DNA from: a virus
DNA: 42,376 nucleotides
Strand: one strand, 5' to 3'
Virus record (IMG/VR): IMGVR_UViG_3300048091_000123
Location: 1 to 42,376 of that record
Position 1 is the first letter of the stretch. Every line of letters begins with the position of its first letter. Below the pieces are notes generated by a model. It did not search any database. It was not told where the DNA came from and worked only from the letters and a program-made list of their open reading frames with translations. This document shows, piece after piece, positions 1 to 42,376 of the stretch. The position numbers and the translations under genes were made by a program.

Positions 1-49
1 ATATATTCTTGAGCGTTCCTCGAGATGAGGAACAAGTAACACGCCTAGT

Positions 50-126
50 CGGGGCGTAGCGCAGTCCGGTAGCGCACTAGCATGGGGTGCTAGGGGTCGA
101 GTGTTCGAATCACTCCGTCCCGACCA
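50..126 (+). tRNA. tRNA-Pro (anticodon GGG)
   Basis: A full 77-nt cloverleaf can be drawn. The acceptor stem pairs CGGGGCG with CGTCCCG and is followed by ACCA. The anticodon stem CTAGC/GCTAG (77-81/89-93) encloses the loop ATGGGGT with GGG at 84-86, and the T arm carries GTTCGAATC. The gene is complete and the phage integrase lies just downstream in the opposite orientation, so this tRNA is very likely the integration target and stays functional after insertion. Confidence 0.95.
85..126 (+). other. Candidate attL (3' half of tRNA-Pro)
   Basis: Integrase-adjacent tRNA 3' ends are the usual attachment sites of lambdoid phages. The core cannot be delimited because the right junction (attR) lies outside the window. 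The extent given is the anticodon-loop-to-3'-end half and is an inference. Confidence 0.45.
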
Positions 127-142
127 TATTTTTCAATGTCTT

Positions 143-170
143 AGCCCAACTTTCGCGAGTTGGGCTTTTT
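143..170 (+). terminator. Intrinsic terminator after tRNA-Pro
   Basis: The inverted repeat AGCCCAACT/AGTTGGGCT (143-151/157-165) with a short loop is followed by a T run to 170. It sits 16 nt past the tRNA 3' end and before the convergent integrase gene. Confidence 0.85.
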
Positions 171-204
171 CATGTGCGTGACTATTGCGTGACTTCTCGA
201 TTTT

Positions 205-1383
205 TCACGCCTGCTTCCTCTTCAAGATTGTCAGGACCGGTCCACGCGAATCGGTTGCTGATACCATGTTTGCAGCTTCAATCAGATGCCCGAGCTCTGC
301 GCCCGAGTAGTGACTGGTGATGCTGCCATTCTTGTGGCCCAGAAGTGCCTTTCGGTCTTCCTCGGTGACGCCTGCTGCGCGTAGCCGACGGCCAAATGTG
401 TGTTTGAGGTCGTGGATCCTTATGGATGCATAACCTGGGTGAGCGGGGCGAAGGTTTTCCTCCTGCCAGAGTTTCGCCGCTCTCACCCGCGCCTTCTTCC
501 AGGCCGAGTCGTTCATCCGGTGCATCGCGCTGCCGTTGTAGGGGAAAACCCATTCCTTGCTCAGGCCCCGCTGTTGCTCGATGATCGACTTGGCCACGCT
601 GTTGAGCACGACCAGTCGCTCGTCACCGTTTTTGACCCCAGACCTTTCATGCCTCCCGCCAAAATCGGCCGGTATCAGAAAAACACTGGTGCCGAGTTCC
701 GGTACCGAGATTTCCCAATCCCATCGCAGCTTGCAGACTTCCTGCTCCCGGGTGCCGGTGTTCACCTTGAACAACGCCATCGTTTGCAGGTGAGCCGGCA
801 ATTCCGCAAATAGAATCGACTGCTCTTGCCAGGACATCGGGTAGGGCTTGCGGCTCGACTTCTTCTCTTCCAATTTCGTGAGCATTGGCACGCTATCCAG
901 CCACGGCCTGCGCTCTTCGTCTCGCCACTTCCTGGCACACAACGATAAAACCCGAACCACACGCTCGATCGAGATATTCACCGTTCTGTTGCTTACACCC
1001 TTCTTTATCTTGCCGTCCTCGAGCTTCTTGGTCGCCAACCTGTCTTTAATGAAAGGCACCAAGGCCTCGTCATCAATGTGGGTGAGCGGTATATCGCCAA
1101 TGAACGGGTCCAGCTGAGAAAGGTGGTGTGCCGATAACTTGATTGAAGGCTGGTCCTTGAACTCCAACAGGAAGCGAGTCGCCGCCTCCCGCCAGATCCT
1201 GACCTTCTTTACGCCATACACCTTCTGCTGGCGGATCTGCTCCAGCCTGAAGATCAGGTAGCGTTCCGCTTCTTCCCGGTCACCAGTTCCAGTGCTTTCG
1301 TAAAGTCGTTCTCCGTTGATTTTCTTGTCGATATGCCAGATGCCTTTCCTCTCGGAGAGGCCTGTGATCGATTTTCGCGCCAT
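205..1383 (-). CDS. int: Tyrosine-recombinase phage integrase
   Basis: The 392-residue protein catalyses site-specific integration and excision of the prophage. The catalytic domain shows Arg212 (TREQEVCKLRW), a beta-hairpin lysine near 251 (KNGDERL), the box HDLKHTFGRRL at 324-334, GH at 349-350 and the nucleophile Tyr359 in ITSHYSG. The second catalytic arginine is replaced by Lys327 (HxxK instead of HxxR). The N-terminal part should hold the arm-binding and core-binding domains. The start has a strong ribosome site (AAAGGAGATAAATC before ATG). It faces the tRNA-Pro gene, as expected for the left prophage end. Confidence 0.95.
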   Translation of the reverse strand: MARKSITGLSERKGIWHIDKKINGERLYESTGTGDREEAERYLIFRLEQIRQQKVYGVKKVRIWREAATRFLLEFKDQPSIKLSAHHLSQLDPFIGDIPLTHIDDEALVPFIKDRLATKKLEDGKIKKGVSNRTVNISIERVVRVLSLCARKWRDEERRPWLDSVPMLTKLEEKKSSRKPYPMSWQEQSILFAELPAHLQTMALFKVNTGTREQEVCKLRWDWEISVPELGTSVFLIPADFGGRHERSGVKNGDERLVVLNSVAKSIIEQQRGLSKEWVFPYNGSAMHRMNDSAWKKARVRAAKLWQEENLRPAHPGYASIRIHDLKHTFGRRLRAAGVTEEDRKALLGHKNGSITSHYSGAELGHLIEAANMVSATDSRGPVLTILKRKQA

Positions 1384-1673
1384 GATTTATCTCCTTTCAG
1401 GCGCTCGCTGCGGGGCAATTGTTGCTCCGGGGCGCGTTTTTTATCAATTGCTTTGGCCTCGACATACGCCGTTGCCCAGTCATCCAGCTCCTGACGGTCG
1501 AAGCCGACACCGCGCTCACCGATGGGGAACTCGTTCACATAAGGGCGCACGGTTTTGTCGAATTCGGCGCGGCACATGCCCAGGTAAATAGGCGCGGCAC
1601 CGGCACGGATGAAACGGGGAAGGATGCTTTCGCGCCGGGGCCGGGAGGGCGCCTGCGCCAGTTCTGCAGACAT
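1254..1673 (-). CDS. Excisionase-like / HTH protein upstream of int
   Basis: The 139-residue protein sits in the position of xis directly upstream of int, transcribed in the same direction. The segment PIYLGMCRAEFDKTVRPYV followed by GVGFDRQELDDWA resembles the winged-helix arrangement of AlpA/excisionase-type proteins: helix, recognition helix, then a wing ending in an acidic LDDWA motif. The start at 1673 follows GGAG at good spacing; a longer in-frame start is less likely. The last 43 residues overlap the first 130 nt of int in another frame, an unusually long overlap, and that basic tail may be poorly conserved. DNA bending in excision is inferred from position and fold only. Confidence 0.6.
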   Translation of the reverse strand: MSAELAQAPSRPRRESILPRFIRAGAAPIYLGMCRAEFDKTVRPYVNEFPIGERGVGFDRQELDDWATAYVEAKAIDKKRAPEQQLPRSERLKGDKSWRENRSQASPRGKASGISTRKSTENDFTKALELVTGKKRNAT

Positions 1674-1764
1674 AGATGCTCCATGCCGCGCGTGGCGGCA
1701 GAAGTTGGTTAATTTGTGATTTACACGCGAAGAAGCCGCCCGACAAATGGCAGCTATGGGACGG

Positions 1765-1793
1765 TTGACGCGGTTTGTTCGTCGTACTAAATA
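1765..1793 (+). promoter_or_regulatory. Sigma70-type promoter
   Basis: TTGACG at 1765-1770 and TAAATA at 1788-1793 are separated by 17 nt. Transcription would start near 1800, which excludes the in-frame start at 1775 for the downstream gene and supports the start near 1847. Confidence 0.65.
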
Positions 1794-1846
1794 TTTTCTA
1801 CCGTGCTGTATCCATAGAAACTCGGACAAGACCGGAGGCCACTAAG

Positions 1847-2182
1847 ATGATGCGTAGAGGTTCCACGTATTGGCTTTGGGCGGACTGCGAGCTGCACTGT
1901 AGGTCCTACGATGAGGTTGTTAGCGACGGCACAATCATTGACGTGCAGGCCAGAATTTCGAGGAAGGGAAGAACGCAATTGTTTATCGGGGTGTACGACA
2001 AAAATGGAGCTCCTCTGTTTGAGGAAGCCCACGATTCATTGCCGAATGACACCATGACCACCGCGCTTGCGTGGGGTGTGAATCGTGCACGAGGTATCGC
2101 GGCTGGCAATTGTGTTTTGTCGGCTCAATCTCATGTTGCGAATGGTGCATCTACTCAGTCTCATCACCAGCCAGCAGCCTAA
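1847..2182 (+). CDS. Conserved-looking phage protein of unknown function
   Basis: The protein has 111 residues and I do not recognise a family. The N-terminal 80 residues look like a compact alpha/beta domain (YWLWADCELHCRSYDEV, RTQLFIGVYDKNGAPLFEE) and the tail is low in complexity (Ser/His/Ala). GGAGG at 1834-1838 serves ATGs at 1847 and 1850. It has its own promoter and runs opposite to the integrase block and to the leftward operon, so it is probably expressed separately, possibly in the lysogen. Confidence 0.6.
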   Translation: MMRRGSTYWLWADCELHCRSYDEVVSDGTIIDVQARISRKGRTQLFIGVYDKNGAPLFEEAHDSLPNDTMTTALAWGVNRARGIAAGNCVLSAQSHVANGASTQSHHQPAA

Positions 2183-2199
2183 AAGCAATCCCGAAGGCG

Positions 2200-2230
2200 G
2201 CGCCGCACCGGTCTATCTTTGGTGCGGCGC
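2200..2230. terminator. GC-rich hairpin between convergent genes
   Basis: A perfect 10-bp inverted repeat (GCGCCGCACC at 2200-2209, GGTGCGGCGC at 2221-2230) with an 11-nt loop lies between the rightward gene ending at 2182 and the leftward operon ending at 2243. No T run follows on either strand, so it may be a barrier or processing hairpin and not a classic intrinsic terminator. Confidence 0.5.
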
Positions 2231-2242
2231 TGATTCGGCTCA

Positions 2243-2296
2243 TCACCGCGGCCCCTTGTAGCAGTACACGTAGGCGAACCAGGCGAGGGCGATCAT
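2243..2296 (-). CDS. 17-residue peptide coupled to the ASCH gene
   Basis: The ATG overlaps the stop of the preceding gene (ATGA), the coupling used repeatedly in this operon. The peptide MIALAWFAYVYCYKGPR is aromatic and hydrophobic with a basic end. It is the last frame of the leftward operon before the hairpin at 2200. So short a frame could occur by chance; coupling and composition are the only support. Confidence 0.3.
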   Translation of the reverse strand: MIALAWFAYVYCYKGPR

Positions 2297-3168
2297 GGCG
2301 TCACCCGCTTGAACTCGACGACCCAGACCCAAGGGTTGGCGTCCCAGTCGCCACCGGTCGACTGCCAGAGCCCGGCGAACCCATGGATAACCGCCTCCTT
2401 GCACTGGTGTCGACTCGGTGAAGTTTCCAGGAACTGCTGACACATCGCGGCATCAACACCTTCGGCTTCTGCCTGGTCTCCGCTGATGTCCTGCAACCGC
2501 TCGACTCGGACGTCGGTGATCTCCAGCAGGATGCGGCAGGCAGCCCGCGGCATGTGAATGCTGGGCTTGTGCTTCAGGCCGAAATCCTTTCGCGCCTCGT
2601 CGCTGTGCGAACCTGGGCGATAGTCAGCTGCATAGGCGTAGCGCTGGAGTGGGCCGTCTGGGTCCGGGCGGTGTTCGACGCCGGTGCCGTGCAGATCGAT
2701 GAAGGTCTCGCGCACCCACAGTCGATCGCCGCGGCTGCCATAAGGGCATCCCCCGTACATGGCCAGCTCAGCGGCGCATTCCTCCTCGGTCGCACCGAAC
2801 GCTGCGAACCCCCAGCGCGGATGGTCTTGAACTACGGCGATCCACTGATGTTCGGGGGAGTCGGACTTGCTGCGGCTCGGGATCTGAGAGCCCCTGATCG
2901 GGCGCCGCGTAACCGTCTTTTGTCCGGACAAGATTGAGCGAACCATCGCACCGTTGAAAAGAATGGGCCGCTCTTTATGGAATGGCTCCGGCGCCTTAGG
3001 CGGTTTTGCCATTTGCGCCTGGCACCGCTTACAGCTGACCGACTCACGTTGGCGGGTGCCATCCCACTCTACGTCGGAATCTTCGTGCAGCCCACAAGCC
3101 GAGAGCGCCCAGCGCTCATTATCCTGAGTACATCCTGAGTCGACGATTAGGTGATTTTTCCTGGGCAT
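2293..3168 (-). CDS. ASCH-like phage protein
   Basis: The protein has 291 residues. Residues 64-93 hold KERPILFNGAMVRSIL followed by SGQKTVTRRP, and GDRLWVRETF follows near 148-157. These are the hallmarks of a widespread prophage family related to ASCH domains, which are thought to bind RNA or nucleic-acid ligands. The N-terminal 60 residues carry a CxxC pair (Cys46, Cys49) and further cysteines (13, 25), suggesting a small zinc site added to the domain. It is the most distal substantial gene of the leftward operon. The cellular role is not established. Confidence 0.7.
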   Translation of the reverse strand: MPRKNHLIVDSGCTQDNERWALSACGLHEDSDVEWDGTRQRESVSCKRCQAQMAKPPKAPEPFHKERPILFNGAMVRSILSGQKTVTRRPIRGSQIPSRSKSDSPEHQWIAVVQDHPRWGFAAFGATEEECAAELAMYGGCPYGSRGDRLWVRETFIDLHGTGVEHRPDPDGPLQRYAYAADYRPGSHSDEARKDFGLKHKPSIHMPRAACRILLEITDVRVERLQDISGDQAEAEGVDAAMCQQFLETSPSRHQCKEAVIHGFAGLWQSTGGDWDANPWVWVVEFKRVTP

Positions 3169-3238
3169 GACTTTGTCCTTGCCGCTATAGCGGCTGACTT
3201 TGAAGGGGGTGTGGGGTAGTTAGTACTACCGTGTCGAT

Positions 3239-3339
3239 TAGGCTTTCAGCCTAAATACAGGATTGGATCCATTTGATATCATGTGGCCACTCTCTCAACT
3301 CTGGCTCTTTACCATGCACGGATTGCTAGGCCAGAGTTG
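3239..3339. repeat. Inverted repeats in the intergenic region
   Basis: The 217-nt gap between the ASCH-like gene and the next leftward gene holds two hairpins: TAGGCT-ttc-AGCCTA at 3239-3253, and a perfect 10-bp pair CAACTCTGGC (3296-3305) / GCCAGAGTTG (3330-3339) with a 24-nt spacer. No gene is seen there. Confidence 0.45.
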
Positions 3340-3385
3340 GGTGAGCTCTCAGGCCGTTCATTGGCCAGCGGAGGGTAGGTGCGCT

Positions 3386-3973
3386 TCATGCTGCAACCTT
3401 CGGCGTGTAGGTCAGCGTGCCGTCGAGAATCGCCGCCTTGATGGCTTCAAACTCCCAGGCGTAATACTGCGACTCGACGTAGACGCGCATTTCGCCGTAG
3501 TCGTGCTGCTTGCGCCTGATAAATGCCTCCGCGGCGTCCTTGGTGAAGTGGCTGTTCACTATCTCCCAGCGCTTGTTCCAGCCGGTGACGGTGTGGTCGT
3601 CGAGTTCGGCCAGGAACTCCCACTGGTCATCTTCATCAAGCTCAAGGAAATCGCACTCGTTGCTTTCTTGGGTGGCCCGGTTTATCTCAGCCTGCTCGTC
3701 TTCGTCGAGGTCCTCCCAATATTCAACCGGGGTGAACCACGATTGATCTTCAAGGCACACGACCAGGCCTTCGGCATAGTCCGGCTCGAAGCCGTAATCG
3801 ATTCGCTTGGTCTGTACGGTGAACAGGGCGCAGGCCGTGTGGTGCCATTTAACGCCGGCTCCGTTGCAGTCATAGCGAAGGCGCTGAACGAAGTCGGTCC
3901 AGGTAGCTGCATCGAGGTTGGCGCCGGTCGCCAAGCTCGGTAGCTGCTCGGCCGGTTTGTTTTCTGTGGGCAT
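3386..3973 (-). CDS. Acidic phage protein of unknown function
   Basis: The 195-residue protein is rich in Asp, Glu and aromatic residues (EYWEDLDEDEQAEINRATQE, then LELDEDDQWEFLAELDD). A Trp-rich N-terminal part (ATWTDFVQRLRYDCNGAGVKW) and the C-terminal YYAWEFEAIKAAILDGTL are probably structured. GAGG lies 8 nt before the ATG. I recognise the general type from Pseudomonas prophages but cannot name a family. Strong acidity would fit a DNA mimic or a protein-binding inhibitor, which is speculation. Confidence 0.65.
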   Translation of the reverse strand: MPTENKPAEQLPSLATGANLDAATWTDFVQRLRYDCNGAGVKWHHTACALFTVQTKRIDYGFEPDYAEGLVVCLEDQSWFTPVEYWEDLDEDEQAEINRATQESNECDFLELDEDDQWEFLAELDDHTVTGWNKRWEIVNSHFTKDAAEAFIRRKQHDYGEMRVYVESQYYAWEFEAIKAAILDGTLTYTPKVAA

Positions 3974-4030
3974 GGGGATACCTCGCGGTGTAAATGTGGC
4001 AAAGTGCCTGTTTTTTGGAGGTGAGTAGCG

Positions 4031-4648
4031 ATGGACGCCATGATGTTGTGGTTTTATTCGATCCCTGAGATAAAACTAAACACAGGGACAGACTGGCTGG
4101 CTCTTGCTGGGGTCATTCTTACTGGTGTTATTGTTGCAATTGGTGCATGGACAACCATAAAGAACTTCAAAGCTACGACAGACTCCCAAGAGCGAATTGC
4201 GGAGCGAAATGCTGCAGAGCAGTTAGATCACAGCAAGGCGCAAAATGTCGCCAAGAACAGGCAGGAGTGGATCAATAGCCTTCGCTTGGCTGTTTCCGAG
4301 TTCATTGCAGCATGCTATGAAATCCGTGCACTCAAGAAAATTTCGCAGAAAAATTACAAAATGAAGCCGGCGTGTTTTGAGGATGAGATGGATCTCGAAA
4401 GACATGAATTGGACATACAGTCCAAGCTCATTCGGGCCGAGGGCGAAGCTAAAAAACAAATAGCCCTCGTGGAGCTCTATATTAATCCCAGTGAACATGA
4501 ATCGCGGGAACTCGTGAGGATGGCTCACTTATTTTACGAAAGCGCTGGCGATCAAGATTTCAAAATTTCCTATGAGGCTGATACGTTGATAAAAGTTGCT
4601 CAGGAAATTCTGAAAACCGAATGGGAACGAGTGAAAAAGATGGTCTAG
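4031..4648 (+). CDS. Membrane-anchored accessory protein
   Basis: The 205-residue protein has one clear membrane segment (LALAGVILTGVIVAIGAW, about residues 23-40) followed by a long helical, charged cytoplasmic part with NRQEWINSLRLAVSEFIAAC near 76-95. A good ribosome site (GGAGGTGAG) precedes the ATG. It is AT-richer than the surrounding leftward genes and points the other way, so it is a classic inserted accessory gene. Membrane-anchored helical proteins of this kind in prophages are often exclusion or defence factors; that role is inferred, not shown. Confidence 0.7.
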   Translation: MDAMMLWFYSIPEIKLNTGTDWLALAGVILTGVIVAIGAWTTIKNFKATTDSQERIAERNAAEQLDHSKAQNVAKNRQEWINSLRLAVSEFIAACYEIRALKKISQKNYKMKPACFEDEMDLERHELDIQSKLIRAEGEAKKQIALVELYINPSEHESRELVRMAHLFYESAGDQDFKISYEADTLIKVAQEILKTEWERVKKMV

Positions 4649-4649
4649 A

Positions 4650-5519
4650 TTAATCGCCGCAGAAGCAGTCAATGTCTTCGGCCAGATAATCGAAATCGAA
4701 ATCCGTTTGCCTGGCGCGCTGATCTGCAGACCAGGCAAGGGATCGATAATTGGCACGGTCCTGGCGAAAGACCTGGGCAAACCGCTCTTCGGTGCCGGAC
4801 CACCAGATTACTCGGGACGGGTCTTGCTGGATGGTCTTGATCAGCTTGCCCTCGTTCTTCTTCCAGCACAGGTCACAGTTGCCGAAGTCTGAATTCATGC
4901 CAAGGTCGAAAGGCTGCGACTTCCAGAACTCAGCTACATCTTCTTTCGTGATGCCGGCGGTGTAGGAAGGGCAGAGGTTGTCCCAGCGGGTGCCGCCTCG
5001 GTCATTGGCGGCCATCATGCGGTGGTAGCGTTTCGGCTCGTCATGTCGGATACCGACGACGCAATCCCACTCGATGTAGCCAAGGGCGCGCATGTGCTTC
5101 TCACCGATCTTCACTTTCAGGTACGCAGTGCACATGTTGTTCGAGAAGTTCGGTAGCACCGGCGGCAGGTTCTTTTCTACCTTTCTGTACGCGGCGTAAT
5201 ACTCGAGCATCATCGTGAATGGCTCGCCTTTGCGGCTCGCGGTCTCGAAGTCCACCAGCCTGTACCAGGGCGCATCATCCGGCTGGCCGTACACACGGCA
5301 CCACTCCATCCAGACGATGTTCACGTTCCAGCGCTTGGCAATCTGATCGATGAAGATCAGCGTTTCTTCGCGCTCCTTGCCGGTGTTCTGGAAGAACAGG
5401 TGCACGTCTTCCGGTAGTGCGCCGCCATGCGCTTCGAGAATTTTGTAGACCATGTGCCCGCTGGTGCGACCACCGCTGATGCCGATCTGGGCTGGACCCG
5501 TGATCAGATAGGGATTCAT
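4650..5519 (-). CDS. PP-loop ATPase, PAPS-reductase-like phage enzyme
   Basis: The protein has 289 residues. ISGGRTSGHM at 14-23 is the PP-loop that binds ATP pyrophosphate in the PAPS reductase / ATP-sulfurylase / thiolase superfamily, in the SGGRTS variant common in phages. A core with HLFFQNTGKEREETLIFID follows, then cysteine sites: NNMCTAYLKVKIG, CDLCWKK (CxxC) and the terminal DIDCFCGD. The start at 5519 follows GGAG; a longer in-frame version beginning at 5684 would run into the divergent gene. Enzymes of this fold adenylate a substrate for sulfur or nitrogen chemistry. Here the substrate could be a nucleotide, a tRNA or DNA, and the sequence does not decide. Confidence 0.8.
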   Translation of the reverse strand: MNPYLITGPAQIGISGGRTSGHMVYKILEAHGGALPEDVHLFFQNTGKEREETLIFIDQIAKRWNVNIVWMEWCRVYGQPDDAPWYRLVDFETASRKGEPFTMMLEYYAAYRKVEKNLPPVLPNFSNNMCTAYLKVKIGEKHMRALGYIEWDCVVGIRHDEPKRYHRMMAANDRGGTRWDNLCPSYTAGITKEDVAEFWKSQPFDLGMNSDFGNCDLCWKKNEGKLIKTIQQDPSRVIWWSGTEERFAQVFRQDRANYRSLAWSADQRARQTDFDFDYLAEDIDCFCGD

Positions 5520-5617
5520 AACTGCTCCAGACAGCCGATTGCCTCGCCGGCTGGCGTGATTCGTTGAAGTGGGGTATTTGTGTTGGGCCCGGCATGGAGC
5601 CGGATTAGGAGTTGGGT

Positions 5618-6295
5618 ATGGCGAGAAAATTGGAGTTGTGGGGTGGCATAGGTACTGTCGCTTATTTGCTGTTAATTTCCGCAACAGTGGGATTTAAGTT
5701 TCAAGAGCTTCAAGAGCTTAAGCTGAATGAATTGGGAGATTTTTTAGCGGGTGTATTTGGACCTATAGCCTTCCTATGGTTGGTGCTTGGGTTTCTACAG
5801 CAGGGCCGCGAGTTAAAGCTGAGCTCCGACGCCTTGCAGCTTCAGGCGGAAGAGCTGAGGAACTCAGTTGAGCAGCAGAAAGAACTGGTTTCGGTCTCGA
5901 GGGAGCAGGTGCAAGCAGAGCTAGACAACATGCGGACCGCCAGGGAGCAGCGTGCAAAATCAATTCGACCGCTGTTTGCAATAGCAGGAAATGGCGGTTC
6001 ACATTCAGGTTCAAAACATGAGATGGAATTTTCGGTTCAAAATTTAGGTGCGCCGGTGACGAGCGTAAATTTTGATTTTTCTGACCAGTTTGATTGCATT
6101 GGTCAAACGAAACACTTAATGGAAAATAAGGATATAGCACGCTTCAAATTCGCCTTTGAGGGTAGCGGCGAAGGTGTGGGAGACAAACTTACAGTGACTT
6201 ATCTTGACGCAGACCTCACGCCAGGCGTGTGCGTGTTCAACATATCGGTTATCGCTACCGATAGTTATCCGGGATTGAAACTGCAGCAGCTTTGA
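5618..6295 (+). CDS. Two-TM membrane protein with coiled coil
   Basis: The protein has 225 residues. TM1 (about 9-25) and TM2 (GVFGPIAFLWLVLGFLQQG, about 46-64) are followed by a coiled coil rich in Leu, Glu and Gln (LQLQAEELRNSVEQQKELV) up to about residue 115, then a beta-rich domain. The motif LNELGDFLAGVFGP and the helix after it recur in a widespread family of uncharacterised bacterial membrane proteins. The ATG at 5618 has TAGGAG in front. It is divergent from the PP-loop gene. A sensor or exclusion role is possible; nothing here proves it. Confidence 0.75.
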   Translation: MARKLELWGGIGTVAYLLLISATVGFKFQELQELKLNELGDFLAGVFGPIAFLWLVLGFLQQGRELKLSSDALQLQAEELRNSVEQQKELVSVSREQVQAELDNMRTAREQRAKSIRPLFAIAGNGGSHSGSKHEMEFSVQNLGAPVTSVNFDFSDQFDCIGQTKHLMENKDIARFKFAFEGSGEGVGDKLTVTYLDADLTPGVCVFNISVIATDSYPGLKLQQL

Positions 6296-6368
6296 GATCA
6301 TCACAGGCTGGCGGAAATCAAAAAGTAGGCTGAAGATTTGCACTTGGTGAAAACCGACGGTGACTGCG

Positions 6369-6551
6369 ATGAGTTCCAAAACCGATGTGGAAGCGTTACG
6401 GCTGATCGGCGAAGAGGTTGTTCGACTGCTCAGCCTTCCCGATGAAAAATTGGATGCTGATGCAGAAGACGGGCTACGGATGATTGCCGACCTTGCTCGG
6501 TGGCGAGAGGTGCTATCTGCGCCGATACCGAGGGTTTATAGGAATAGGTGA
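6369..6551 (+). CDS. Small helical protein
   Basis: The 60-residue frame MSSKTDVEALRLIGEEVVRL continues as an amphipathic helical protein with LARWREVL near the end. The ribosome site is weak (GACGG), and a GTG three codons upstream is an alternative start. It lies between the two-TM protein and the lipoprotein, all on the plus strand, and probably belongs to the same accessory insertion. No function is visible. Confidence 0.5.
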   Translation: MSSKTDVEALRLIGEEVVRLLSLPDEKLDADAEDGLRMIADLARWREVLSAPIPRVYRNR

Positions 6552-6648
6552 GGGCAGTTCAGGCCTGGCGAACCTTGCAGAAGCAACTTTATGAAGCAGT
6601 AGAGCTATAGTTTTAGGATTCGCTTTCACTCAGGTAGGGAGAGCACGA

Positions 6649-7014
6649 ATGCGGCCTTTACTGGTTTCAATGATAGCCCTGCTCATTGCTGGCTGTGATG
6701 TGCCACCTGTGAAACCATTTTCAGATGTTGTGCCTATGGGGCTCGACACTTACATGCTCACGAAAGAAGAGGTCTACACAAAAACTGGTAGTGCCGTTAA
6801 GGCGAATCTTTACCGGAGAGCCAATGAGTTTTGCGACTCAAAAGGAAAGCAGCTACTGCCGGTGAGAGAGATGTCCCGGGATTCGTCCGGCAGCCCGGGC
6901 TACGGCAACCCCGCGAATGCTGAAATACAGTTCCGTTGCCTTGATTCAAGCGATCCGGAGTTAATTCGCCCGACAATGCAATCTGTGCCTGACGTGCAGA
7001 TCAACACCGAGTAA
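6649..7014 (+). CDS. Predicted lipoprotein
   Basis: The 121-residue precursor begins with a signal peptide ending in the lipobox LIAGC (12-16), so Cys16 would be lipidated after cleavage by signal peptidase II. Asp at +2 (Cys-Asp) favours inner-membrane retention in the classic Lol rule, though Pseudomonas sorts on further residues. The mature part is small, with a conserved-looking segment LTKEEVYTKTG and two further cysteines. GGGAG precedes the ATG. Its phage context and rightward orientation inside a leftward operon suggest a lysogen-expressed gene acting at the cell envelope. Confidence 0.75.
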   Translation: MRPLLVSMIALLIAGCDVPPVKPFSDVVPMGLDTYMLTKEEVYTKTGSAVKANLYRRANEFCDSKGKQLLPVREMSRDSSGSPGYGNPANAEIQFRCLDSSDPELIRPTMQSVPDVQINTE

Positions 7015-7044
7015 GTGCAGCCTTCCGTGGTCAGATGCTCTGGG

Positions 7045-7356
7045 TTACTCGCCGTGACAGATGCGTAGGGCTTCGCGGTTGTAGGCGAGCTCAAGTTTGC
7101 GCGACACGTTTTCGGGAATTACGTATTCGTGACGCGGCGGATCCAGCATTGGCAGGCACTTTCGAGGCCCTAATGCATGTAGGTGGTGGATCATCAGCGT
7201 GATGGCCTCGCCCTGTTCCTCGATGCCGCTCCAGGCCATCAGCTCAGCTAGGGCCTGGCGGGTGCCGGCCATGCAATGGAGCCGGATTTCTTCCTCGCCG
7301 CGAGTCTTTCGCCTCGCCGCAGTCTTTGCCGATCGTTCTTTCTGCGCGGCTGCCAT
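7045..7356 (-). CDS. Small phage protein of unknown function
   Basis: The 103-residue protein has a basic N-terminus (KERSAKTAARRKTRGEEEIR) and a helical centre (GTRQALAELMAWSGIEEQGE, then AITLMIHHLHALG). That resembles a ribbon-helix-helix-like arrangement: a strand with RLHC followed by two helices. GAGGT precedes the ATG. It follows the two HTH genes of the leftward operon. A DNA-binding role is a guess from composition. Confidence 0.6.
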   Translation of the reverse strand: MAAAQKERSAKTAARRKTRGEEEIRLHCMAGTRQALAELMAWSGIEEQGEAITLMIHHLHALGPRKCLPMLDPPRHEYVIPENVSRKLELAYNREALRICHGE

Positions 7357-7437
7357 GTGATACCTCTTCGATGCCGCTGGCCGGCAGTGCCAGCCAGGCT
7401 TGTCGTTTGCGTTGTTGTACGCGTGCCATCCTGCGCA

Positions 7438-7794
7438 TCAGGCTGATGCCGGGAAGTCGAGTGAGTAATCTGCGATCAGCCGGCGGCATAGCGTTTCGCT
7501 GATGCCGAGGTGCTTGCTGGCCTTGTACCGCGTCATGCCGGCCGCTTTGCACGCCACCAACTGGGCGGCCAGGGCGGCTTTCTCGTCGTCGCTGATGAGT
7601 CTTCCGCGCTTGCTCTTTGGCGCCTCGATGTTCCGATAGCCGTAGGCCGGCTTCGGGATTTGATCGACGCCAGGGCTGTCCTTGCCGAGGCCTGTTGGAA
7701 TCAGCTGTGCCTGACCCCCGGATGCAAAGAAGGCAGCTTTCGCCGCCTCCAGTCCGCTTTGCCGCTTTGCGGCTTCATCGATTGCTTGGTCCAT
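7438..7794 (-). CDS. HTH-domain phage protein
   Basis: The protein has 118 residues and ends in a helix-turn-helix: AAGMTRYKASKHLGISETLC followed by RRLIADYSLDF. The segment before it (RGRLISDDEKAALAAQLVA) is basic. The start at 7794 has AAAGGTG in front; a longer reading frame upstream is out-of-phase noise over the neighbouring gene. It lies 1 nt from the stop of the next upstream HTH gene, so the two are co-translated. It may be a local regulator of the operon or bind DNA with the recombination proteins. Confidence 0.65.
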   Translation of the reverse strand: MDQAIDEAAKRQSGLEAAKAAFFASGGQAQLIPTGLGKDSPGVDQIPKPAYGYRNIEAPKSKRGRLISDDEKAALAAQLVACKAAGMTRYKASKHLGISETLCRRLIADYSLDFPASA

Positions 7795-7795
7795 A

Positions 7796-8137
7796 TCAGG
7801 CACCTTTCGAGCGACTGTTGATGTTGATGTTGTGGATTTCGGCGAGCTCCCGCAGAACGGCCCGGGTGATGCCCAGGGCCGCGCAGATCTCCGCTTGTGA
7901 GCGGGTGCCGGCCAAGGCCTTGATCTGGGTGACCATTGAGGCCCTATTCTGGCGGCGCGCTTCCATCGTTTTGGCGGTGCTGGTCGAAAACTCGACGCCA
8001 TGCTCGAGGGCGATCCGATTCAGCGTGCGGGTTGAGCGGTGCAGCGCCTTTGATGCGGCGAAGACCCCTGCATCAGCGAACTGATGCAGGGCCTGGGCAA
8101 TGGCTGGCTCGGTGGCCTTGTGGGCATCCCACCTCAT
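7796..8137 (-). CDS. HTH-domain phage protein
   Basis: The 113-residue protein shows two helix-turn-helix-like repeats: FAASKALHRSTRTLNRIALE near the N-terminus and TRSQAEICAALGITRAVLRE near residue 80. Start and stop overlap the exonuclease gene (ATGA), so it is translationally coupled. The paired HTH units resemble recombinase-type or terminase-small-subunit-type DNA binding. Regulation is the more likely role in an early operon, but neither is shown. Confidence 0.65.
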   Translation of the reverse strand: MRWDAHKATEPAIAQALHQFADAGVFAASKALHRSTRTLNRIALEHGVEFSTSTAKTMEARRQNRASMVTQIKALAGTRSQAEICAALGITRAVLRELAEIHNININSRSKGA

Positions 8138-9771
8138 GCTGCCGCCTTGACCAGCCTCACGCCGGCCATGCTGAAGGCTTGGCCCTGATCCGCGACCATC
8201 GCATCGAGCGCTTCCCAGTTGACGGTCAGTACGGAGATAGGCGCCTGCCCATAGGCCACGGCTTTGACCAGATCCAGCAAGTCGAATACTTCGGCCTGAA
8301 GGTTCACCGCCTGGTGCGCTGTCGCGGTCACCGACTTGGGTGTCGACTGTGCCACCGGTGCGGACTTGATCGGGGCCGGCGTCACAACTGGCGCAGGCTC
8401 AGAGACAGGCTCGACCACCTGCTTAGCCTTGGCTTCGTCCTCGATTCGCTGCAGTTCTTCCTTCCGGATGCGCTCGCGCTGTGCCTCGGCTTTCGCTTCC
8501 TCGTCCTTCTTGTGCTCGGCGATCCGAACCTTGATCAGCGCGACCAGATCGTCGTTGGCTTTCATGACCAACTGCTGGGCGTCGACGAACAGGAAGGCAT
8601 GGTCGGCAGCCAGGGTGCGCAGGCTTTCGAGATTCAGGCGAATGCCGTCGGCCATCTGACTTGCGTCGATCTTCGCCCGGGCCAGTTCGGTATCAACGGC
8701 ATCCTGCAGGCTGGCGATGGTGCGCTTGTTCTTCATGGCTCCCGCGAAGTCGGCGGTCACCGTCGGCAGGGTCACTTTGCCCAGGGTCTTGTTGATGGCT
8801 GCGACGTGATCAGTCAGTGCCTGCTCGGCCTTCTGCTTGATGTTGGTCTTCACCAGCAGCTCCTGAGCCTTCACCAGCTTGTCGACCTTCAGGCGAGTTT
8901 CCCGGGCGTGCTTGCTGATGCGGTCCAGCGAGCAGAAGAGTTCGTCGATGGTCTGGGTTTGCGACAGCGCCTGCTTCTTCGCTGCCGTGACTGCATCCTC
9001 AACGTCTCCGCACCACTTCACCGCCTTTTTCGCGTCCGCGAAGTCCTGGTCGGTGGTCAGCGTGGTTTTCACCGAGTCGATGACCGCCAGAGCCGATTCC
9101 TCAAACACCTTCAGGTTGCTGGCGGTAACCATGCCGGTCAGTTCAATGCGCAGCGCTGGCAGCTCGTCCGGGGCCTTGCCGACGACGATAGACGGGGCGT
9201 CCGCCACTTCGTGGCCGGCAAGATCCGCCTCGAACTGTTTCCACCCTTCGATCAATTGAGCCGCGCGACCGGCGACCGGGCGATATTCCATGCTGACGAA
9301 GTTTTCTGCGGTGCCGTCGGAGCAAACGAAGATCACCCGCTCGGCGCCGCTCACCAACAGCTGCTGCTCAAGCTGCCAGTAGTAGTGAGGGCCCAGGTCT
9401 TCAGCGCGCACCTGGGCGGCCAATGATTCGTTCCAGAGCTTGTGCTCGAACAGCGTCTCGCCGAGCATCGTCGCGCCGTCCATCGAGGCGAGTAGGTTGC
9501 CCTCGGTGCCCACGACTGGGTACAGCTCTTCGCCGATCATCACCTCAACCAGCGGTCTGGCCATCGCTTCCGTGGCGTGACCTTTGTCGAAGATGTACTG
9601 CTGCGCCTGCGTGACTTCCGGCGCAATGCCGGTCTTCTTCAGCGTCAGCAGATCGGTGCGGGTCTGGTACTTCGAAGCGCCCATCATTGCCGGGGCTTCG
9701 GACGCGGTGAAATGCTGGCTGCGCAGGGCATGCCACTCGGCGGAGCCTTGAGCTACGTTGTAAATTTTCAT
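8134..9771 (-). CDS. YqaJ-type phage exonuclease with long C-terminal extension
   Basis: The first 200 residues are a YqaJ/lambda-Exo-like nuclease of the PD-(D/E)XK fold: GSAEWHALR at 9-17, GHATE at 64-68, ASMDG with Asp98, and the ExK pair Glu109/Lys111 in LFEHKLW. It would resect double-stranded ends to feed the single-strand annealing protein encoded just upstream. The remaining 340 residues are a coiled-coil region (KLVKAQELLVKTNIKQKAEQ and a KKDEEAKAEAQRERIRKEE stretch), a Pro/Ala/Val linker, and a small C-terminal domain. At 545 residues it is more than twice the length of lambda Exo (226). Coupled by ATGA overlap to bet. Confidence 0.9.
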   Translation of the reverse strand: MKIYNVAQGSAEWHALRSQHFTASEAPAMMGASKYQTRTDLLTLKKTGIAPEVTQAQQYIFDKGHATEAMARPLVEVMIGEELYPVVGTEGNLLASMDGATMLGETLFEHKLWNESLAAQVRAEDLGPHYYWQLEQQLLVSGAERVIFVCSDGTAENFVSMEYRPVAGRAAQLIEGWKQFEADLAGHEVADAPSIVVGKAPDELPALRIELTGMVTASNLKVFEESALAVIDSVKTTLTTDQDFADAKKAVKWCGDVEDAVTAAKKQALSQTQTIDELFCSLDRISKHARETRLKVDKLVKAQELLVKTNIKQKAEQALTDHVAAINKTLGKVTLPTVTADFAGAMKNKRTIASLQDAVDTELARAKIDASQMADGIRLNLESLRTLAADHAFLFVDAQQLVMKANDDLVALIKVRIAEHKKDEEAKAEAQRERIRKEELQRIEDEAKAKQVVEPVSEPAPVVTPAPIKSAPVAQSTPKSVTATAHQAVNLQAEVFDLLDLVKAVAYGQAPISVLTVNWEALDAMVADQGQAFSMAGVRLVKAAA

Positions 9772-10586
9772 GCTTGATCTCCGTCGAGGGCTTTAAGGTT
9801 GGTGATCTTTTCTTTCTGCGCATCGGTCAGCGTGTATTTGCTGCTGATGGTCGCGATCAGGTGCTCGGGGCTGGTTCGGTTGGCGTCAATCAGTGGCCGC
9901 CACTTGACCAGGTTCTCGGCGAGCAGGTCGTCCGAGTAGGCCGGCAGCGCTTCAGGATCCGGTTCTGACTTTTGCTGCTGCGGGGTTACGTCGCGCGCCG
10001 GCTCTTCGAAGGACTTGCCTTCCATTTCGTCGGCGGTCGGGGCTGATCCGACTTCGGGGAACGCCTTGCGCAGGGCCTGAGCCTCGGCGCACTTGGCGAG
10101 CTGGGCAAAGGCCCGACGCTTCCACATTGCGTTTGGTGCGATGGTGTCTTTGCCGGAGGTTGCGTAGTTCTCCAGCCAGCGCTCGCTGGCGGTGAACTCG
10201 GCGACGAGCCCGTTCGACATCTGGCGCTTTACTGTCACCCGGCACCACTCTGGATAGGTGACCTCGACACCGGCCAGCTTGGTCGTGATCGAGGGCCCGA
10301 ACTCTGGATCACTGATGCCGGCGTATTGCCCGGTGCGCGCCGCCTGAATGCGGTAGAGGCCAATCCCCGGCATTACCACGTCGACCATGCCGCGGCCTTT
10401 CTGGTAAACCGGAACGATGTGGACCGGCTTCAGCATTGGGTCCAGGTGCGCGGCCTGGCAGTAGGCCAAGACCATTACCACCGAGTTATGCGCGGCGCCC
10501 GGGTACAGGCTGCCACTCAAGACCTCGACAAGCGCTGCCTCAGACATGGCCGGCGCGTGGTCGACCTGTTTCATTACTGCGGACAT
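9768..10586 (-). CDS. bet: Bet/RecT-family single-strand annealing protein
   Basis: The 272-residue protein carries AYCQAAHLDPMLKPVHIVPV near 42-61 and MWKRRAFAQLAKCAEAQALR near 152-171, both diagnostic of the lambda Bet branch of the RecT family. It anneals single strands produced by the YqaJ nuclease, whose gene it overlaps by four bases. The C-terminal 80 residues are a linker rich in Pro, Glu and Gln plus a small helical end. AAGGA precedes the ATG. Confidence 0.93.
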   Translation of the reverse strand: MSAVMKQVDHAPAMSEAALVEVLSGSLYPGAAHNSVVMVLAYCQAAHLDPMLKPVHIVPVYQKGRGMVDVVMPGIGLYRIQAARTGQYAGISDPEFGPSITTKLAGVEVTYPEWCRVTVKRQMSNGLVAEFTASERWLENYATSGKDTIAPNAMWKRRAFAQLAKCAEAQALRKAFPEVGSAPTADEMEGKSFEEPARDVTPQQQKSEPDPEALPAYSDDLLAENLVKWRPLIDANRTSPEHLIATISSKYTLTDAQKEKITNLKALDGDQA

Positions 10587-10630
10587 GGGGAATCCTTGCC
10601 GCGATGCACGCAGCGTTTGAAGGGTGTGGG

Positions 10631-10747
10631 TTATTGGGTGAGCTGAGAGCAGTAGGAGCTGGCAAGCATCCAGGCGGTGAAGAAGAGAAGGGCGATGGCT
10701 GAGCCGCGCCAGGTGTAAATGCGCTTGGCGCGCTGGTATGAGGTCAT
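10631..10747 (-). CDS. 38-residue membrane peptide
   Basis: The frame starts with an ATG overlapping the stop of the zinc-finger gene upstream (ATGA). It encodes a basic N-terminus (TSYQRAKRIYTWRG) and one hydrophobic segment (SAIALLFFTAWMLASSYC), and ends at TAA. Coupling and a clean positive-inside single-pass topology support a real gene. Small membrane peptides in early operons can act on host membrane proteins; the target is unknown. Confidence 0.6.
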   Translation of the reverse strand: MTSYQRAKRIYTWRGSAIALLFFTAWMLASSYCSQLTQ

Positions 10748-11115
10748 GACCATGGCCTCAGCTGCTGTAGCACCAGTTCATGCAGAGCCTTTCCATCCCG
10801 GCTGATGCGCTCTCCGCGAAGTTGCCACTTCTTAGTGCTGGGCCAACAGTCAATCATTCTGCCGTCAGGCAGCGTCAGCACAATATGGAATCCGTTGTTG
10901 TGCTTTTTGTGCGCAATGCCAGTGTTTTTGAGCCATGTGTCGAAGCGGGCCATTGCTTCAGCTTTCATGCGCTTTTTGTGACCCTCAGGATTGGGCTCAC
11001 TTCCTTCGCCGCCACAATTTCGGCAGCAGCGCGGGTAGCCAACATCCTCGCCGATGAAGCCGCAGCAACTCATGCAGTGGCTTCCGTCAGCCACGCTGTC
11101 TTCGAAGAAGCTCAC
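10744..11115 (-). CDS. Zinc-finger-like phage protein
   Basis: The 123-residue protein has a cysteine-rich N-terminus, CMSCCGFIG followed by YPRCCRNCGG, giving two CxxC-type knuckles that likely bind zinc. A helical KRMKAEAMARFDTWLKNTGI and a beta-rich C-terminal part (GFHIVLTLPDGRMIDCWPST) follow. It starts with GTG overlapping the upstream stop (GTGA). A nucleic-acid or protein binding role in early takeover is plausible; no family is recognised. Confidence 0.7.
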   Translation of the reverse strand: MSFFEDSVADGSHCMSCCGFIGEDVGYPRCCRNCGGEGSEPNPEGHKKRMKAEAMARFDTWLKNTGIAHKKHNNGFHIVLTLPDGRMIDCWPSTKKWQLRGERISRDGKALHELVLQQLRPWS

Positions 11116-11306
11116 GGCCGAACCCTCACAGCGATCCGTCCACCCTTCATGGTCGCAGTCAGGCGCTGCGGCAGGTTGGCGACCAGTTCTTCGCGCTTGC
11201 GACCGATCACCTCATTGAAAGGCAGGCCGAAGCGGAGAATGGCGATGCGCCGCTCGATGTCTTCGAGCTGCTCGTCGATCAGCGTTTTTACTGGTGCTGT
11301 GCTCAT
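11112..11306 (-). CDS. Small helical phage protein
   Basis: The 64-residue frame has helices TLIDEQLEDIERRIAILRFG and FNEVIGRKREELVANLPQRL and a basic end (MKGGRIAVRVRP). The start overlaps the upstream stop (ATGA). It is part of the tightly packed early block between 10744 and 11910. Function unknown. Confidence 0.6.
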   Translation of the reverse strand: MSTAPVKTLIDEQLEDIERRIAILRFGLPFNEVIGRKREELVANLPQRLTATMKGGRIAVRVRP

Positions 11307-11494
11307 GACAACTCCTTGCGCTTCCGGCTGATCTTCAGCAGGCGAGCGCTGTAGTGGTGGAATTCTTCGGCGGTGATCTCGCCGGCGGTGAATAGCCTCA
11401 CGAGCAGACCGTCGGCGAGACTGTCGTCGATGTCTCGGCTGCCGGGGTGCTCCAGGGCTTCAAGCGCTTGATCGATGGTGATGTGCGGGCTCAC
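11303..11494 (-). CDS. Small phage protein
   Basis: The 63-residue frame starts with GTG in a GTGA overlap with the upstream gene. It reads SPHITIDQALEALEHPGSRD and ends in a basic helix (YSARLLKISRKRKELS). The middle (RLFTAGEITAEEFHHY) resembles a short-C-terminal-domain-like helix pair. No function is visible. Confidence 0.6.
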   Translation of the reverse strand: MSPHITIDQALEALEHPGSRDIDDSLADGLLVRLFTAGEITAEEFHHYSARLLKISRKRKELS

Positions 11495-11910
11495 AGATCG
11501 GCGTCCTCCGCCTGGGCGATCAGCGCATCGTCTGCGAGCGGTTCGAGCAGGACTTCGGCAATCTCGCCAAGCTTGCCCAGCGGGTGATCGCTATTGCCAA
11601 GCAGCTCAGCTACAGCCGTCTTATCAGCGTTTCCGGTCGTCGCCGTGATCAGCAGCCATCCCAGCGCCGAGGTGTGCACCTCGCTGTCGGCCAGGCGGTT
11701 GTTCACGTATTCATCCACTGACAGGGCGAATTCCTCGGCGGTCACGCCTTGCTGAGGGCGCATGCGGCGCTGAAACGAAACGCTGCAGCCGCGTAGGAGT
11801 TCTTCGGCGGCGTTGTGCAACCACTCGGCCCGAGCATCTTCGTGCGGGCTGTGGCTCACTGGAGGCGGCTTGCGGTGGTGTCGAGGCAGATAACTATGCG
11901 TGGTGTTCAT
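11491..11910 (-). CDS. Phage protein of unknown function, first of a coupled block
   Basis: The 139-residue protein begins at an ATG with GGAGGCGATC in front, the best ribosome site in this block, and the genes after it are coupled by overlaps. The N-terminus is rich in His and Pro (SYLPRHHRKPPPVSHSPHED). The rest is helical and acidic (HNAAEELLRGCSVSFQRRMR, ending LIAQAEDADL). It probably sets translation of the downstream coupled genes. No family recognised. Confidence 0.6.
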   Translation of the reverse strand: MNTTHSYLPRHHRKPPPVSHSPHEDARAEWLHNAAEELLRGCSVSFQRRMRPQQGVTAEEFALSVDEYVNNRLADSEVHTSALGWLLITATTGNADKTAVAELLGNSDHPLGKLGEIAEVLLEPLADDALIAQAEDADL

Positions 11911-12048
11911 GATCGCCTCCAGAGGGCGAGGTGGAGTAGGCGAGGGCCGCCCATCCGTTTTAAACATATGGACCGCGGGCCATTTGGCGCGATCCACTTT
12001 TCAGATAAGCGATGCAGGGGGCCGCGTTGCGCGGTGCAGAATCGTCCG

Positions 12049-12161
12049 CATCGGGGTGTGATCTGGCAGGTGCCAATCTCTGCATCAGCCCTGTTCATCG
12101 CTCGGGCTTCGCTGCATGGAAGCTTGCTGCTTGGCGGCAGGATTCAGATCACACTCCGATG
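12049..12161. repeat. Long nested inverted repeat in a 319-nt gene-free gap
   Basis: The gap 11911-12229 has no convincing gene. Its core is a 17-bp inverted repeat, CATCGGGGTGTGATCTG (12049-12065) against CAGATCACACTCCGATG (12145-12161), matching at 16 of 17 positions. Inside it, TGCCAA/TTGGCG (12071-12076/12131-12136) and AGCCC/GGGCT (12087-12091/12104-12108) can pair in register. A separate hairpin CCTGGT/ACCAGG lies at about 12165-12186. Transcribed leftward between the lyase-like gene and 11910, this would fold into a long stem: a candidate structured leader or small RNA. Confidence 0.5.
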
Positions 12162-12229
12162 TGGCCTGGTGATGGGGAGGACCAGGTGCTCGGGCAGTTA
12201 TCGTCAGGCTGACGTGGCGCTGGTTGGTC

Positions 12230-12904
12230 TTACCCGTGAGTGATGGATAGATCGCTGATCACGCAAATCGAAGCGTCCTCAGGATCGGTTGATTCGGAGT
12301 AGTCGATCTGGTTGTACACGCCGCCGTGGAAAGCGAGCGTCTTCGTATCCCAGGTGTTGTCGAGGCGCATGATTGCGGATGCGGATTTGGCGCCGTTGCA
12401 GCTGGCAGATACCGATACAGCACCGCTCGAATTGGCGTGAATGTTGATCTTGAAGAGTGCGCCGAGCGGCACGTTTTCCAATACCGTCGAGTTGACCGGA
12501 TCGTCTTGTAGGTAGCTCGACCGGAACCCCATGGTGATTTTGCCTTTGTTCCAGAACACCTTCACCGGGGGGCGTTCAGAACCCTGCACATGAATTTGGC
12601 CGATCACGACCTTCTGCAGCGAATTGACCTTCGTCAGCCGCATTTCTTGACGGCACCAATGGTCTGCGGCACTGGCAAACAGCCAATAGCCAGGCTCTTT
12701 CCATTCACAACGAGTTCGATGGACGCTTTTACTGGAGGCGCCAAGGGTGGGCGCCGTCATCTGCAGCGATCCGTCGGGAAGCATCGAAATGACGCTTGGG
12801 CATTCGATCAATGCTCGCCAGCCGATCAGGTCCAGGGAGATAGGGTTTGTGTCGGAAATTGGAAGCGGGGTGGCGATGATGAAATTGCTGATATCTACAG
12901 TCAT
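12230..12904 (-). CDS. Alginate-lyase-like protein (polysaccharide lyase family 7 type)
   Basis: The 224-residue protein shows the three signature strands of the alginate lyase 2 / PL7 fold: HRTRCEWKE (62-69, counterpart of RTELR), VVIGQIHVQG (99-108, with Gln103 and His105) and LAFHGGVYNQ (190-199, counterpart of YFKxGxYNQ, with Tyr197). The family cleaves alginate by beta-elimination using Arg, Gln, His and Tyr on these strands, and all are present. The length is near that of a single PL7 domain, and there is no signal peptide. AAGGA precedes the ATG at 12904; a GTG at 12973 coupled to the upstream stop is an alternative. An enzyme of this type is unexpected in an early operon. Confidence 0.75.
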   Translation of the reverse strand: MTVDISNFIIATPLPISDTNPISLDLIGWRALIECPSVISMLPDGSLQMTAPTLGASSKSVHRTRCEWKEPGYWLFASAADHWCRQEMRLTKVNSLQKVVIGQIHVQGSERPPVKVFWNKGKITMGFRSSYLQDDPVNSTVLENVPLGALFKINIHANSSGAVSVSASCNGAKSASAIMRLDNTWDTKTLAFHGGVYNQIDYSESTDPEDASICVISDLSITHG

Positions 12905-12969
12905 TGTCGATTCCTTATTGCCCGTTGGTTTCCCGTCTGGCCCTGTCGCCAAGGCCGGCCAGTGAAATG

Positions 12970-13188
12970 TCACGCTGCAAGCATCGCCCGCTGCGCACGA
13001 AGCTCAGTCACCGCTTCAGATGGCGTGCAGCCATCTGCGTACAGATCGAACAGATCGTTTTCATCATCCGAACCGTCAGCAACGTAACGGCCCAGCAGCT
13101 TTCCTGCCTTGTTGGCCCATTTACGGAAGCTCAGGTCTTGCGCATCTTCGCGGCACTCATCAGCAGCCATGGTTGCCATGTTGAACAT
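12970..13188 (-). CDS. Small early phage protein
   Basis: The 72-residue frame is acidic and helical (AADECREDAQDLSFRKWANK, then YVADGSDDENDLFDLYADGC) and ends in RAQRAMLAA. GAGGGC lies upstream of the ATG; internal ATGs at codons 4 and 7 are alternative starts. It is one of the first genes after the leftward control region. Function unknown. Confidence 0.55.
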   Translation of the reverse strand: MFNMATMAADECREDAQDLSFRKWANKAGKLLGRYVADGSDDENDLFDLYADGCTPSEAVTELRAQRAMLAA

Positions 13189-13387
13189 CGTCTTGCCCTC
13201 GGTTGTTTTCCCAATGCACCCGGGTAACCAGGTGCATCAGTGAAAAATTCCGTTTCTCCACCACGCGCTTCGCCGGATTCATATCTCTGGCCAGGTCACA
13301 CATTTCGTGTCCGGTGTTCTTCCTGGCTGGCTTGCGAGGTTTCGCGCACTCACATGTGGGAGTACGGCAGCTATCCAGAGGCTGCAT
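13160..13387 (-). CDS. Small Cys-containing early protein
   Basis: The 75-residue frame has CRTPTCECAKPRKPARKNTG at the N-terminus, a further Cys (EMCDLARDMNPAKRVVEKRN) and a basic middle. The last 29 nt overlap the next gene. No strong ribosome site is seen before the ATG. It would be the first gene of the leftward operon below the operator cluster, the position of N in lambda. The basic segment would suit an RNA-binding antiterminator, but this is positional speculation. Confidence 0.45.
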   Translation of the reverse strand: MQPLDSCRTPTCECAKPRKPARKNTGHEMCDLARDMNPAKRVVEKRNFSLMHLVTRVHWENNRGQDDVQHGNHGC

Positions 13388-13521
13388 GGTCGACGGTTTA
13401 GCTTGGTTGCCACCGGCGGCTGCCGGTACGTCGAGGGGTCACGTCGGATTGTGTAAAGAGCGGTGAGGCTTGAGGGCCTCGGCAGTCCCTCGTGAGTGAC
13501 TGCTTGAGACGAAAGATAAGC

Positions 13522-13575
13522 CAATGCCTAATCTGTGTAAATAGGTAATGCCTAATATTTTCTTGTAGGCAAATT
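13522..13575. promoter_or_regulatory. Operator cluster of the leftward control region (OL-like)
   Basis: TAGGTAATGCCTA at 13542-13554 is a TAGG-5-CCTA dyad; extended to AGGTAATGCCTAATATT (13543-13559) it matches a site between cI and cro at 16 of 17 positions. Half-sites AATGCCTAAT (13523-13532) and GTAGGCAAA (13565-13573) flank it. The region 13388-13657 is otherwise gene-free and divides the leftward operon from the rightward DUF1654 gene, as expected of a second repressor-controlled region. Confidence 0.65.
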
Positions 13576-13657
13576 CGTACTGGAGGATTTGCAACGCCCA
13601 GCAGCTGATGTAAGCTCTGCTTAATACTGGATGGATGTACAGTTATCGGAGGAAGGA

Positions 13658-13984
13658 ATGGCCAAGCAGAAGAAATCGACCCCACAGGCTCGTCAGGAGA
13701 TGACAGGCCTAGAGCGTCTTGGCCTGAGGGTGTCGTCGATGATCAACCATCCAATCGCGCAGTCGCAGAGGTGGGTGATGATTCATCGGCTGGATACGGA
13801 CGGAGACCTGGAATGGGAGGAGGTGATGGGCCTGCTAACTGAGACGCCCGAGCTTGACCTTACTTTCAACGACGACGAAAGCGTGACGGTCAGGTGGGAA
13901 CAGCAGAGCGCCGAGGATCGTGACGACCTGGTCATCGAACGAGACTGGGATGAAGAAAAGCTGGAGGAGGAGGCGCCGTTTTAA
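13658..13984 (+). CDS. DUF1654 protein
   Basis: The 108-residue protein contains ERLGLRVSSMINHPIAQSQR and WEEVMGLLTETPELDLTFND followed by SVTVRWE, the pattern of DUF1654, a family common in Pseudomonas and its phages with no known function. The C-terminal 20 residues are very acidic. GGAGGAAGGA precedes the ATG at 13658; the upstream in-frame ATG lacks a ribosome site. It lies next to the operator cluster and so is probably under repressor control. Confidence 0.85.
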   Translation: MAKQKKSTPQARQEMTGLERLGLRVSSMINHPIAQSQRWVMIHRLDTDGDLEWEEVMGLLTETPELDLTFNDDESVTVRWEQQSAEDRDDLVIERDWDEEKLEEEAPF

Positions 13985-14003
13985 AGGAAGAGTTCGGGTC
14001 TAT

Positions 14004-14038
14004 GCCCACCGGTTAGCATGCGTAGCTAACCGGTGGGC
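14004..14038. terminator. Perfect 14-bp hairpin between convergent genes
   Basis: GCCCACCGGTTAGC (14004-14017) pairs perfectly with GCTAACCGGTGGGC (14025-14038) around a 7-nt loop. It sits between the stop of the DUF1654 gene and the convergent AlbA_2 gene. There is no T run, so termination may depend on stalling or Rho, but the position suits a two-way barrier. Confidence 0.6.
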
Positions 14039-14050
14039 GGTGTCAATCAG

Positions 14051-15448
14051 TCATTCTTCATCTGCGGAGGGTCTGATTGTCTTCCGCCATGCTGATGCAG
14101 ACCCACGTCGCTCTGGGATAGGTTCCAGCAGATTGCTCTGCTTCAGACGGAGGAAAACGTTCTTCATCGAGTTTTCACTTTTGATCCCCGTCAGTTCCCG
14201 AGCGATAGAGTTTGTGATTTCCTCGTTACGAGTCATGTATTCCATCACGATCTCTTCTGGGGAGCCAAGCGACTCATGTCGGATTACAACCAGTACCGAA
14301 GTCTCAAGCTCCGAAATAATCGGTTTTTTTAAACGAAGCATTTCCATCGCTCGGAAGGCAGTATCCAGTCCTTCGCCGACATCCTTGTTAGGTGGATCGG
14401 GAAATTTGTTGATTAAGCGAACTAGTGATGGATTTCGAGCGCTTTGAGTGTGAAGAATGTTTCTGACGGTTACATGGCCTGGGAGCTTACCAGGGCTTTC
14501 GACCTCAACACGGTTGTCGAAAATACGAATTTGGACATCTGCTACGATGCTATAGTCTCTGTGTAGCACAGCGTTGGTGATAATTTCATGTAGAGTTTCA
14601 TCAGGGTACTTGATGGTTTCCAAACCGCCATCGCCAAGCTTTTGGATACCCTCAAGAATTTCCTTTGTTTTCTTGACGGCGTTAAAGATAAGGTTATATG
14701 CGTCACCCTCAATAGTGAGAGGGTTGCCATCCAAGAACTCACGTCCAATATCATCTTCTTTTGTTTTGTAGCGCATGATTTTGATGCTGCTGCGCTTGGG
14801 GAGGTAAATGGCTGGTTCGTCACAGAACAACAATACCCCGCTCACCTTGGCGTGGCCAGGCTTGATCAACTCCTGGTTCTCAAGGTAGATTTTTGGCTCT
14901 CCGCTGGGAATAATATTCAGTAGAAAGCTTAAGATAGAGAGGCTATTTTCGATTCTTTGGGACGAAACTTCAACCCATTCATTTTCGAAAGTTATGATCC
15001 CCTTATCCATTTCAAGCTTCCTCAAGGAATCTGGGCTGTCTATTTTCTGCTTGCCCGCATTTACTCTTATGTAAATTTCGCCTGAGGATGATTTTACAAG
15101 TTCTTTGACTTTTTTAATAGTTATGTGGAGTATGATTCCGCTATAACCGTCGCATTCGAGATATTCAAATATCAAATGGTTTCCGAAAGGGTGAGCTTGT
15201 AGAAGAACCTGCGGGATGTCATTGGCTTCCTCAGGCTCTGAAAAACCGTTCCACTCTTTAGTGCGATCTGCCTTGTTTTCAGCAATGCCGATGTAGATAT
15301 CGCCACCGGAAGCGTTAGCAAATGCCGAAACTGTCTCCGACAGTTTTGATGGCTTAATTTCTTTTGCCTTTACATCATTGAGGAAGTCTTCAGGGATGCT
15401 AAGGATTTTCAGTGCTTGCTCTTCAGTTATTTTGTACACTGGATACAT
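14051..15448 (-). CDS. AlbA_2 (Schlafen-like) DNA-binding / HATPase-like protein
   Basis: The protein has 465 residues. The N-terminal domain carries the AlbA_2 signature VSAFANASGGDIYIGIAE (about 40-57), known from RecG-like and Schlafen-related proteins that bind nucleic acid. A GHKL-type region follows with ETLHEIITNAVLHRDYS near 290-306 and VEVESPGKLPG after it, then a C-terminal winged-helix segment (ITNSIARELTGIKSENSMKN). AAAGGAATG precedes the ATG. The gene is clearly AT-richer than its surroundings and lies on the same strand just downstream of cI, so it could be expressed from the repressor promoter in the lysogen. Related architectures include regulators and defence proteins; which applies is unknown. 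Confidence 0.8.
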   Translation of the reverse strand: MYPVYKITEEQALKILSIPEDFLNDVKAKEIKPSKLSETVSAFANASGGDIYIGIAENKADRTKEWNGFSEPEEANDIPQVLLQAHPFGNHLIFEYLECDGYSGIILHITIKKVKELVKSSSGEIYIRVNAGKQKIDSPDSLRKLEMDKGIITFENEWVEVSSQRIENSLSILSFLLNIIPSGEPKIYLENQELIKPGHAKVSGVLLFCDEPAIYLPKRSSIKIMRYKTKEDDIGREFLDGNPLTIEGDAYNLIFNAVKKTKEILEGIQKLGDGGLETIKYPDETLHEIITNAVLHRDYSIVADVQIRIFDNRVEVESPGKLPGHVTVRNILHTQSARNPSLVRLINKFPDPPNKDVGEGLDTAFRAMEMLRLKKPIISELETSVLVVIRHESLGSPEEIVMEYMTRNEEITNSIARELTGIKSENSMKNVFLRLKQSNLLEPIPERRGSASAWRKTIRPSADEE

Positions 15449-15502
15449 GACACATTCCTTTGAAATCGATTAAGAAGCCATTCGTCAAATTTGGCGGCTT
15501 TT

Positions 15503-16348
15503 TCAAACTAGGTGAGCGTTCCAGACCAGAAGCACCCGGGCCTGGATGTAGGTCATATCCCGGCGAATCAGCCGATCCTTGTGCCTGGTGTTATCCGAGA
15601 TCATCTCGAAATGATCCTCGTCAGCAACCTGTAGGCGCTTGATGTAAATGTGGTCATCCCAGTAAAAGAGGTAGATCCCATCGCCGACGAATTCGCGGAT
15701 GTGCGCGTTCACGATCAGAGGATCTCGGTGCTTGATGGTCGGCTCCATCGATTGCCCCCAGCCGGTGACCATCTTCAGGTGGTAGTGCTCTTCGAACTCG
15801 ACACCTATCTCACGAAGGTGGCTTGGGCTGACTCGGATATCTTTGAGCATCTCGGGGAAATCGTGGGCGCTCTGGCCGCCGCCCATCGCCGCTCTCACGT
15901 CATAGTGGGCAATCCACACCTCATCTCCGACCAGGCCGGGCCGGGAGAAGTCGACGGTAATCACATTCCCCTCATCAGTCGCCTCGGCAGCTGCCATGAG
16001 CTGCGAGCGAGCAGTCTCGGATAGCCCCTTGCCATGATTGGCGAGCATGGTGCGAACCATGTCGGCTGCAGAGGCGGCCACCGGTTCTTCAGCTGATAGA
16101 TCGGTGGCGACGTCTGGCAGGCTCTCGTAAGTGAAGCCCTGGCGAAGCCCCCAATGTTCAGGGCCTACCACATCCGAGAAGTAGGCGATCACATCCATAA
16201 GCTTCGACTTGTCGATTCGGCCGTTCTTCACCCAGCCCTGTACCGACGGAGGCTTCACCTGGAAGTCGTCTGCGAGCTTCTTTTTTGATACGCCCTTGGC
16301 GATCCGCGCGGCCTCAATGGCGGCGCCTAATTCCGGTCCGGTAAGCAT
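15503..16348 (-). CDS. cI: CI-type phage repressor with S24/LexA-like peptidase domain
   Basis: The protein has 281 residues. The N-terminal HTH reads AARIAKGVSKKKLADDFQ then VKPPSVQGWVKNGRI (about 13-45). The C-terminal peptidase has nucleophile Ser200 (GWGQSMEPTI) and Lys237 (IYIKRLQV). The self-cleavage region is VRAAMGGGQ at 151-159, with a Met-Gly where Ala-Gly or Cys-Gly is usual. It keeps the prophage silent and would be inactivated through RecA after DNA damage. There is no clear ribosome site before the ATG, and the -10 lies 6 nt upstream, so a leaderless mRNA is likely. A 14-bp perfect palindrome abuts the start codon and implies autoregulation. Confidence 0.93.
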   Translation of the reverse strand: MLTGPELGAAIEAARIAKGVSKKKLADDFQVKPPSVQGWVKNGRIDKSKLMDVIAYFSDVVGPEHWGLRQGFTYESLPDVATDLSAEEPVAASAADMVRTMLANHGKGLSETARSQLMAAAEATDEGNVITVDFSRPGLVGDEVWIAHYDVRAAMGGGQSAHDFPEMLKDIRVSPSHLREIGVEFEEHYHLKMVTGWGQSMEPTIKHRDPLIVNAHIREFVGDGIYLFYWDDHIYIKRLQVADEDHFEMISDNTRHKDRLIRRDMTYIQARVLLVWNAHLV

Positions 16349-16354
16349 TGCCTA

Positions 16355-16384
16355 ATTAGGCACATTTTGATGTTGGTTAGGCAA
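16355..16384 (-). promoter_or_regulatory. Candidate repressor-maintenance promoter (PRM-like)
   Basis: On the minus strand, TTGCCT (16384-16379) and CCTAAT (16360-16355) are 18 nt apart. Transcription would begin at or next to the A of the cI start codon at 16348, giving a leaderless message. The elements are imperfect, as expected of an activator-dependent promoter. Confidence 0.45.
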
Positions 16385-16388
16385 TGGC

Positions 16389-16417
16389 TTGCTGATGATA
16401 AGGTAATGCCTTATATT
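16389..16417 (+). promoter_or_regulatory. Candidate early rightward promoter (PR-like)
   Basis: TTGCTG at 16389-16394 and TATATT at 16412-16417 are separated by 17 nt. The operator at 16398-16417 covers the spacer and -10, so bound repressor would block it. It would drive cro and the genes to about 21781. Confidence 0.65.
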
Positions 16418-16444
16418 CATCGGTAAATCTCCAGGAGAGAACTC

Positions 16445-16693
16445 ATGAAATCAGCAGAAGCAGCCAAAGAAGCATCCCGCTTGCTTGGCAGCCAAGCGGA
16501 AATGGCACGCCGGCTGAAGGTTACGGCGCCGACCGTAAACCAATGGTGTTCGGGGGAGCGTGCGATCCCCGCCAAGCGCGCATTGCAGATCGAGGCGCTT
16601 ACCAGCGGTGCGGTCGGTCGAGCCGATCTCTGCCCCTCATTTCCTTGGGCTCAGGTCAGTTCTGAGTCTGCACAGACATTGTCAGCCGCCTAA
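16445..16693 (+). CDS. cro: Cro-type regulator (YdaS-like HTH)
   Basis: The 82-residue protein has one HTH: LLGSQAEMARRLKVTAPTVN then QWCSGERAIPAKRALQIEAL, the YdaS/Cro pattern. It is the first gene of the rightward early operon, divergent from cI, with AGGAGA before the ATG. It should bind the same operators as CI and favour lytic growth. The C-terminal 25 residues are probably disordered. YdaS-like proteins are sometimes labelled antitoxins; there is no toxin partner next to it, and the position fits Cro. Confidence 0.9.
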   Translation: MKSAEAAKEASRLLGSQAEMARRLKVTAPTVNQWCSGERAIPAKRALQIEALTSGAVGRADLCPSFPWAQVSSESAQTLSAA

Positions 16694-16723
16694 CCAATTT
16701 CAACAGCAAGGAGCAAGACCCGC

Positions 16724-16912
16724 ATGTACGCCAATCCCAAGCACCTACATGACCGAGAGATCAAGGTCCGGGTTGATGAGGACACGTTCGAGTTAATCCA
16801 GGCCCTGGCCAAATTCCACCGAACTCAGCGAGCGGTTTTGTGCCGCGAGCTTCTGGAAGCGCAGCTCGCTGCATTGGCTTCGGAGAATACCGACGAACAC
16901 CAAGTGGCTTGA
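16724..16912 (+). CDS. Ribbon-helix-helix-like small protein 1
   Basis: The 62-residue protein reads REIKVRVDEDTFELIQALAK then FHRTQRAVLCRELLEAQLAA. That is one beta strand with alternating charged and hydrophobic residues followed by two helices, the Arc/MetJ ribbon-helix-helix plan. AAGGAG lies upstream. It is the first of four similar small genes in a row after cro. It probably binds DNA as a dimer. Confidence 0.7.
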   Translation: MYANPKHLHDREIKVRVDEDTFELIQALAKFHRTQRAVLCRELLEAQLAALASENTDEHQVA

Positions 16913-16930
16913 AGGCCTAAAGGAGGCCCC

Positions 16931-17110
16931 ATGCCTATCGAACAGGTCCAGTTGGGTCAGCGAGAGATGGAGCAGCTTGAGCGAGAGGCAGAGAAGAGGG
17001 GGATAACCCCCGAAGAACTGGCCGCCGAGCTGATGCGTCGAGAGCTGGCTCAACGGACAAAACCCCGAAATCCGCGGGGAGCAGTAAAGCCTTTCCGAAG
17101 AAGGGACTGA
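16931..17110 (+). CDS. Ribbon-helix-helix-like small protein 2
   Basis: The 59-residue protein has a strong ribosome site (AAAGGAGG) and the plan EQVQLGQREMEQLEREAEKR then GITPEELAAELMRRELAQR, a strand and two helices. The C-terminal tail is basic (KPRNPRGAVKPFRRRD). It lies 18 nt after its neighbour in the same operon. The basic tail could contact nucleic acid. Confidence 0.65.
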   Translation: MPIEQVQLGQREMEQLEREAEKRGITPEELAAELMRRELAQRTKPRNPRGAVKPFRRRD

Positions 17111-17181
17111 GCAGGCCCTGAAGCGTAACTACAAAGCTCATCCAGACCACACGATCACAGAAGCAAGCAGGGGAACACCTG

Positions 17182-17388
17182 ATGGCCTATGACGACAAAG
17201 CCCACCGCCACGACCACCAGGTCAAGGTTCGTCTGGATGACGAAGACTTCCATGAGCTCAAGGGATACGCCCATGAGCTCAAGGCGCAACACAGCGTGCT
17301 GGCTCGCGAAATCATTCTCGCCGCCTTGGCATTCAAGAAAGAGCACGGCTACCTGCCGTTTATTAGCGAAAAAAAGCTCAGGGCCTGA
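17182..17388 (+). CDS. Ribbon-helix-helix-like small protein 3
   Basis: The 68-residue protein reads HDHQVKVRLDDEDFHELKGY then AHELKAQHSVLAREIILAAL, the strand-helix-helix plan, with a His/Asp-rich start. AGGGGAA precedes the ATG. The strand motif VKVRLDDEDF parallels VKVRVDEDTF in the first of the set, which suggests duplication and divergence. Confidence 0.7.
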   Translation: MAYDDKAHRHDHQVKVRLDDEDFHELKGYAHELKAQHSVLAREIILAALAFKKEHGYLPFISEKKLRA

Positions 17389-17407
17389 ATAGGTCATAGG
17401 AGGACCG

Positions 17408-17623
17408 ATGCCAGCAGCAAACGATGCAACGCCAATCCGTGAGGTTGAAGTCGCGCATTTCAGGAAGAACGACTTCGAGGACCTAGAGCTTTGGGCCTCG
17501 GAGATGGGGATAAGCACCGATGAACTGGCATCGCAGATCTTGCGCAAAGCCGGCCGGTTTCTCTCGCGGAGAGGGAAGTCGACAGCGGGTGACAACGTCG
17601 TCCAGTTCGGGCCGCGAAGGTAA
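17408..17623 (+). CDS. Ribbon-helix-helix-like small protein 4
   Basis: The 71-residue protein reads IREVEVAHFRKNDFEDLELW then ASEMGISTDELASQILRKAG with a basic tail (RFLSRRGKSTAGDNVVQFGP). TAGGAGG precedes the ATG. Tandem palindromes at 17631 begin eight bases after its stop, so it or a neighbour may bind there and control entry into the antirepressor and replication genes. Confidence 0.65.
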   Translation: MPAANDATPIREVEVAHFRKNDFEDLELWASEMGISTDELASQILRKAGRFLSRRGKSTAGDNVVQFGPRR

Positions 17624-17630
17624 GCGCTCA

Positions 17631-17672
17631 GTCCCTTATTAGGGACCAAAGAAAAGGTCCCTCTAAGGGGAC
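17631..17672. promoter_or_regulatory. Two tandem 16-bp palindromes (operator or attenuator)
   Basis: GTCCCT-TATT-AGGGAC (17631-17646) is perfect, and GTCCCT-CTAA-GGGGAC (17657-17672) has one mismatch. Centres are 26 bp apart. At RNA level the four arms can also pair crosswise: AGGGACC (17641-17647) with GGTCCCT (17656-17662), and the first arm with the last. This gives two mutually exclusive folds. The block lies between the four small DNA-binding genes and the antirepressor. Confidence 0.6.
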
Positions 17673-17689
17673 TGAAGTTTTCAGTAGGC

Positions 17690-17717
17690 AAAAAAAAGCC
17701 GGGGTAGTGACCCGGCT
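17690..17717. terminator. Intrinsic terminator, strong on the minus strand
   Basis: AGCCGGG (17697-17703) pairs with CCCGGCT (17711-17717) around a 7-nt loop, with an 8-A run at 17690-17697, i.e. a T run on the minus strand. On the plus strand it is followed by the weaker CTCTCTTC. It could stop leftward antisense transcription and act as a leaky tR1-like stop for the rightward operon. Confidence 0.65.
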
Positions 17718-17743
17718 CTCTTCAAACGCTTGTGGAGCGAATC

Positions 17744-18505
17744 ATGCACCATTCAATAGAAACCAGCAATCCCCAGAAACATGTCGCGACACGTTTTCGC
17801 AGCTCAGAAAATGTGTCGCGCAACACCATGAGCAGTTTCGATCTGCTCGACCTGGTGAACTCTGCTCGCGCCGAGTTCGGTGAAAGCGAAGTGCGTCGGG
17901 CTGACTTCACCGCCCGCTGCAAGGATGAGCTTGAAGGGGAATACTACGAAAGTTTCGTAGTAAAGAATTCACGTGGGCCGGCGTCGGAAGGCCTCCGCCT
18001 CACCAAAGACCAGTGCATGTTGATTTCTATGCGCGAGTCGAAAGCGGTCCGTCGTGCTGTGGTCGGGCGGCTCAATGCCGCAGAGGGGCCACGCGTCATT
18101 GCCACGCTCCCTGATTTCTCCAATCCAGCCGCTGCTGCGCGTGCCTGGGCGGAACAGTTCGAGCTGCAGCAGATCGCCAGCCAGGCCCTCATTGAAGCGG
18201 CACCGAAGATCGCCTTTGTCGACAACTACGTCGAGTCCACCGGCCTCAAGGGCTTCCGTCAGACAGCCAAGCTGCTAAAGGCCAACGAGTCCCGGTTCCG
18301 TGAGTTCCTGCTCGACAAGAAAATCATGTACCGCATGGGCGGTGAATGGCAGGCCTACCAGCCGCACATCGACGCCGGGCGCTTCGAAGTGCGGGCTGGC
18401 ACCAGTGATAGCGGTCACTCGTTCAACCAATCCAAATTCACCCCCAAAGGCGTCAACTGGGTTGCCGGCTTGTGGGCTCAGTACAAACTCCAGGAGGTCG
18501 AATGA
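17744..18505 (+). CDS. ant: Phage antirepressor (Rha-like N-terminus, KilAC C-terminus)
   Basis: The protein has 253 residues. The first half has the Rha/phage regulatory pattern (FTARCKDELEGEYYESFVVK, then GLRLTKDQCMLISMRESKAV). The second half is a KilAC domain: STGLKGFRQTAKLLKANESR, EFLLDKKIMYRMGGEWQAYQ and FTPKGVNWVAGLWAQYK. KilAC antirepressors interfere with phage repressors or regulate early genes. GGAG precedes the ATG at 17744. It overlaps the replication gene by its stop. An inverted repeat in the codons for residues 15-26 is described separately. Confidence 0.85.
   Translation: MHHSIETSNPQKHVATRFRSSENVSRNTMSSFDLLDLVNSARAEFGESEVRRADFTARCKDELEGEYYESFVVKNSRGPASEGLRLTKDQCMLISMRESKAVRRAVVGRLNAAEGPRVIATLPDFSNPAAAARAWAEQFELQQIASQALIEAAPKIAFVDNYVESTGLKGFRQTAKLLKANESRFREFLLDKKIMYRMGGEWQAYQPHIDAGRFEVRAGTSDSGHSFNQSKFTPKGVNWVAGLWAQYKLQEVE
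17786..17819. repeat. Inverted repeat inside the antirepressor gene
   Basis: GCGACACGTTTTC (17786-17798) and GAAAATGTGTCGC (17807-17819) are inverted copies with 12 of 13 matches and an 8-nt spacer. The site lies 42 nt into the gene and could be an operator for autoregulation or an mRNA hairpin. Confidence 0.5.
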
Positions 18506-19287
18506 TGGCCCGTATCCGCACTGTCAAGCCCGAGTTCTGGTCAAGCGAGCAGGTCATGTCCTGCCGTCCCATGGCTCGGCTGCTGTTCATCGGCATCTGG
18601 AACTTCTGCGATGACGGCGGCAATCACCCGTTGGCGCCGCGGACCATTAAGGCCCTGGTATTTCCCGGTGACGACATCACCACCAACGAAGTCAGCGAAT
18701 TGCTGGGCGAGCTGGAGGGCGCTGGGCTCACCTTGAGTTACCAGGTGGAGGGCAAAACCTACCTTCACGTCCGCGGCTGGCGGCACCAGAAGATCGAAAA
18801 AAAGAACTTCAAATATCCGCCTGTGCCTACAGAATTCGACGACCAGTCGGAGAGCGGTCGTCGACAATTCGCCGAGGAGTCGTCGACTGGTCGCCTACCG
18901 GTAGACCCCGGAAGGGAAGGGAAGGGAATAGGAGAAGATCAACACAACCCACTACACGCGAGCGGTGCTGATTTCGTCGACCCAAGCCTGCCGACCGAAA
19001 TGTCATTGGACTGGGTGCCCGACGAGAACCTGCTGAAGAACTACGCCCTCCGCATGGCGCTGCCTGTCGCCCTGTTCACCGTTGAGGCCATTGGCGGGTT
19101 TGTTTGCCACTACACGGCGAGTGGTCGCGCAGAAACGCAGGCGGGCTGGGTGAGCCTTCTGGTGAAGTGGATCAAGCGCGACAACGCAGCGGCAAACAAT
19201 GTCCGCCAGTTCCCACTGAAGCGGCAGGTCAACGGCCCTGACTTCGACAGCCGCGACTGGGCTGACAATCTGGACGGTGGCCTGTGA
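18505..19287 (+). CDS. Phage replication initiator, O-like with DnaT-type domain
   Basis: The protein has 260 residues. The N-terminal winged-helix part begins ARIRTVKPEFWSSEQVM and runs to about residue 110 (LHVRGWRHQKIEKKNFKYPP), the usual start of phage O-like initiators. A linker of about 45 residues is followed by a C-terminal DnaT-like domain (SLDWVPDENLLKNYALRMAL, then HYTASGRAETQAGWVSLLVK). It should bind the origin and bring in the P-like loader. GGAGG serves ATGs at 18502 and 18505; the second matches the family start. The linker codons hold the candidate origin. Confidence 0.85.
   Translation: MARIRTVKPEFWSSEQVMSCRPMARLLFIGIWNFCDDGGNHPLAPRTIKALVFPGDDITTNEVSELLGELEGAGLTLSYQVEGKTYLHVRGWRHQKIEKKNFKYPPVPTEFDDQSESGRRQFAEESSTGRLPVDPGREGKGIGEDQHNPLHASGADFVDPSLPTEMSLDWVPDENLLKNYALRMALPVALFTVEAIGGFVCHYTASGRAETQAGWVSLLVKWIKRDNAAANNVRQFPLKRQVNGPDFDSRDWADNLDGGL
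18835..18925. other. Candidate replication origin (iteron-like repeats in the O-like gene)
   Basis: Three 9-mers lie at an exact 22-bp period: TTCGACGAC at 18835 (inverted, GTCGTCGAA), GTCGTCGAC at 18857 and GTCGTCGAC at 18879. CGACCAGTCG (18840-18849) and CGACTGGTCG (18884-18893) are perfect inverted copies around them. A purine tract of GGGAA repeats follows at about 18909-18928. Position and design mirror lambda ori in the linker of gene O. Confidence 0.55.
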
Positions 19288-20078
19288 ACAAGCCGAAGCC
19301 GCCAAGGAGCGCGGCTCAACTCATGAAGGTCACCGGTGCGAACACTGACCTGCGCGCAGCTGTTGGCAATTACCAGCCGCCGGCGATGCCGGTCATGCCC
19401 AAGACCCTGCCGCCTGGAACAATCGATGTCGTCAACGCCTTGTTCAAGGAACTGCAGGCCATCTTCCCTGCTTGGAAACAGGCTTGGCCGACCGATGACG
19501 CATTGGATTCCGCCAAGCGCAGCTGGATCAAGGCTTTCATCGTCGAGGGGATCACTCAGCTGGAGCAGATCCGATTCGGCGTTGAGCGCTGCCGTTCGCT
19601 GGGCACGGACTTCATGCCGAGCGTGGGCAGATTCATCAAGCTTTGCCAGCCGACCCCGGAAATGCTGGGCATCCCGCCTCACGACAAGGCATTTCGCGAG
19701 GCGCTGGAAAACTCCCACCCAAGCAGGTTTGGCGATCGCACCTGGTCCCATCCGGCCGTTCGCCACGCCGCGCTCCAATGCGAGATGCACAACCTGGGCG
19801 ATCTGATTCCGGAGAAGGCCAGCGAGGTATTCGACCGGGCCTACGAGATCACCATTCGCCGCCTGGTAGCGGGTCTGCCGCTCGAGGACATCGCCATGGG
19901 CATCGGCCACGACGGCCAGAAGACCGAGCTGGAACTGGCCGAGGAATTCGCCAATCAGCGCCAGGTCCGGCTGCTGGGCGTTCAGGGCATTCCATCATCC
20001 GGCGGCGCCGCGCGTGCGCAGCTGCTGGCACGACTGAACATCAAGCGCGAGCCGCAGCTCGGCAAGGAGGCTTCCTGA
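19284..20078 (+). CDS. P: Phage replication protein P-like (helicase loader)
   Basis: The 264-residue protein begins with GTG overlapping the stop of the O-like gene. It shows the lambda-P family pattern: VNALFKELQAIFPAWKQAW, SAKRSWIKAFIVEGITQLEQ and the GVERCRSLGTDFMPSVGRFI segment that binds and delivers the host DnaB helicase. The C-terminal part is helical and charged. It directly follows the initiator, as in lambda. Confidence 0.85.
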   Translation: MNKPKPPRSAAQLMKVTGANTDLRAAVGNYQPPAMPVMPKTLPPGTIDVVNALFKELQAIFPAWKQAWPTDDALDSAKRSWIKAFIVEGITQLEQIRFGVERCRSLGTDFMPSVGRFIKLCQPTPEMLGIPPHDKAFREALENSHPSRFGDRTWSHPAVRHAALQCEMHNLGDLIPEKASEVFDRAYEITIRRLVAGLPLEDIAMGIGHDGQKTELELAEEFANQRQVRLLGVQGIPSSGGAARAQLLARLNIKREPQLGKEAS

Positions 20079-20173
20079 TGGTTGCTCAATCCAAAATCAC
20101 GTTGGCCTGCACCATGGCTGGTTTCTCCATCGGCGTGTTCTGCGTCCTGTTCACAATGGCGGTGACGTCATGA
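20078..20173 (+). CDS. 31-residue membrane peptide
   Basis: The ATG overlaps the stop of the P-like gene (TGATG) with AAGGAGG upstream, and its own stop overlaps the next start (ATGA). It encodes a short polar start (VAQSKI) and one hydrophobic helix (TLACTMAGFSIGVFCVLFTM). Coupling on both sides and an excellent ribosome site make it very likely translated. Its role is unknown. Confidence 0.7.
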   Translation: MVAQSKITLACTMAGFSIGVFCVLFTMAVTS

Positions 20174-20640
20174 CCGACAAGATCAGCGTCAACAGCCAGG
20201 CAAAGCTGTCCGAGGCCATCACCAGCCTGACCGCAATGTACCGCGACAAGAAGTTCGTCGTTGTGTCGCTGCGCCCGGGCAAGGATCGCACCCTGGATCA
20301 AAACGCCCTGTGGTTCTCGCTGTACCAGCGCATCGCTGCGATGACGCAGATCGGTGACGTGGAGGATGCCCGCCGGTACTGCAAGCTGCACTTCGGGGTC
20401 CAGATCCTGCTGAACGAGGAAGACGACTTCCGTGCGGCCTGGTACCAGACAATGCGTCACCTGAGCTATGGGCAGAAGCTCGAGATGATGGGAGGGTGCT
20501 CGCTGTTCGGCCCGGACGGATTCCCGGTAACCCGGTTGTTCAGCCGTGCCCAAGGCATCGCCTACACGGATCGCATTGTCGCTGACTTCACCGCGCGCGG
20601 TGTGGTGTTCACCGATCTGCTGGGCGAGGTGGCGGCATGA
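20170..20640 (+). CDS. ninB: NinB-like recombination protein
   Basis: The 156-residue protein has the segment KDRTLDQNALWFSLYQRIA, matching the RSLDQN signature of the NinB (Orf) family, and a helical C-terminal half. NinB binds single-stranded DNA and acts as a RecFOR-like mediator in phage recombination. Position between P-like and NinG genes matches the nin region of lambda. Sequence outside the signature is divergent. Confidence 0.7.
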   Translation: MTDKISVNSQAKLSEAITSLTAMYRDKKFVVVSLRPGKDRTLDQNALWFSLYQRIAAMTQIGDVEDARRYCKLHFGVQILLNEEDDFRAAWYQTMRHLSYGQKLEMMGGCSLFGPDGFPVTRLFSRAQGIAYTDRIVADFTARGVVFTDLLGEVAA

Positions 20641-21239
20641 GTCCACCAGCAAAAAAGCCTCGACCGAAGAAGTGCAAGAACCCGGCCTGCGGAATCAGCT
20701 TCCCGCCGCAGCGCCTGGGGCAGGCAGTGTGCAGTCCCAAATGTGGCCTGGCCATCAAGGACGTGAATCAGGAGAAGGCGAGCAAGTCGCTGGCCCAGAT
20801 CGAACGCCGTGAGATTAAGGTCCGCAAGGAGAAGCTGAAGAGTAGGGCGGATCACCTGCGCGAGGCCCAAGCAGCGGTGAACGAGTTTGTCCGCCTGCGT
20901 GACGCGCACCTGCCGTGTATCAGCTGCGACTCAATGCCCAGCGATCACGACCTGATCACGGGCAGCCGCTGGGACGCAGGGCATTACCGGTCGGTGGGTG
21001 CCTGTCCTGAGCTTCGTTTCGAGCCGCTGAACATCCACCGGCAGTGCGTGAAGTGCAATCGGAACCTGTCCGGCAACGCGGTGGAGTACCGCATCCGCCT
21101 GGTGAAGCGCATCGGTGCCGAAAAGGTAGATTGGCTGGAAGGGCCTCATTCAGCCCGCAAGTACACCGTCGAAGAGATCAAGACCATCAAGGCCGAATAC
21201 CGGGCAATGACCAAAGAATTGAAGGGAGCAGCAGCATGA
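20637..21239 (+). CDS. ninG: NinG/Rap recombination protein
   Basis: The 200-residue protein has two zinc sites: CKNPACGISF with VCSPKCG at the N-terminus, and CISC with QCVKCNRNLSG around 98-142. SRWDAGHYRSVGACPELRFE between the second pair is the NinG/HNH-like core. Rap, the lambda homologue, is a structure-specific endonuclease acting on branched DNA. It overlaps both neighbours by ATGA. Confidence 0.9.
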   Translation: MSPPAKKPRPKKCKNPACGISFPPQRLGQAVCSPKCGLAIKDVNQEKASKSLAQIERREIKVRKEKLKSRADHLREAQAAVNEFVRLRDAHLPCISCDSMPSDHDLITGSRWDAGHYRSVGACPELRFEPLNIHRQCVKCNRNLSGNAVEYRIRLVKRIGAEKVDWLEGPHSARKYTVEEIKTIKAEYRAMTKELKGAAA

Positions 21240-21781
21240 CCTATCGCAACGTGGTATCCGCAGTTGTTCGGGCGCTGGCCGCCGAGACCATCAACTCTGC
21301 CGGTGGCTGCGACTTCGAGCCAAAGGTGCAGTGCGCCAAGCAGAAGGGGGAAATCGTCGGCAAGGAGGCCGCTTTCCTCACTGACTGCTGGGTGTTTGGC
21401 CGTCTGCATAAGTCGCTGTCGGCTGCGCACTGGAGAGTGTTGGTGGCAAAGTTCTCGACGCACACCGAGCGCAAGCACGCCGCCATTGCCGAGCTGACGA
21501 AGGTTATGCGGTCGCCAGCGCCTGAACGGTTCCTGCATTGCGCAGTGGTGACCTGGGCATTGCCCAAGCTGCCAGGCGTGGACGGAAAACGCTCCACCAA
21601 TGTGCTGCCGGCCGGATGGTATGAGATGGACAACTGGTCGAACGAGCCGCACCCGATCAAAACGCAAGAGCGGTGGCGCCGCGACATCCGCAAGTCACTG
21701 GAGAGCAGTGTTGACCTGGCTTTGATCGAGGCTCAGCATATTCTCGAAAATGAAGGTCTAGTGATGTCAGAAGTTGCTTGA
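21236..21781 (+). CDS. Protein in the position of late antiterminator Q
   Basis: The 181-residue protein is the last long gene of the early rightward operon, immediately after NinG, where lambdoid phages carry Q or a functional analogue. It contains CWVFGRLHKSLSAAHWRVLV and KHAAIAELTKVMRSPAPERF, then a basic/aromatic end (KTQERWRRDIRKSLESSVDL). I do not see the zinc or HTH features of the lambda or 82 Q families. Two terminators downstream (22155 and 22355) before the lysis genes support a read-through role. The assignment is positional. Confidence 0.6.
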   Translation: MTYRNVVSAVVRALAAETINSAGGCDFEPKVQCAKQKGEIVGKEAAFLTDCWVFGRLHKSLSAAHWRVLVAKFSTHTERKHAAIAELTKVMRSPAPERFLHCAVVTWALPKLPGVDGKRSTNVLPAGWYEMDNWSNEPHPIKTQERWRRDIRKSLESSVDLALIEAQHILENEGLVMSEVA

Positions 21782-21795
21782 CTGGCATTGATCCA

Positions 21796-22095
21796 ATGAG
21801 CCATCATTTACCCATCCTGTCATTCCTGCGTGTATCGATGAATGATGACCGAGCAGTTACATGCGGCTTTGGCGCACAGGGCTGGTTGTTGATCGTGGTG
21901 GGGTTCGCAATACTATTCATTCTGTGGTTTTTGCAAGCACTCACTGATTCACCAAACGCAATTCAACAAACTGGACAAGAAGGAGAAGGACGTATGAAAA
22001 AGGCTATTATCAAAGCATCGGCAAACCTCGTTGCAAACGCATCTACCGCCTACTACGTCAACAACCTGCCTGCCTTATCCATTGAAGCTTTCTGA
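21796..22095 (+). CDS. Uncertain frame with one membrane segment
   Basis: The frame extends up to a TTG coupled to the preceding stop at 21779, with ATGs at 21796 and 21838. It has a membrane segment (GWLLIVVGFAILFILWFLQA) and then runs in frame into the small peptide at 21994. No upstream start has a good ribosome site. Either it is a single 99-residue membrane protein, or only the 3' third is translated. Confidence 0.35.
   Translation: MSHHLPILSFLRVSMNDDRAVTCGFGAQGWLLIVVGFAILFILWFLQALTDSPNAIQQTGQEGEGRMKKAIIKASANLVANASTAYYVNNLPALSIEAF
21994..22095 (+). CDS. 33-residue peptide with strong ribosome site
   Basis: AAGGAGAAGGACGT directly precedes this ATG, the best ribosome site between 21781 and 22476. 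The peptide starts MKKAIIKASANLVANASTAY and is not a typical membrane helix. It is in frame with the longer uncertain gene, so both forms could be made. It ends about 60 nt before a terminator, at the end of the early rightward transcript. Confidence 0.45.
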   Translation: MKKAIIKASANLVANASTAYYVNNLPALSIEAF

Positions 22096-22154
22096 CCAGG
22101 TCAGAGGCTACTAAAGAGCAACACGTGTCACTTGTCCGGCACACCCAATTTCAG

Positions 22155-22186
22155 AAACCCGCCAGTTAGCGCTGAGCGGGTTTTTT
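22155..22186 (+). terminator. Intrinsic terminator at the end of the early rightward operon
   Basis: AAACCCGC (22155-22162) pairs with GCGGGTTT (22176-22183), and a T run extends to 22186. It lies between the Q-position gene and the lysis genes. Confidence 0.85.
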
Positions 22187-22354
22187 ATTGCCTAGAGCCG
22201 TAACCAGGGCGACCTCACGGAACGCTCGGACACTGATAAGCCGGCAAGTGCAAAGTTACGAAAAGACACCGGCAGCCCGCGCCCCGGGACCTCAACATGC
22301 TTGCATGCGTGGCGTGAGACTGGGACAGCGGGAAAGACTGCGCACCTATTCAGG

Positions 22355-22379
22355 GCCTCTGCATCCGCAGGGGCTTTTT
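22355..22379 (+). terminator. Intrinsic terminator in the late leader
   Basis: GCCTCTGC (22355-22362) pairs with GCAGGGGC (22367-22374, one G-T pair) around ATCC, followed by five T. It lies about 100 nt before the holin gene, like the tR' site that Q overcomes. The stretch 22187-22475 holds no gene I can support. Confidence 0.75.
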
Positions 22380-22475
22380 CGTATCTGGCACCCACGCCAT
22401 CGTCTTTGCTCCGAGCGGATGAGAGAGGCGGGGAGTGCCGGACCTATTCTCGCTCCCCGCAAGGGAGGACGCTGG

Positions 22476-22808
22476 ATGTCACATATGCCAGAGAAGAACC
22501 CAGAAACCTGGCTCATCATCATGGCCTGGCTTAGCCAGAACTCACCGATGCTCTATGCCGCGGCGCTGTCGTGCTGGATCGCCTTCTTGCGCGTCATCTA
22601 CGGCGGCGGGGGAAGGCGGCAGGCCCTGCTTGAGTCCTGCCTGTGTGGTGCGATCACAGCCGGGGCATTCCCGCTGCTTGAATACTTCAATCTCCCTTCG
22701 AGCCTCGCAGCTGCCGTCGGCGCCTGCATCGGCACCCTCGGCGTGAAGAAGGTTGCCGCCCTGGCTGACCGATTCACCGATTTCAAATTGCCCAAGCGGC
22801 AGGAGTGA
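22476..22808 (+). CDS. Phage holin, lambda-type
   Basis: The 110-residue protein has three hydrophobic helices: MLYAAALSCWIAFLRVIYGG, LESCLCGAITAGAFPLLEYF and the Ala/Gly-rich SSLAAAVGACIGTLGVKKVA. A basic C-terminus follows (KLPKRQE). This is the class I holin plan. Holins open the inner membrane at a set time for the endolysin. GGGAGG serves the ATG at 22476; an ATG three codons on (22485) would give the conserved start, so a dual start is possible. No endolysin is recognisable next to it. Confidence 0.85.
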   Translation: MSHMPEKNPETWLIIMAWLSQNSPMLYAAALSCWIAFLRVIYGGGGRRQALLESCLCGAITAGAFPLLEYFNLPSSLAAAVGACIGTLGVKKVAALADRFTDFKLPKRQE

Positions 22809-22811
22809 CCC

Positions 22812-23006
22812 ATGCAACTGATCGACGACTGGAAACAAGCGCTGAGCATGACCAGCGTGCAGGCGGGTGGCGCCATCGCCGCCCTGGGTATCGCTGAGCA
22901 GTTGATGCCGCAACTTCAGGCTGTGCTGCCACCGGTGGCCTATGGTGTGCTGGGCCTACTGGTGATGATTGCCCGAGTCATCCTTCAGCCGAAGTTGAGC
23001 AAATGA
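22812..23006 (+). CDS. Second small holin-like membrane protein
   Basis: The 64-residue protein begins MQLIDDWKQALSMTSVQAGG and has two hydrophobic segments (AGGAIAALGIAEQLM and VAYGVLGLLVMIARVIL) with a basic tail. This kind of small protein follows the holin in many Pseudomonas phages. AGGAG precedes the ATG, three bases after the holin stop. It may be a holin partner, an antiholin or the main holin. Confidence 0.7.
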   Translation: MQLIDDWKQALSMTSVQAGGAIAALGIAEQLMPQLQAVLPPVAYGVLGLLVMIARVILQPKLSK

Positions 23007-23191
23007 GCAGCGTCACTCGGCTACATCACGCATTGCCACTGAGCCCAGCAATCAACAAGGCCATCGCCAATCTGGATAGCGTCATCGCCAAAGCGATCGA
23101 TGTTGCAAAAGGTGATGGTCTGCCTCAGGGCCTGGTCGTGGCTGTATTGCATGGCCACGCTCATAGCGAGACGGCCAAGATGACGAGCTAA
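23003..23191 (+). CDS. Small protein of the lysis block
   Basis: The 62-residue frame overlaps the upstream stop (ATGA) and reads LHHALPLSPAINKAIANLDS then VIAKAIDVAKGDGLPQGLVV. It ends at 23191, four bases into the convergent gene's stop. It is not an evident spanin or endolysin. Coupling is the main support. Confidence 0.55.
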   Translation: MSSVTRLHHALPLSPAINKAIANLDSVIAKAIDVAKGDGLPQGLVVAVLHGHAHSETAKMTS

Positions 23192-23760
23192 TAATTTATC
23201 TTTGCCTGCAATACGCATCGGCAGTAGTCGCACGTACAGTTGTCCTCGATTAGCTGAACGAAGTCGACATCAACCGAAATCAGCTTGCCGTTTACACTGA
23301 TACACCATTCGCAGTCGCGGTTGTCACCGCATGAGAGAGGCGAGTACTGGGTCACGCCGATCTTTTTCATCCTCGCAATATCCCTGTGACGGTTGCGATT
23401 GAAGGTCGCTTTCAGATACAGCGGTTCCAATACTTTCTTTGGGCCAAATTCGATACCTTCTGGGGTTAGTACCTCATAAAGCTCTCTGGTAATTTTTAGC
23501 CGAGTGCTGATGCCCAGTAAGCGTTTCTCTTCGAGGGTGAGAAGCTCTCCGTCTTTCAGTTTTACCTCATGCAAGAAATCCTTGAGCACAGCTCCTCTGC
23601 CTGACTCCTTTACGAATGGGGAGTTGGCAATCTCTGCTTTGTAATATTCCACGATATCTGGGATAGCCTGATCTGCGGCTGACGGTGCCGCTTGGAACGA
23701 ATTCATCGGCGGAGGCTTTGGGGCCGTTTTGAACAACATGGATAAAATCGTCTTGAACAT
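23188..23760 (-). CDS. Leftward Cys-rich accessory protein
   Basis: The 190-residue protein runs against the late genes. Residues 1-30 are a short hydrophobic/Pro linker (MFKTILSMLFKTAPKPPPMN), the middle is helical, and the C-terminal 60 residues hold LSCGDNRDCEWCISVNGKLI and CTCDYCRC. These cysteines resemble the metal site of Mu-F-type minor head proteins, where CRC closes the domain, so it may be a zinc fold borrowed from that family. A GGAG lies 10 nt before the ATG. Orientation and position suggest expression apart from the late operon. Confidence 0.65.
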   Translation of the reverse strand: MFKTILSMLFKTAPKPPPMNSFQAAPSAADQAIPDIVEYYKAEIANSPFVKESGRGAVLKDFLHEVKLKDGELLTLEEKRLLGISTRLKITRELYEVLTPEGIEFGPKKVLEPLYLKATFNRNRHRDIARMKKIGVTQYSPLSCGDNRDCEWCISVNGKLISVDVDFVQLIEDNCTCDYCRCVLQAKINY

Positions 23761-23837
23761 TTAGGTCAGGCTCCATTCCGCGGTTTGATCCCCACCAATA
23801 CCGGCATCCAGCCATCATTTCAAGCTCAAGGTGAGTC

Positions 23838-24461
23838 ATGAAAAGGCCCATGCCGCCAGCATCACTGCTCGAACTATCCGACCTATCCATTCTCGGGATT
23901 CGCCTGACCCCAGCGCCTGAAGTGTGGGAGTGGCTCCAGACAGAGATCCTCGCTGATACCGGCAGCATCCACAACGAAGATCACGCTCATCTTTTTGATG
24001 CTGACATCCGTGTGATGTGGGCGTCGGCTGCGTTCAGCAAGAAGGGGCGCACGGTGGTCGGCCAAGCCGAGCAAGTGGCGTTCCGTGCGGGTGGCTGGCA
24101 GAAGGCCCGGATGGAGCAGCAGATGATGGACTGGTTCGGCGATGTGCCGACCTACATCATCACCCTGGCTGCCGATTACTGCGCCCAGTGCTCCGACGCT
24201 GACTTCTGCGCCCTGGTCGAACATGAGCTGTACCACATCGCCCAGGCGAAGGATCAGTACGGCGCGCCTAAGTTCACGCAGGAAGGATTGCCCAAGCTGG
24301 AGATGCGCGGCCACGACGTCGAAGAGTTCGTCGGTGTGGTTCGCCGCTACGGTGCGAGCCCTGACGTGCAGGAGTTGGTAGACGCTGCGAACAAGCCTGC
24401 TGAGGTGGGGAAATTGAACATATCGAGGGCCTGCGGAACCTGTCTGCTCAAGTCGGCCTGA
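23838..24461 (+). CDS. Putative phage metallopeptidase
   Basis: The 207-residue protein contains VEHELYHIAQ, an HExxH zinc motif with His129, Glu130 and His133. A possible third ligand lies in MRGHDVEEF (His159 or the following acids). ITLAADYCAQCSDADFC precedes the motif. This family of phage metallopeptidase-like proteins is typically found just before terminase genes; the substrate is not known. AAGGTG precedes the ATG. The C-terminal CGTCL pair could bind another metal. Confidence 0.8.
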   Translation: MKRPMPPASLLELSDLSILGIRLTPAPEVWEWLQTEILADTGSIHNEDHAHLFDADIRVMWASAAFSKKGRTVVGQAEQVAFRAGGWQKARMEQQMMDWFGDVPTYIITLAADYCAQCSDADFCALVEHELYHIAQAKDQYGAPKFTQEGLPKLEMRGHDVEEFVGVVRRYGASPDVQELVDAANKPAEVGKLNISRACGTCLLKSA

Positions 24462-24492
24462 TTATTGACAGGCACTAGACGGATGAGAATTT

Positions 24493-24954
24493 ATGGCAGT
24501 CCTGAAAAATGAGGTGAAGAGCTTCATCGTTCAGGCCCTGGCGTGCTTCGACACACCGTCCCAGGTCGTGGAGACCGTCAAGACTGAATATGGGCTGGTT
24601 GTGAGTCGCCAGCAGGTGGAAACGCACGACCCAACCAAGGCTGCAGGGAAGGGGCTTGCTGCGAAGTGGGCGACCCTCTTTCACGACACCCGCAAGCGCT
24701 TTCGTGAAGAAACTGCCGAGATCCCGATCGCCAACCGAGCGTATCGACTCCGGGCGCTTGGCCGCATGGCTGAGAAAGCCGAGAACATGAAGAACATCGC
24801 GCTGACTGCTCAGTTGCTCGAGCAGGCCGCCAAAGAGGTGGGCGATGTCTACGTGAATCGCCAGACCAAGAATGAAAACCCGCACGACAACGTTCCTCCT
24901 ACTCGGGTGCAGGTCGACGTAGTGGACGCGAGGAAGCCTGATGCCGAGCCTTAA
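24493..24954 (+). CDS. terS: Terminase small subunit (DUF2280)
   Basis: The 153-residue protein starts MAVLKNEVKSFIVQALACFD and has an HTH-like segment (SQVVETVKTEYGLVVSRQQV), then a coiled coil (RAYRLRALGRMAEKAENMKN), the pattern of DUF2280. It should recognise the packaging site and present DNA to the large subunit. It overlaps the large-subunit gene by 14 nt. Confidence 0.85.
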   Translation: MAVLKNEVKSFIVQALACFDTPSQVVETVKTEYGLVVSRQQVETHDPTKAAGKGLAAKWATLFHDTRKRFREETAEIPIANRAYRLRALGRMAEKAENMKNIALTAQLLEQAAKEVGDVYVNRQTKNENPHDNVPPTRVQVDVVDARKPDAEP

Positions 24955-26242
24955 TGTGCCTCAGGCAAACTTCTTGCGCATGGATACCAAGTTCCGCGGC
25001 TTTGTGGCTGGCTTCGGCTCGGGCAAGACGTGGGTAGGCTGCGCTGCACTGTGCAAGCACGTATGGGAGTGGCCCCGGATCAACTCCGGCTACTTCGCCC
25101 CGACTTATCCGCAGATCCGCGACATCTTCTTTCCGACGATTGAAGAGGTCGCCTTCGACTGGGGCCTGAAGGTCAAGACGAAGGAGAGCGACAAGGAGGT
25201 CGAGTTCTACAGCGGCGGCCAGTACCGCAGCACGACCATTTGCCGATCCATGGAGAAGCCGCAGACCATTGTCGGCTTCAAGATCGGGCACGCCCTTGTC
25301 GACGAACTCGATGTTCTGCCGAAACTCAAGGCCGAGCACGCCTGGCGCAAGATCATTGCCCGGATGCGTTACAACGAGCAGGGACTGAAGAACGGCGTGG
25401 ACGTAACGACGACCCCCGAGGGGTTCAAGTTCGTTTATCAGCAGTTCGTGAAGCAGCTGAGCGAGAAGCCGGCGCTGAAGGGTATGTATGGACTGGTTCA
25501 GGCCAGCACGTTCGACAACGAACTGAACCTGCCAGCCGACTACATCCCCTCGCTGATGGAGTCATACCCGCCGCAGCTGATCCTGGCCTACCTGAACGGC
25601 CAGTTCGTCAACCTGAACGCCGGGTCGATCTACCACGCCTACGACAGGAAGCTGAACGCCTGTTTCGACACCGTAGAACCGGGCGAGCCGCTGTATATAG
25701 GCATGGACTTCAACGTCGGCAAGATGGCGGCGATCACGCATGTCAAACGCGCCGATGATAGGCCTCGGGCGGTGGACGAGCTGATCGATGGCTTCGACAC
25801 CCCGGACATGATCCGGCGCATCAAGGAGCGCTACTGGCGGCACAACGGGAACGACTACGAGAAAACCTGCGAAATCCGGATTTATCCGGACGCCTCGGGC
25901 GGCTCCAGAAAGTCGGTTAATGCCAGCGAGACCGATATCGCCATCCTTCGCCAGGCTGGATTCAGCGTGATCGCGCCAGACTCCAACCCACCGGTGAAGG
26001 ATCGCATCAACGCCATGAACGCGATGTTCTGCAACGCCAACGGCGAGCGCCGGTATCTGATCAACCCTCTGCGCTGCCCGACATATGCGGACGGCATCGA
26101 GCAGCAGGTGTGGGCGCCCAACGGCGAGCCTGACAAGAAGTCCGGCGTCGACCACGCGAACGACGCCGGCGGCTACTTCATCCACCACGACTACCCGATC
26201 AACAGGCCGATCACCCATATCCCCGTCACATTCACCTTCTGA
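24941..26242 (+). CDS. terL: Terminase large subunit
   Basis: The 433-residue packaging motor has Walker A GFGSGKT (24-30), Walker B with acids HALVDELDV (Asp121, Glu122), and a nuclease domain with Asp256 (IGMDFNVG), Asp317 (YPDASG) and Asp404/408 (VDHANDAGGYF). The first domain drives ATP-powered translocation and the second cuts the concatemer. Length is normal for the family. Confidence 0.96.
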   Translation: MPSLNVPQANFLRMDTKFRGFVAGFGSGKTWVGCAALCKHVWEWPRINSGYFAPTYPQIRDIFFPTIEEVAFDWGLKVKTKESDKEVEFYSGGQYRSTTICRSMEKPQTIVGFKIGHALVDELDVLPKLKAEHAWRKIIARMRYNEQGLKNGVDVTTTPEGFKFVYQQFVKQLSEKPALKGMYGLVQASTFDNELNLPADYIPSLMESYPPQLILAYLNGQFVNLNAGSIYHAYDRKLNACFDTVEPGEPLYIGMDFNVGKMAAITHVKRADDRPRAVDELIDGFDTPDMIRRIKERYWRHNGNDYEKTCEIRIYPDASGGSRKSVNASETDIAILRQAGFSVIAPDSNPPVKDRINAMNAMFCNANGERRYLINPLRCPTYADGIEQQVWAPNGEPDKKSGVDHANDAGGYFIHHDYPINRPITHIPVTFTF

Positions 26243-26250
26243 GGCCATCC

Positions 26251-27666
26251 ATGGCGAATTACAGCGACACCCGGAAGGAATATTCCGACGCCTTGCCTGG
26301 CTGGCTTCTGGTGAAGCGATGCGTCAAGGGCGCGCGCGAGGTGCGCAAGCACGACGAATACCTGCCGATGCCAGATCCGACGGACAATTCCCCGGAGAAC
26401 CAGGCTCGGTACAAGCAGCTCAAGAAGCGGGCGATGTTCCTCAACGTCACCGGGCGCACCCGGGCCGGCCTGCTGGGCGCCGTGTTCCGCAAGACTGCCG
26501 AACTGACCCTGCCGACCGAAGTCGAGTACCTGAAGGAGAACGCCAGTGGCGACGGCACCAGCCTTGAGCAGCTGTCGAAAAAGGCGGTCGGTGAATGCTT
26601 GGACACCGGGCGCGGCGGCTTCCTGGTCGATTACCCGAAGGTCGAGGCGGCCAGCGGCGTTTCATCCATGGCGGATGCGGCCAAGCAGAAGGCCCTGATC
26701 CATTTCTACGACGCCGAGTCGATCATCGACTGGGACGAGCAGGTCATCGACGGAGTGAAGCACCTGGTCTACGTCAACCTGCAGGAGTGCGTGTCGAAGT
26801 TCGACGCTGCTCAGCTGTCCCGCGAGGTAGAAAAGCAGAATCGCGTTCTGCTGCTGATCGACGGGCAATACATTCAGCGCCTGTACAAGGAAGGCGATCC
26901 GACGCCAGCCGACAACATGCCGACTGACAAGGATGGGAAGCCATTCGACCACATCCCGTTCAGCTTATTCGGTTCCGAGAACAACGACGCCGACATCGAC
27001 AAGTCGCCGCTCGAAGACCTGGCCGACGTGAACATCCTGCACTATGGCAACTCGGCCACGGTGGAAGAGGCGGGATTCATCAGCAGCCAGCCGACGCTGT
27101 TCCTGACCACTGACATTTCCTCGGATGAGTTCGTGAAGCTCAACCCGAACGGAATGCGCATTGGCAGTCGCCGGGGTTACAACCTCGGCAAGTCCGGCAG
27201 TGCCACGCTGGTGCAGGCCAAGGAGACTCAGCTTTCACTTTCGCTGATGCGGGACAAGCAAGAGCAGATGGTTATGATCGGCGCTCGCATCGTCCAGCAG
27301 GGCGGTGGCAACGAGACGGCCGAGGCGGCGCGCATCCGGTACAGCTCGGACAATTCGATCCTGGGCACCGTGGCCGGCAACGTCTCCGAGGCGCTGCGCC
27401 GGGCCATCCTGGACGCTGAGCGATTCATGATCGGCGAGCCGAACGATCAGGACACCGTGTTCTGGCTCAATCAGGCCTTCTTCGACGAGGTGATGACAGC
27501 TCAGGACATCCTGGCGCAAGTCCAGTTGTGGCAGCAGGGCGTCATTGCCAAGAAAGACCTTCGCACCAACCTGCGCCAGTCCGGCACGATCGAGGCTGAT
27601 CGCTCCGACGAAGACATCGACGACGACATCGAGGCGGCTGCTCCGGTGGTCGGTAATGTCGTATGA
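26251..27666 (+). CDS. Portal protein (DUF4055)
   Basis: The 471-residue protein follows TerL directly. It shows the DUF4055 portal pattern: FLNVTGRTRAGLLGAVFRKT, CLDTGRGGFLVDYP, HYGNSATVEEAGFISSQPTL and the late helix TAQDILAQVQLWQQGVIAKK. Portals form the dodecameric DNA entry ring at one capsid vertex. Its stop overlaps the next start. Confidence 0.9.
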   Translation: MANYSDTRKEYSDALPGWLLVKRCVKGAREVRKHDEYLPMPDPTDNSPENQARYKQLKKRAMFLNVTGRTRAGLLGAVFRKTAELTLPTEVEYLKENASGDGTSLEQLSKKAVGECLDTGRGGFLVDYPKVEAASGVSSMADAAKQKALIHFYDAESIIDWDEQVIDGVKHLVYVNLQECVSKFDAAQLSREVEKQNRVLLLIDGQYIQRLYKEGDPTPADNMPTDKDGKPFDHIPFSLFGSENNDADIDKSPLEDLADVNILHYGNSATVEEAGFISSQPTLFLTTDISSDEFVKLNPNGMRIGSRRGYNLGKSGSATLVQAKETQLSLSLMRDKQEQMVMIGARIVQQGGGNETAEAARIRYSSDNSILGTVAGNVSEALRRAILDAERFMIGEPNDQDTVFWLNQAFFDEVMTAQDILAQVQLWQQGVIAKKDLRTNLRQSGTIEADRSDEDIDDDIEAAAPVVGNVV

Positions 27667-28709
27667 GTGCCCAAGGCTTTCTGGTCGATGCAGCAACCCG
27701 TCACCAGATCTACGTCCAGCGCTATGCCGCCGGCAACCTGAAGCGGGCAGCCAAGTTCATCAGCAAGGCCATCAACACCGCCAAGGAGCGCGTAGCGGCT
27801 GGACTGAGCGCCTACGGCACTAAGCGGTATGCCTCGCAGATTAACGTGCTGTCCGGCGATCTGGCGGCCATCTACGGCGACATGAAGGGCCAGGTCATCA
27901 TGGACCTGACCGACTTCAGCGCCTACGAGGCTGAATTCAACGTGACCATGCTCGGAAAGGCGGTCAAGGCGGTTGTTCAGTTCAATGTCCCTGCGCCTGA
28001 TGTGGTCGCCGCGGCTGCGCTGGTCGATCCCCTGGAGCTGGAAGCGCGAAAGGGACTGCAACGGATCAGCATTAGCGGCGCGCTCGACCAGTTCGGGACC
28101 AAGAAGGCCGCCGAGATTATCGGCGAGATCCAGATCGGCTCTGCACTGGGAGAGACCAGCCGGCAGATAAGCGGGCGCCTCGCGAGCGTGCACCAGATGC
28201 AGCAGGATCAGGCGTCGGCACTGGTTCGAACCATCACCAATCACGTCGCGTCGACGGCGCGCATGGAAGTGCTGAAGGCCAACGACGACATCCTTGAAGG
28301 GTGGCGAGCGATTGCCACTCTGGATGGGAAAACCTCACCGTTCTGCCGCCAGGTGGATCAGAAAGTGTTCCCGTTCGACGCACCAAAGCCTCCTTTCCAC
28401 TGGAATTGCAGGACGGCGACCGCGCCAGTGCTTAAGGCGGAATACGCCCGAGAGATCAAGGGCTCCACGCGCCCCGCTGTCGGGCCGGACGGGGTCGAAC
28501 TGGTATCGAGCAAGACCACCTATCAGGATTGGCTAACACGCCAGCCTGCATCGTTTCAGCGCGACGTGCTGGGACCTAATCGTTACGAGCTTTTCACGAA
28601 GGGCGAGTTAACCCTGGATAAGTTCGTGGACGACAACGGCAAGACGTTGACCCTTCAGCAATTGAGAGACCTTGAGCCGCTGGCGTTCGAGCGTGTCGGA
28701 TTGAAATGA
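27663..28709 (+). CDS. Minor head protein (SPP1 gp7 / Mu F-like)
   Basis: The 348-residue protein has a long helical N-terminal half and the F-like domain near 185-260: ALVRTITNHVASTARMEVLK, GWRAIATLDGKTSPFCRQVD and PPFHWNCRTATAPVL, with the conserved Cys and His residues of head morphogenesis proteins. It is thought to assist early capsid assembly or DNA ejection. It is coupled to the portal gene by ATGA. Confidence 0.88.
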   Translation: MSAQGFLVDAATRHQIYVQRYAAGNLKRAAKFISKAINTAKERVAAGLSAYGTKRYASQINVLSGDLAAIYGDMKGQVIMDLTDFSAYEAEFNVTMLGKAVKAVVQFNVPAPDVVAAAALVDPLELEARKGLQRISISGALDQFGTKKAAEIIGEIQIGSALGETSRQISGRLASVHQMQQDQASALVRTITNHVASTARMEVLKANDDILEGWRAIATLDGKTSPFCRQVDQKVFPFDAPKPPFHWNCRTATAPVLKAEYAREIKGSTRPAVGPDGVELVSSKTTYQDWLTRQPASFQRDVLGPNRYELFTKGELTLDKFVDDNGKTLTLQQLRDLEPLAFERVGLK

Positions 28710-28753
28710 GGCGAGTGAGTTTTTAGCTCAGGTAGAATCTGCAGTTTTTTGAG

Positions 28754-29350
28754 ATGCCTGCTATGAGATGGATGATCGCCGCAATTGTGATTGCAGCGCT
28801 TGGCTTGCCAATTGCGTTTACTGCCGGCGTGGTATTTAGCCTAGATATGGCTGCCGACGAAAATCCCGCAAAATCTTTGAAGGAGCTGATGGGGTCCACA
28901 GGAGATTGGGTTTCCGGCTTAGGGGCTTTAGCTGCCGCTGCAGTGGCGGTCTACCTGGCAGATAGGCAGCGACGAGATGATCTTCCAAATTTAAAGGTAG
29001 GCATCGACGGATTCTATGAGGTTTCGTTAGTGAACCATGGCCGCTTGCCGGTCGAGGTTAGCGGTCTGTGGCTGTACCTATCATCAAAGTATGGAGACTT
29101 TGAGTTAGGCCATGATCTCGAAGAGGAGAGGCAGGAGAAAACCATATTGGCTTTTGGTGAAATGACAACCTTTCGCTACGGCGATCATCTCATACTTAAT
29201 GTTGCGTCTTGGGCGCACGTTCGCTGCAATCGTGATCTAAAAGCAATTTCGCTGGTAGTTCCAACGCCAGTGGGAAAATTCAAGTTTCCGCTTCCAGATT
29301 ACTTTGTTGAGCGTCTGAAAATCGAGTTGAGCCAGATCCAGTCAAAATAG
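28754..29350 (+). CDS. Membrane-anchored accessory protein in the head operon
   Basis: The 198-residue protein has two hydrophobic segments, MIAAIVIAALGLPIAFTAGV and GDWVSGLGALAAAAVAVYLA, then RQRRDD and a soluble beta-rich domain (residues 80-190). It is AT-richer than the head genes on both sides, and is followed by an intrinsic terminator at 29383. No good ribosome site precedes the ATGs at 28754 or 28763. The topology matches the proteins at 4031 and 5618. It is not a structural head gene by appearance. Confidence 0.7.
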   Translation: MPAMRWMIAAIVIAALGLPIAFTAGVVFSLDMAADENPAKSLKELMGSTGDWVSGLGALAAAAVAVYLADRQRRDDLPNLKVGIDGFYEVSLVNHGRLPVEVSGLWLYLSSKYGDFELGHDLEEERQEKTILAFGEMTTFRYGDHLILNVASWAHVRCNRDLKAISLVVPTPVGKFKFPLPDYFVERLKIELSQIQSK

Positions 29351-29382
29351 GAGGCCATTCCTCCCCTCGCTTCTTATCCAAG

Positions 29383-29407
29383 CCCCGCTATAGCGGGGTT
29401 TTTTTTT
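29383..29407 (+). terminator. Strong intrinsic terminator after the accessory gene
   Basis: CCCCGC-TATA-GCGGGG (29383-29398) is followed by nine T. It stands inside the late operon between the minor head and scaffold genes, so late transcripts must pass it, presumably under antitermination. Confidence 0.88.
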
Positions 29408-29450
29408 ATGTCCGCAGGCAGGGCCTGCACTACGTCTCTGGGAGACATAA

Positions 29451-30161
29451 ATGACCTTGAAATTTCAACTGGACAGCCTCGAAGGCGTTGATGAAGCCAC
29501 TCAAGCCATGTACGTCGAGAAGGGCGGCAAGTATTTCCTGAACATCGATGGCTTGCCGCAACCTGAGGACGTATCCGGCCTTAAGGCCAAGGTCGACGAA
29601 CTGCTCGGCGAGAAGAAGGCCGCCGAGAAAAAGGCTCGCGAAGCTGAGGAGGCTGCACGCTTGGAGCGTGAAGAGTTGGCCCGCAAGTCCGGCAACGTCG
29701 AAGAGCTCGAACGCTCCTGGTCCGAGAAGTACGCCCGCCGCGAAGCTGAGCTGAACGGCTTGCTGGAGCAAGAGCGTGGCAGCCTGGGCGGGCAGATCCG
29801 GGACCTGACTGTCGGCCGTACTGCTACTGACATCGCGACCACTCTGGCCGTCCCCGGCAGCGCCAAGGCATTGCTCCCCCACATCGAACGACGACTGAGC
29901 GTCGAGCAGCGTGACGGCAAACCCACCGTCGTCGTGCTGGACGCCTCCGGCAAGCTCTCGGCGGCAACGCTGGACGAGCTGAAAGCAGAATTCACCAACG
30001 ATCCGGCCTTTGGTCCGTTGATCGCTGGCAGCAAAGCATCTGGCGGCGGGGCCGGCGGGGCAGGTAAAGGCGGCGGGGCCGCACAAGGAAAAATCGGCGG
30101 CACCAAAGAGGAACGACAGGCCGCAATCGCGAGCCGGTTCCCCGATCTCCCACAATCGTAA
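29451..30161 (+). CDS. Capsid scaffolding protein
   Basis: The 236-residue protein starts TLKFQLDSLEGVDEATQAMY and has a coiled coil of Ala, Glu and Lys at about 40-110 (AAEKKAREAEEAARLEREEL), a middle domain, and a Gly/Ala-rich flexible linker near 195-216 before a basic end. Composition and position before the major capsid gene fit a scaffold. No protease domain is visible, so removal would need another agent or exit through pores. Confidence 0.8.
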   Translation: MTLKFQLDSLEGVDEATQAMYVEKGGKYFLNIDGLPQPEDVSGLKAKVDELLGEKKAAEKKAREAEEAARLEREELARKSGNVEELERSWSEKYARREAELNGLLEQERGSLGGQIRDLTVGRTATDIATTLAVPGSAKALLPHIERRLSVEQRDGKPTVVVLDASGKLSAATLDELKAEFTNDPAFGPLIAGSKASGGGAGGAGKGGGAAQGKIGGTKEERQAAIASRFPDLPQS

Positions 30162-30172
30162 GGAATTAACTC

Positions 30173-31141
30173 ATGTCCCTGTCGCAAATGCAGGTTTTCA
30201 ACGAATACATCATGCCGGCGACTCTTGAGACGCTGGACCAGTATCTGGCCGCTTTCAACGCTGCCAGCCGCGGCGCAATCGTCCTGTCTCCGGACGGCTT
30301 CACCGGCGACTTCCTCCAAGAGTCGTTCTTCCAGACCCTGGCGGCTGCCCAGCGCCGCGTGGATCGCTACAGCGCAAACGCCACTGTGACCGCCACGGAC
30401 CTGACCGAACTGAAAAATACCTCGGTGAAAGTCGCCGGCGGCTTCGGTCCGATCCGTTACGAGCCGTCGCAAATGACCTGGCTGGAGCGCCCTACCGCGC
30501 AAGGCATCGAAGTAGCCAGCCGCGCGTTCGCTGAAATCCTGCTGAAGGATCAGCTGAACACTGCGATCGCTGCCCTGGTTGCTGCAATCACCGCCCAGGC
30601 TGCCGCGGTCAACGATGTGTCGGCTACCGCCGGGATCACCTACGCTGGCCTGAACAACGCTCACGCGAAGTTCGGCGACGCAAGCCAGAATCTGGTAACC
30701 CAGGTGATGCAGGGCACCAGCTACCACAAGTTGGTCGGCCAGAACCTGGCGAACCAGCAGCAGCTGTTCCAGGCGGGCAACGTCCGCGTGGTGGACATCC
30801 TCGGCAAGATCTCCGTTGTGACGGATGCCCCGGCTCTGATGCAGGCCGGCACCCCAAACAAGGAAATCATCCTGTCCCTGGTGCAGGGCGCTGCCCTGGT
30901 CCACGACGGCCGCGACATCATCAGCAACGTCCAGACCACCAACGGTAAGGAGCGTATCGAAACCACGCTCCAGACCGACTACACCTTCGGTCTGGGCCTG
31001 AAGGGCTACACCTGGGACACCTCCACCGGCGGCAAGTCGCCAACCGACGCAGAGCTGGCGACCGGGACCAACTGGGACAAGACCGCCACCAGCATCAAGC
31101 ACACCGCCGGTGTTGCTCTGATCGGTGATGCCTCCAAGTAA
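30173..31141 (+). CDS. Major capsid protein
   Basis: The 322-residue protein follows the scaffold and looks like a HK97-fold capsid protein: an N-terminal helix (LSQMQVFNEYIMPATLETLD), a long helix with FAEILLKDQLNTAIAALVAA and a beta-rich P and A domain (YHKLVGQNLANQQQLFQAGN, VVTDAPALMQAG). AAGGAATTAACTC precedes the ATG. A GC hairpin between about 31153 and 31173 may stabilise its mRNA. Confidence 0.88.
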   Translation: MSLSQMQVFNEYIMPATLETLDQYLAAFNAASRGAIVLSPDGFTGDFLQESFFQTLAAAQRRVDRYSANATVTATDLTELKNTSVKVAGGFGPIRYEPSQMTWLERPTAQGIEVASRAFAEILLKDQLNTAIAALVAAITAQAAAVNDVSATAGITYAGLNNAHAKFGDASQNLVTQVMQGTSYHKLVGQNLANQQQLFQAGNVRVVDILGKISVVTDAPALMQAGTPNKEIILSLVQGAALVHDGRDIISNVQTTNGKERIETTLQTDYTFGLGLKGYTWDTSTGGKSPTDAELATGTNWDKTATSIKHTAGVALIGDASK

Positions 31142-31190
31142 CCCTGACAGCCGAGCCGGGCCCAGTGCCCGGTTTGGCGAGGACATGATC

Positions 31191-31691
31191 ATGAGCAACA
31201 AAAACATCTGGTATCTGCCCGGCCCGTTCCACCAGTACCAGGAAGATGTGAAGGCGCTGGCCAAGGCGGCCGGCCTGCGCATCGTTGACGCAAGCGTTAC
31301 TGAAAGCCGGGACGATGCAGCAGAGGAAGTGCCTCAGGTGACGATCAAGGAACTGCCGGCACCGGCTGATCTGGTGGTCGGGCTTTCGCTGTCGCAGTCC
31401 GAGGTAGAGCTGCAAGAGGCCATCGGCAACCTGAATGCAGAGCGTGACGGCCTGAGCGGCCTGATCGAATCCCTCGAAGGCGGGAGCCCGCTTGAGCATC
31501 CAGGTGCTGGCGAACTGCCGATCCGCCTGTTCGACGTACTGACCAAGATCCACGCCGGCGTTACCGAGCTGGCAGAAAGTCGCGATCAGATCACCCAGGA
31601 GCGCAACGCCCTGCAGGTAGAGGTCGAGGCGCTGAAGAAGGCCGCCGAGCAGCCAGCCAAGGACAAGTCCAAGCCTGAAGCCAAGGCGTAA
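31191..31691 (+). CDS. Head-region protein with coiled coil
   Basis: The 166-residue protein starts SNKNIWYLPGPFHQYQEDVK and has an N-terminal alpha/beta part to about residue 45, then helices (SQSEVELQEAIGNLNAERDG, ESRDQITQERNALQVEVEAL) and a Lys/Ala-rich tail. GAGGA supports the ATG at 31191; an ATG two codons earlier is too close. It lies between the capsid and connector genes. Its role in the head is not evident. Confidence 0.65.
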   Translation: MSNKNIWYLPGPFHQYQEDVKALAKAAGLRIVDASVTESRDDAAEEVPQVTIKELPAPADLVVGLSLSQSEVELQEAIGNLNAERDGLSGLIESLEGGSPLEHPGAGELPIRLFDVLTKIHAGVTELAESRDQITQERNALQVEVEALKKAAEQPAKDKSKPEAKA

Positions 31692-31730
31692 CACCGGGGC
31701 TACGGCCCCACTCATTCAACTGGAGGCCGG

Positions 31731-32120
31731 ATGGCTACCTACATCACCGTGGCCGACGTGGACACCATCCTCGGCACCGACTGGACGACTCCAGATAAGA
31801 AAGACCGCGCCGTCATGCAGGCCAATGCCTATATGACCTCGCTCAATCTGTCCGGCGTCGACATGGACGCGATCCCTGATGAGGTCAAGCAGGCAGGCGC
31901 CGAGCTGGCCAAGTGCGCCGCCGACGGCGTTCTCTATCAGCAGCAGTCGTCTGGATCGCTGGAGGCCAAGACCGTCAAGGCGGGATCGGTAACGACCTCG
32001 AAGACGTTCGGCGCGATCGATTCCAGTTCCACCAAGGCCCAGGCCGAAGGCATCCAGTTCGCCCTGGCGCTGCTGAATCCCTGGCTTCGGTCGTCCTTCG
32101 GCTTCGACGTGTACAGGTGA
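31731..32120 (+). CDS. Head-tail connector protein (DnaT-like family annotation)
   Basis: The 129-residue protein starts ATYITVADVDTILGTDWTTP and has an all-helical body (DRAVMQANAYMTSLNL, EVKQAGAELAKCAADGVLYQ) typical of the first adaptor protein on the portal side. Homologues are often labelled DnaT-like single-stranded-DNA-binding proteins, but the position after the capsid gene argues for a neck adaptor. Confidence 0.75.
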   Translation: MATYITVADVDTILGTDWTTPDKKDRAVMQANAYMTSLNLSGVDMDAIPDEVKQAGAELAKCAADGVLYQQQSSGSLEAKTVKAGSVTTSKTFGAIDSSSTKAQAEGIQFALALLNPWLRSSFGFDVYR

Positions 32121-32123
32121 CCC

Positions 32124-32480
32124 ATGGGAATGCGCGAAGAGATCCAGGCCGATCTGGCCGAGGCATTCGACACTGATCTGGCTGATGCTGTTGTGCCGTT
32201 CAGTGGCGGCATTACGCTGCCAGGCACATGGGACCCGGTCGATGAGGTCAGCACCGACCCTGTCGTCATCGCCTACACCGGTCGCGGCGTGATGGACGCC
32301 TTCAAAGCCCAGGCCGTGGACGGAATCAACATCCTGGCGACTGACCAGCTGCTGATCGCGCTCACCAACGAAACGACCGGCACGCCTGCCGTAGGCCATA
32401 CGATCAACGGTTTCAGCGTGATCAATGTCCAGGTCGACCCGGCCGGCGCTCACTACGAGATCCAGCTGAGGATGGCGTAA
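32124..32480 (+). CDS. Head closure / neck protein
   Basis: The 118-residue protein has MREEIQADLAEAFDTDLADA then a beta-rich body with GRGVMDAFKAQAVDGINILA and INGFSVINVQVDP. It is in the position of the lambda FII-type stopper between adaptor and tail completion protein. Three bases separate it from its upstream neighbour. Confidence 0.72.
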   Translation: MGMREEIQADLAEAFDTDLADAVVPFSGGITLPGTWDPVDEVSTDPVVIAYTGRGVMDAFKAQAVDGINILATDQLLIALTNETTGTPAVGHTINGFSVINVQVDPAGAHYEIQLRMA

Positions 32481-33056
32481 ATGAATGCCAAAGCCGGATG
32501 GAGCCATAGCCTGCGCGACTTCGCCGACCAGATCGACGAGGACGTGACGCAGCATGTGCGCGTGATCGCCATGGCCATGCTGACTGAAGTCGTTAACCGC
32601 TCGCCCGTGGGTAACCCGGACTTGTGGAAGGCCAACACCGAGCTTCGGGCGCAAAACACGGCTCTGGCCGATGCCTATGACGCCAAGGTCGACGCCCGCA
32701 ACGCGACCAACACCGGCAAGAAGCAATTCAAGAAGCTGACCAAGCGTGAGCGGAAAGAAAACTTCTTTGTCGATGCCAAGGACGCCGGCAAGGGCTACAT
32801 CGGCGGGACGTTCCGCGGCAGCCACATCGTATCGGTGGGCTCGCCTGACTTTACGGTTATTGAAAACGTCGATCCGTCCGGCAGCGAAACCATCAACAAA
32901 GGCGCGATGATGATAAAGGCGTCGGGGAATTACCCCGTGATCTACATCCAGACGAACAGCCCCTACGGGGAAATGCTCGAGCTCGGGCATTCGACCCAGG
33001 CCCCGGGCGGCGTCTATGACCTGGCCTGGATCGGCGTATCAGAGGCCTACCGATGA
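32481..33056 (+). CDS. Tail completion / neck protein (HK97 gp10-like)
   Basis: The 191-residue protein starts directly after the preceding stop. It contains HVRVIAMAMLTEVVNRSPVG and PYGEMLELGHSTQAPGGVYD, the core motifs of HK97-gp10-like neck proteins (a helix followed by an SPVDTG-type turn, and YxxxLExG). The middle is a Lys-rich insertion near residues 65-95. Confidence 0.82.
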   Translation: MNAKAGWSHSLRDFADQIDEDVTQHVRVIAMAMLTEVVNRSPVGNPDLWKANTELRAQNTALADAYDAKVDARNATNTGKKQFKKLTKRERKENFFVDAKDAGKGYIGGTFRGSHIVSVGSPDFTVIENVDPSGSETINKGAMMIKASGNYPVIYIQTNSPYGEMLELGHSTQAPGGVYDLAWIGVSEAYR

Positions 33057-33445
33057 CCTATGAAGACATCCGCAAGCTGATCACCGCGCGCATGGTCGCC
33101 TTTGCAGATCTGCCGCAGTCGAGCATCGACTACCCGAACACCCAGACCTTCACGCCGCCGGCTGACGCTCTCTGGTGCCGCCTGAACATCCAGCACGCAA
33201 CGGCCTTCATGGCCGGCATGGCTGACAAGCCGTACACCCGCAAGCCCGGGCAGATCAGCATCCAATGCTTCGCCCGACTCGGCACCGGCACCAAGGCGCT
33301 CAACGTCCTGTCGGATCAGCTCGAAGCGCACTTTGCCTACTGGCAATCGGGCGACCTCGAATGCCTGGAGGCGAACCAGATCCCGGCCGGCGAGTTCGAG
33401 AGCTTCTATCAGGTCAACGTGAATATCCGCTTCCGCGCCGGCTGA
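33053..33445 (+). CDS. Tail terminator protein
   Basis: The 130-residue protein has an N-terminal helix (TYEDIRKLITARMVAFADLP) and an alpha/beta body with SIQCFARLGTGTKALNVLSD and FYQVNVNIRFRAG, the plan of tail terminators that cap tail-tube growth (DUF4128-like). It is coupled by ATGA to the neck gene and followed by a terminator at 33468. Confidence 0.78.
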   Translation: MTYEDIRKLITARMVAFADLPQSSIDYPNTQTFTPPADALWCRLNIQHATAFMAGMADKPYTRKPGQISIQCFARLGTGTKALNVLSDQLEAHFAYWQSGDLECLEANQIPAGEFESFYQVNVNIRFRAG

Positions 33446-33467
33446 TCCTGCGCAACGCACCAACGAC

Positions 33468-33490
33468 AGCCCGCCGCGTGCGGGCTTTTT
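33468..33490 (+). terminator. Intrinsic terminator before the tail tube gene
   Basis: AGCCCGC (33468-33474) pairs with GCGGGCT (33480-33486) around CGCGT and is followed by a T run to 33490. It divides neck from tail-tube genes; partial read-through may set protein ratios. Confidence 0.82.
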
Positions 33491-33515
33491 CATGTCCGCA
33501 ATCTGGAGACTCACT

Positions 33516-34676
33516 ATGTCGAGCGGCGCCAAAGTCACAAGTTACATAATCCCAGAGGTGACGCCCGGCGTTACTCCCGGCTCCGGCACCTGGGACACGC
33601 TACGGCTGACCGGCAATGCCATGACCCCGACAGTCAACACGGCGACCAGCGACGAGATCACCGACTCGCGCATCAGTCAGGGCTCGGTCGTGACCAGTAC
33701 CGACATCGGCGGCGACCTGACCGCCGAACTGTCCTATGGCAGCTTCGACAAGCTGCTGGAAGCCGCTTTCTACGGGGCATGGACCAGCAACGTGCTGACC
33801 GTGGGTGACGTGCGCCACACCTTCAGCATCGCCAAGAATTACATGGACGTGGGCGTTTACTCCCTGTTCAAGGGCGTGCACATCCCGACGTTCGCCCTGG
33901 ACATCCCGAGCGACGGCAAGGTCACCGTGACCTTCGGCACTGCTTGCCTTGACTACACCGACAGCAACGCGCCGATCGTGCTCGCGCCGGCGGCCCCGAC
34001 TTCCACCCCATTCATGAGCAACGGCAACGTTGGCACGCTCCTGGTCGATGGCGCATCGCTGGAAGGTCAGGCTTGCGTCTCGGCCCTGACCATCAGCCTG
34101 GATAACGGCCTGCAGGCTCAGCGCTGCATTGGCACGGACAAGATGGGCCCTGGTGCGCAGATCGCCACCGAGGCGGCCATCACCGGCACTATCACGCTGG
34201 CCTGGTCGGCGACGGCCTGGGGCATCTGGAAAAACACCTTCACCCGCAAACCGGTGTCGGTCGTGTTCCCGATTACCGACAGCGTGGGCAACAAGTACAC
34301 CTTCAGTTTCCCAGCGGTGGAGGTCGACGGCGAGCTGCCGAGCGGCGGCAAAAAGGATCTGATCGAGGTCACGCTGAATTACACCGTGGCCAAGATCGCC
34401 CCAACCATCACTCGCGCTCCATACGTCGCCCCAACCAGCCTCACCGTGGCCCCAGGCACCGTGACCATTGCCGTCGCTGGCACTCAGCAGCTGACCGCGA
34501 CTGTGCTGCCGTCCGGCGCCCCGCAAGGCGTCAACTGGACCAGCAGCGCACCGGGCAAGGCGACGGTCAGCTCGACCGGCCTGGTCACTGGCGTGGCATC
34601 CGGCTCGGCGACCATCACCGCGACCAGCAAGTACGACGGTACGAAGCTCAGCACGTCGACCATCACCGTTTCGTAA
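33516..34676 (+). CDS. Major tail tube protein with C-terminal Ig-like domain
   Basis: The protein has 386 residues. The first 295 are a tail-tube fold (SYIIPEVTPGVTPGSGTWDT at the start, DLTAELSYGSFDKLLEAAFY and FPAVEVDGELPSGGKKDLIE later). The last 85 are a bacterial Ig-like (Big_2) domain: VAPGTVTIAVAGTQQLTATV, VNWTSSAPGKATVSSTGLV and GVASGSATITATSKYDG. Such domains decorate the tail outside and may bind carbohydrates weakly. GGAG precedes the ATG at 33516. Confidence 0.88.
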   Translation: MSSGAKVTSYIIPEVTPGVTPGSGTWDTLRLTGNAMTPTVNTATSDEITDSRISQGSVVTSTDIGGDLTAELSYGSFDKLLEAAFYGAWTSNVLTVGDVRHTFSIAKNYMDVGVYSLFKGVHIPTFALDIPSDGKVTVTFGTACLDYTDSNAPIVLAPAAPTSTPFMSNGNVGTLLVDGASLEGQACVSALTISLDNGLQAQRCIGTDKMGPGAQIATEAAITGTITLAWSATAWGIWKNTFTRKPVSVVFPITDSVGNKYTFSFPAVEVDGELPSGGKKDLIEVTLNYTVAKIAPTITRAPYVAPTSLTVAPGTVTIAVAGTQQLTATVLPSGAPQGVNWTSSAPGKATVSSTGLVTGVASGSATITATSKYDGTKLSTSTITVS

Positions 34677-34696
34677 CACCGATTCACCCCTTGACT

Positions 34697-34722
34697 GCCC
34701 CGGCACCAACGCCAGCCGGGGC
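34697..34722 (+). terminator. GC hairpin after the tail tube gene
   Basis: GCCCCGGC (34697-34704) pairs perfectly with GCCGGGGC (34715-34722) around a 10-nt loop. The downstream GGTCCTTTTC is only mildly T-rich, so it may be a weak terminator or mRNA-stabilising stem. Confidence 0.55.
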
Positions 34723-34753
34723 GGTCCTTTTCGGCGTGGCGTGAGGAATAACC

Positions 34754-35224
34754 ATGGCTTTGCGATTGAGCAACAAAGACCAGAACATCTCGGAATCCAA
34801 GTGGGTCGCCTATGACGACGACACCAAAGTGTTGCTGGCACGAATTGATAATCCTGAATATCAAGTTGCCCTTGAGCGGGAACGTCGCAAGCTGCGCGCC
34901 GCTGACGCCCAGTTCGGTGTCGGTGTAGTGGGCGCAGTCGAAGGTGAGGTGACCGAGCATCAGACCCAGTGCAAGCTGATTAGCCAGTTCATCGTCAAGA
35001 ACTGGGTCGGCGTGCAGGATGCGGACGGTAACCCGCTGGCGTACAGCGCCGAAGCTGCCGAGCAGATGCTCGACGCAAACATCGAATTCTTTCTGTTCGT
35101 CCTGCGCGAATCTGGCAAGGCCGCCATCGAGGCGAAAAAGGCCCTGGATGAGACCTTGGGAAAGTCGTTGCCCGCTTCGAGTGGGAAAAAGAGTGGGGCG
35201 GCGAGACAGAAAAGCGCCGACTGA
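34754..35224 (+). CDS. Tail assembly chaperone G
   Basis: The 156-residue protein lies between tail tube and tape measure genes, the fixed position of the tail assembly chaperone. It has an N-terminal beta part (NISESKWVAYDDDTKVLLAR) and helices (QTQCKLISQFIVKNWVGVQD, AEQMLDANIEFFLFVLRESG). A lambda-type slippery heptamer GGGAAAG occurs at codons 135-137, so this is the unshifted product. Confidence 0.82.
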   Translation: MALRLSNKDQNISESKWVAYDDDTKVLLARIDNPEYQVALERERRKLRAADAQFGVGVVGAVEGEVTEHQTQCKLISQFIVKNWVGVQDADGNPLAYSAEAAEQMLDANIEFFLFVLRESGKAAIEAKKALDETLGKSLPASSGKKSGAARQKSAD

Positions 35225-35481
35225 TTTACCAGCGGCTTGGCATGGCGATTCCAGATGAGCCGGAAACGGACCCGATCACGGCTTACCTGCTGAACCTCTA
35301 TCGCAACGTCTGCCGCGGCCGCCGGTACATCGCCGGCATGGCTGGTGCATTCCCGCTACCTCTGTCGGCCCGCGAGATCTCCGACTGGCTTGAGTCGCAT
35401 CCATCCCCACTGCCACGCGACGAGATAGACGAGGTGATGTTCGCGCTGGATGCGGTGAGCTTGGTTACTGATGAAGAGTGA
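34754..35481 (+). CDS. Tail assembly chaperone GT, made by -1 frameshift
   Basis: GGGAAAG at 35158-35164 is placed as G GGA AAG in the G frame, the same heptamer as lambda G/GT. After slipping back one base, reading continues at 35164 with VVARFEWEKEWGGETEKRRL and runs to TGA at 35479-35481, a total of about 242 residues. The T part contains YLLNLYRNVCRGRRYIAGMA and EIDEVMFALDAV. The second frame is open and protein-like right from the heptamer, and its only internal ATG (35242) has no ribosome site, so a separate gene is unlikely. GT bridges the tape measure and tube protein in assembly. Confidence 0.85.
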
Positions 35482-35518
35482 AATCACATGATGCGGCAGG
35501 GCCGCGGGAGAATGAGGC

Positions 35519-35743
35519 ATGAATCAGCAACAAGTCGAGAATCTTGAGATGCGGCTGACATGTATCGAAAATCAGCTTACGCACATTCTCTGTGCCCTGC
35601 GGAGCGCCAAGCCAGATGGCGTTGCAGCTTGCGCGACTACTGGGAAATCAGCGGAGGATGCTGCTCCACTAGGGGCTGCAATAACGGGCATAACCACTAG
35701 ACGGACGTTCAACCCAAGTAGAGGCGATAAATATCTTTCTTAA
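35519..35743 (+). CDS. Small protein at the start of the accessory island
   Basis: The 74-residue frame has a helical start (NQQQVENLEMRLTCIENQLT) and a loose C-terminus. GGGAGAATGAGG lies upstream of the ATG. The last 35 nt overlap the convergent protease gene. It may be expressed with the tail operon. Function unknown. Confidence 0.5.
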   Translation: MNQQQVENLEMRLTCIENQLTHILCALRSAKPDGVAACATTGKSAEDAAPLGAAITGITTRRTFNPSRGDKYLS

Positions 35744-36185
35744 AATTCATGATCAAGACGCCGCACTCGATTAAATGCATTCCTATGATTAAATGCTCGG
35801 TAGCGGGACTATTTCTCAGAGTTGCTGAAAATATCTGAGTTTCAAGCTGTGCAGCTGCCTCAGGGAAGAATAGGTGACCTAGGTGTTGAGTGCTTTCGGT
35901 TGCGCCAGCAGTTGCTCCATGAGTCATGCTCGTACCCGTCTGGGGGCAGCCTGCAGTCATGATCGTATCAGGCGTCGCGTAGTTTTGATCTGCGCCCGTA
36001 TCCAGCAAGGCGTAGATAGGGCGATAACTCAGCGGCGCTCGGGGGCCATTTGAATGGTCGGGATCGTATCTCAGTACCACCTGTACAACCGGTCGGCCCG
36101 GCGGATGATCAGAGACACTGCCATCTACTCCCATGAACCTGATAGGGGCGTATTTCAATCCATCCGGTGCTGAGTATTCACTCAC
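35709..36185 (-). CDS. Retropepsin-like aspartic protease
   Basis: The 158-residue protein has IYALLDTGADQNYATPDTI with the catalytic triplet Asp62-Thr63-Gly64 followed by Ala, flanked by hydrophobic residues as in retroviral-type proteases, and LIIGMHLIECGVLIMNFKK (132-150), the counterpart of the ILG(M/R)D psi-loop near the C-terminus. One catalytic Asp per chain implies action as a dimer. The start is a GTG with GGAGG five bases upstream; the frame stays open further upstream without a good start. It is leftward inside the tail operon and AT-richer than the tail genes. Substrate unknown; a virion role is possible but the orientation argues for lysogen expression. Confidence 0.75.
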   Translation of the reverse strand: MSEYSAPDGLKYAPIRFMGVDGSVSDHPPGRPVVQVVLRYDPDHSNGPRAPLSYRPIYALLDTGADQNYATPDTIMTAGCPQTGTSMTHGATAGATESTQHLGHLFFPEAAAQLETQIFSATLRNSPATEHLIIGMHLIECGVLIMNFKKDIYRLYLG

Positions 36186-36328
36186 ATCGACCTCCAGGTC
36201 ATAAACGCGCCGAAATTGGCGCAATCCCAGTCCTTGGGCTTGCAGGCAAAAGAACTGGGGGTGTCCGTTGCGTGGAGGCAGGAGGCTACTACGGAGATTG
36301 TCGGTGCGTTACTGGGGATTCGTACAGT

Positions 36329-36356
36329 TTGACTCATGGGTTTATGATGTTAAATT
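36329..36356 (+). promoter_or_regulatory. Candidate promoter for the small gene at 36395
   Basis: TTGACT (36329-36334) and TAAATT (36351-36356) are 16 nt apart in an AT-rich stretch upstream of the gene, which is then closed by a terminator at 36601. Confidence 0.5.
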
Positions 36357-36394
36357 GATAGCGCACTCGGTTCGTTACTAAGGATGGTTTATTC

Positions 36395-36577
36395 ATGAGC
36401 GGTTCAGGTAAGCAGTGGTTCACTGCAAAATATCGTCATCAAAAGCCAGGTTCTCAGAGTGCGACAACTGGATCGAAGCCGTTTTTTGTCTTCACCCAGC
36501 AAGAAGCGAATGATCTATGCACCGCTGAGCTGAAAGCCAAGTATCCAGGCTACAGCATCACTGTAACTCGAGGCTGA
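36395..36577 (+). CDS. Small basic accessory protein
   Basis: The 60-residue protein starts SGSGKQWFTAKYRHQKPGSQ and ends in a helix plus strand (TQQEANDLCTAELKAKYPGY). AAGGATGG precedes the ATG. A promoter-like sequence upstream and an intrinsic terminator 24 nt downstream make it a self-contained unit. Family not recognised. Confidence 0.6.
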   Translation: MSGSGKQWFTAKYRHQKPGSQSATTGSKPFFVFTQQEANDLCTAELKAKYPGYSITVTRG

Positions 36578-36600
36578 ATCCCTCTGTTTCTTTGGTCAGA

Positions 36601-36628
36601 AGCCCAGCGGTCGTGCTGGGCTTTTTTT
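36601..36628 (+). terminator. Intrinsic terminator
   Basis: AGCCCAGC (36601-36608) pairs perfectly with GCTGGGCT (36615-36622), followed by a T run to 36628. It ends the small accessory gene's transcript. Confidence 0.88.
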
Positions 36629-36664
36629 CATCTGGCGTACATGGGAAAAGCCCGATGGGCCGGG

Positions 36665-36928
36665 CTACTCTTGGATTGGTTTAGCCTGCTGATCGAGAAG
36701 GTCCAGAAGCATCTGGTCGTGTGACGCGCGTGTTGTCCTATAGAACATGCATCGATCTAGAAGGATCCGTTTCATGCTCCGAGCCGACGCAAGGTGCTTG
36801 GGCTCGACAGAGATCGTCGCGGTCTTTCCGCTGCGAGTATCGGTCACTTCCAGGTGATAGCGCCAAATCAAGCCGTCGTCTCGTTTGGTGTGGCCGAGGC
36901 ATTTGAAGCTGAGGACGGTCTCTGTCAT
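36665..36928 (-). CDS. Leftward small accessory protein
   Basis: The 87-residue protein starts TETVLSFKCLGHTKRDDGLI, with a beta-rich first half (IWRYHLEVTDTRSGKTATIS) and a helical second half (SMKRILLDRCMFYRTTRASH). GGAG lies 7 nt before the ATG at 36928; longer in-frame starts lack one. It is isolated by terminators on both sides. No family recognised. Confidence 0.6.
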   Translation of the reverse strand: MTETVLSFKCLGHTKRDDGLIWRYHLEVTDTRSGKTATISVEPKHLASARSMKRILLDRCMFYRTTRASHDQMLLDLLDQQAKPIQE

Positions 36929-36975
36929 ACAGGTCTCCATGTTGACTGAATGTGTGTAAATCCTTATCCATCTCA

Positions 36976-36998
36976 AGCCCAGCTCGCGTTGGGTTTTT
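36976..36998 (+). terminator. Terminator-like hairpin
   Basis: AGCCCAGC (36976-36983, starting at the second A) pairs with GTTGGGTT (36988-36995, two G-T pairs) and is followed by T to 36998. It lies upstream of the leftward gene and before the immunity-type gene, so it would insulate the latter from upstream rightward transcription. Confidence 0.55.
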
Positions 36999-37078
36999 CG
37001 TGCCGGGGATGCATACAGGTAATTTTGGTGCTTCCTGTGGATGATGGTAAATTGGTGGCATTTTAAAAGGTGGTTTAA

Positions 37079-37414
37079 ATGGCTGACGAAAAAGGTGTGC
37101 TGGGTGCGCTGCTACTGGTTTTCATATGTGTCTTCGTCTACTTCATTCCGAGCATTCATGCGAAAAACCGTCGACACCCCAATCTGAAATCGATCTTCCT
37201 GCTAAATATCTTTCTTGGCTGGACGCTGATCGGCTGGGTCGTCGCGCTAGTTTGGGCTGCGGCGGCAATTCCGCCTATTGAACATATAAAAGTTAGAGAA
37301 CCTGAAAGTGGCGATAAGTATCAAAGCTTAGGACGGCTGGCTGAGCTGAAGGACAAGGGCATTATCACCGAAAAAGAATTCGAAACAGAAAAGGCGAAGC
37401 TTTTGCAGAGCTAA
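37079..37414 (+). CDS. Superinfection-immunity-type membrane protein with SHOCT tail
   Basis: The protein has 111 residues. TM1 is about 7-25. HPNLKSIFLLNIFLGWTLIG (33-52) followed by WVVALVWAA is the signature of the Imm_superinfect family, named for T4 Imm, which blocks DNA entry of related phages. The C-terminal LGRLAELKDKGIITEKEFET then EKAKLL is a SHOCT oligomerisation motif. AAAGGTGG precedes the ATG, and a strong terminator follows at 37433. AT-rich relative to the tail genes. Exclusion of superinfecting phage is the likely role in the lysogen, inferred from the family. Confidence 0.85.
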   Translation: MADEKGVLGALLLVFICVFVYFIPSIHAKNRRHPNLKSIFLLNIFLGWTLIGWVVALVWAAAAIPPIEHIKVREPESGDKYQSLGRLAELKDKGIITEKEFETEKAKLLQS

Positions 37415-37432
37415 GTACAAACAACCAAAACG

Positions 37433-37457
37433 AGCCCGCACTGTGCGGGCTTTTTTT
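37433..37457 (+). terminator. Intrinsic terminator before the tape measure gene
   Basis: AGCCCGCA (37433-37440) pairs perfectly with TGCGGGCT (37444-37451) around CTG and is followed by T to 37457. The tape measure ATG comes only 17 nt later, so late transcripts must read through it. Confidence 0.88.
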
Positions 37458-37473
37458 CGCCCGGAGAAAAATA

Positions 37474-40404
37474 ATGGCCCAAACATCCCGCCTTGTCATT
37501 GAGCTTGACAGCCGAGACGCTGAAGCAAAGGCCGCGGACACTCGCAAGGCGCTTGAGGCGCTGGAAGACGCGGGCCTGAGCATTCAGCCGGCACTGAACA
37601 AGGCCGGCGCCGGCATGGAGAAGATGGGCAAGGACGCCGAAAAGGCTGCCAAGTCCATCGAGGGTGAAGCCGACGAGCTGGAGAGGCTGCTGGGTCAGAT
37701 TGATCCAGTGGTGCGCCGCTTGGGAGAGCTGGACAAGCAAGAGCAGGACCTGGCCAAGCATCGCAAGACCGGCAAGCTTGACGTCGCCACCTACAACGAG
37801 TACCAATCGAAAATCGCCGCGACCCGCGCCGAGCTCGGCCGCTTCAATGCCGATCTCGGCAAGACCGGTATATCCGCCAAACAGACGGCGGCGGCCCTGC
37901 GCGGCGTGCCGGCGCAATTCACCGACATCGCGGTATCGCTCCAGGGCGGACAGAATCCACTGACGGTGTTCCTGCAGCAAGGCGGCCAGCTGAAGGATAT
38001 GTTCGGCGGCGCTGGGCCGGCGGCCAAGGCACTTGGCAGCTACGTGCTAGGTTTGGTCAACCCGTTCACTGTCGCAGCTGCGGCAGTCGGCACTCTGGGC
38101 CTGGCCTACTACCAAGGCTCGCAGGAAGCGGACGCATTCCGACTATCTCTTGTCACCACCGGCAATGGCGCGGGCACTACGGCGCTCGCATTGGCGGGTA
38201 TGGCCACCACCATCAGCTCTACCGTTGGTACCACCGGCAAGGCTACCGAGACGCTGGCTTTGCTGGCATCGAACGGCAAGATCGCCAGCTCCAGCTTCGA
38301 GCAGATTGCCACGGCGGCCATCAGCTTCGAAAGCGCCACCGGCAAGGCGGTGTCGGCTACAGTGGCCGAGTTTGCCTCGCTGGCTGACGATCCGGTCAAG
38401 GCGCTGGCGACTCTCAACGAAAAATACAATTTCCTCACCGCTTCGATTTACGAGCAGGTGCGCGCAGCCCGGGAAATGGGCGAGAAGGACGCGGCGGTGG
38501 CGATCGCCCAACAAGCCTATGCCAAAACGCTGGAGGCACGCGCCAAGACCATCAAGGAAAGCCTCGGTACTATCGAGACCGCCTGGAATGCCATCACGGG
38601 CGCAGCGAAAAGCGGCTGGGACGCCATGCTCGGCGTCGGCCGTCAGCAGTCACTCGATGAGCAGATCGCAAACACCAAGCAGCTGTTGGAGGATCGCAAG
38701 TCCAGCTTCGCGGCGAAAATGTTCCCCGATACGCTCGGCGAAGGCAGCGATTCGACCAGGTTCCTACAGACTCGGCAGAATCTGCTCGAAAAGCAGAAGC
38801 TACTGCTCGCTGATCAAGGCAAGTCCGAAGGCGAAAATGCTCGCATCCAGCGCGACGGGCAGAAGGCGTACGAGGATTTCCAGAAGAGCATCGAGGCGAA
38901 TTTCACCAAGCGCCAGAAGATGAACAAGGACCTTCTGGATGAGGAAAAACGCATTGCTGCGGCGCGTGCGGCGGGCTACACCATCACTGCAGAGCAGGAG
39001 GCGGCATCCCTAAAGGCCATCCGAGAGAACGAGAAGTACAAGGAGGCCAAAGGACCAAAAGCCAAGGCCTACACCGAAGACGCCGGCATGAAAATGCTCG
39101 ACTCGTCGCGCCAAGCTTACGCTGTGCTCATACAGCAGAACGCAGCGATCAGCGATCAAGGCACCAAGAACGAAAAGCTCGGTGCTCAGGCTCAGGCCCT
39201 GATCCGCTGGGAGCAGCAGCTGGCCGACCTAAAGTCGAAAAGCACGCTCACTGCCGATCAAAAGGCCCTACTGGCCAGCCAGGACCTGATCACCGCCCAG
39301 CTCAAGAAGAACTCGGCACTTGAGAAGGAGGTCGAGCTACGCAAGGCATCCAAGGAAGAAGCCGAGAAGCTGGCCGCCTTTCAGGTCAACCAAGACAGCA
39401 GGCTCAGCACCGCCAAAGAGGGGCTGGATTCAAACCTTGCTGGTATAGGCCTGGGCGACCAAGCGCGGGACCGGCTCAAGCAGGACATGGCCATCCAACG
39501 CGACTACGCCAGGCAGTCGGCCGACCTCCTGGAGCAGCGCAACACTGGGAAAATCAGCCCCGATCTGTACGCCAAGGAGAATGCGGTAATTCAGCAGGGC
39601 CTGGCTGACCGACTTGCCATGCAGCGGCAGTATTACTCGGACGTAGATAAGGCACAGTCGGACTGGTCTATCGGCGCTTCGTCGGCATTTCAGAACTACG
39701 CCGAACAGGCCGCTGACGTCGCCGGACAAACCCGCAACCTGTTCACAAACGCCTTCAGCAACATGGAAGACGGGATTGTTAATTTCGTGAAGACCGGGAA
39801 GCTGTCCTTCAGTGATCTGGCTGACGGAATAATCGCCGACCTGGTCAGAATCCAGGTGCGCCAGGCGGCGGTGGGTATCTTCGGCAGTTTGTTCAGTGGG
39901 TTGGCCGGGGCCGGGGCTGTTGCGGCGGGTAATGGTCTAGCCGCTGGGTCAGCCGGTGCGACGTCTTCGAGTCTCGGTGCTTCGGCTGCTGGCTACAGCT
40001 CTAAATTCGGATTCTCCGACGGCGGCTACACCGGCGACGGCGGCAAGTTCGAACCGAAGGGCGTGGTGCACGGCGGTGAGTTCGTTGTGCGCAAGGACGT
40101 GGTCAGCCAGCCGGGTGCCCGGGAATTCCTCGAGCGCATGAACGCAAACTCGAAAGGGTATGCGAATGGCGGGTATGTGGGATCGACCGGGGCGGGGACC
40201 ACTTCAAGCGTCCTGCCGGTTTCCTCGGCCTCAACTGCTGCTCCGGTCATCCAGCAAAGCTTCAGCTTTCAGGGCACACCGGACGACGCCACCGTCAACA
40301 TGGTCAAAGAGGCCGCGATGCAGGGGGCGAAAGGCGGTTACGAGCTGGTCGTGCGCGACCTGAAAATGAACGGCACCATCCGCCAGCTGATCGCGCGGCG
40401 CTAA
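37474..40404 (+). CDS. Tail tape measure protein (lambda family)
   Basis: The 976-residue protein sets tail length. The N-terminal 130 residues are coiled coil (DAEAKAADTRKALEALEDAG), followed by the TMP_2-type core (GVPAQFTDIAVSLQGGQNPL then TVFLQQGGQLKDMFGGAG, near 147-185), a hydrophobic segment (VNPFTVAAAAVGTLGLAYYQ), long helical repeats, and the C-terminal region with GYTGDGGKFEPKGVVHGGEF typical of lambda H relatives. GGAG precedes the ATG, close after the terminator at 37433. Confidence 0.95.
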   Translation: MAQTSRLVIELDSRDAEAKAADTRKALEALEDAGLSIQPALNKAGAGMEKMGKDAEKAAKSIEGEADELERLLGQIDPVVRRLGELDKQEQDLAKHRKTGKLDVATYNEYQSKIAATRAELGRFNADLGKTGISAKQTAAALRGVPAQFTDIAVSLQGGQNPLTVFLQQGGQLKDMFGGAGPAAKALGSYVLGLVNPFTVAAAAVGTLGLAYYQGSQEADAFRLSLVTTGNGAGTTALALAGMATTISSTVGTTGKATETLALLASNGKIASSSFEQIATAAISFESATGKAVSATVAEFASLADDPVKALATLNEKYNFLTASIYEQVRAAREMGEKDAAVAIAQQAYAKTLEARAKTIKESLGTIETAWNAITGAAKSGWDAMLGVGRQQSLDEQIANTKQLLEDRKSSFAAKMFPDTLGEGSDSTRFLQTRQNLLEKQKLLLADQGKSEGENARIQRDGQKAYEDFQKSIEANFTKRQKMNKDLLDEEKRIAAARAAGYTITAEQEAASLKAIRENEKYKEAKGPKAKAYTEDAGMKMLDSSRQAYAVLIQQNAAISDQGTKNEKLGAQAQALIRWEQQLADLKSKSTLTADQKALLASQDLITAQLKKNSALEKEVELRKASKEEAEKLAAFQVNQDSRLSTAKEGLDSNLAGIGLGDQARDRLKQDMAIQRDYARQSADLLEQRNTGKISPDLYAKENAVIQQGLADRLAMQRQYYSDVDKAQSDWSIGASSAFQNYAEQAADVAGQTRNLFTNAFSNMEDGIVNFVKTGKLSFSDLADGIIADLVRIQVRQAAVGIFGSLFSGLAGAGAVAAGNGLAAGSAGATSSSLGASAAGYSSKFGFSDGGYTGDGGKFEPKGVVHGGEFVVRKDVVSQPGAREFLERMNANSKGYANGGYVGSTGAGTTSSVLPVSSASTAAPVIQQSFSFQGTPDDATVNMVKEAAMQGAKGGYELVVRDLKMNGTIRQLIARR

Positions 40405-40423
40405 AGCCTTTAAGGAGTACCGC

Positions 40424-41008
40424 ATGGCAATCACGTGGCCGGCTTCGCTGTGTCCGTCAGAAATGACGTGGGGCATCGTCAACAACAGCAGGGCGTTCAC
40501 TTCGACGCTCTCGAATGCCCAGCAAATTATCGGCTACCCGGGCGCCTACTGGCAGTGCACGTTGACCTTCGGGTTGCTGACCAGAGCACAGGAGCGCGAG
40601 CTTTCGGCGTTCCTCGGGCGGCTCGATGGGATGTTCGGAACATTCAATCTACCGGCCTTCACCCGGCGCCGGATGGTGAGCGTTGGGTCGCTGACGGTCG
40701 TCACCGGCAACGCCCAAGCGAGAAACATGCTTATCGCCGGAGCCGTGCCAAATGCGGCCATTTTCAGCGCAGGCGATTACATCACTATCGCCGGCGAGAT
40801 GTTCGAAGTCACCGACCCGGCATCGTCGAACGCACAGGGCAGGGTGACTGTTCTGCTCAATAAGCGGATCCGCAAGACGCTCACGACGGGTGTAGCTGTC
40901 GAGTACCTAAACCCGTACTCAGAAATGCGCATGACCTCAGACACTTGGGCGATGTCAGTTCGGCCCGTTGTCGCCAGTGGTAGCTATCAATTTAGGGAGG
41001 CCTTCTGA
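40424..41008 (+). CDS. Minor tail protein (distal tail type)
   Basis: The 194-residue protein starts AITWPASLCPSEMTWGIVNN and has LTFGLLTRAQERELSAFLGR and a beta-rich second half (ITIAGEMFEVTDPASSNAQG). It is the first gene after the tape measure, where the distal tail ring protein is encoded. AAGGAG precedes the ATG. Its stop overlaps the next ATG. Confidence 0.78.
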   Translation: MAITWPASLCPSEMTWGIVNNSRAFTSTLSNAQQIIGYPGAYWQCTLTFGLLTRAQERELSAFLGRLDGMFGTFNLPAFTRRRMVSVGSLTVVTGNAQARNMLIAGAVPNAAIFSAGDYITIAGEMFEVTDPASSNAQGRVTVLLNKRIRKTLTTGVAVEYLNPYSEMRMTSDTWAMSVRPVVASGSYQFREAF

Positions 41009-41610
41009 TGCCCTCAGCATTCCCGTTCAGCCAGAGCGTGGTGAACATCATCGCCACCGGCAGGTTCATGCCCGTCTATGCCGTGCAGTTGGACTTTGTC
41101 GACAGTATGGTCTTCGCGCACACCGGTACCGGCGATCTGGTGGTCGGCGGTATCACTTATCAAGGCGTGGGCAATTTCGGCCAAGTCAGCCAGTCGCAGG
41201 AAAGCGACAACTCTGGATCGCCAATGTCGGTAGAGCTGACCCTCAGCGGCTTGGACGCCTACATCCTGTCCGAAACTAATGTTCGCGGCTGCCGCGGGCG
41301 GATGGCCAAAGTGATGTTTGTGGTGTTCGACGAGGCCGGCAATTACGCGGCGGACATCCTGTTCTCAGGACGCATGGACGCGGCCAAGTTCTCGTTCGCC
41401 GGCAATGGCGAGGACGGCAACAGCATCACCGTTCCAGTGGTCGACCGGATGGCTGAGTGGAGCCGCACCGGTACCGAACGGTTTACCGACGAAAACCATC
41501 GCGCACGCCACGACGGCGACCGGTTCTTCTATGCCATCGCTCAGATGTCCGAGTGGCCCATTTATTGGGGCTCGAAGAAGGACGCCCCGACATTCACTTA
41601 TGGAAGTTAG
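41008..41610 (+). CDS. Minor tail protein (lambda L-like position)
   Basis: The 200-residue protein is beta-rich (YAVQLDFVDSMVFAHTGTGD, ILFSGRMDAAKFSFAGNGED). The RMAEWSRTGTERFTDENHRA segment near the end is typical of tail-hub proteins between distal tail and tip genes. It overlaps the previous gene at TGATG. Confidence 0.78.
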   Translation: MPSAFPFSQSVVNIIATGRFMPVYAVQLDFVDSMVFAHTGTGDLVVGGITYQGVGNFGQVSQSQESDNSGSPMSVELTLSGLDAYILSETNVRGCRGRMAKVMFVVFDEAGNYAADILFSGRMDAAKFSFAGNGEDGNSITVPVVDRMAEWSRTGTERFTDENHRARHDGDRFFYAIAQMSEWPIYWGSKKDAPTFTYGS

Positions 41611-41612
41611 CC

Positions 41613-42011
41613 ATGCGCTACCGAGACTGGACAACCCGTCTGAACGAAGTGATCAAGGCCGCCCAAGAGCGGCCTTTTTCATGGGGCGAATTTGACTGCT
41701 GCTTGTTCGCGGCTGACTGCACTTTGGCCATTTGTGGCGTGGACCCAGCCGAAAACTACCGCGGCAAGTATACGACCGAGACCGGTGCCAAGCGGCAACT
41801 GAAGAAGCAGCACGGCAGCCTCGAGGCGGCATGGGATGCCCGTTTCGTAAGGGTGCCGCTGACCTTCATTCAGCGCGGAGACGTAGTGCTGTACGACGCG
41901 CCTGGCGGCCGAAGCATGGCCGTGTTCTGGGCAGGTGATTTCTGGGCAACAACTGACGACGGCGCAGCCCGAGTCGAATGCGAGCCACTGGCCGCGTGGA
42001 GGGTTGAATGA
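41613..42011 (+). CDS. Tail assembly protein with NlpC/P60-like Cys motif (DUF6950 type)
   Basis: The 132-residue protein has RPFSWGEFDCCLFAADCTLA near 22-41, the Cys-containing helix start of NlpC/P60-like hydrolases. RVPLTFIQRGDVVLYDAPGG and MAVFWAGDFWA follow, where the catalytic His would normally lie but is not evident. It is in the place of lambda K, which helps tail tip assembly and may cut peptidoglycan. The apparent loss of the His suggests a structural role. Confidence 0.78.
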   Translation: MRYRDWTTRLNEVIKAAQERPFSWGEFDCCLFAADCTLAICGVDPAENYRGKYTTETGAKRQLKKQHGSLEAAWDARFVRVPLTFIQRGDVVLYDAPGGRSMAVFWAGDFWATTDDGAARVECEPLAAWRVE

Positions 42012-42376
42012 GCGGCGGCGTTAAAAAACTCGCGCAGGTAGTCGTTGGCGCGGTCATCGGTGGCTTTCAGGGTGGCCCATGGGGTGCGGTTGCCGGTGCC
42101 GCCTTGGCGTTCTATGCAGCCGAACAGCAGGAAAAGCTCAACACCAAGTCACCTTTGCGCGACAACGAGCCGTCAGCGCAGACCGTACGGTCCTCCAAGG
42201 CGCCGGTGCGCTTCATCCTTGGCCGGGTTTCCACCGGCGGCGTGCTGGTTTGGGCGCAGGAGCAAGCGGGTGAGCAGGGCGAGGGCGAATGGCTGCACCT
42301 GGTCTACGTTTTGTGTGAAGGCGCCATTGATGCGCTGGAAAACATCTACCTGGGCGAAGAGGAAATCGGTTCGTTT
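42008..42376 (+). CDS. Tail tip / host-specificity protein, N-terminal part (cut by window end)
   Basis: The first 123 residues are visible and open to the last base. A Gly/Ala-rich membrane-like start (KKLAQVVVGAVIGGFQGGPW then GAVAGAALAFYAAEQQEKL) fits the lambda I-like segment fused or adjacent to J. FILGRVSTGGVLVWAQEQAG and LHLVYVLCEGAIDALENIYL are typical of the start of J-type tip proteins. ATGA overlap with the gene before. The product would bind the host receptor; the deciding C-terminus is outside the window. Confidence 0.85.
   Translation, partial: MSGGVKKLAQVVVGAVIGGFQGGPWGAVAGAALAFYAAEQQEKLNTKSPLRDNEPSAQTVRSSKAPVRFILGRVSTGGVLVWAQEQAGEQGEGEWLHLVYVLCEGAIDALENIYLGEEEIGSF

Follow-up and report, generated by a model that had tools for sequence, protein, structure and literature searches.

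The 1,992-nt island at positions 35482-37473 of a 42,376-nt stretch of DNA from a Pseudomonas phage (the whole of which we call the window) separates the tail-assembly chaperone gene T from the gene for the tape measure protein (TMP), and this junction is a hot spot for morons that is assembled from portable modules, a type of site already known in kind. At the left end of the island an antisense gene for a retropepsin-like protease converges upon a small sense gene, p1. Taken as a whole, the island is best explained in our estimation (probability about 0.55) as a convergent blocker/antidote unit sited at a moron hot spot.

Layout of the island and variation at the T-TMP junction

The island carries five small genes on both strands (p1, p3 and the Imm/SHOCT gene on the plus strand; the retropepsin-like gene and p4 on the minus strand), and its GC content is 50-53% compared with about 60-63% on either side. 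The features located in and beside it are collected in Table 1. Pairwise dN/dS values between island genes and their relatives were 0.06-0.47 where computable, with some pairs saturated, and the island ORFs therefore look like real genes. The preliminary description had placed five small genes, distributed over the two strands, and at least three terminators between T and TMP, all of which were located in the window. One additional ORF of 51 aa at 36182-36337 (-), which overlaps P and A, was taken as spurious. To the left of the island, GGGAAAAAG at 35183-35191 (+), near the end of G, may be the slippery sequence from which a G-T frameshift product arises.

Table 1. Features of the T-TMP junction in the window (positions are those of the window)
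Feature	Position	Strand	Evidence
T, tail-assembly chaperone (left border)	35242-35481	+	phrog_1189 2e-27; Phage_TAC_18 0.0022
Element C, sense-gene leader: hairpin GCGGC-AGG-GCCGC, then Shine-Dalgarno site	35482-35518 (core 35490-35509)	+	core GATGCGGCAGGGCCGCAGGA
p1, 74 aa, sense (late-strand) partner, candidate antidote	35519-35743	+	retropepsin co-occurrence; overlap
Retropepsin-like aspartic protease, 158 aa, DTGAD motif	35709-36185	-	motif, profile, fold
Element A, leader of about 80 nt directly ahead of the retropepsin start	36185-36267	-	covariance model; recurrence
Module P, promoter-like pair, core CCAGTAAC-N16-TAGTAGC	36285-36315	-	recurrence upstream of A
Operator-like block CTGTACGAATCCCCAG upstream of P	36312-36327	-	exact extended block in 27 loci, one mismatch in 21
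Sigma70-like promoter TTGACT-16-TAAATT with TG, ahead of p3	36329-36356	+	consensus scan only
p3, 60 aa	36395-36577	+	homologues in L122, L161 (85%) and L145; dN/dS 0.06
Intrinsic terminator 3' of p3	36601-36625	+	hairpin/T-run scan; fold z -4.9
p4, 87 aa, convergent with p3, ATG start at 36928	36665-36928	-	homologues
Terminator-like hairpin and T run	36975-36997	+	scan; fold z -2.7 (-2.65)
Element B, TTTGGTGCTTCCTGTGGATGATGGTAAATT, promoter-like, ahead of Imm	37024-37053	+	26 of 76 T-TMP loci; 39 viral stretches
Imm_superinfect + SHOCT membrane protein	37079-37414	+	PF14373 6.3e-18; PF09851 7.7e-8; phrog_1039 3e-20
Terminator hairpin ahead of TMP	37432-37452	both (scan match)	fold z -3.8
TMP, tape measure protein (right border)	37474-40404	+	TMP_2 1.6e-75

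A scan with the T protein yielded 80 loci, in 76 of which both T and TMP could be placed; the loci come from IMG/VR contigs, which are often fragmentary and in part closely related to one another, and this relatedness raises some of the counts given here. The gap between T and TMP ranged from 66 to 4835 nt with a median of 860 nt, and 6 of the 76 sites were empty. Imm was carried by 25 of the 76 loci, element B by 26, element A by 7 and the retropepsin by 4, with p1 occurring only alongside its retropepsin. Because both the length and the content of the gap vary across the 76 loci, the junction is a true cargo hot spot. The survey, together with the elements and terminators, bears out the proposal in the preliminary description of a cargo hot spot for several morons with their own start signals and terminators, and the frequencies of Imm and the retropepsin show that the same five genes are not fixed in all relatives. 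The accompanying statement that the GT and tape measure genes are normally adjacent holds for the empty-site forms but not otherwise, and the reading of the genes as independent morons has to be given up for p1 and the retropepsin-like gene, which form one convergent pair with dedicated leaders.

The retropepsin-like gene and its partner p1

The identification of the antisense gene as a retropepsin-like aspartic protease, first made in the preliminary description, finds good support in its motif, profile and predicted fold. The DTGAD motif is unchanged across seven homologues, and a second, hydrophobic-Gly motif is also present. Although the match to Pfam stayed below threshold (E 0.009), the family profile matched Ddi1 (PDB 4z2z, 3.3e-5), and a Foldseek search with the predicted fold, in which confidence was high for only one of the five AlphaFold models, returned FIV protease (7e-5) and the R. 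conorii retropepsin (1.4e-4). The start codon required correction: we set it at GTG 36185, behind a conserved Shine-Dalgarno site, rather than at TTG 36224, because the intervening 39 nt are part of the conserved leader. The window protein thus has the DTGA motif, the fold and the hydrophobic-Gly motif in common with Ddi1 and with the retropepsins of FIV and Rickettsia, but differs from them in that its gene stands alone, in antisense orientation, in a temperate phage, and it may represent the use of a retropepsin by a phage.

The 3' ends of p1 and the retropepsin-like gene overlap by 35 nt, and p1 has a dN/dS of 0.36-0.47. The pair recurs in two other loci (L007 and L062) and p1 accompanies the retropepsin in a third (L008), while other sense partners face the retropepsins of L032, L058 and L260. 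Comparison of p1 with the tail fibre protein J and with TMP revealed no resemblance (shuffle p 0.53 and 0.36, respectively), so that p1 as a mimic of either is not supported; it is the architecture of the pair that suggests an antidote role for p1.

Control modules A, P and C

Comparison of the island with its relatives revealed short, highly conserved DNA blocks beside unrelated genes. Element A consists, in order, of a hairpin (CCCAGTCC/GGACTGGG), a second hairpin (GCGCC/GGCGC), a Shine-Dalgarno site and the start codon; it is present as a single copy in the window (covariance model R1, E 4.4e-19; fold z -2.5) and has no match among the Rfam covariance models, so that its identity with an RNA known to Rfam was rejected. 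Copies of element A were found in more than 119 stretches of viral sequence and in 39 genome contigs (Pseudomonas in 38 cases), usually one per phage record, and the only INPHARED phages with it were three unannotated faecal contigs. The sole genome contig from outside Pseudomonas, a Methylotenera MAG contig (L269), may be a mis-binned phage contig. Downstream of element A lie 22 unrelated protein families.

Module P was found upstream of A in 101 contexts, among loci that had been gathered partly by exact pattern, with a spacer of variable sequence that was 17 nt long in 83 and 16 nt in 16; P is unique in the window, and shuffles contained none. It does not fit the sigma70 consensus, and we infer that it is promoter-like from its spacing and conservation. 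The operator-like block at P is either CTGTACGAATCCCCAG or, in the type 2 copies, the palindrome CATCCAGCGTGGATG. As a LexA/SOS box CTGTACGAATCCCCAG was rejected, the window containing no CTGT-N8-ACAG. Facing element A on the late strand, the core of element C was recovered with at most 5 mismatches in 111 of 141 loci, whereas the best matches on the opposite strand, which served as control, mostly had 6-9 mismatches and none had fewer than 5. In many loci an A/C-rich stretch, AACAACCAACA, precedes the element C hairpin, and presumably resembles Hfq/Crc target motifs. The promoter-like module P and the leader hairpin are both apparently undescribed.

The high DNA identity of these elements across otherwise unrelated phages, and the fact that cargo swaps occur at them, could also mean that A, B, C and P serve chiefly as recombination linkers, spread by homologous exchange, and that the cargo consists of random lysogenic conversion genes without a common theme. 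We consider this unlikely, as the elements keep the Shine-Dalgarno site, start codon and spacing, the P spacer is variable in sequence but fixed in length, and the pairing of the genes between the elements is non-random (see below). Linker and control roles may nevertheless coexist.

Antisense/sense pairs across Pseudomonas phages

The P/A/C modules recur in more than 100 Pseudomonas phage sites, placed antisense in tail operons, with at least 20 further pairs as their cargo. The A cassette mostly lies upstream of J, in the interval that separates K (Prok-JAB) from I (Lambda_tail_I), and in ten sites, the window type included, it adjoins G/T. Its strand was opposite to that of the neighboring gene in every cluster with K (80 of 80), I (82 of 82) or J (73 of 73), the identities being assigned by Pfam. 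The antisense proteins fall into 22 families and the sense proteins into 26, and a convergent overlap of the 3' ends was present in 100 of the 108 pairs parsed. For 105 distinct pairs, with kinship ignored, the mutual information of the pairing was 2.43 bits, a value that 1000 shuffles, none above 1.64, did not reach; sense and antisense partners are family-specific. One T-TMP site, that of phage Aurca01, has element C, a sense/antisense pair and P without A, and its proteins, judged by eye, resemble those paired at L271, a locus that does carry A. PADLOC and NCBIfam gave no convincing match, and a fold search with antisense family 0, a predicted four-helix bundle (pLDDT 87), was likewise without a match.

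Small paired genes, family-specific partners and convergent overlap are also features of toxin-antitoxin or addiction pairs, in which the antisense protein would harm the host, the sense partner or an antisense RNA would restrain it, and exclusion would be secondary. This explanation is improbable in our judgment: the units lie inside late tail operons wherever their neighbors were identified, roughly one sense protein in three is like J rather than like known antitoxins, and a sense gene silent in the lysogen would be unable to hold back a toxin there.

Sense proteins and the tail fibre J

Of 94 sense proteins, 29 scored above all 40 shuffles in a comparison with the J C-terminal half, as opposed to 2 with the N-terminal half of J and 1 with TMP, and none of the 90 antisense proteins did so against the C-terminal half. 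An example of this likeness is VPFLVGGDGRVYLNAAAIKDSTVTSAK in a sense protein and VPFAVQGGQVFLNSAFILDGTITNAK in J; matches of sense proteins to Phage_Tail_Tip were at E 0.02-0.03. A preference of sense proteins for their own J gave no clear signal in the few cases available. From the likeness of these sense proteins to J it seems that many of the blockers may act on J and that the corresponding antidotes may be decoys of it. The record of the window itself ends inside a tip protein gene (42009-42376, +) of the L296 type, which by eye is unlike the lambda-like J of the phages with K-I sites.

J-like segments and a position in the tail operon would equally suit sense proteins that are virion or tail-assembly accessories, such as J-derived tip subunits, regulated by the antisense genes and with no part in defence. 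However, the whole unit is missing from many relatives, as the empty T-TMP sites demonstrate, the antisense families are unrelated to one another and include a protease, and the antisense strand has a promoter-like module of its own, all of which make an accessory role of low probability. The blocker/antidote reading can tentatively be widened, at somewhat less than even odds, to a standard P/A/C chassis common to Pseudomonas phages which at two sites of the tail operon would carry more than 20 unrelated tail-interference systems with late antidotes, many of these being J decoys and one of the systems directing a retropepsin at incoming phage.

Proposed mechanism of the blocker/antidote unit

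In the model that we favor, the antisense gene, here that of the retropepsin, would be expressed from the prophage by means of the promoter-like module P and leader A, while the sense gene, here p1, with leader C would be expressed along with the late tail operon. In the lysogen the antisense gene alone would be on, and its product would attack a tail protein or some other late protein of related phages that superinfect the cell, in the case of the retropepsin presumably by cleavage. Upon induction, late transcription would run through the unit and shut off the antisense gene, either by collision or through antisense RNA; any antisense product still present would be bound and neutralised by the sense protein, in many pairs as a decoy of tail fibre J. 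We infer promoter activity, expression in the lysogen, phage exclusion and antidote activity by analogy with known systems. If the model is correct, every pair of genes flanked by P/A and C within a Pseudomonas tail operon can be regarded as a candidate for phage exclusion together with the matching antidote, and the late expression of tail-fibre look-alikes may be proposed as a rule of self-protection.

p3, p4, Imm and other features of the window

p3 and p4 form a second convergent set, which is found together in L122 and L161 as well; homologues of p4 (59-83%) occur in at least 14 loci. The presence of an Imm-superinfection gene, as given in the preliminary description, was confirmed by a PF14373 score of 64.8 bits against a curated cut-off of 27.9. 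In 24 of the 25 T-TMP loci with Imm, this gene ends 56-65 nt ahead of TMP, and element B, which precedes it in the window, was absent from shuffles of the window. Imm is a separate moron with B as its promoter-like element and would block DNA injection in the manner of HK97 gp15. The idea that Imm is matched to its own TMP was discarded, the variants of the two not being correlated (rho -0.24, n=25). To the left of element B and facing p4, CTGTATGCATCCCCGG at 37003-37018 (-) is a degenerate copy of the operator-like block of P, and in several loci (e.g., L049, L057, L099 and L243) element B stands back to back with P, with the look of a divergent promoter pair.

Elsewhere in the window, the Rfam Proteo-phage-1 RNA (RF03044) was matched at 22198-22277 (+) with 54.1 bits (E 3.7e-7), and a tRNA-Pro (ggg) at 50-126 (+), at the start of the record, is a plausible prophage attachment site.

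Comparison with known systems

The placement of Imm has a precedent in the HK97 gp15 moron, which occupies precisely the interval from GT to H, is followed by a terminator and likewise encodes a small membrane superinfection protein. gp15 has 62 aa, whereas the window has an Imm_superinfect + SHOCT protein and the promoter-like element B, and a comparison of gp15 with Imm gave no match at E<=1.

For the convergent pair, the same geometry is seen in Tab/anti-Tab of Pseudomonas phage JBD26, the function of which has been demonstrated and the target of which is TMP (PMC10884400). There, a minus-strand moron with its own promoter, directed against tail assembly, faces a plus-strand antidote of the late operon, and the 3' ends overlap by 47 nt, compared with 35 nt in the window; however, the JBD26 unit lies between terminase genes and is without P and A. 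One antisense protein matched Tab in a pairwise BLASTP (3e-5), but homology of the antisense proteins to Tab was not upheld by profiles (probability 0.8%, thus below 1%). Tai/Ati of phi80 is a noncontiguous operon with a lysogen-expressed tail-assembly inhibitor and a late antidote (PMC11364771). Its proteins are different ones and it is located upstream of the packaging module; the neighboring phi80 genes include no convergent pair with overlapping 3' ends, and P and A were not found in the phi80 stretch. In Tha/Ith of S. aureus phage 80alpha, an antisense layout parts lysogen immunity from the lytic antidote, and tail proteins act as the trigger (PMC11087260), but the roles of the strands are reversed, the antidote being the antisense gene, the effector is a HEPN RNase and the location is the lysogeny region. 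By analogy, the window unit would combine the architecture of Tab/anti-Tab with the logic of Tai/Ati and Tha/Ith, that is, a blocker in the lysogen and a late antidote, and would unite the scattered cases of Tab, Tai and Tha in one recognisable family, for the detection of which the DNA signature alone is enough.
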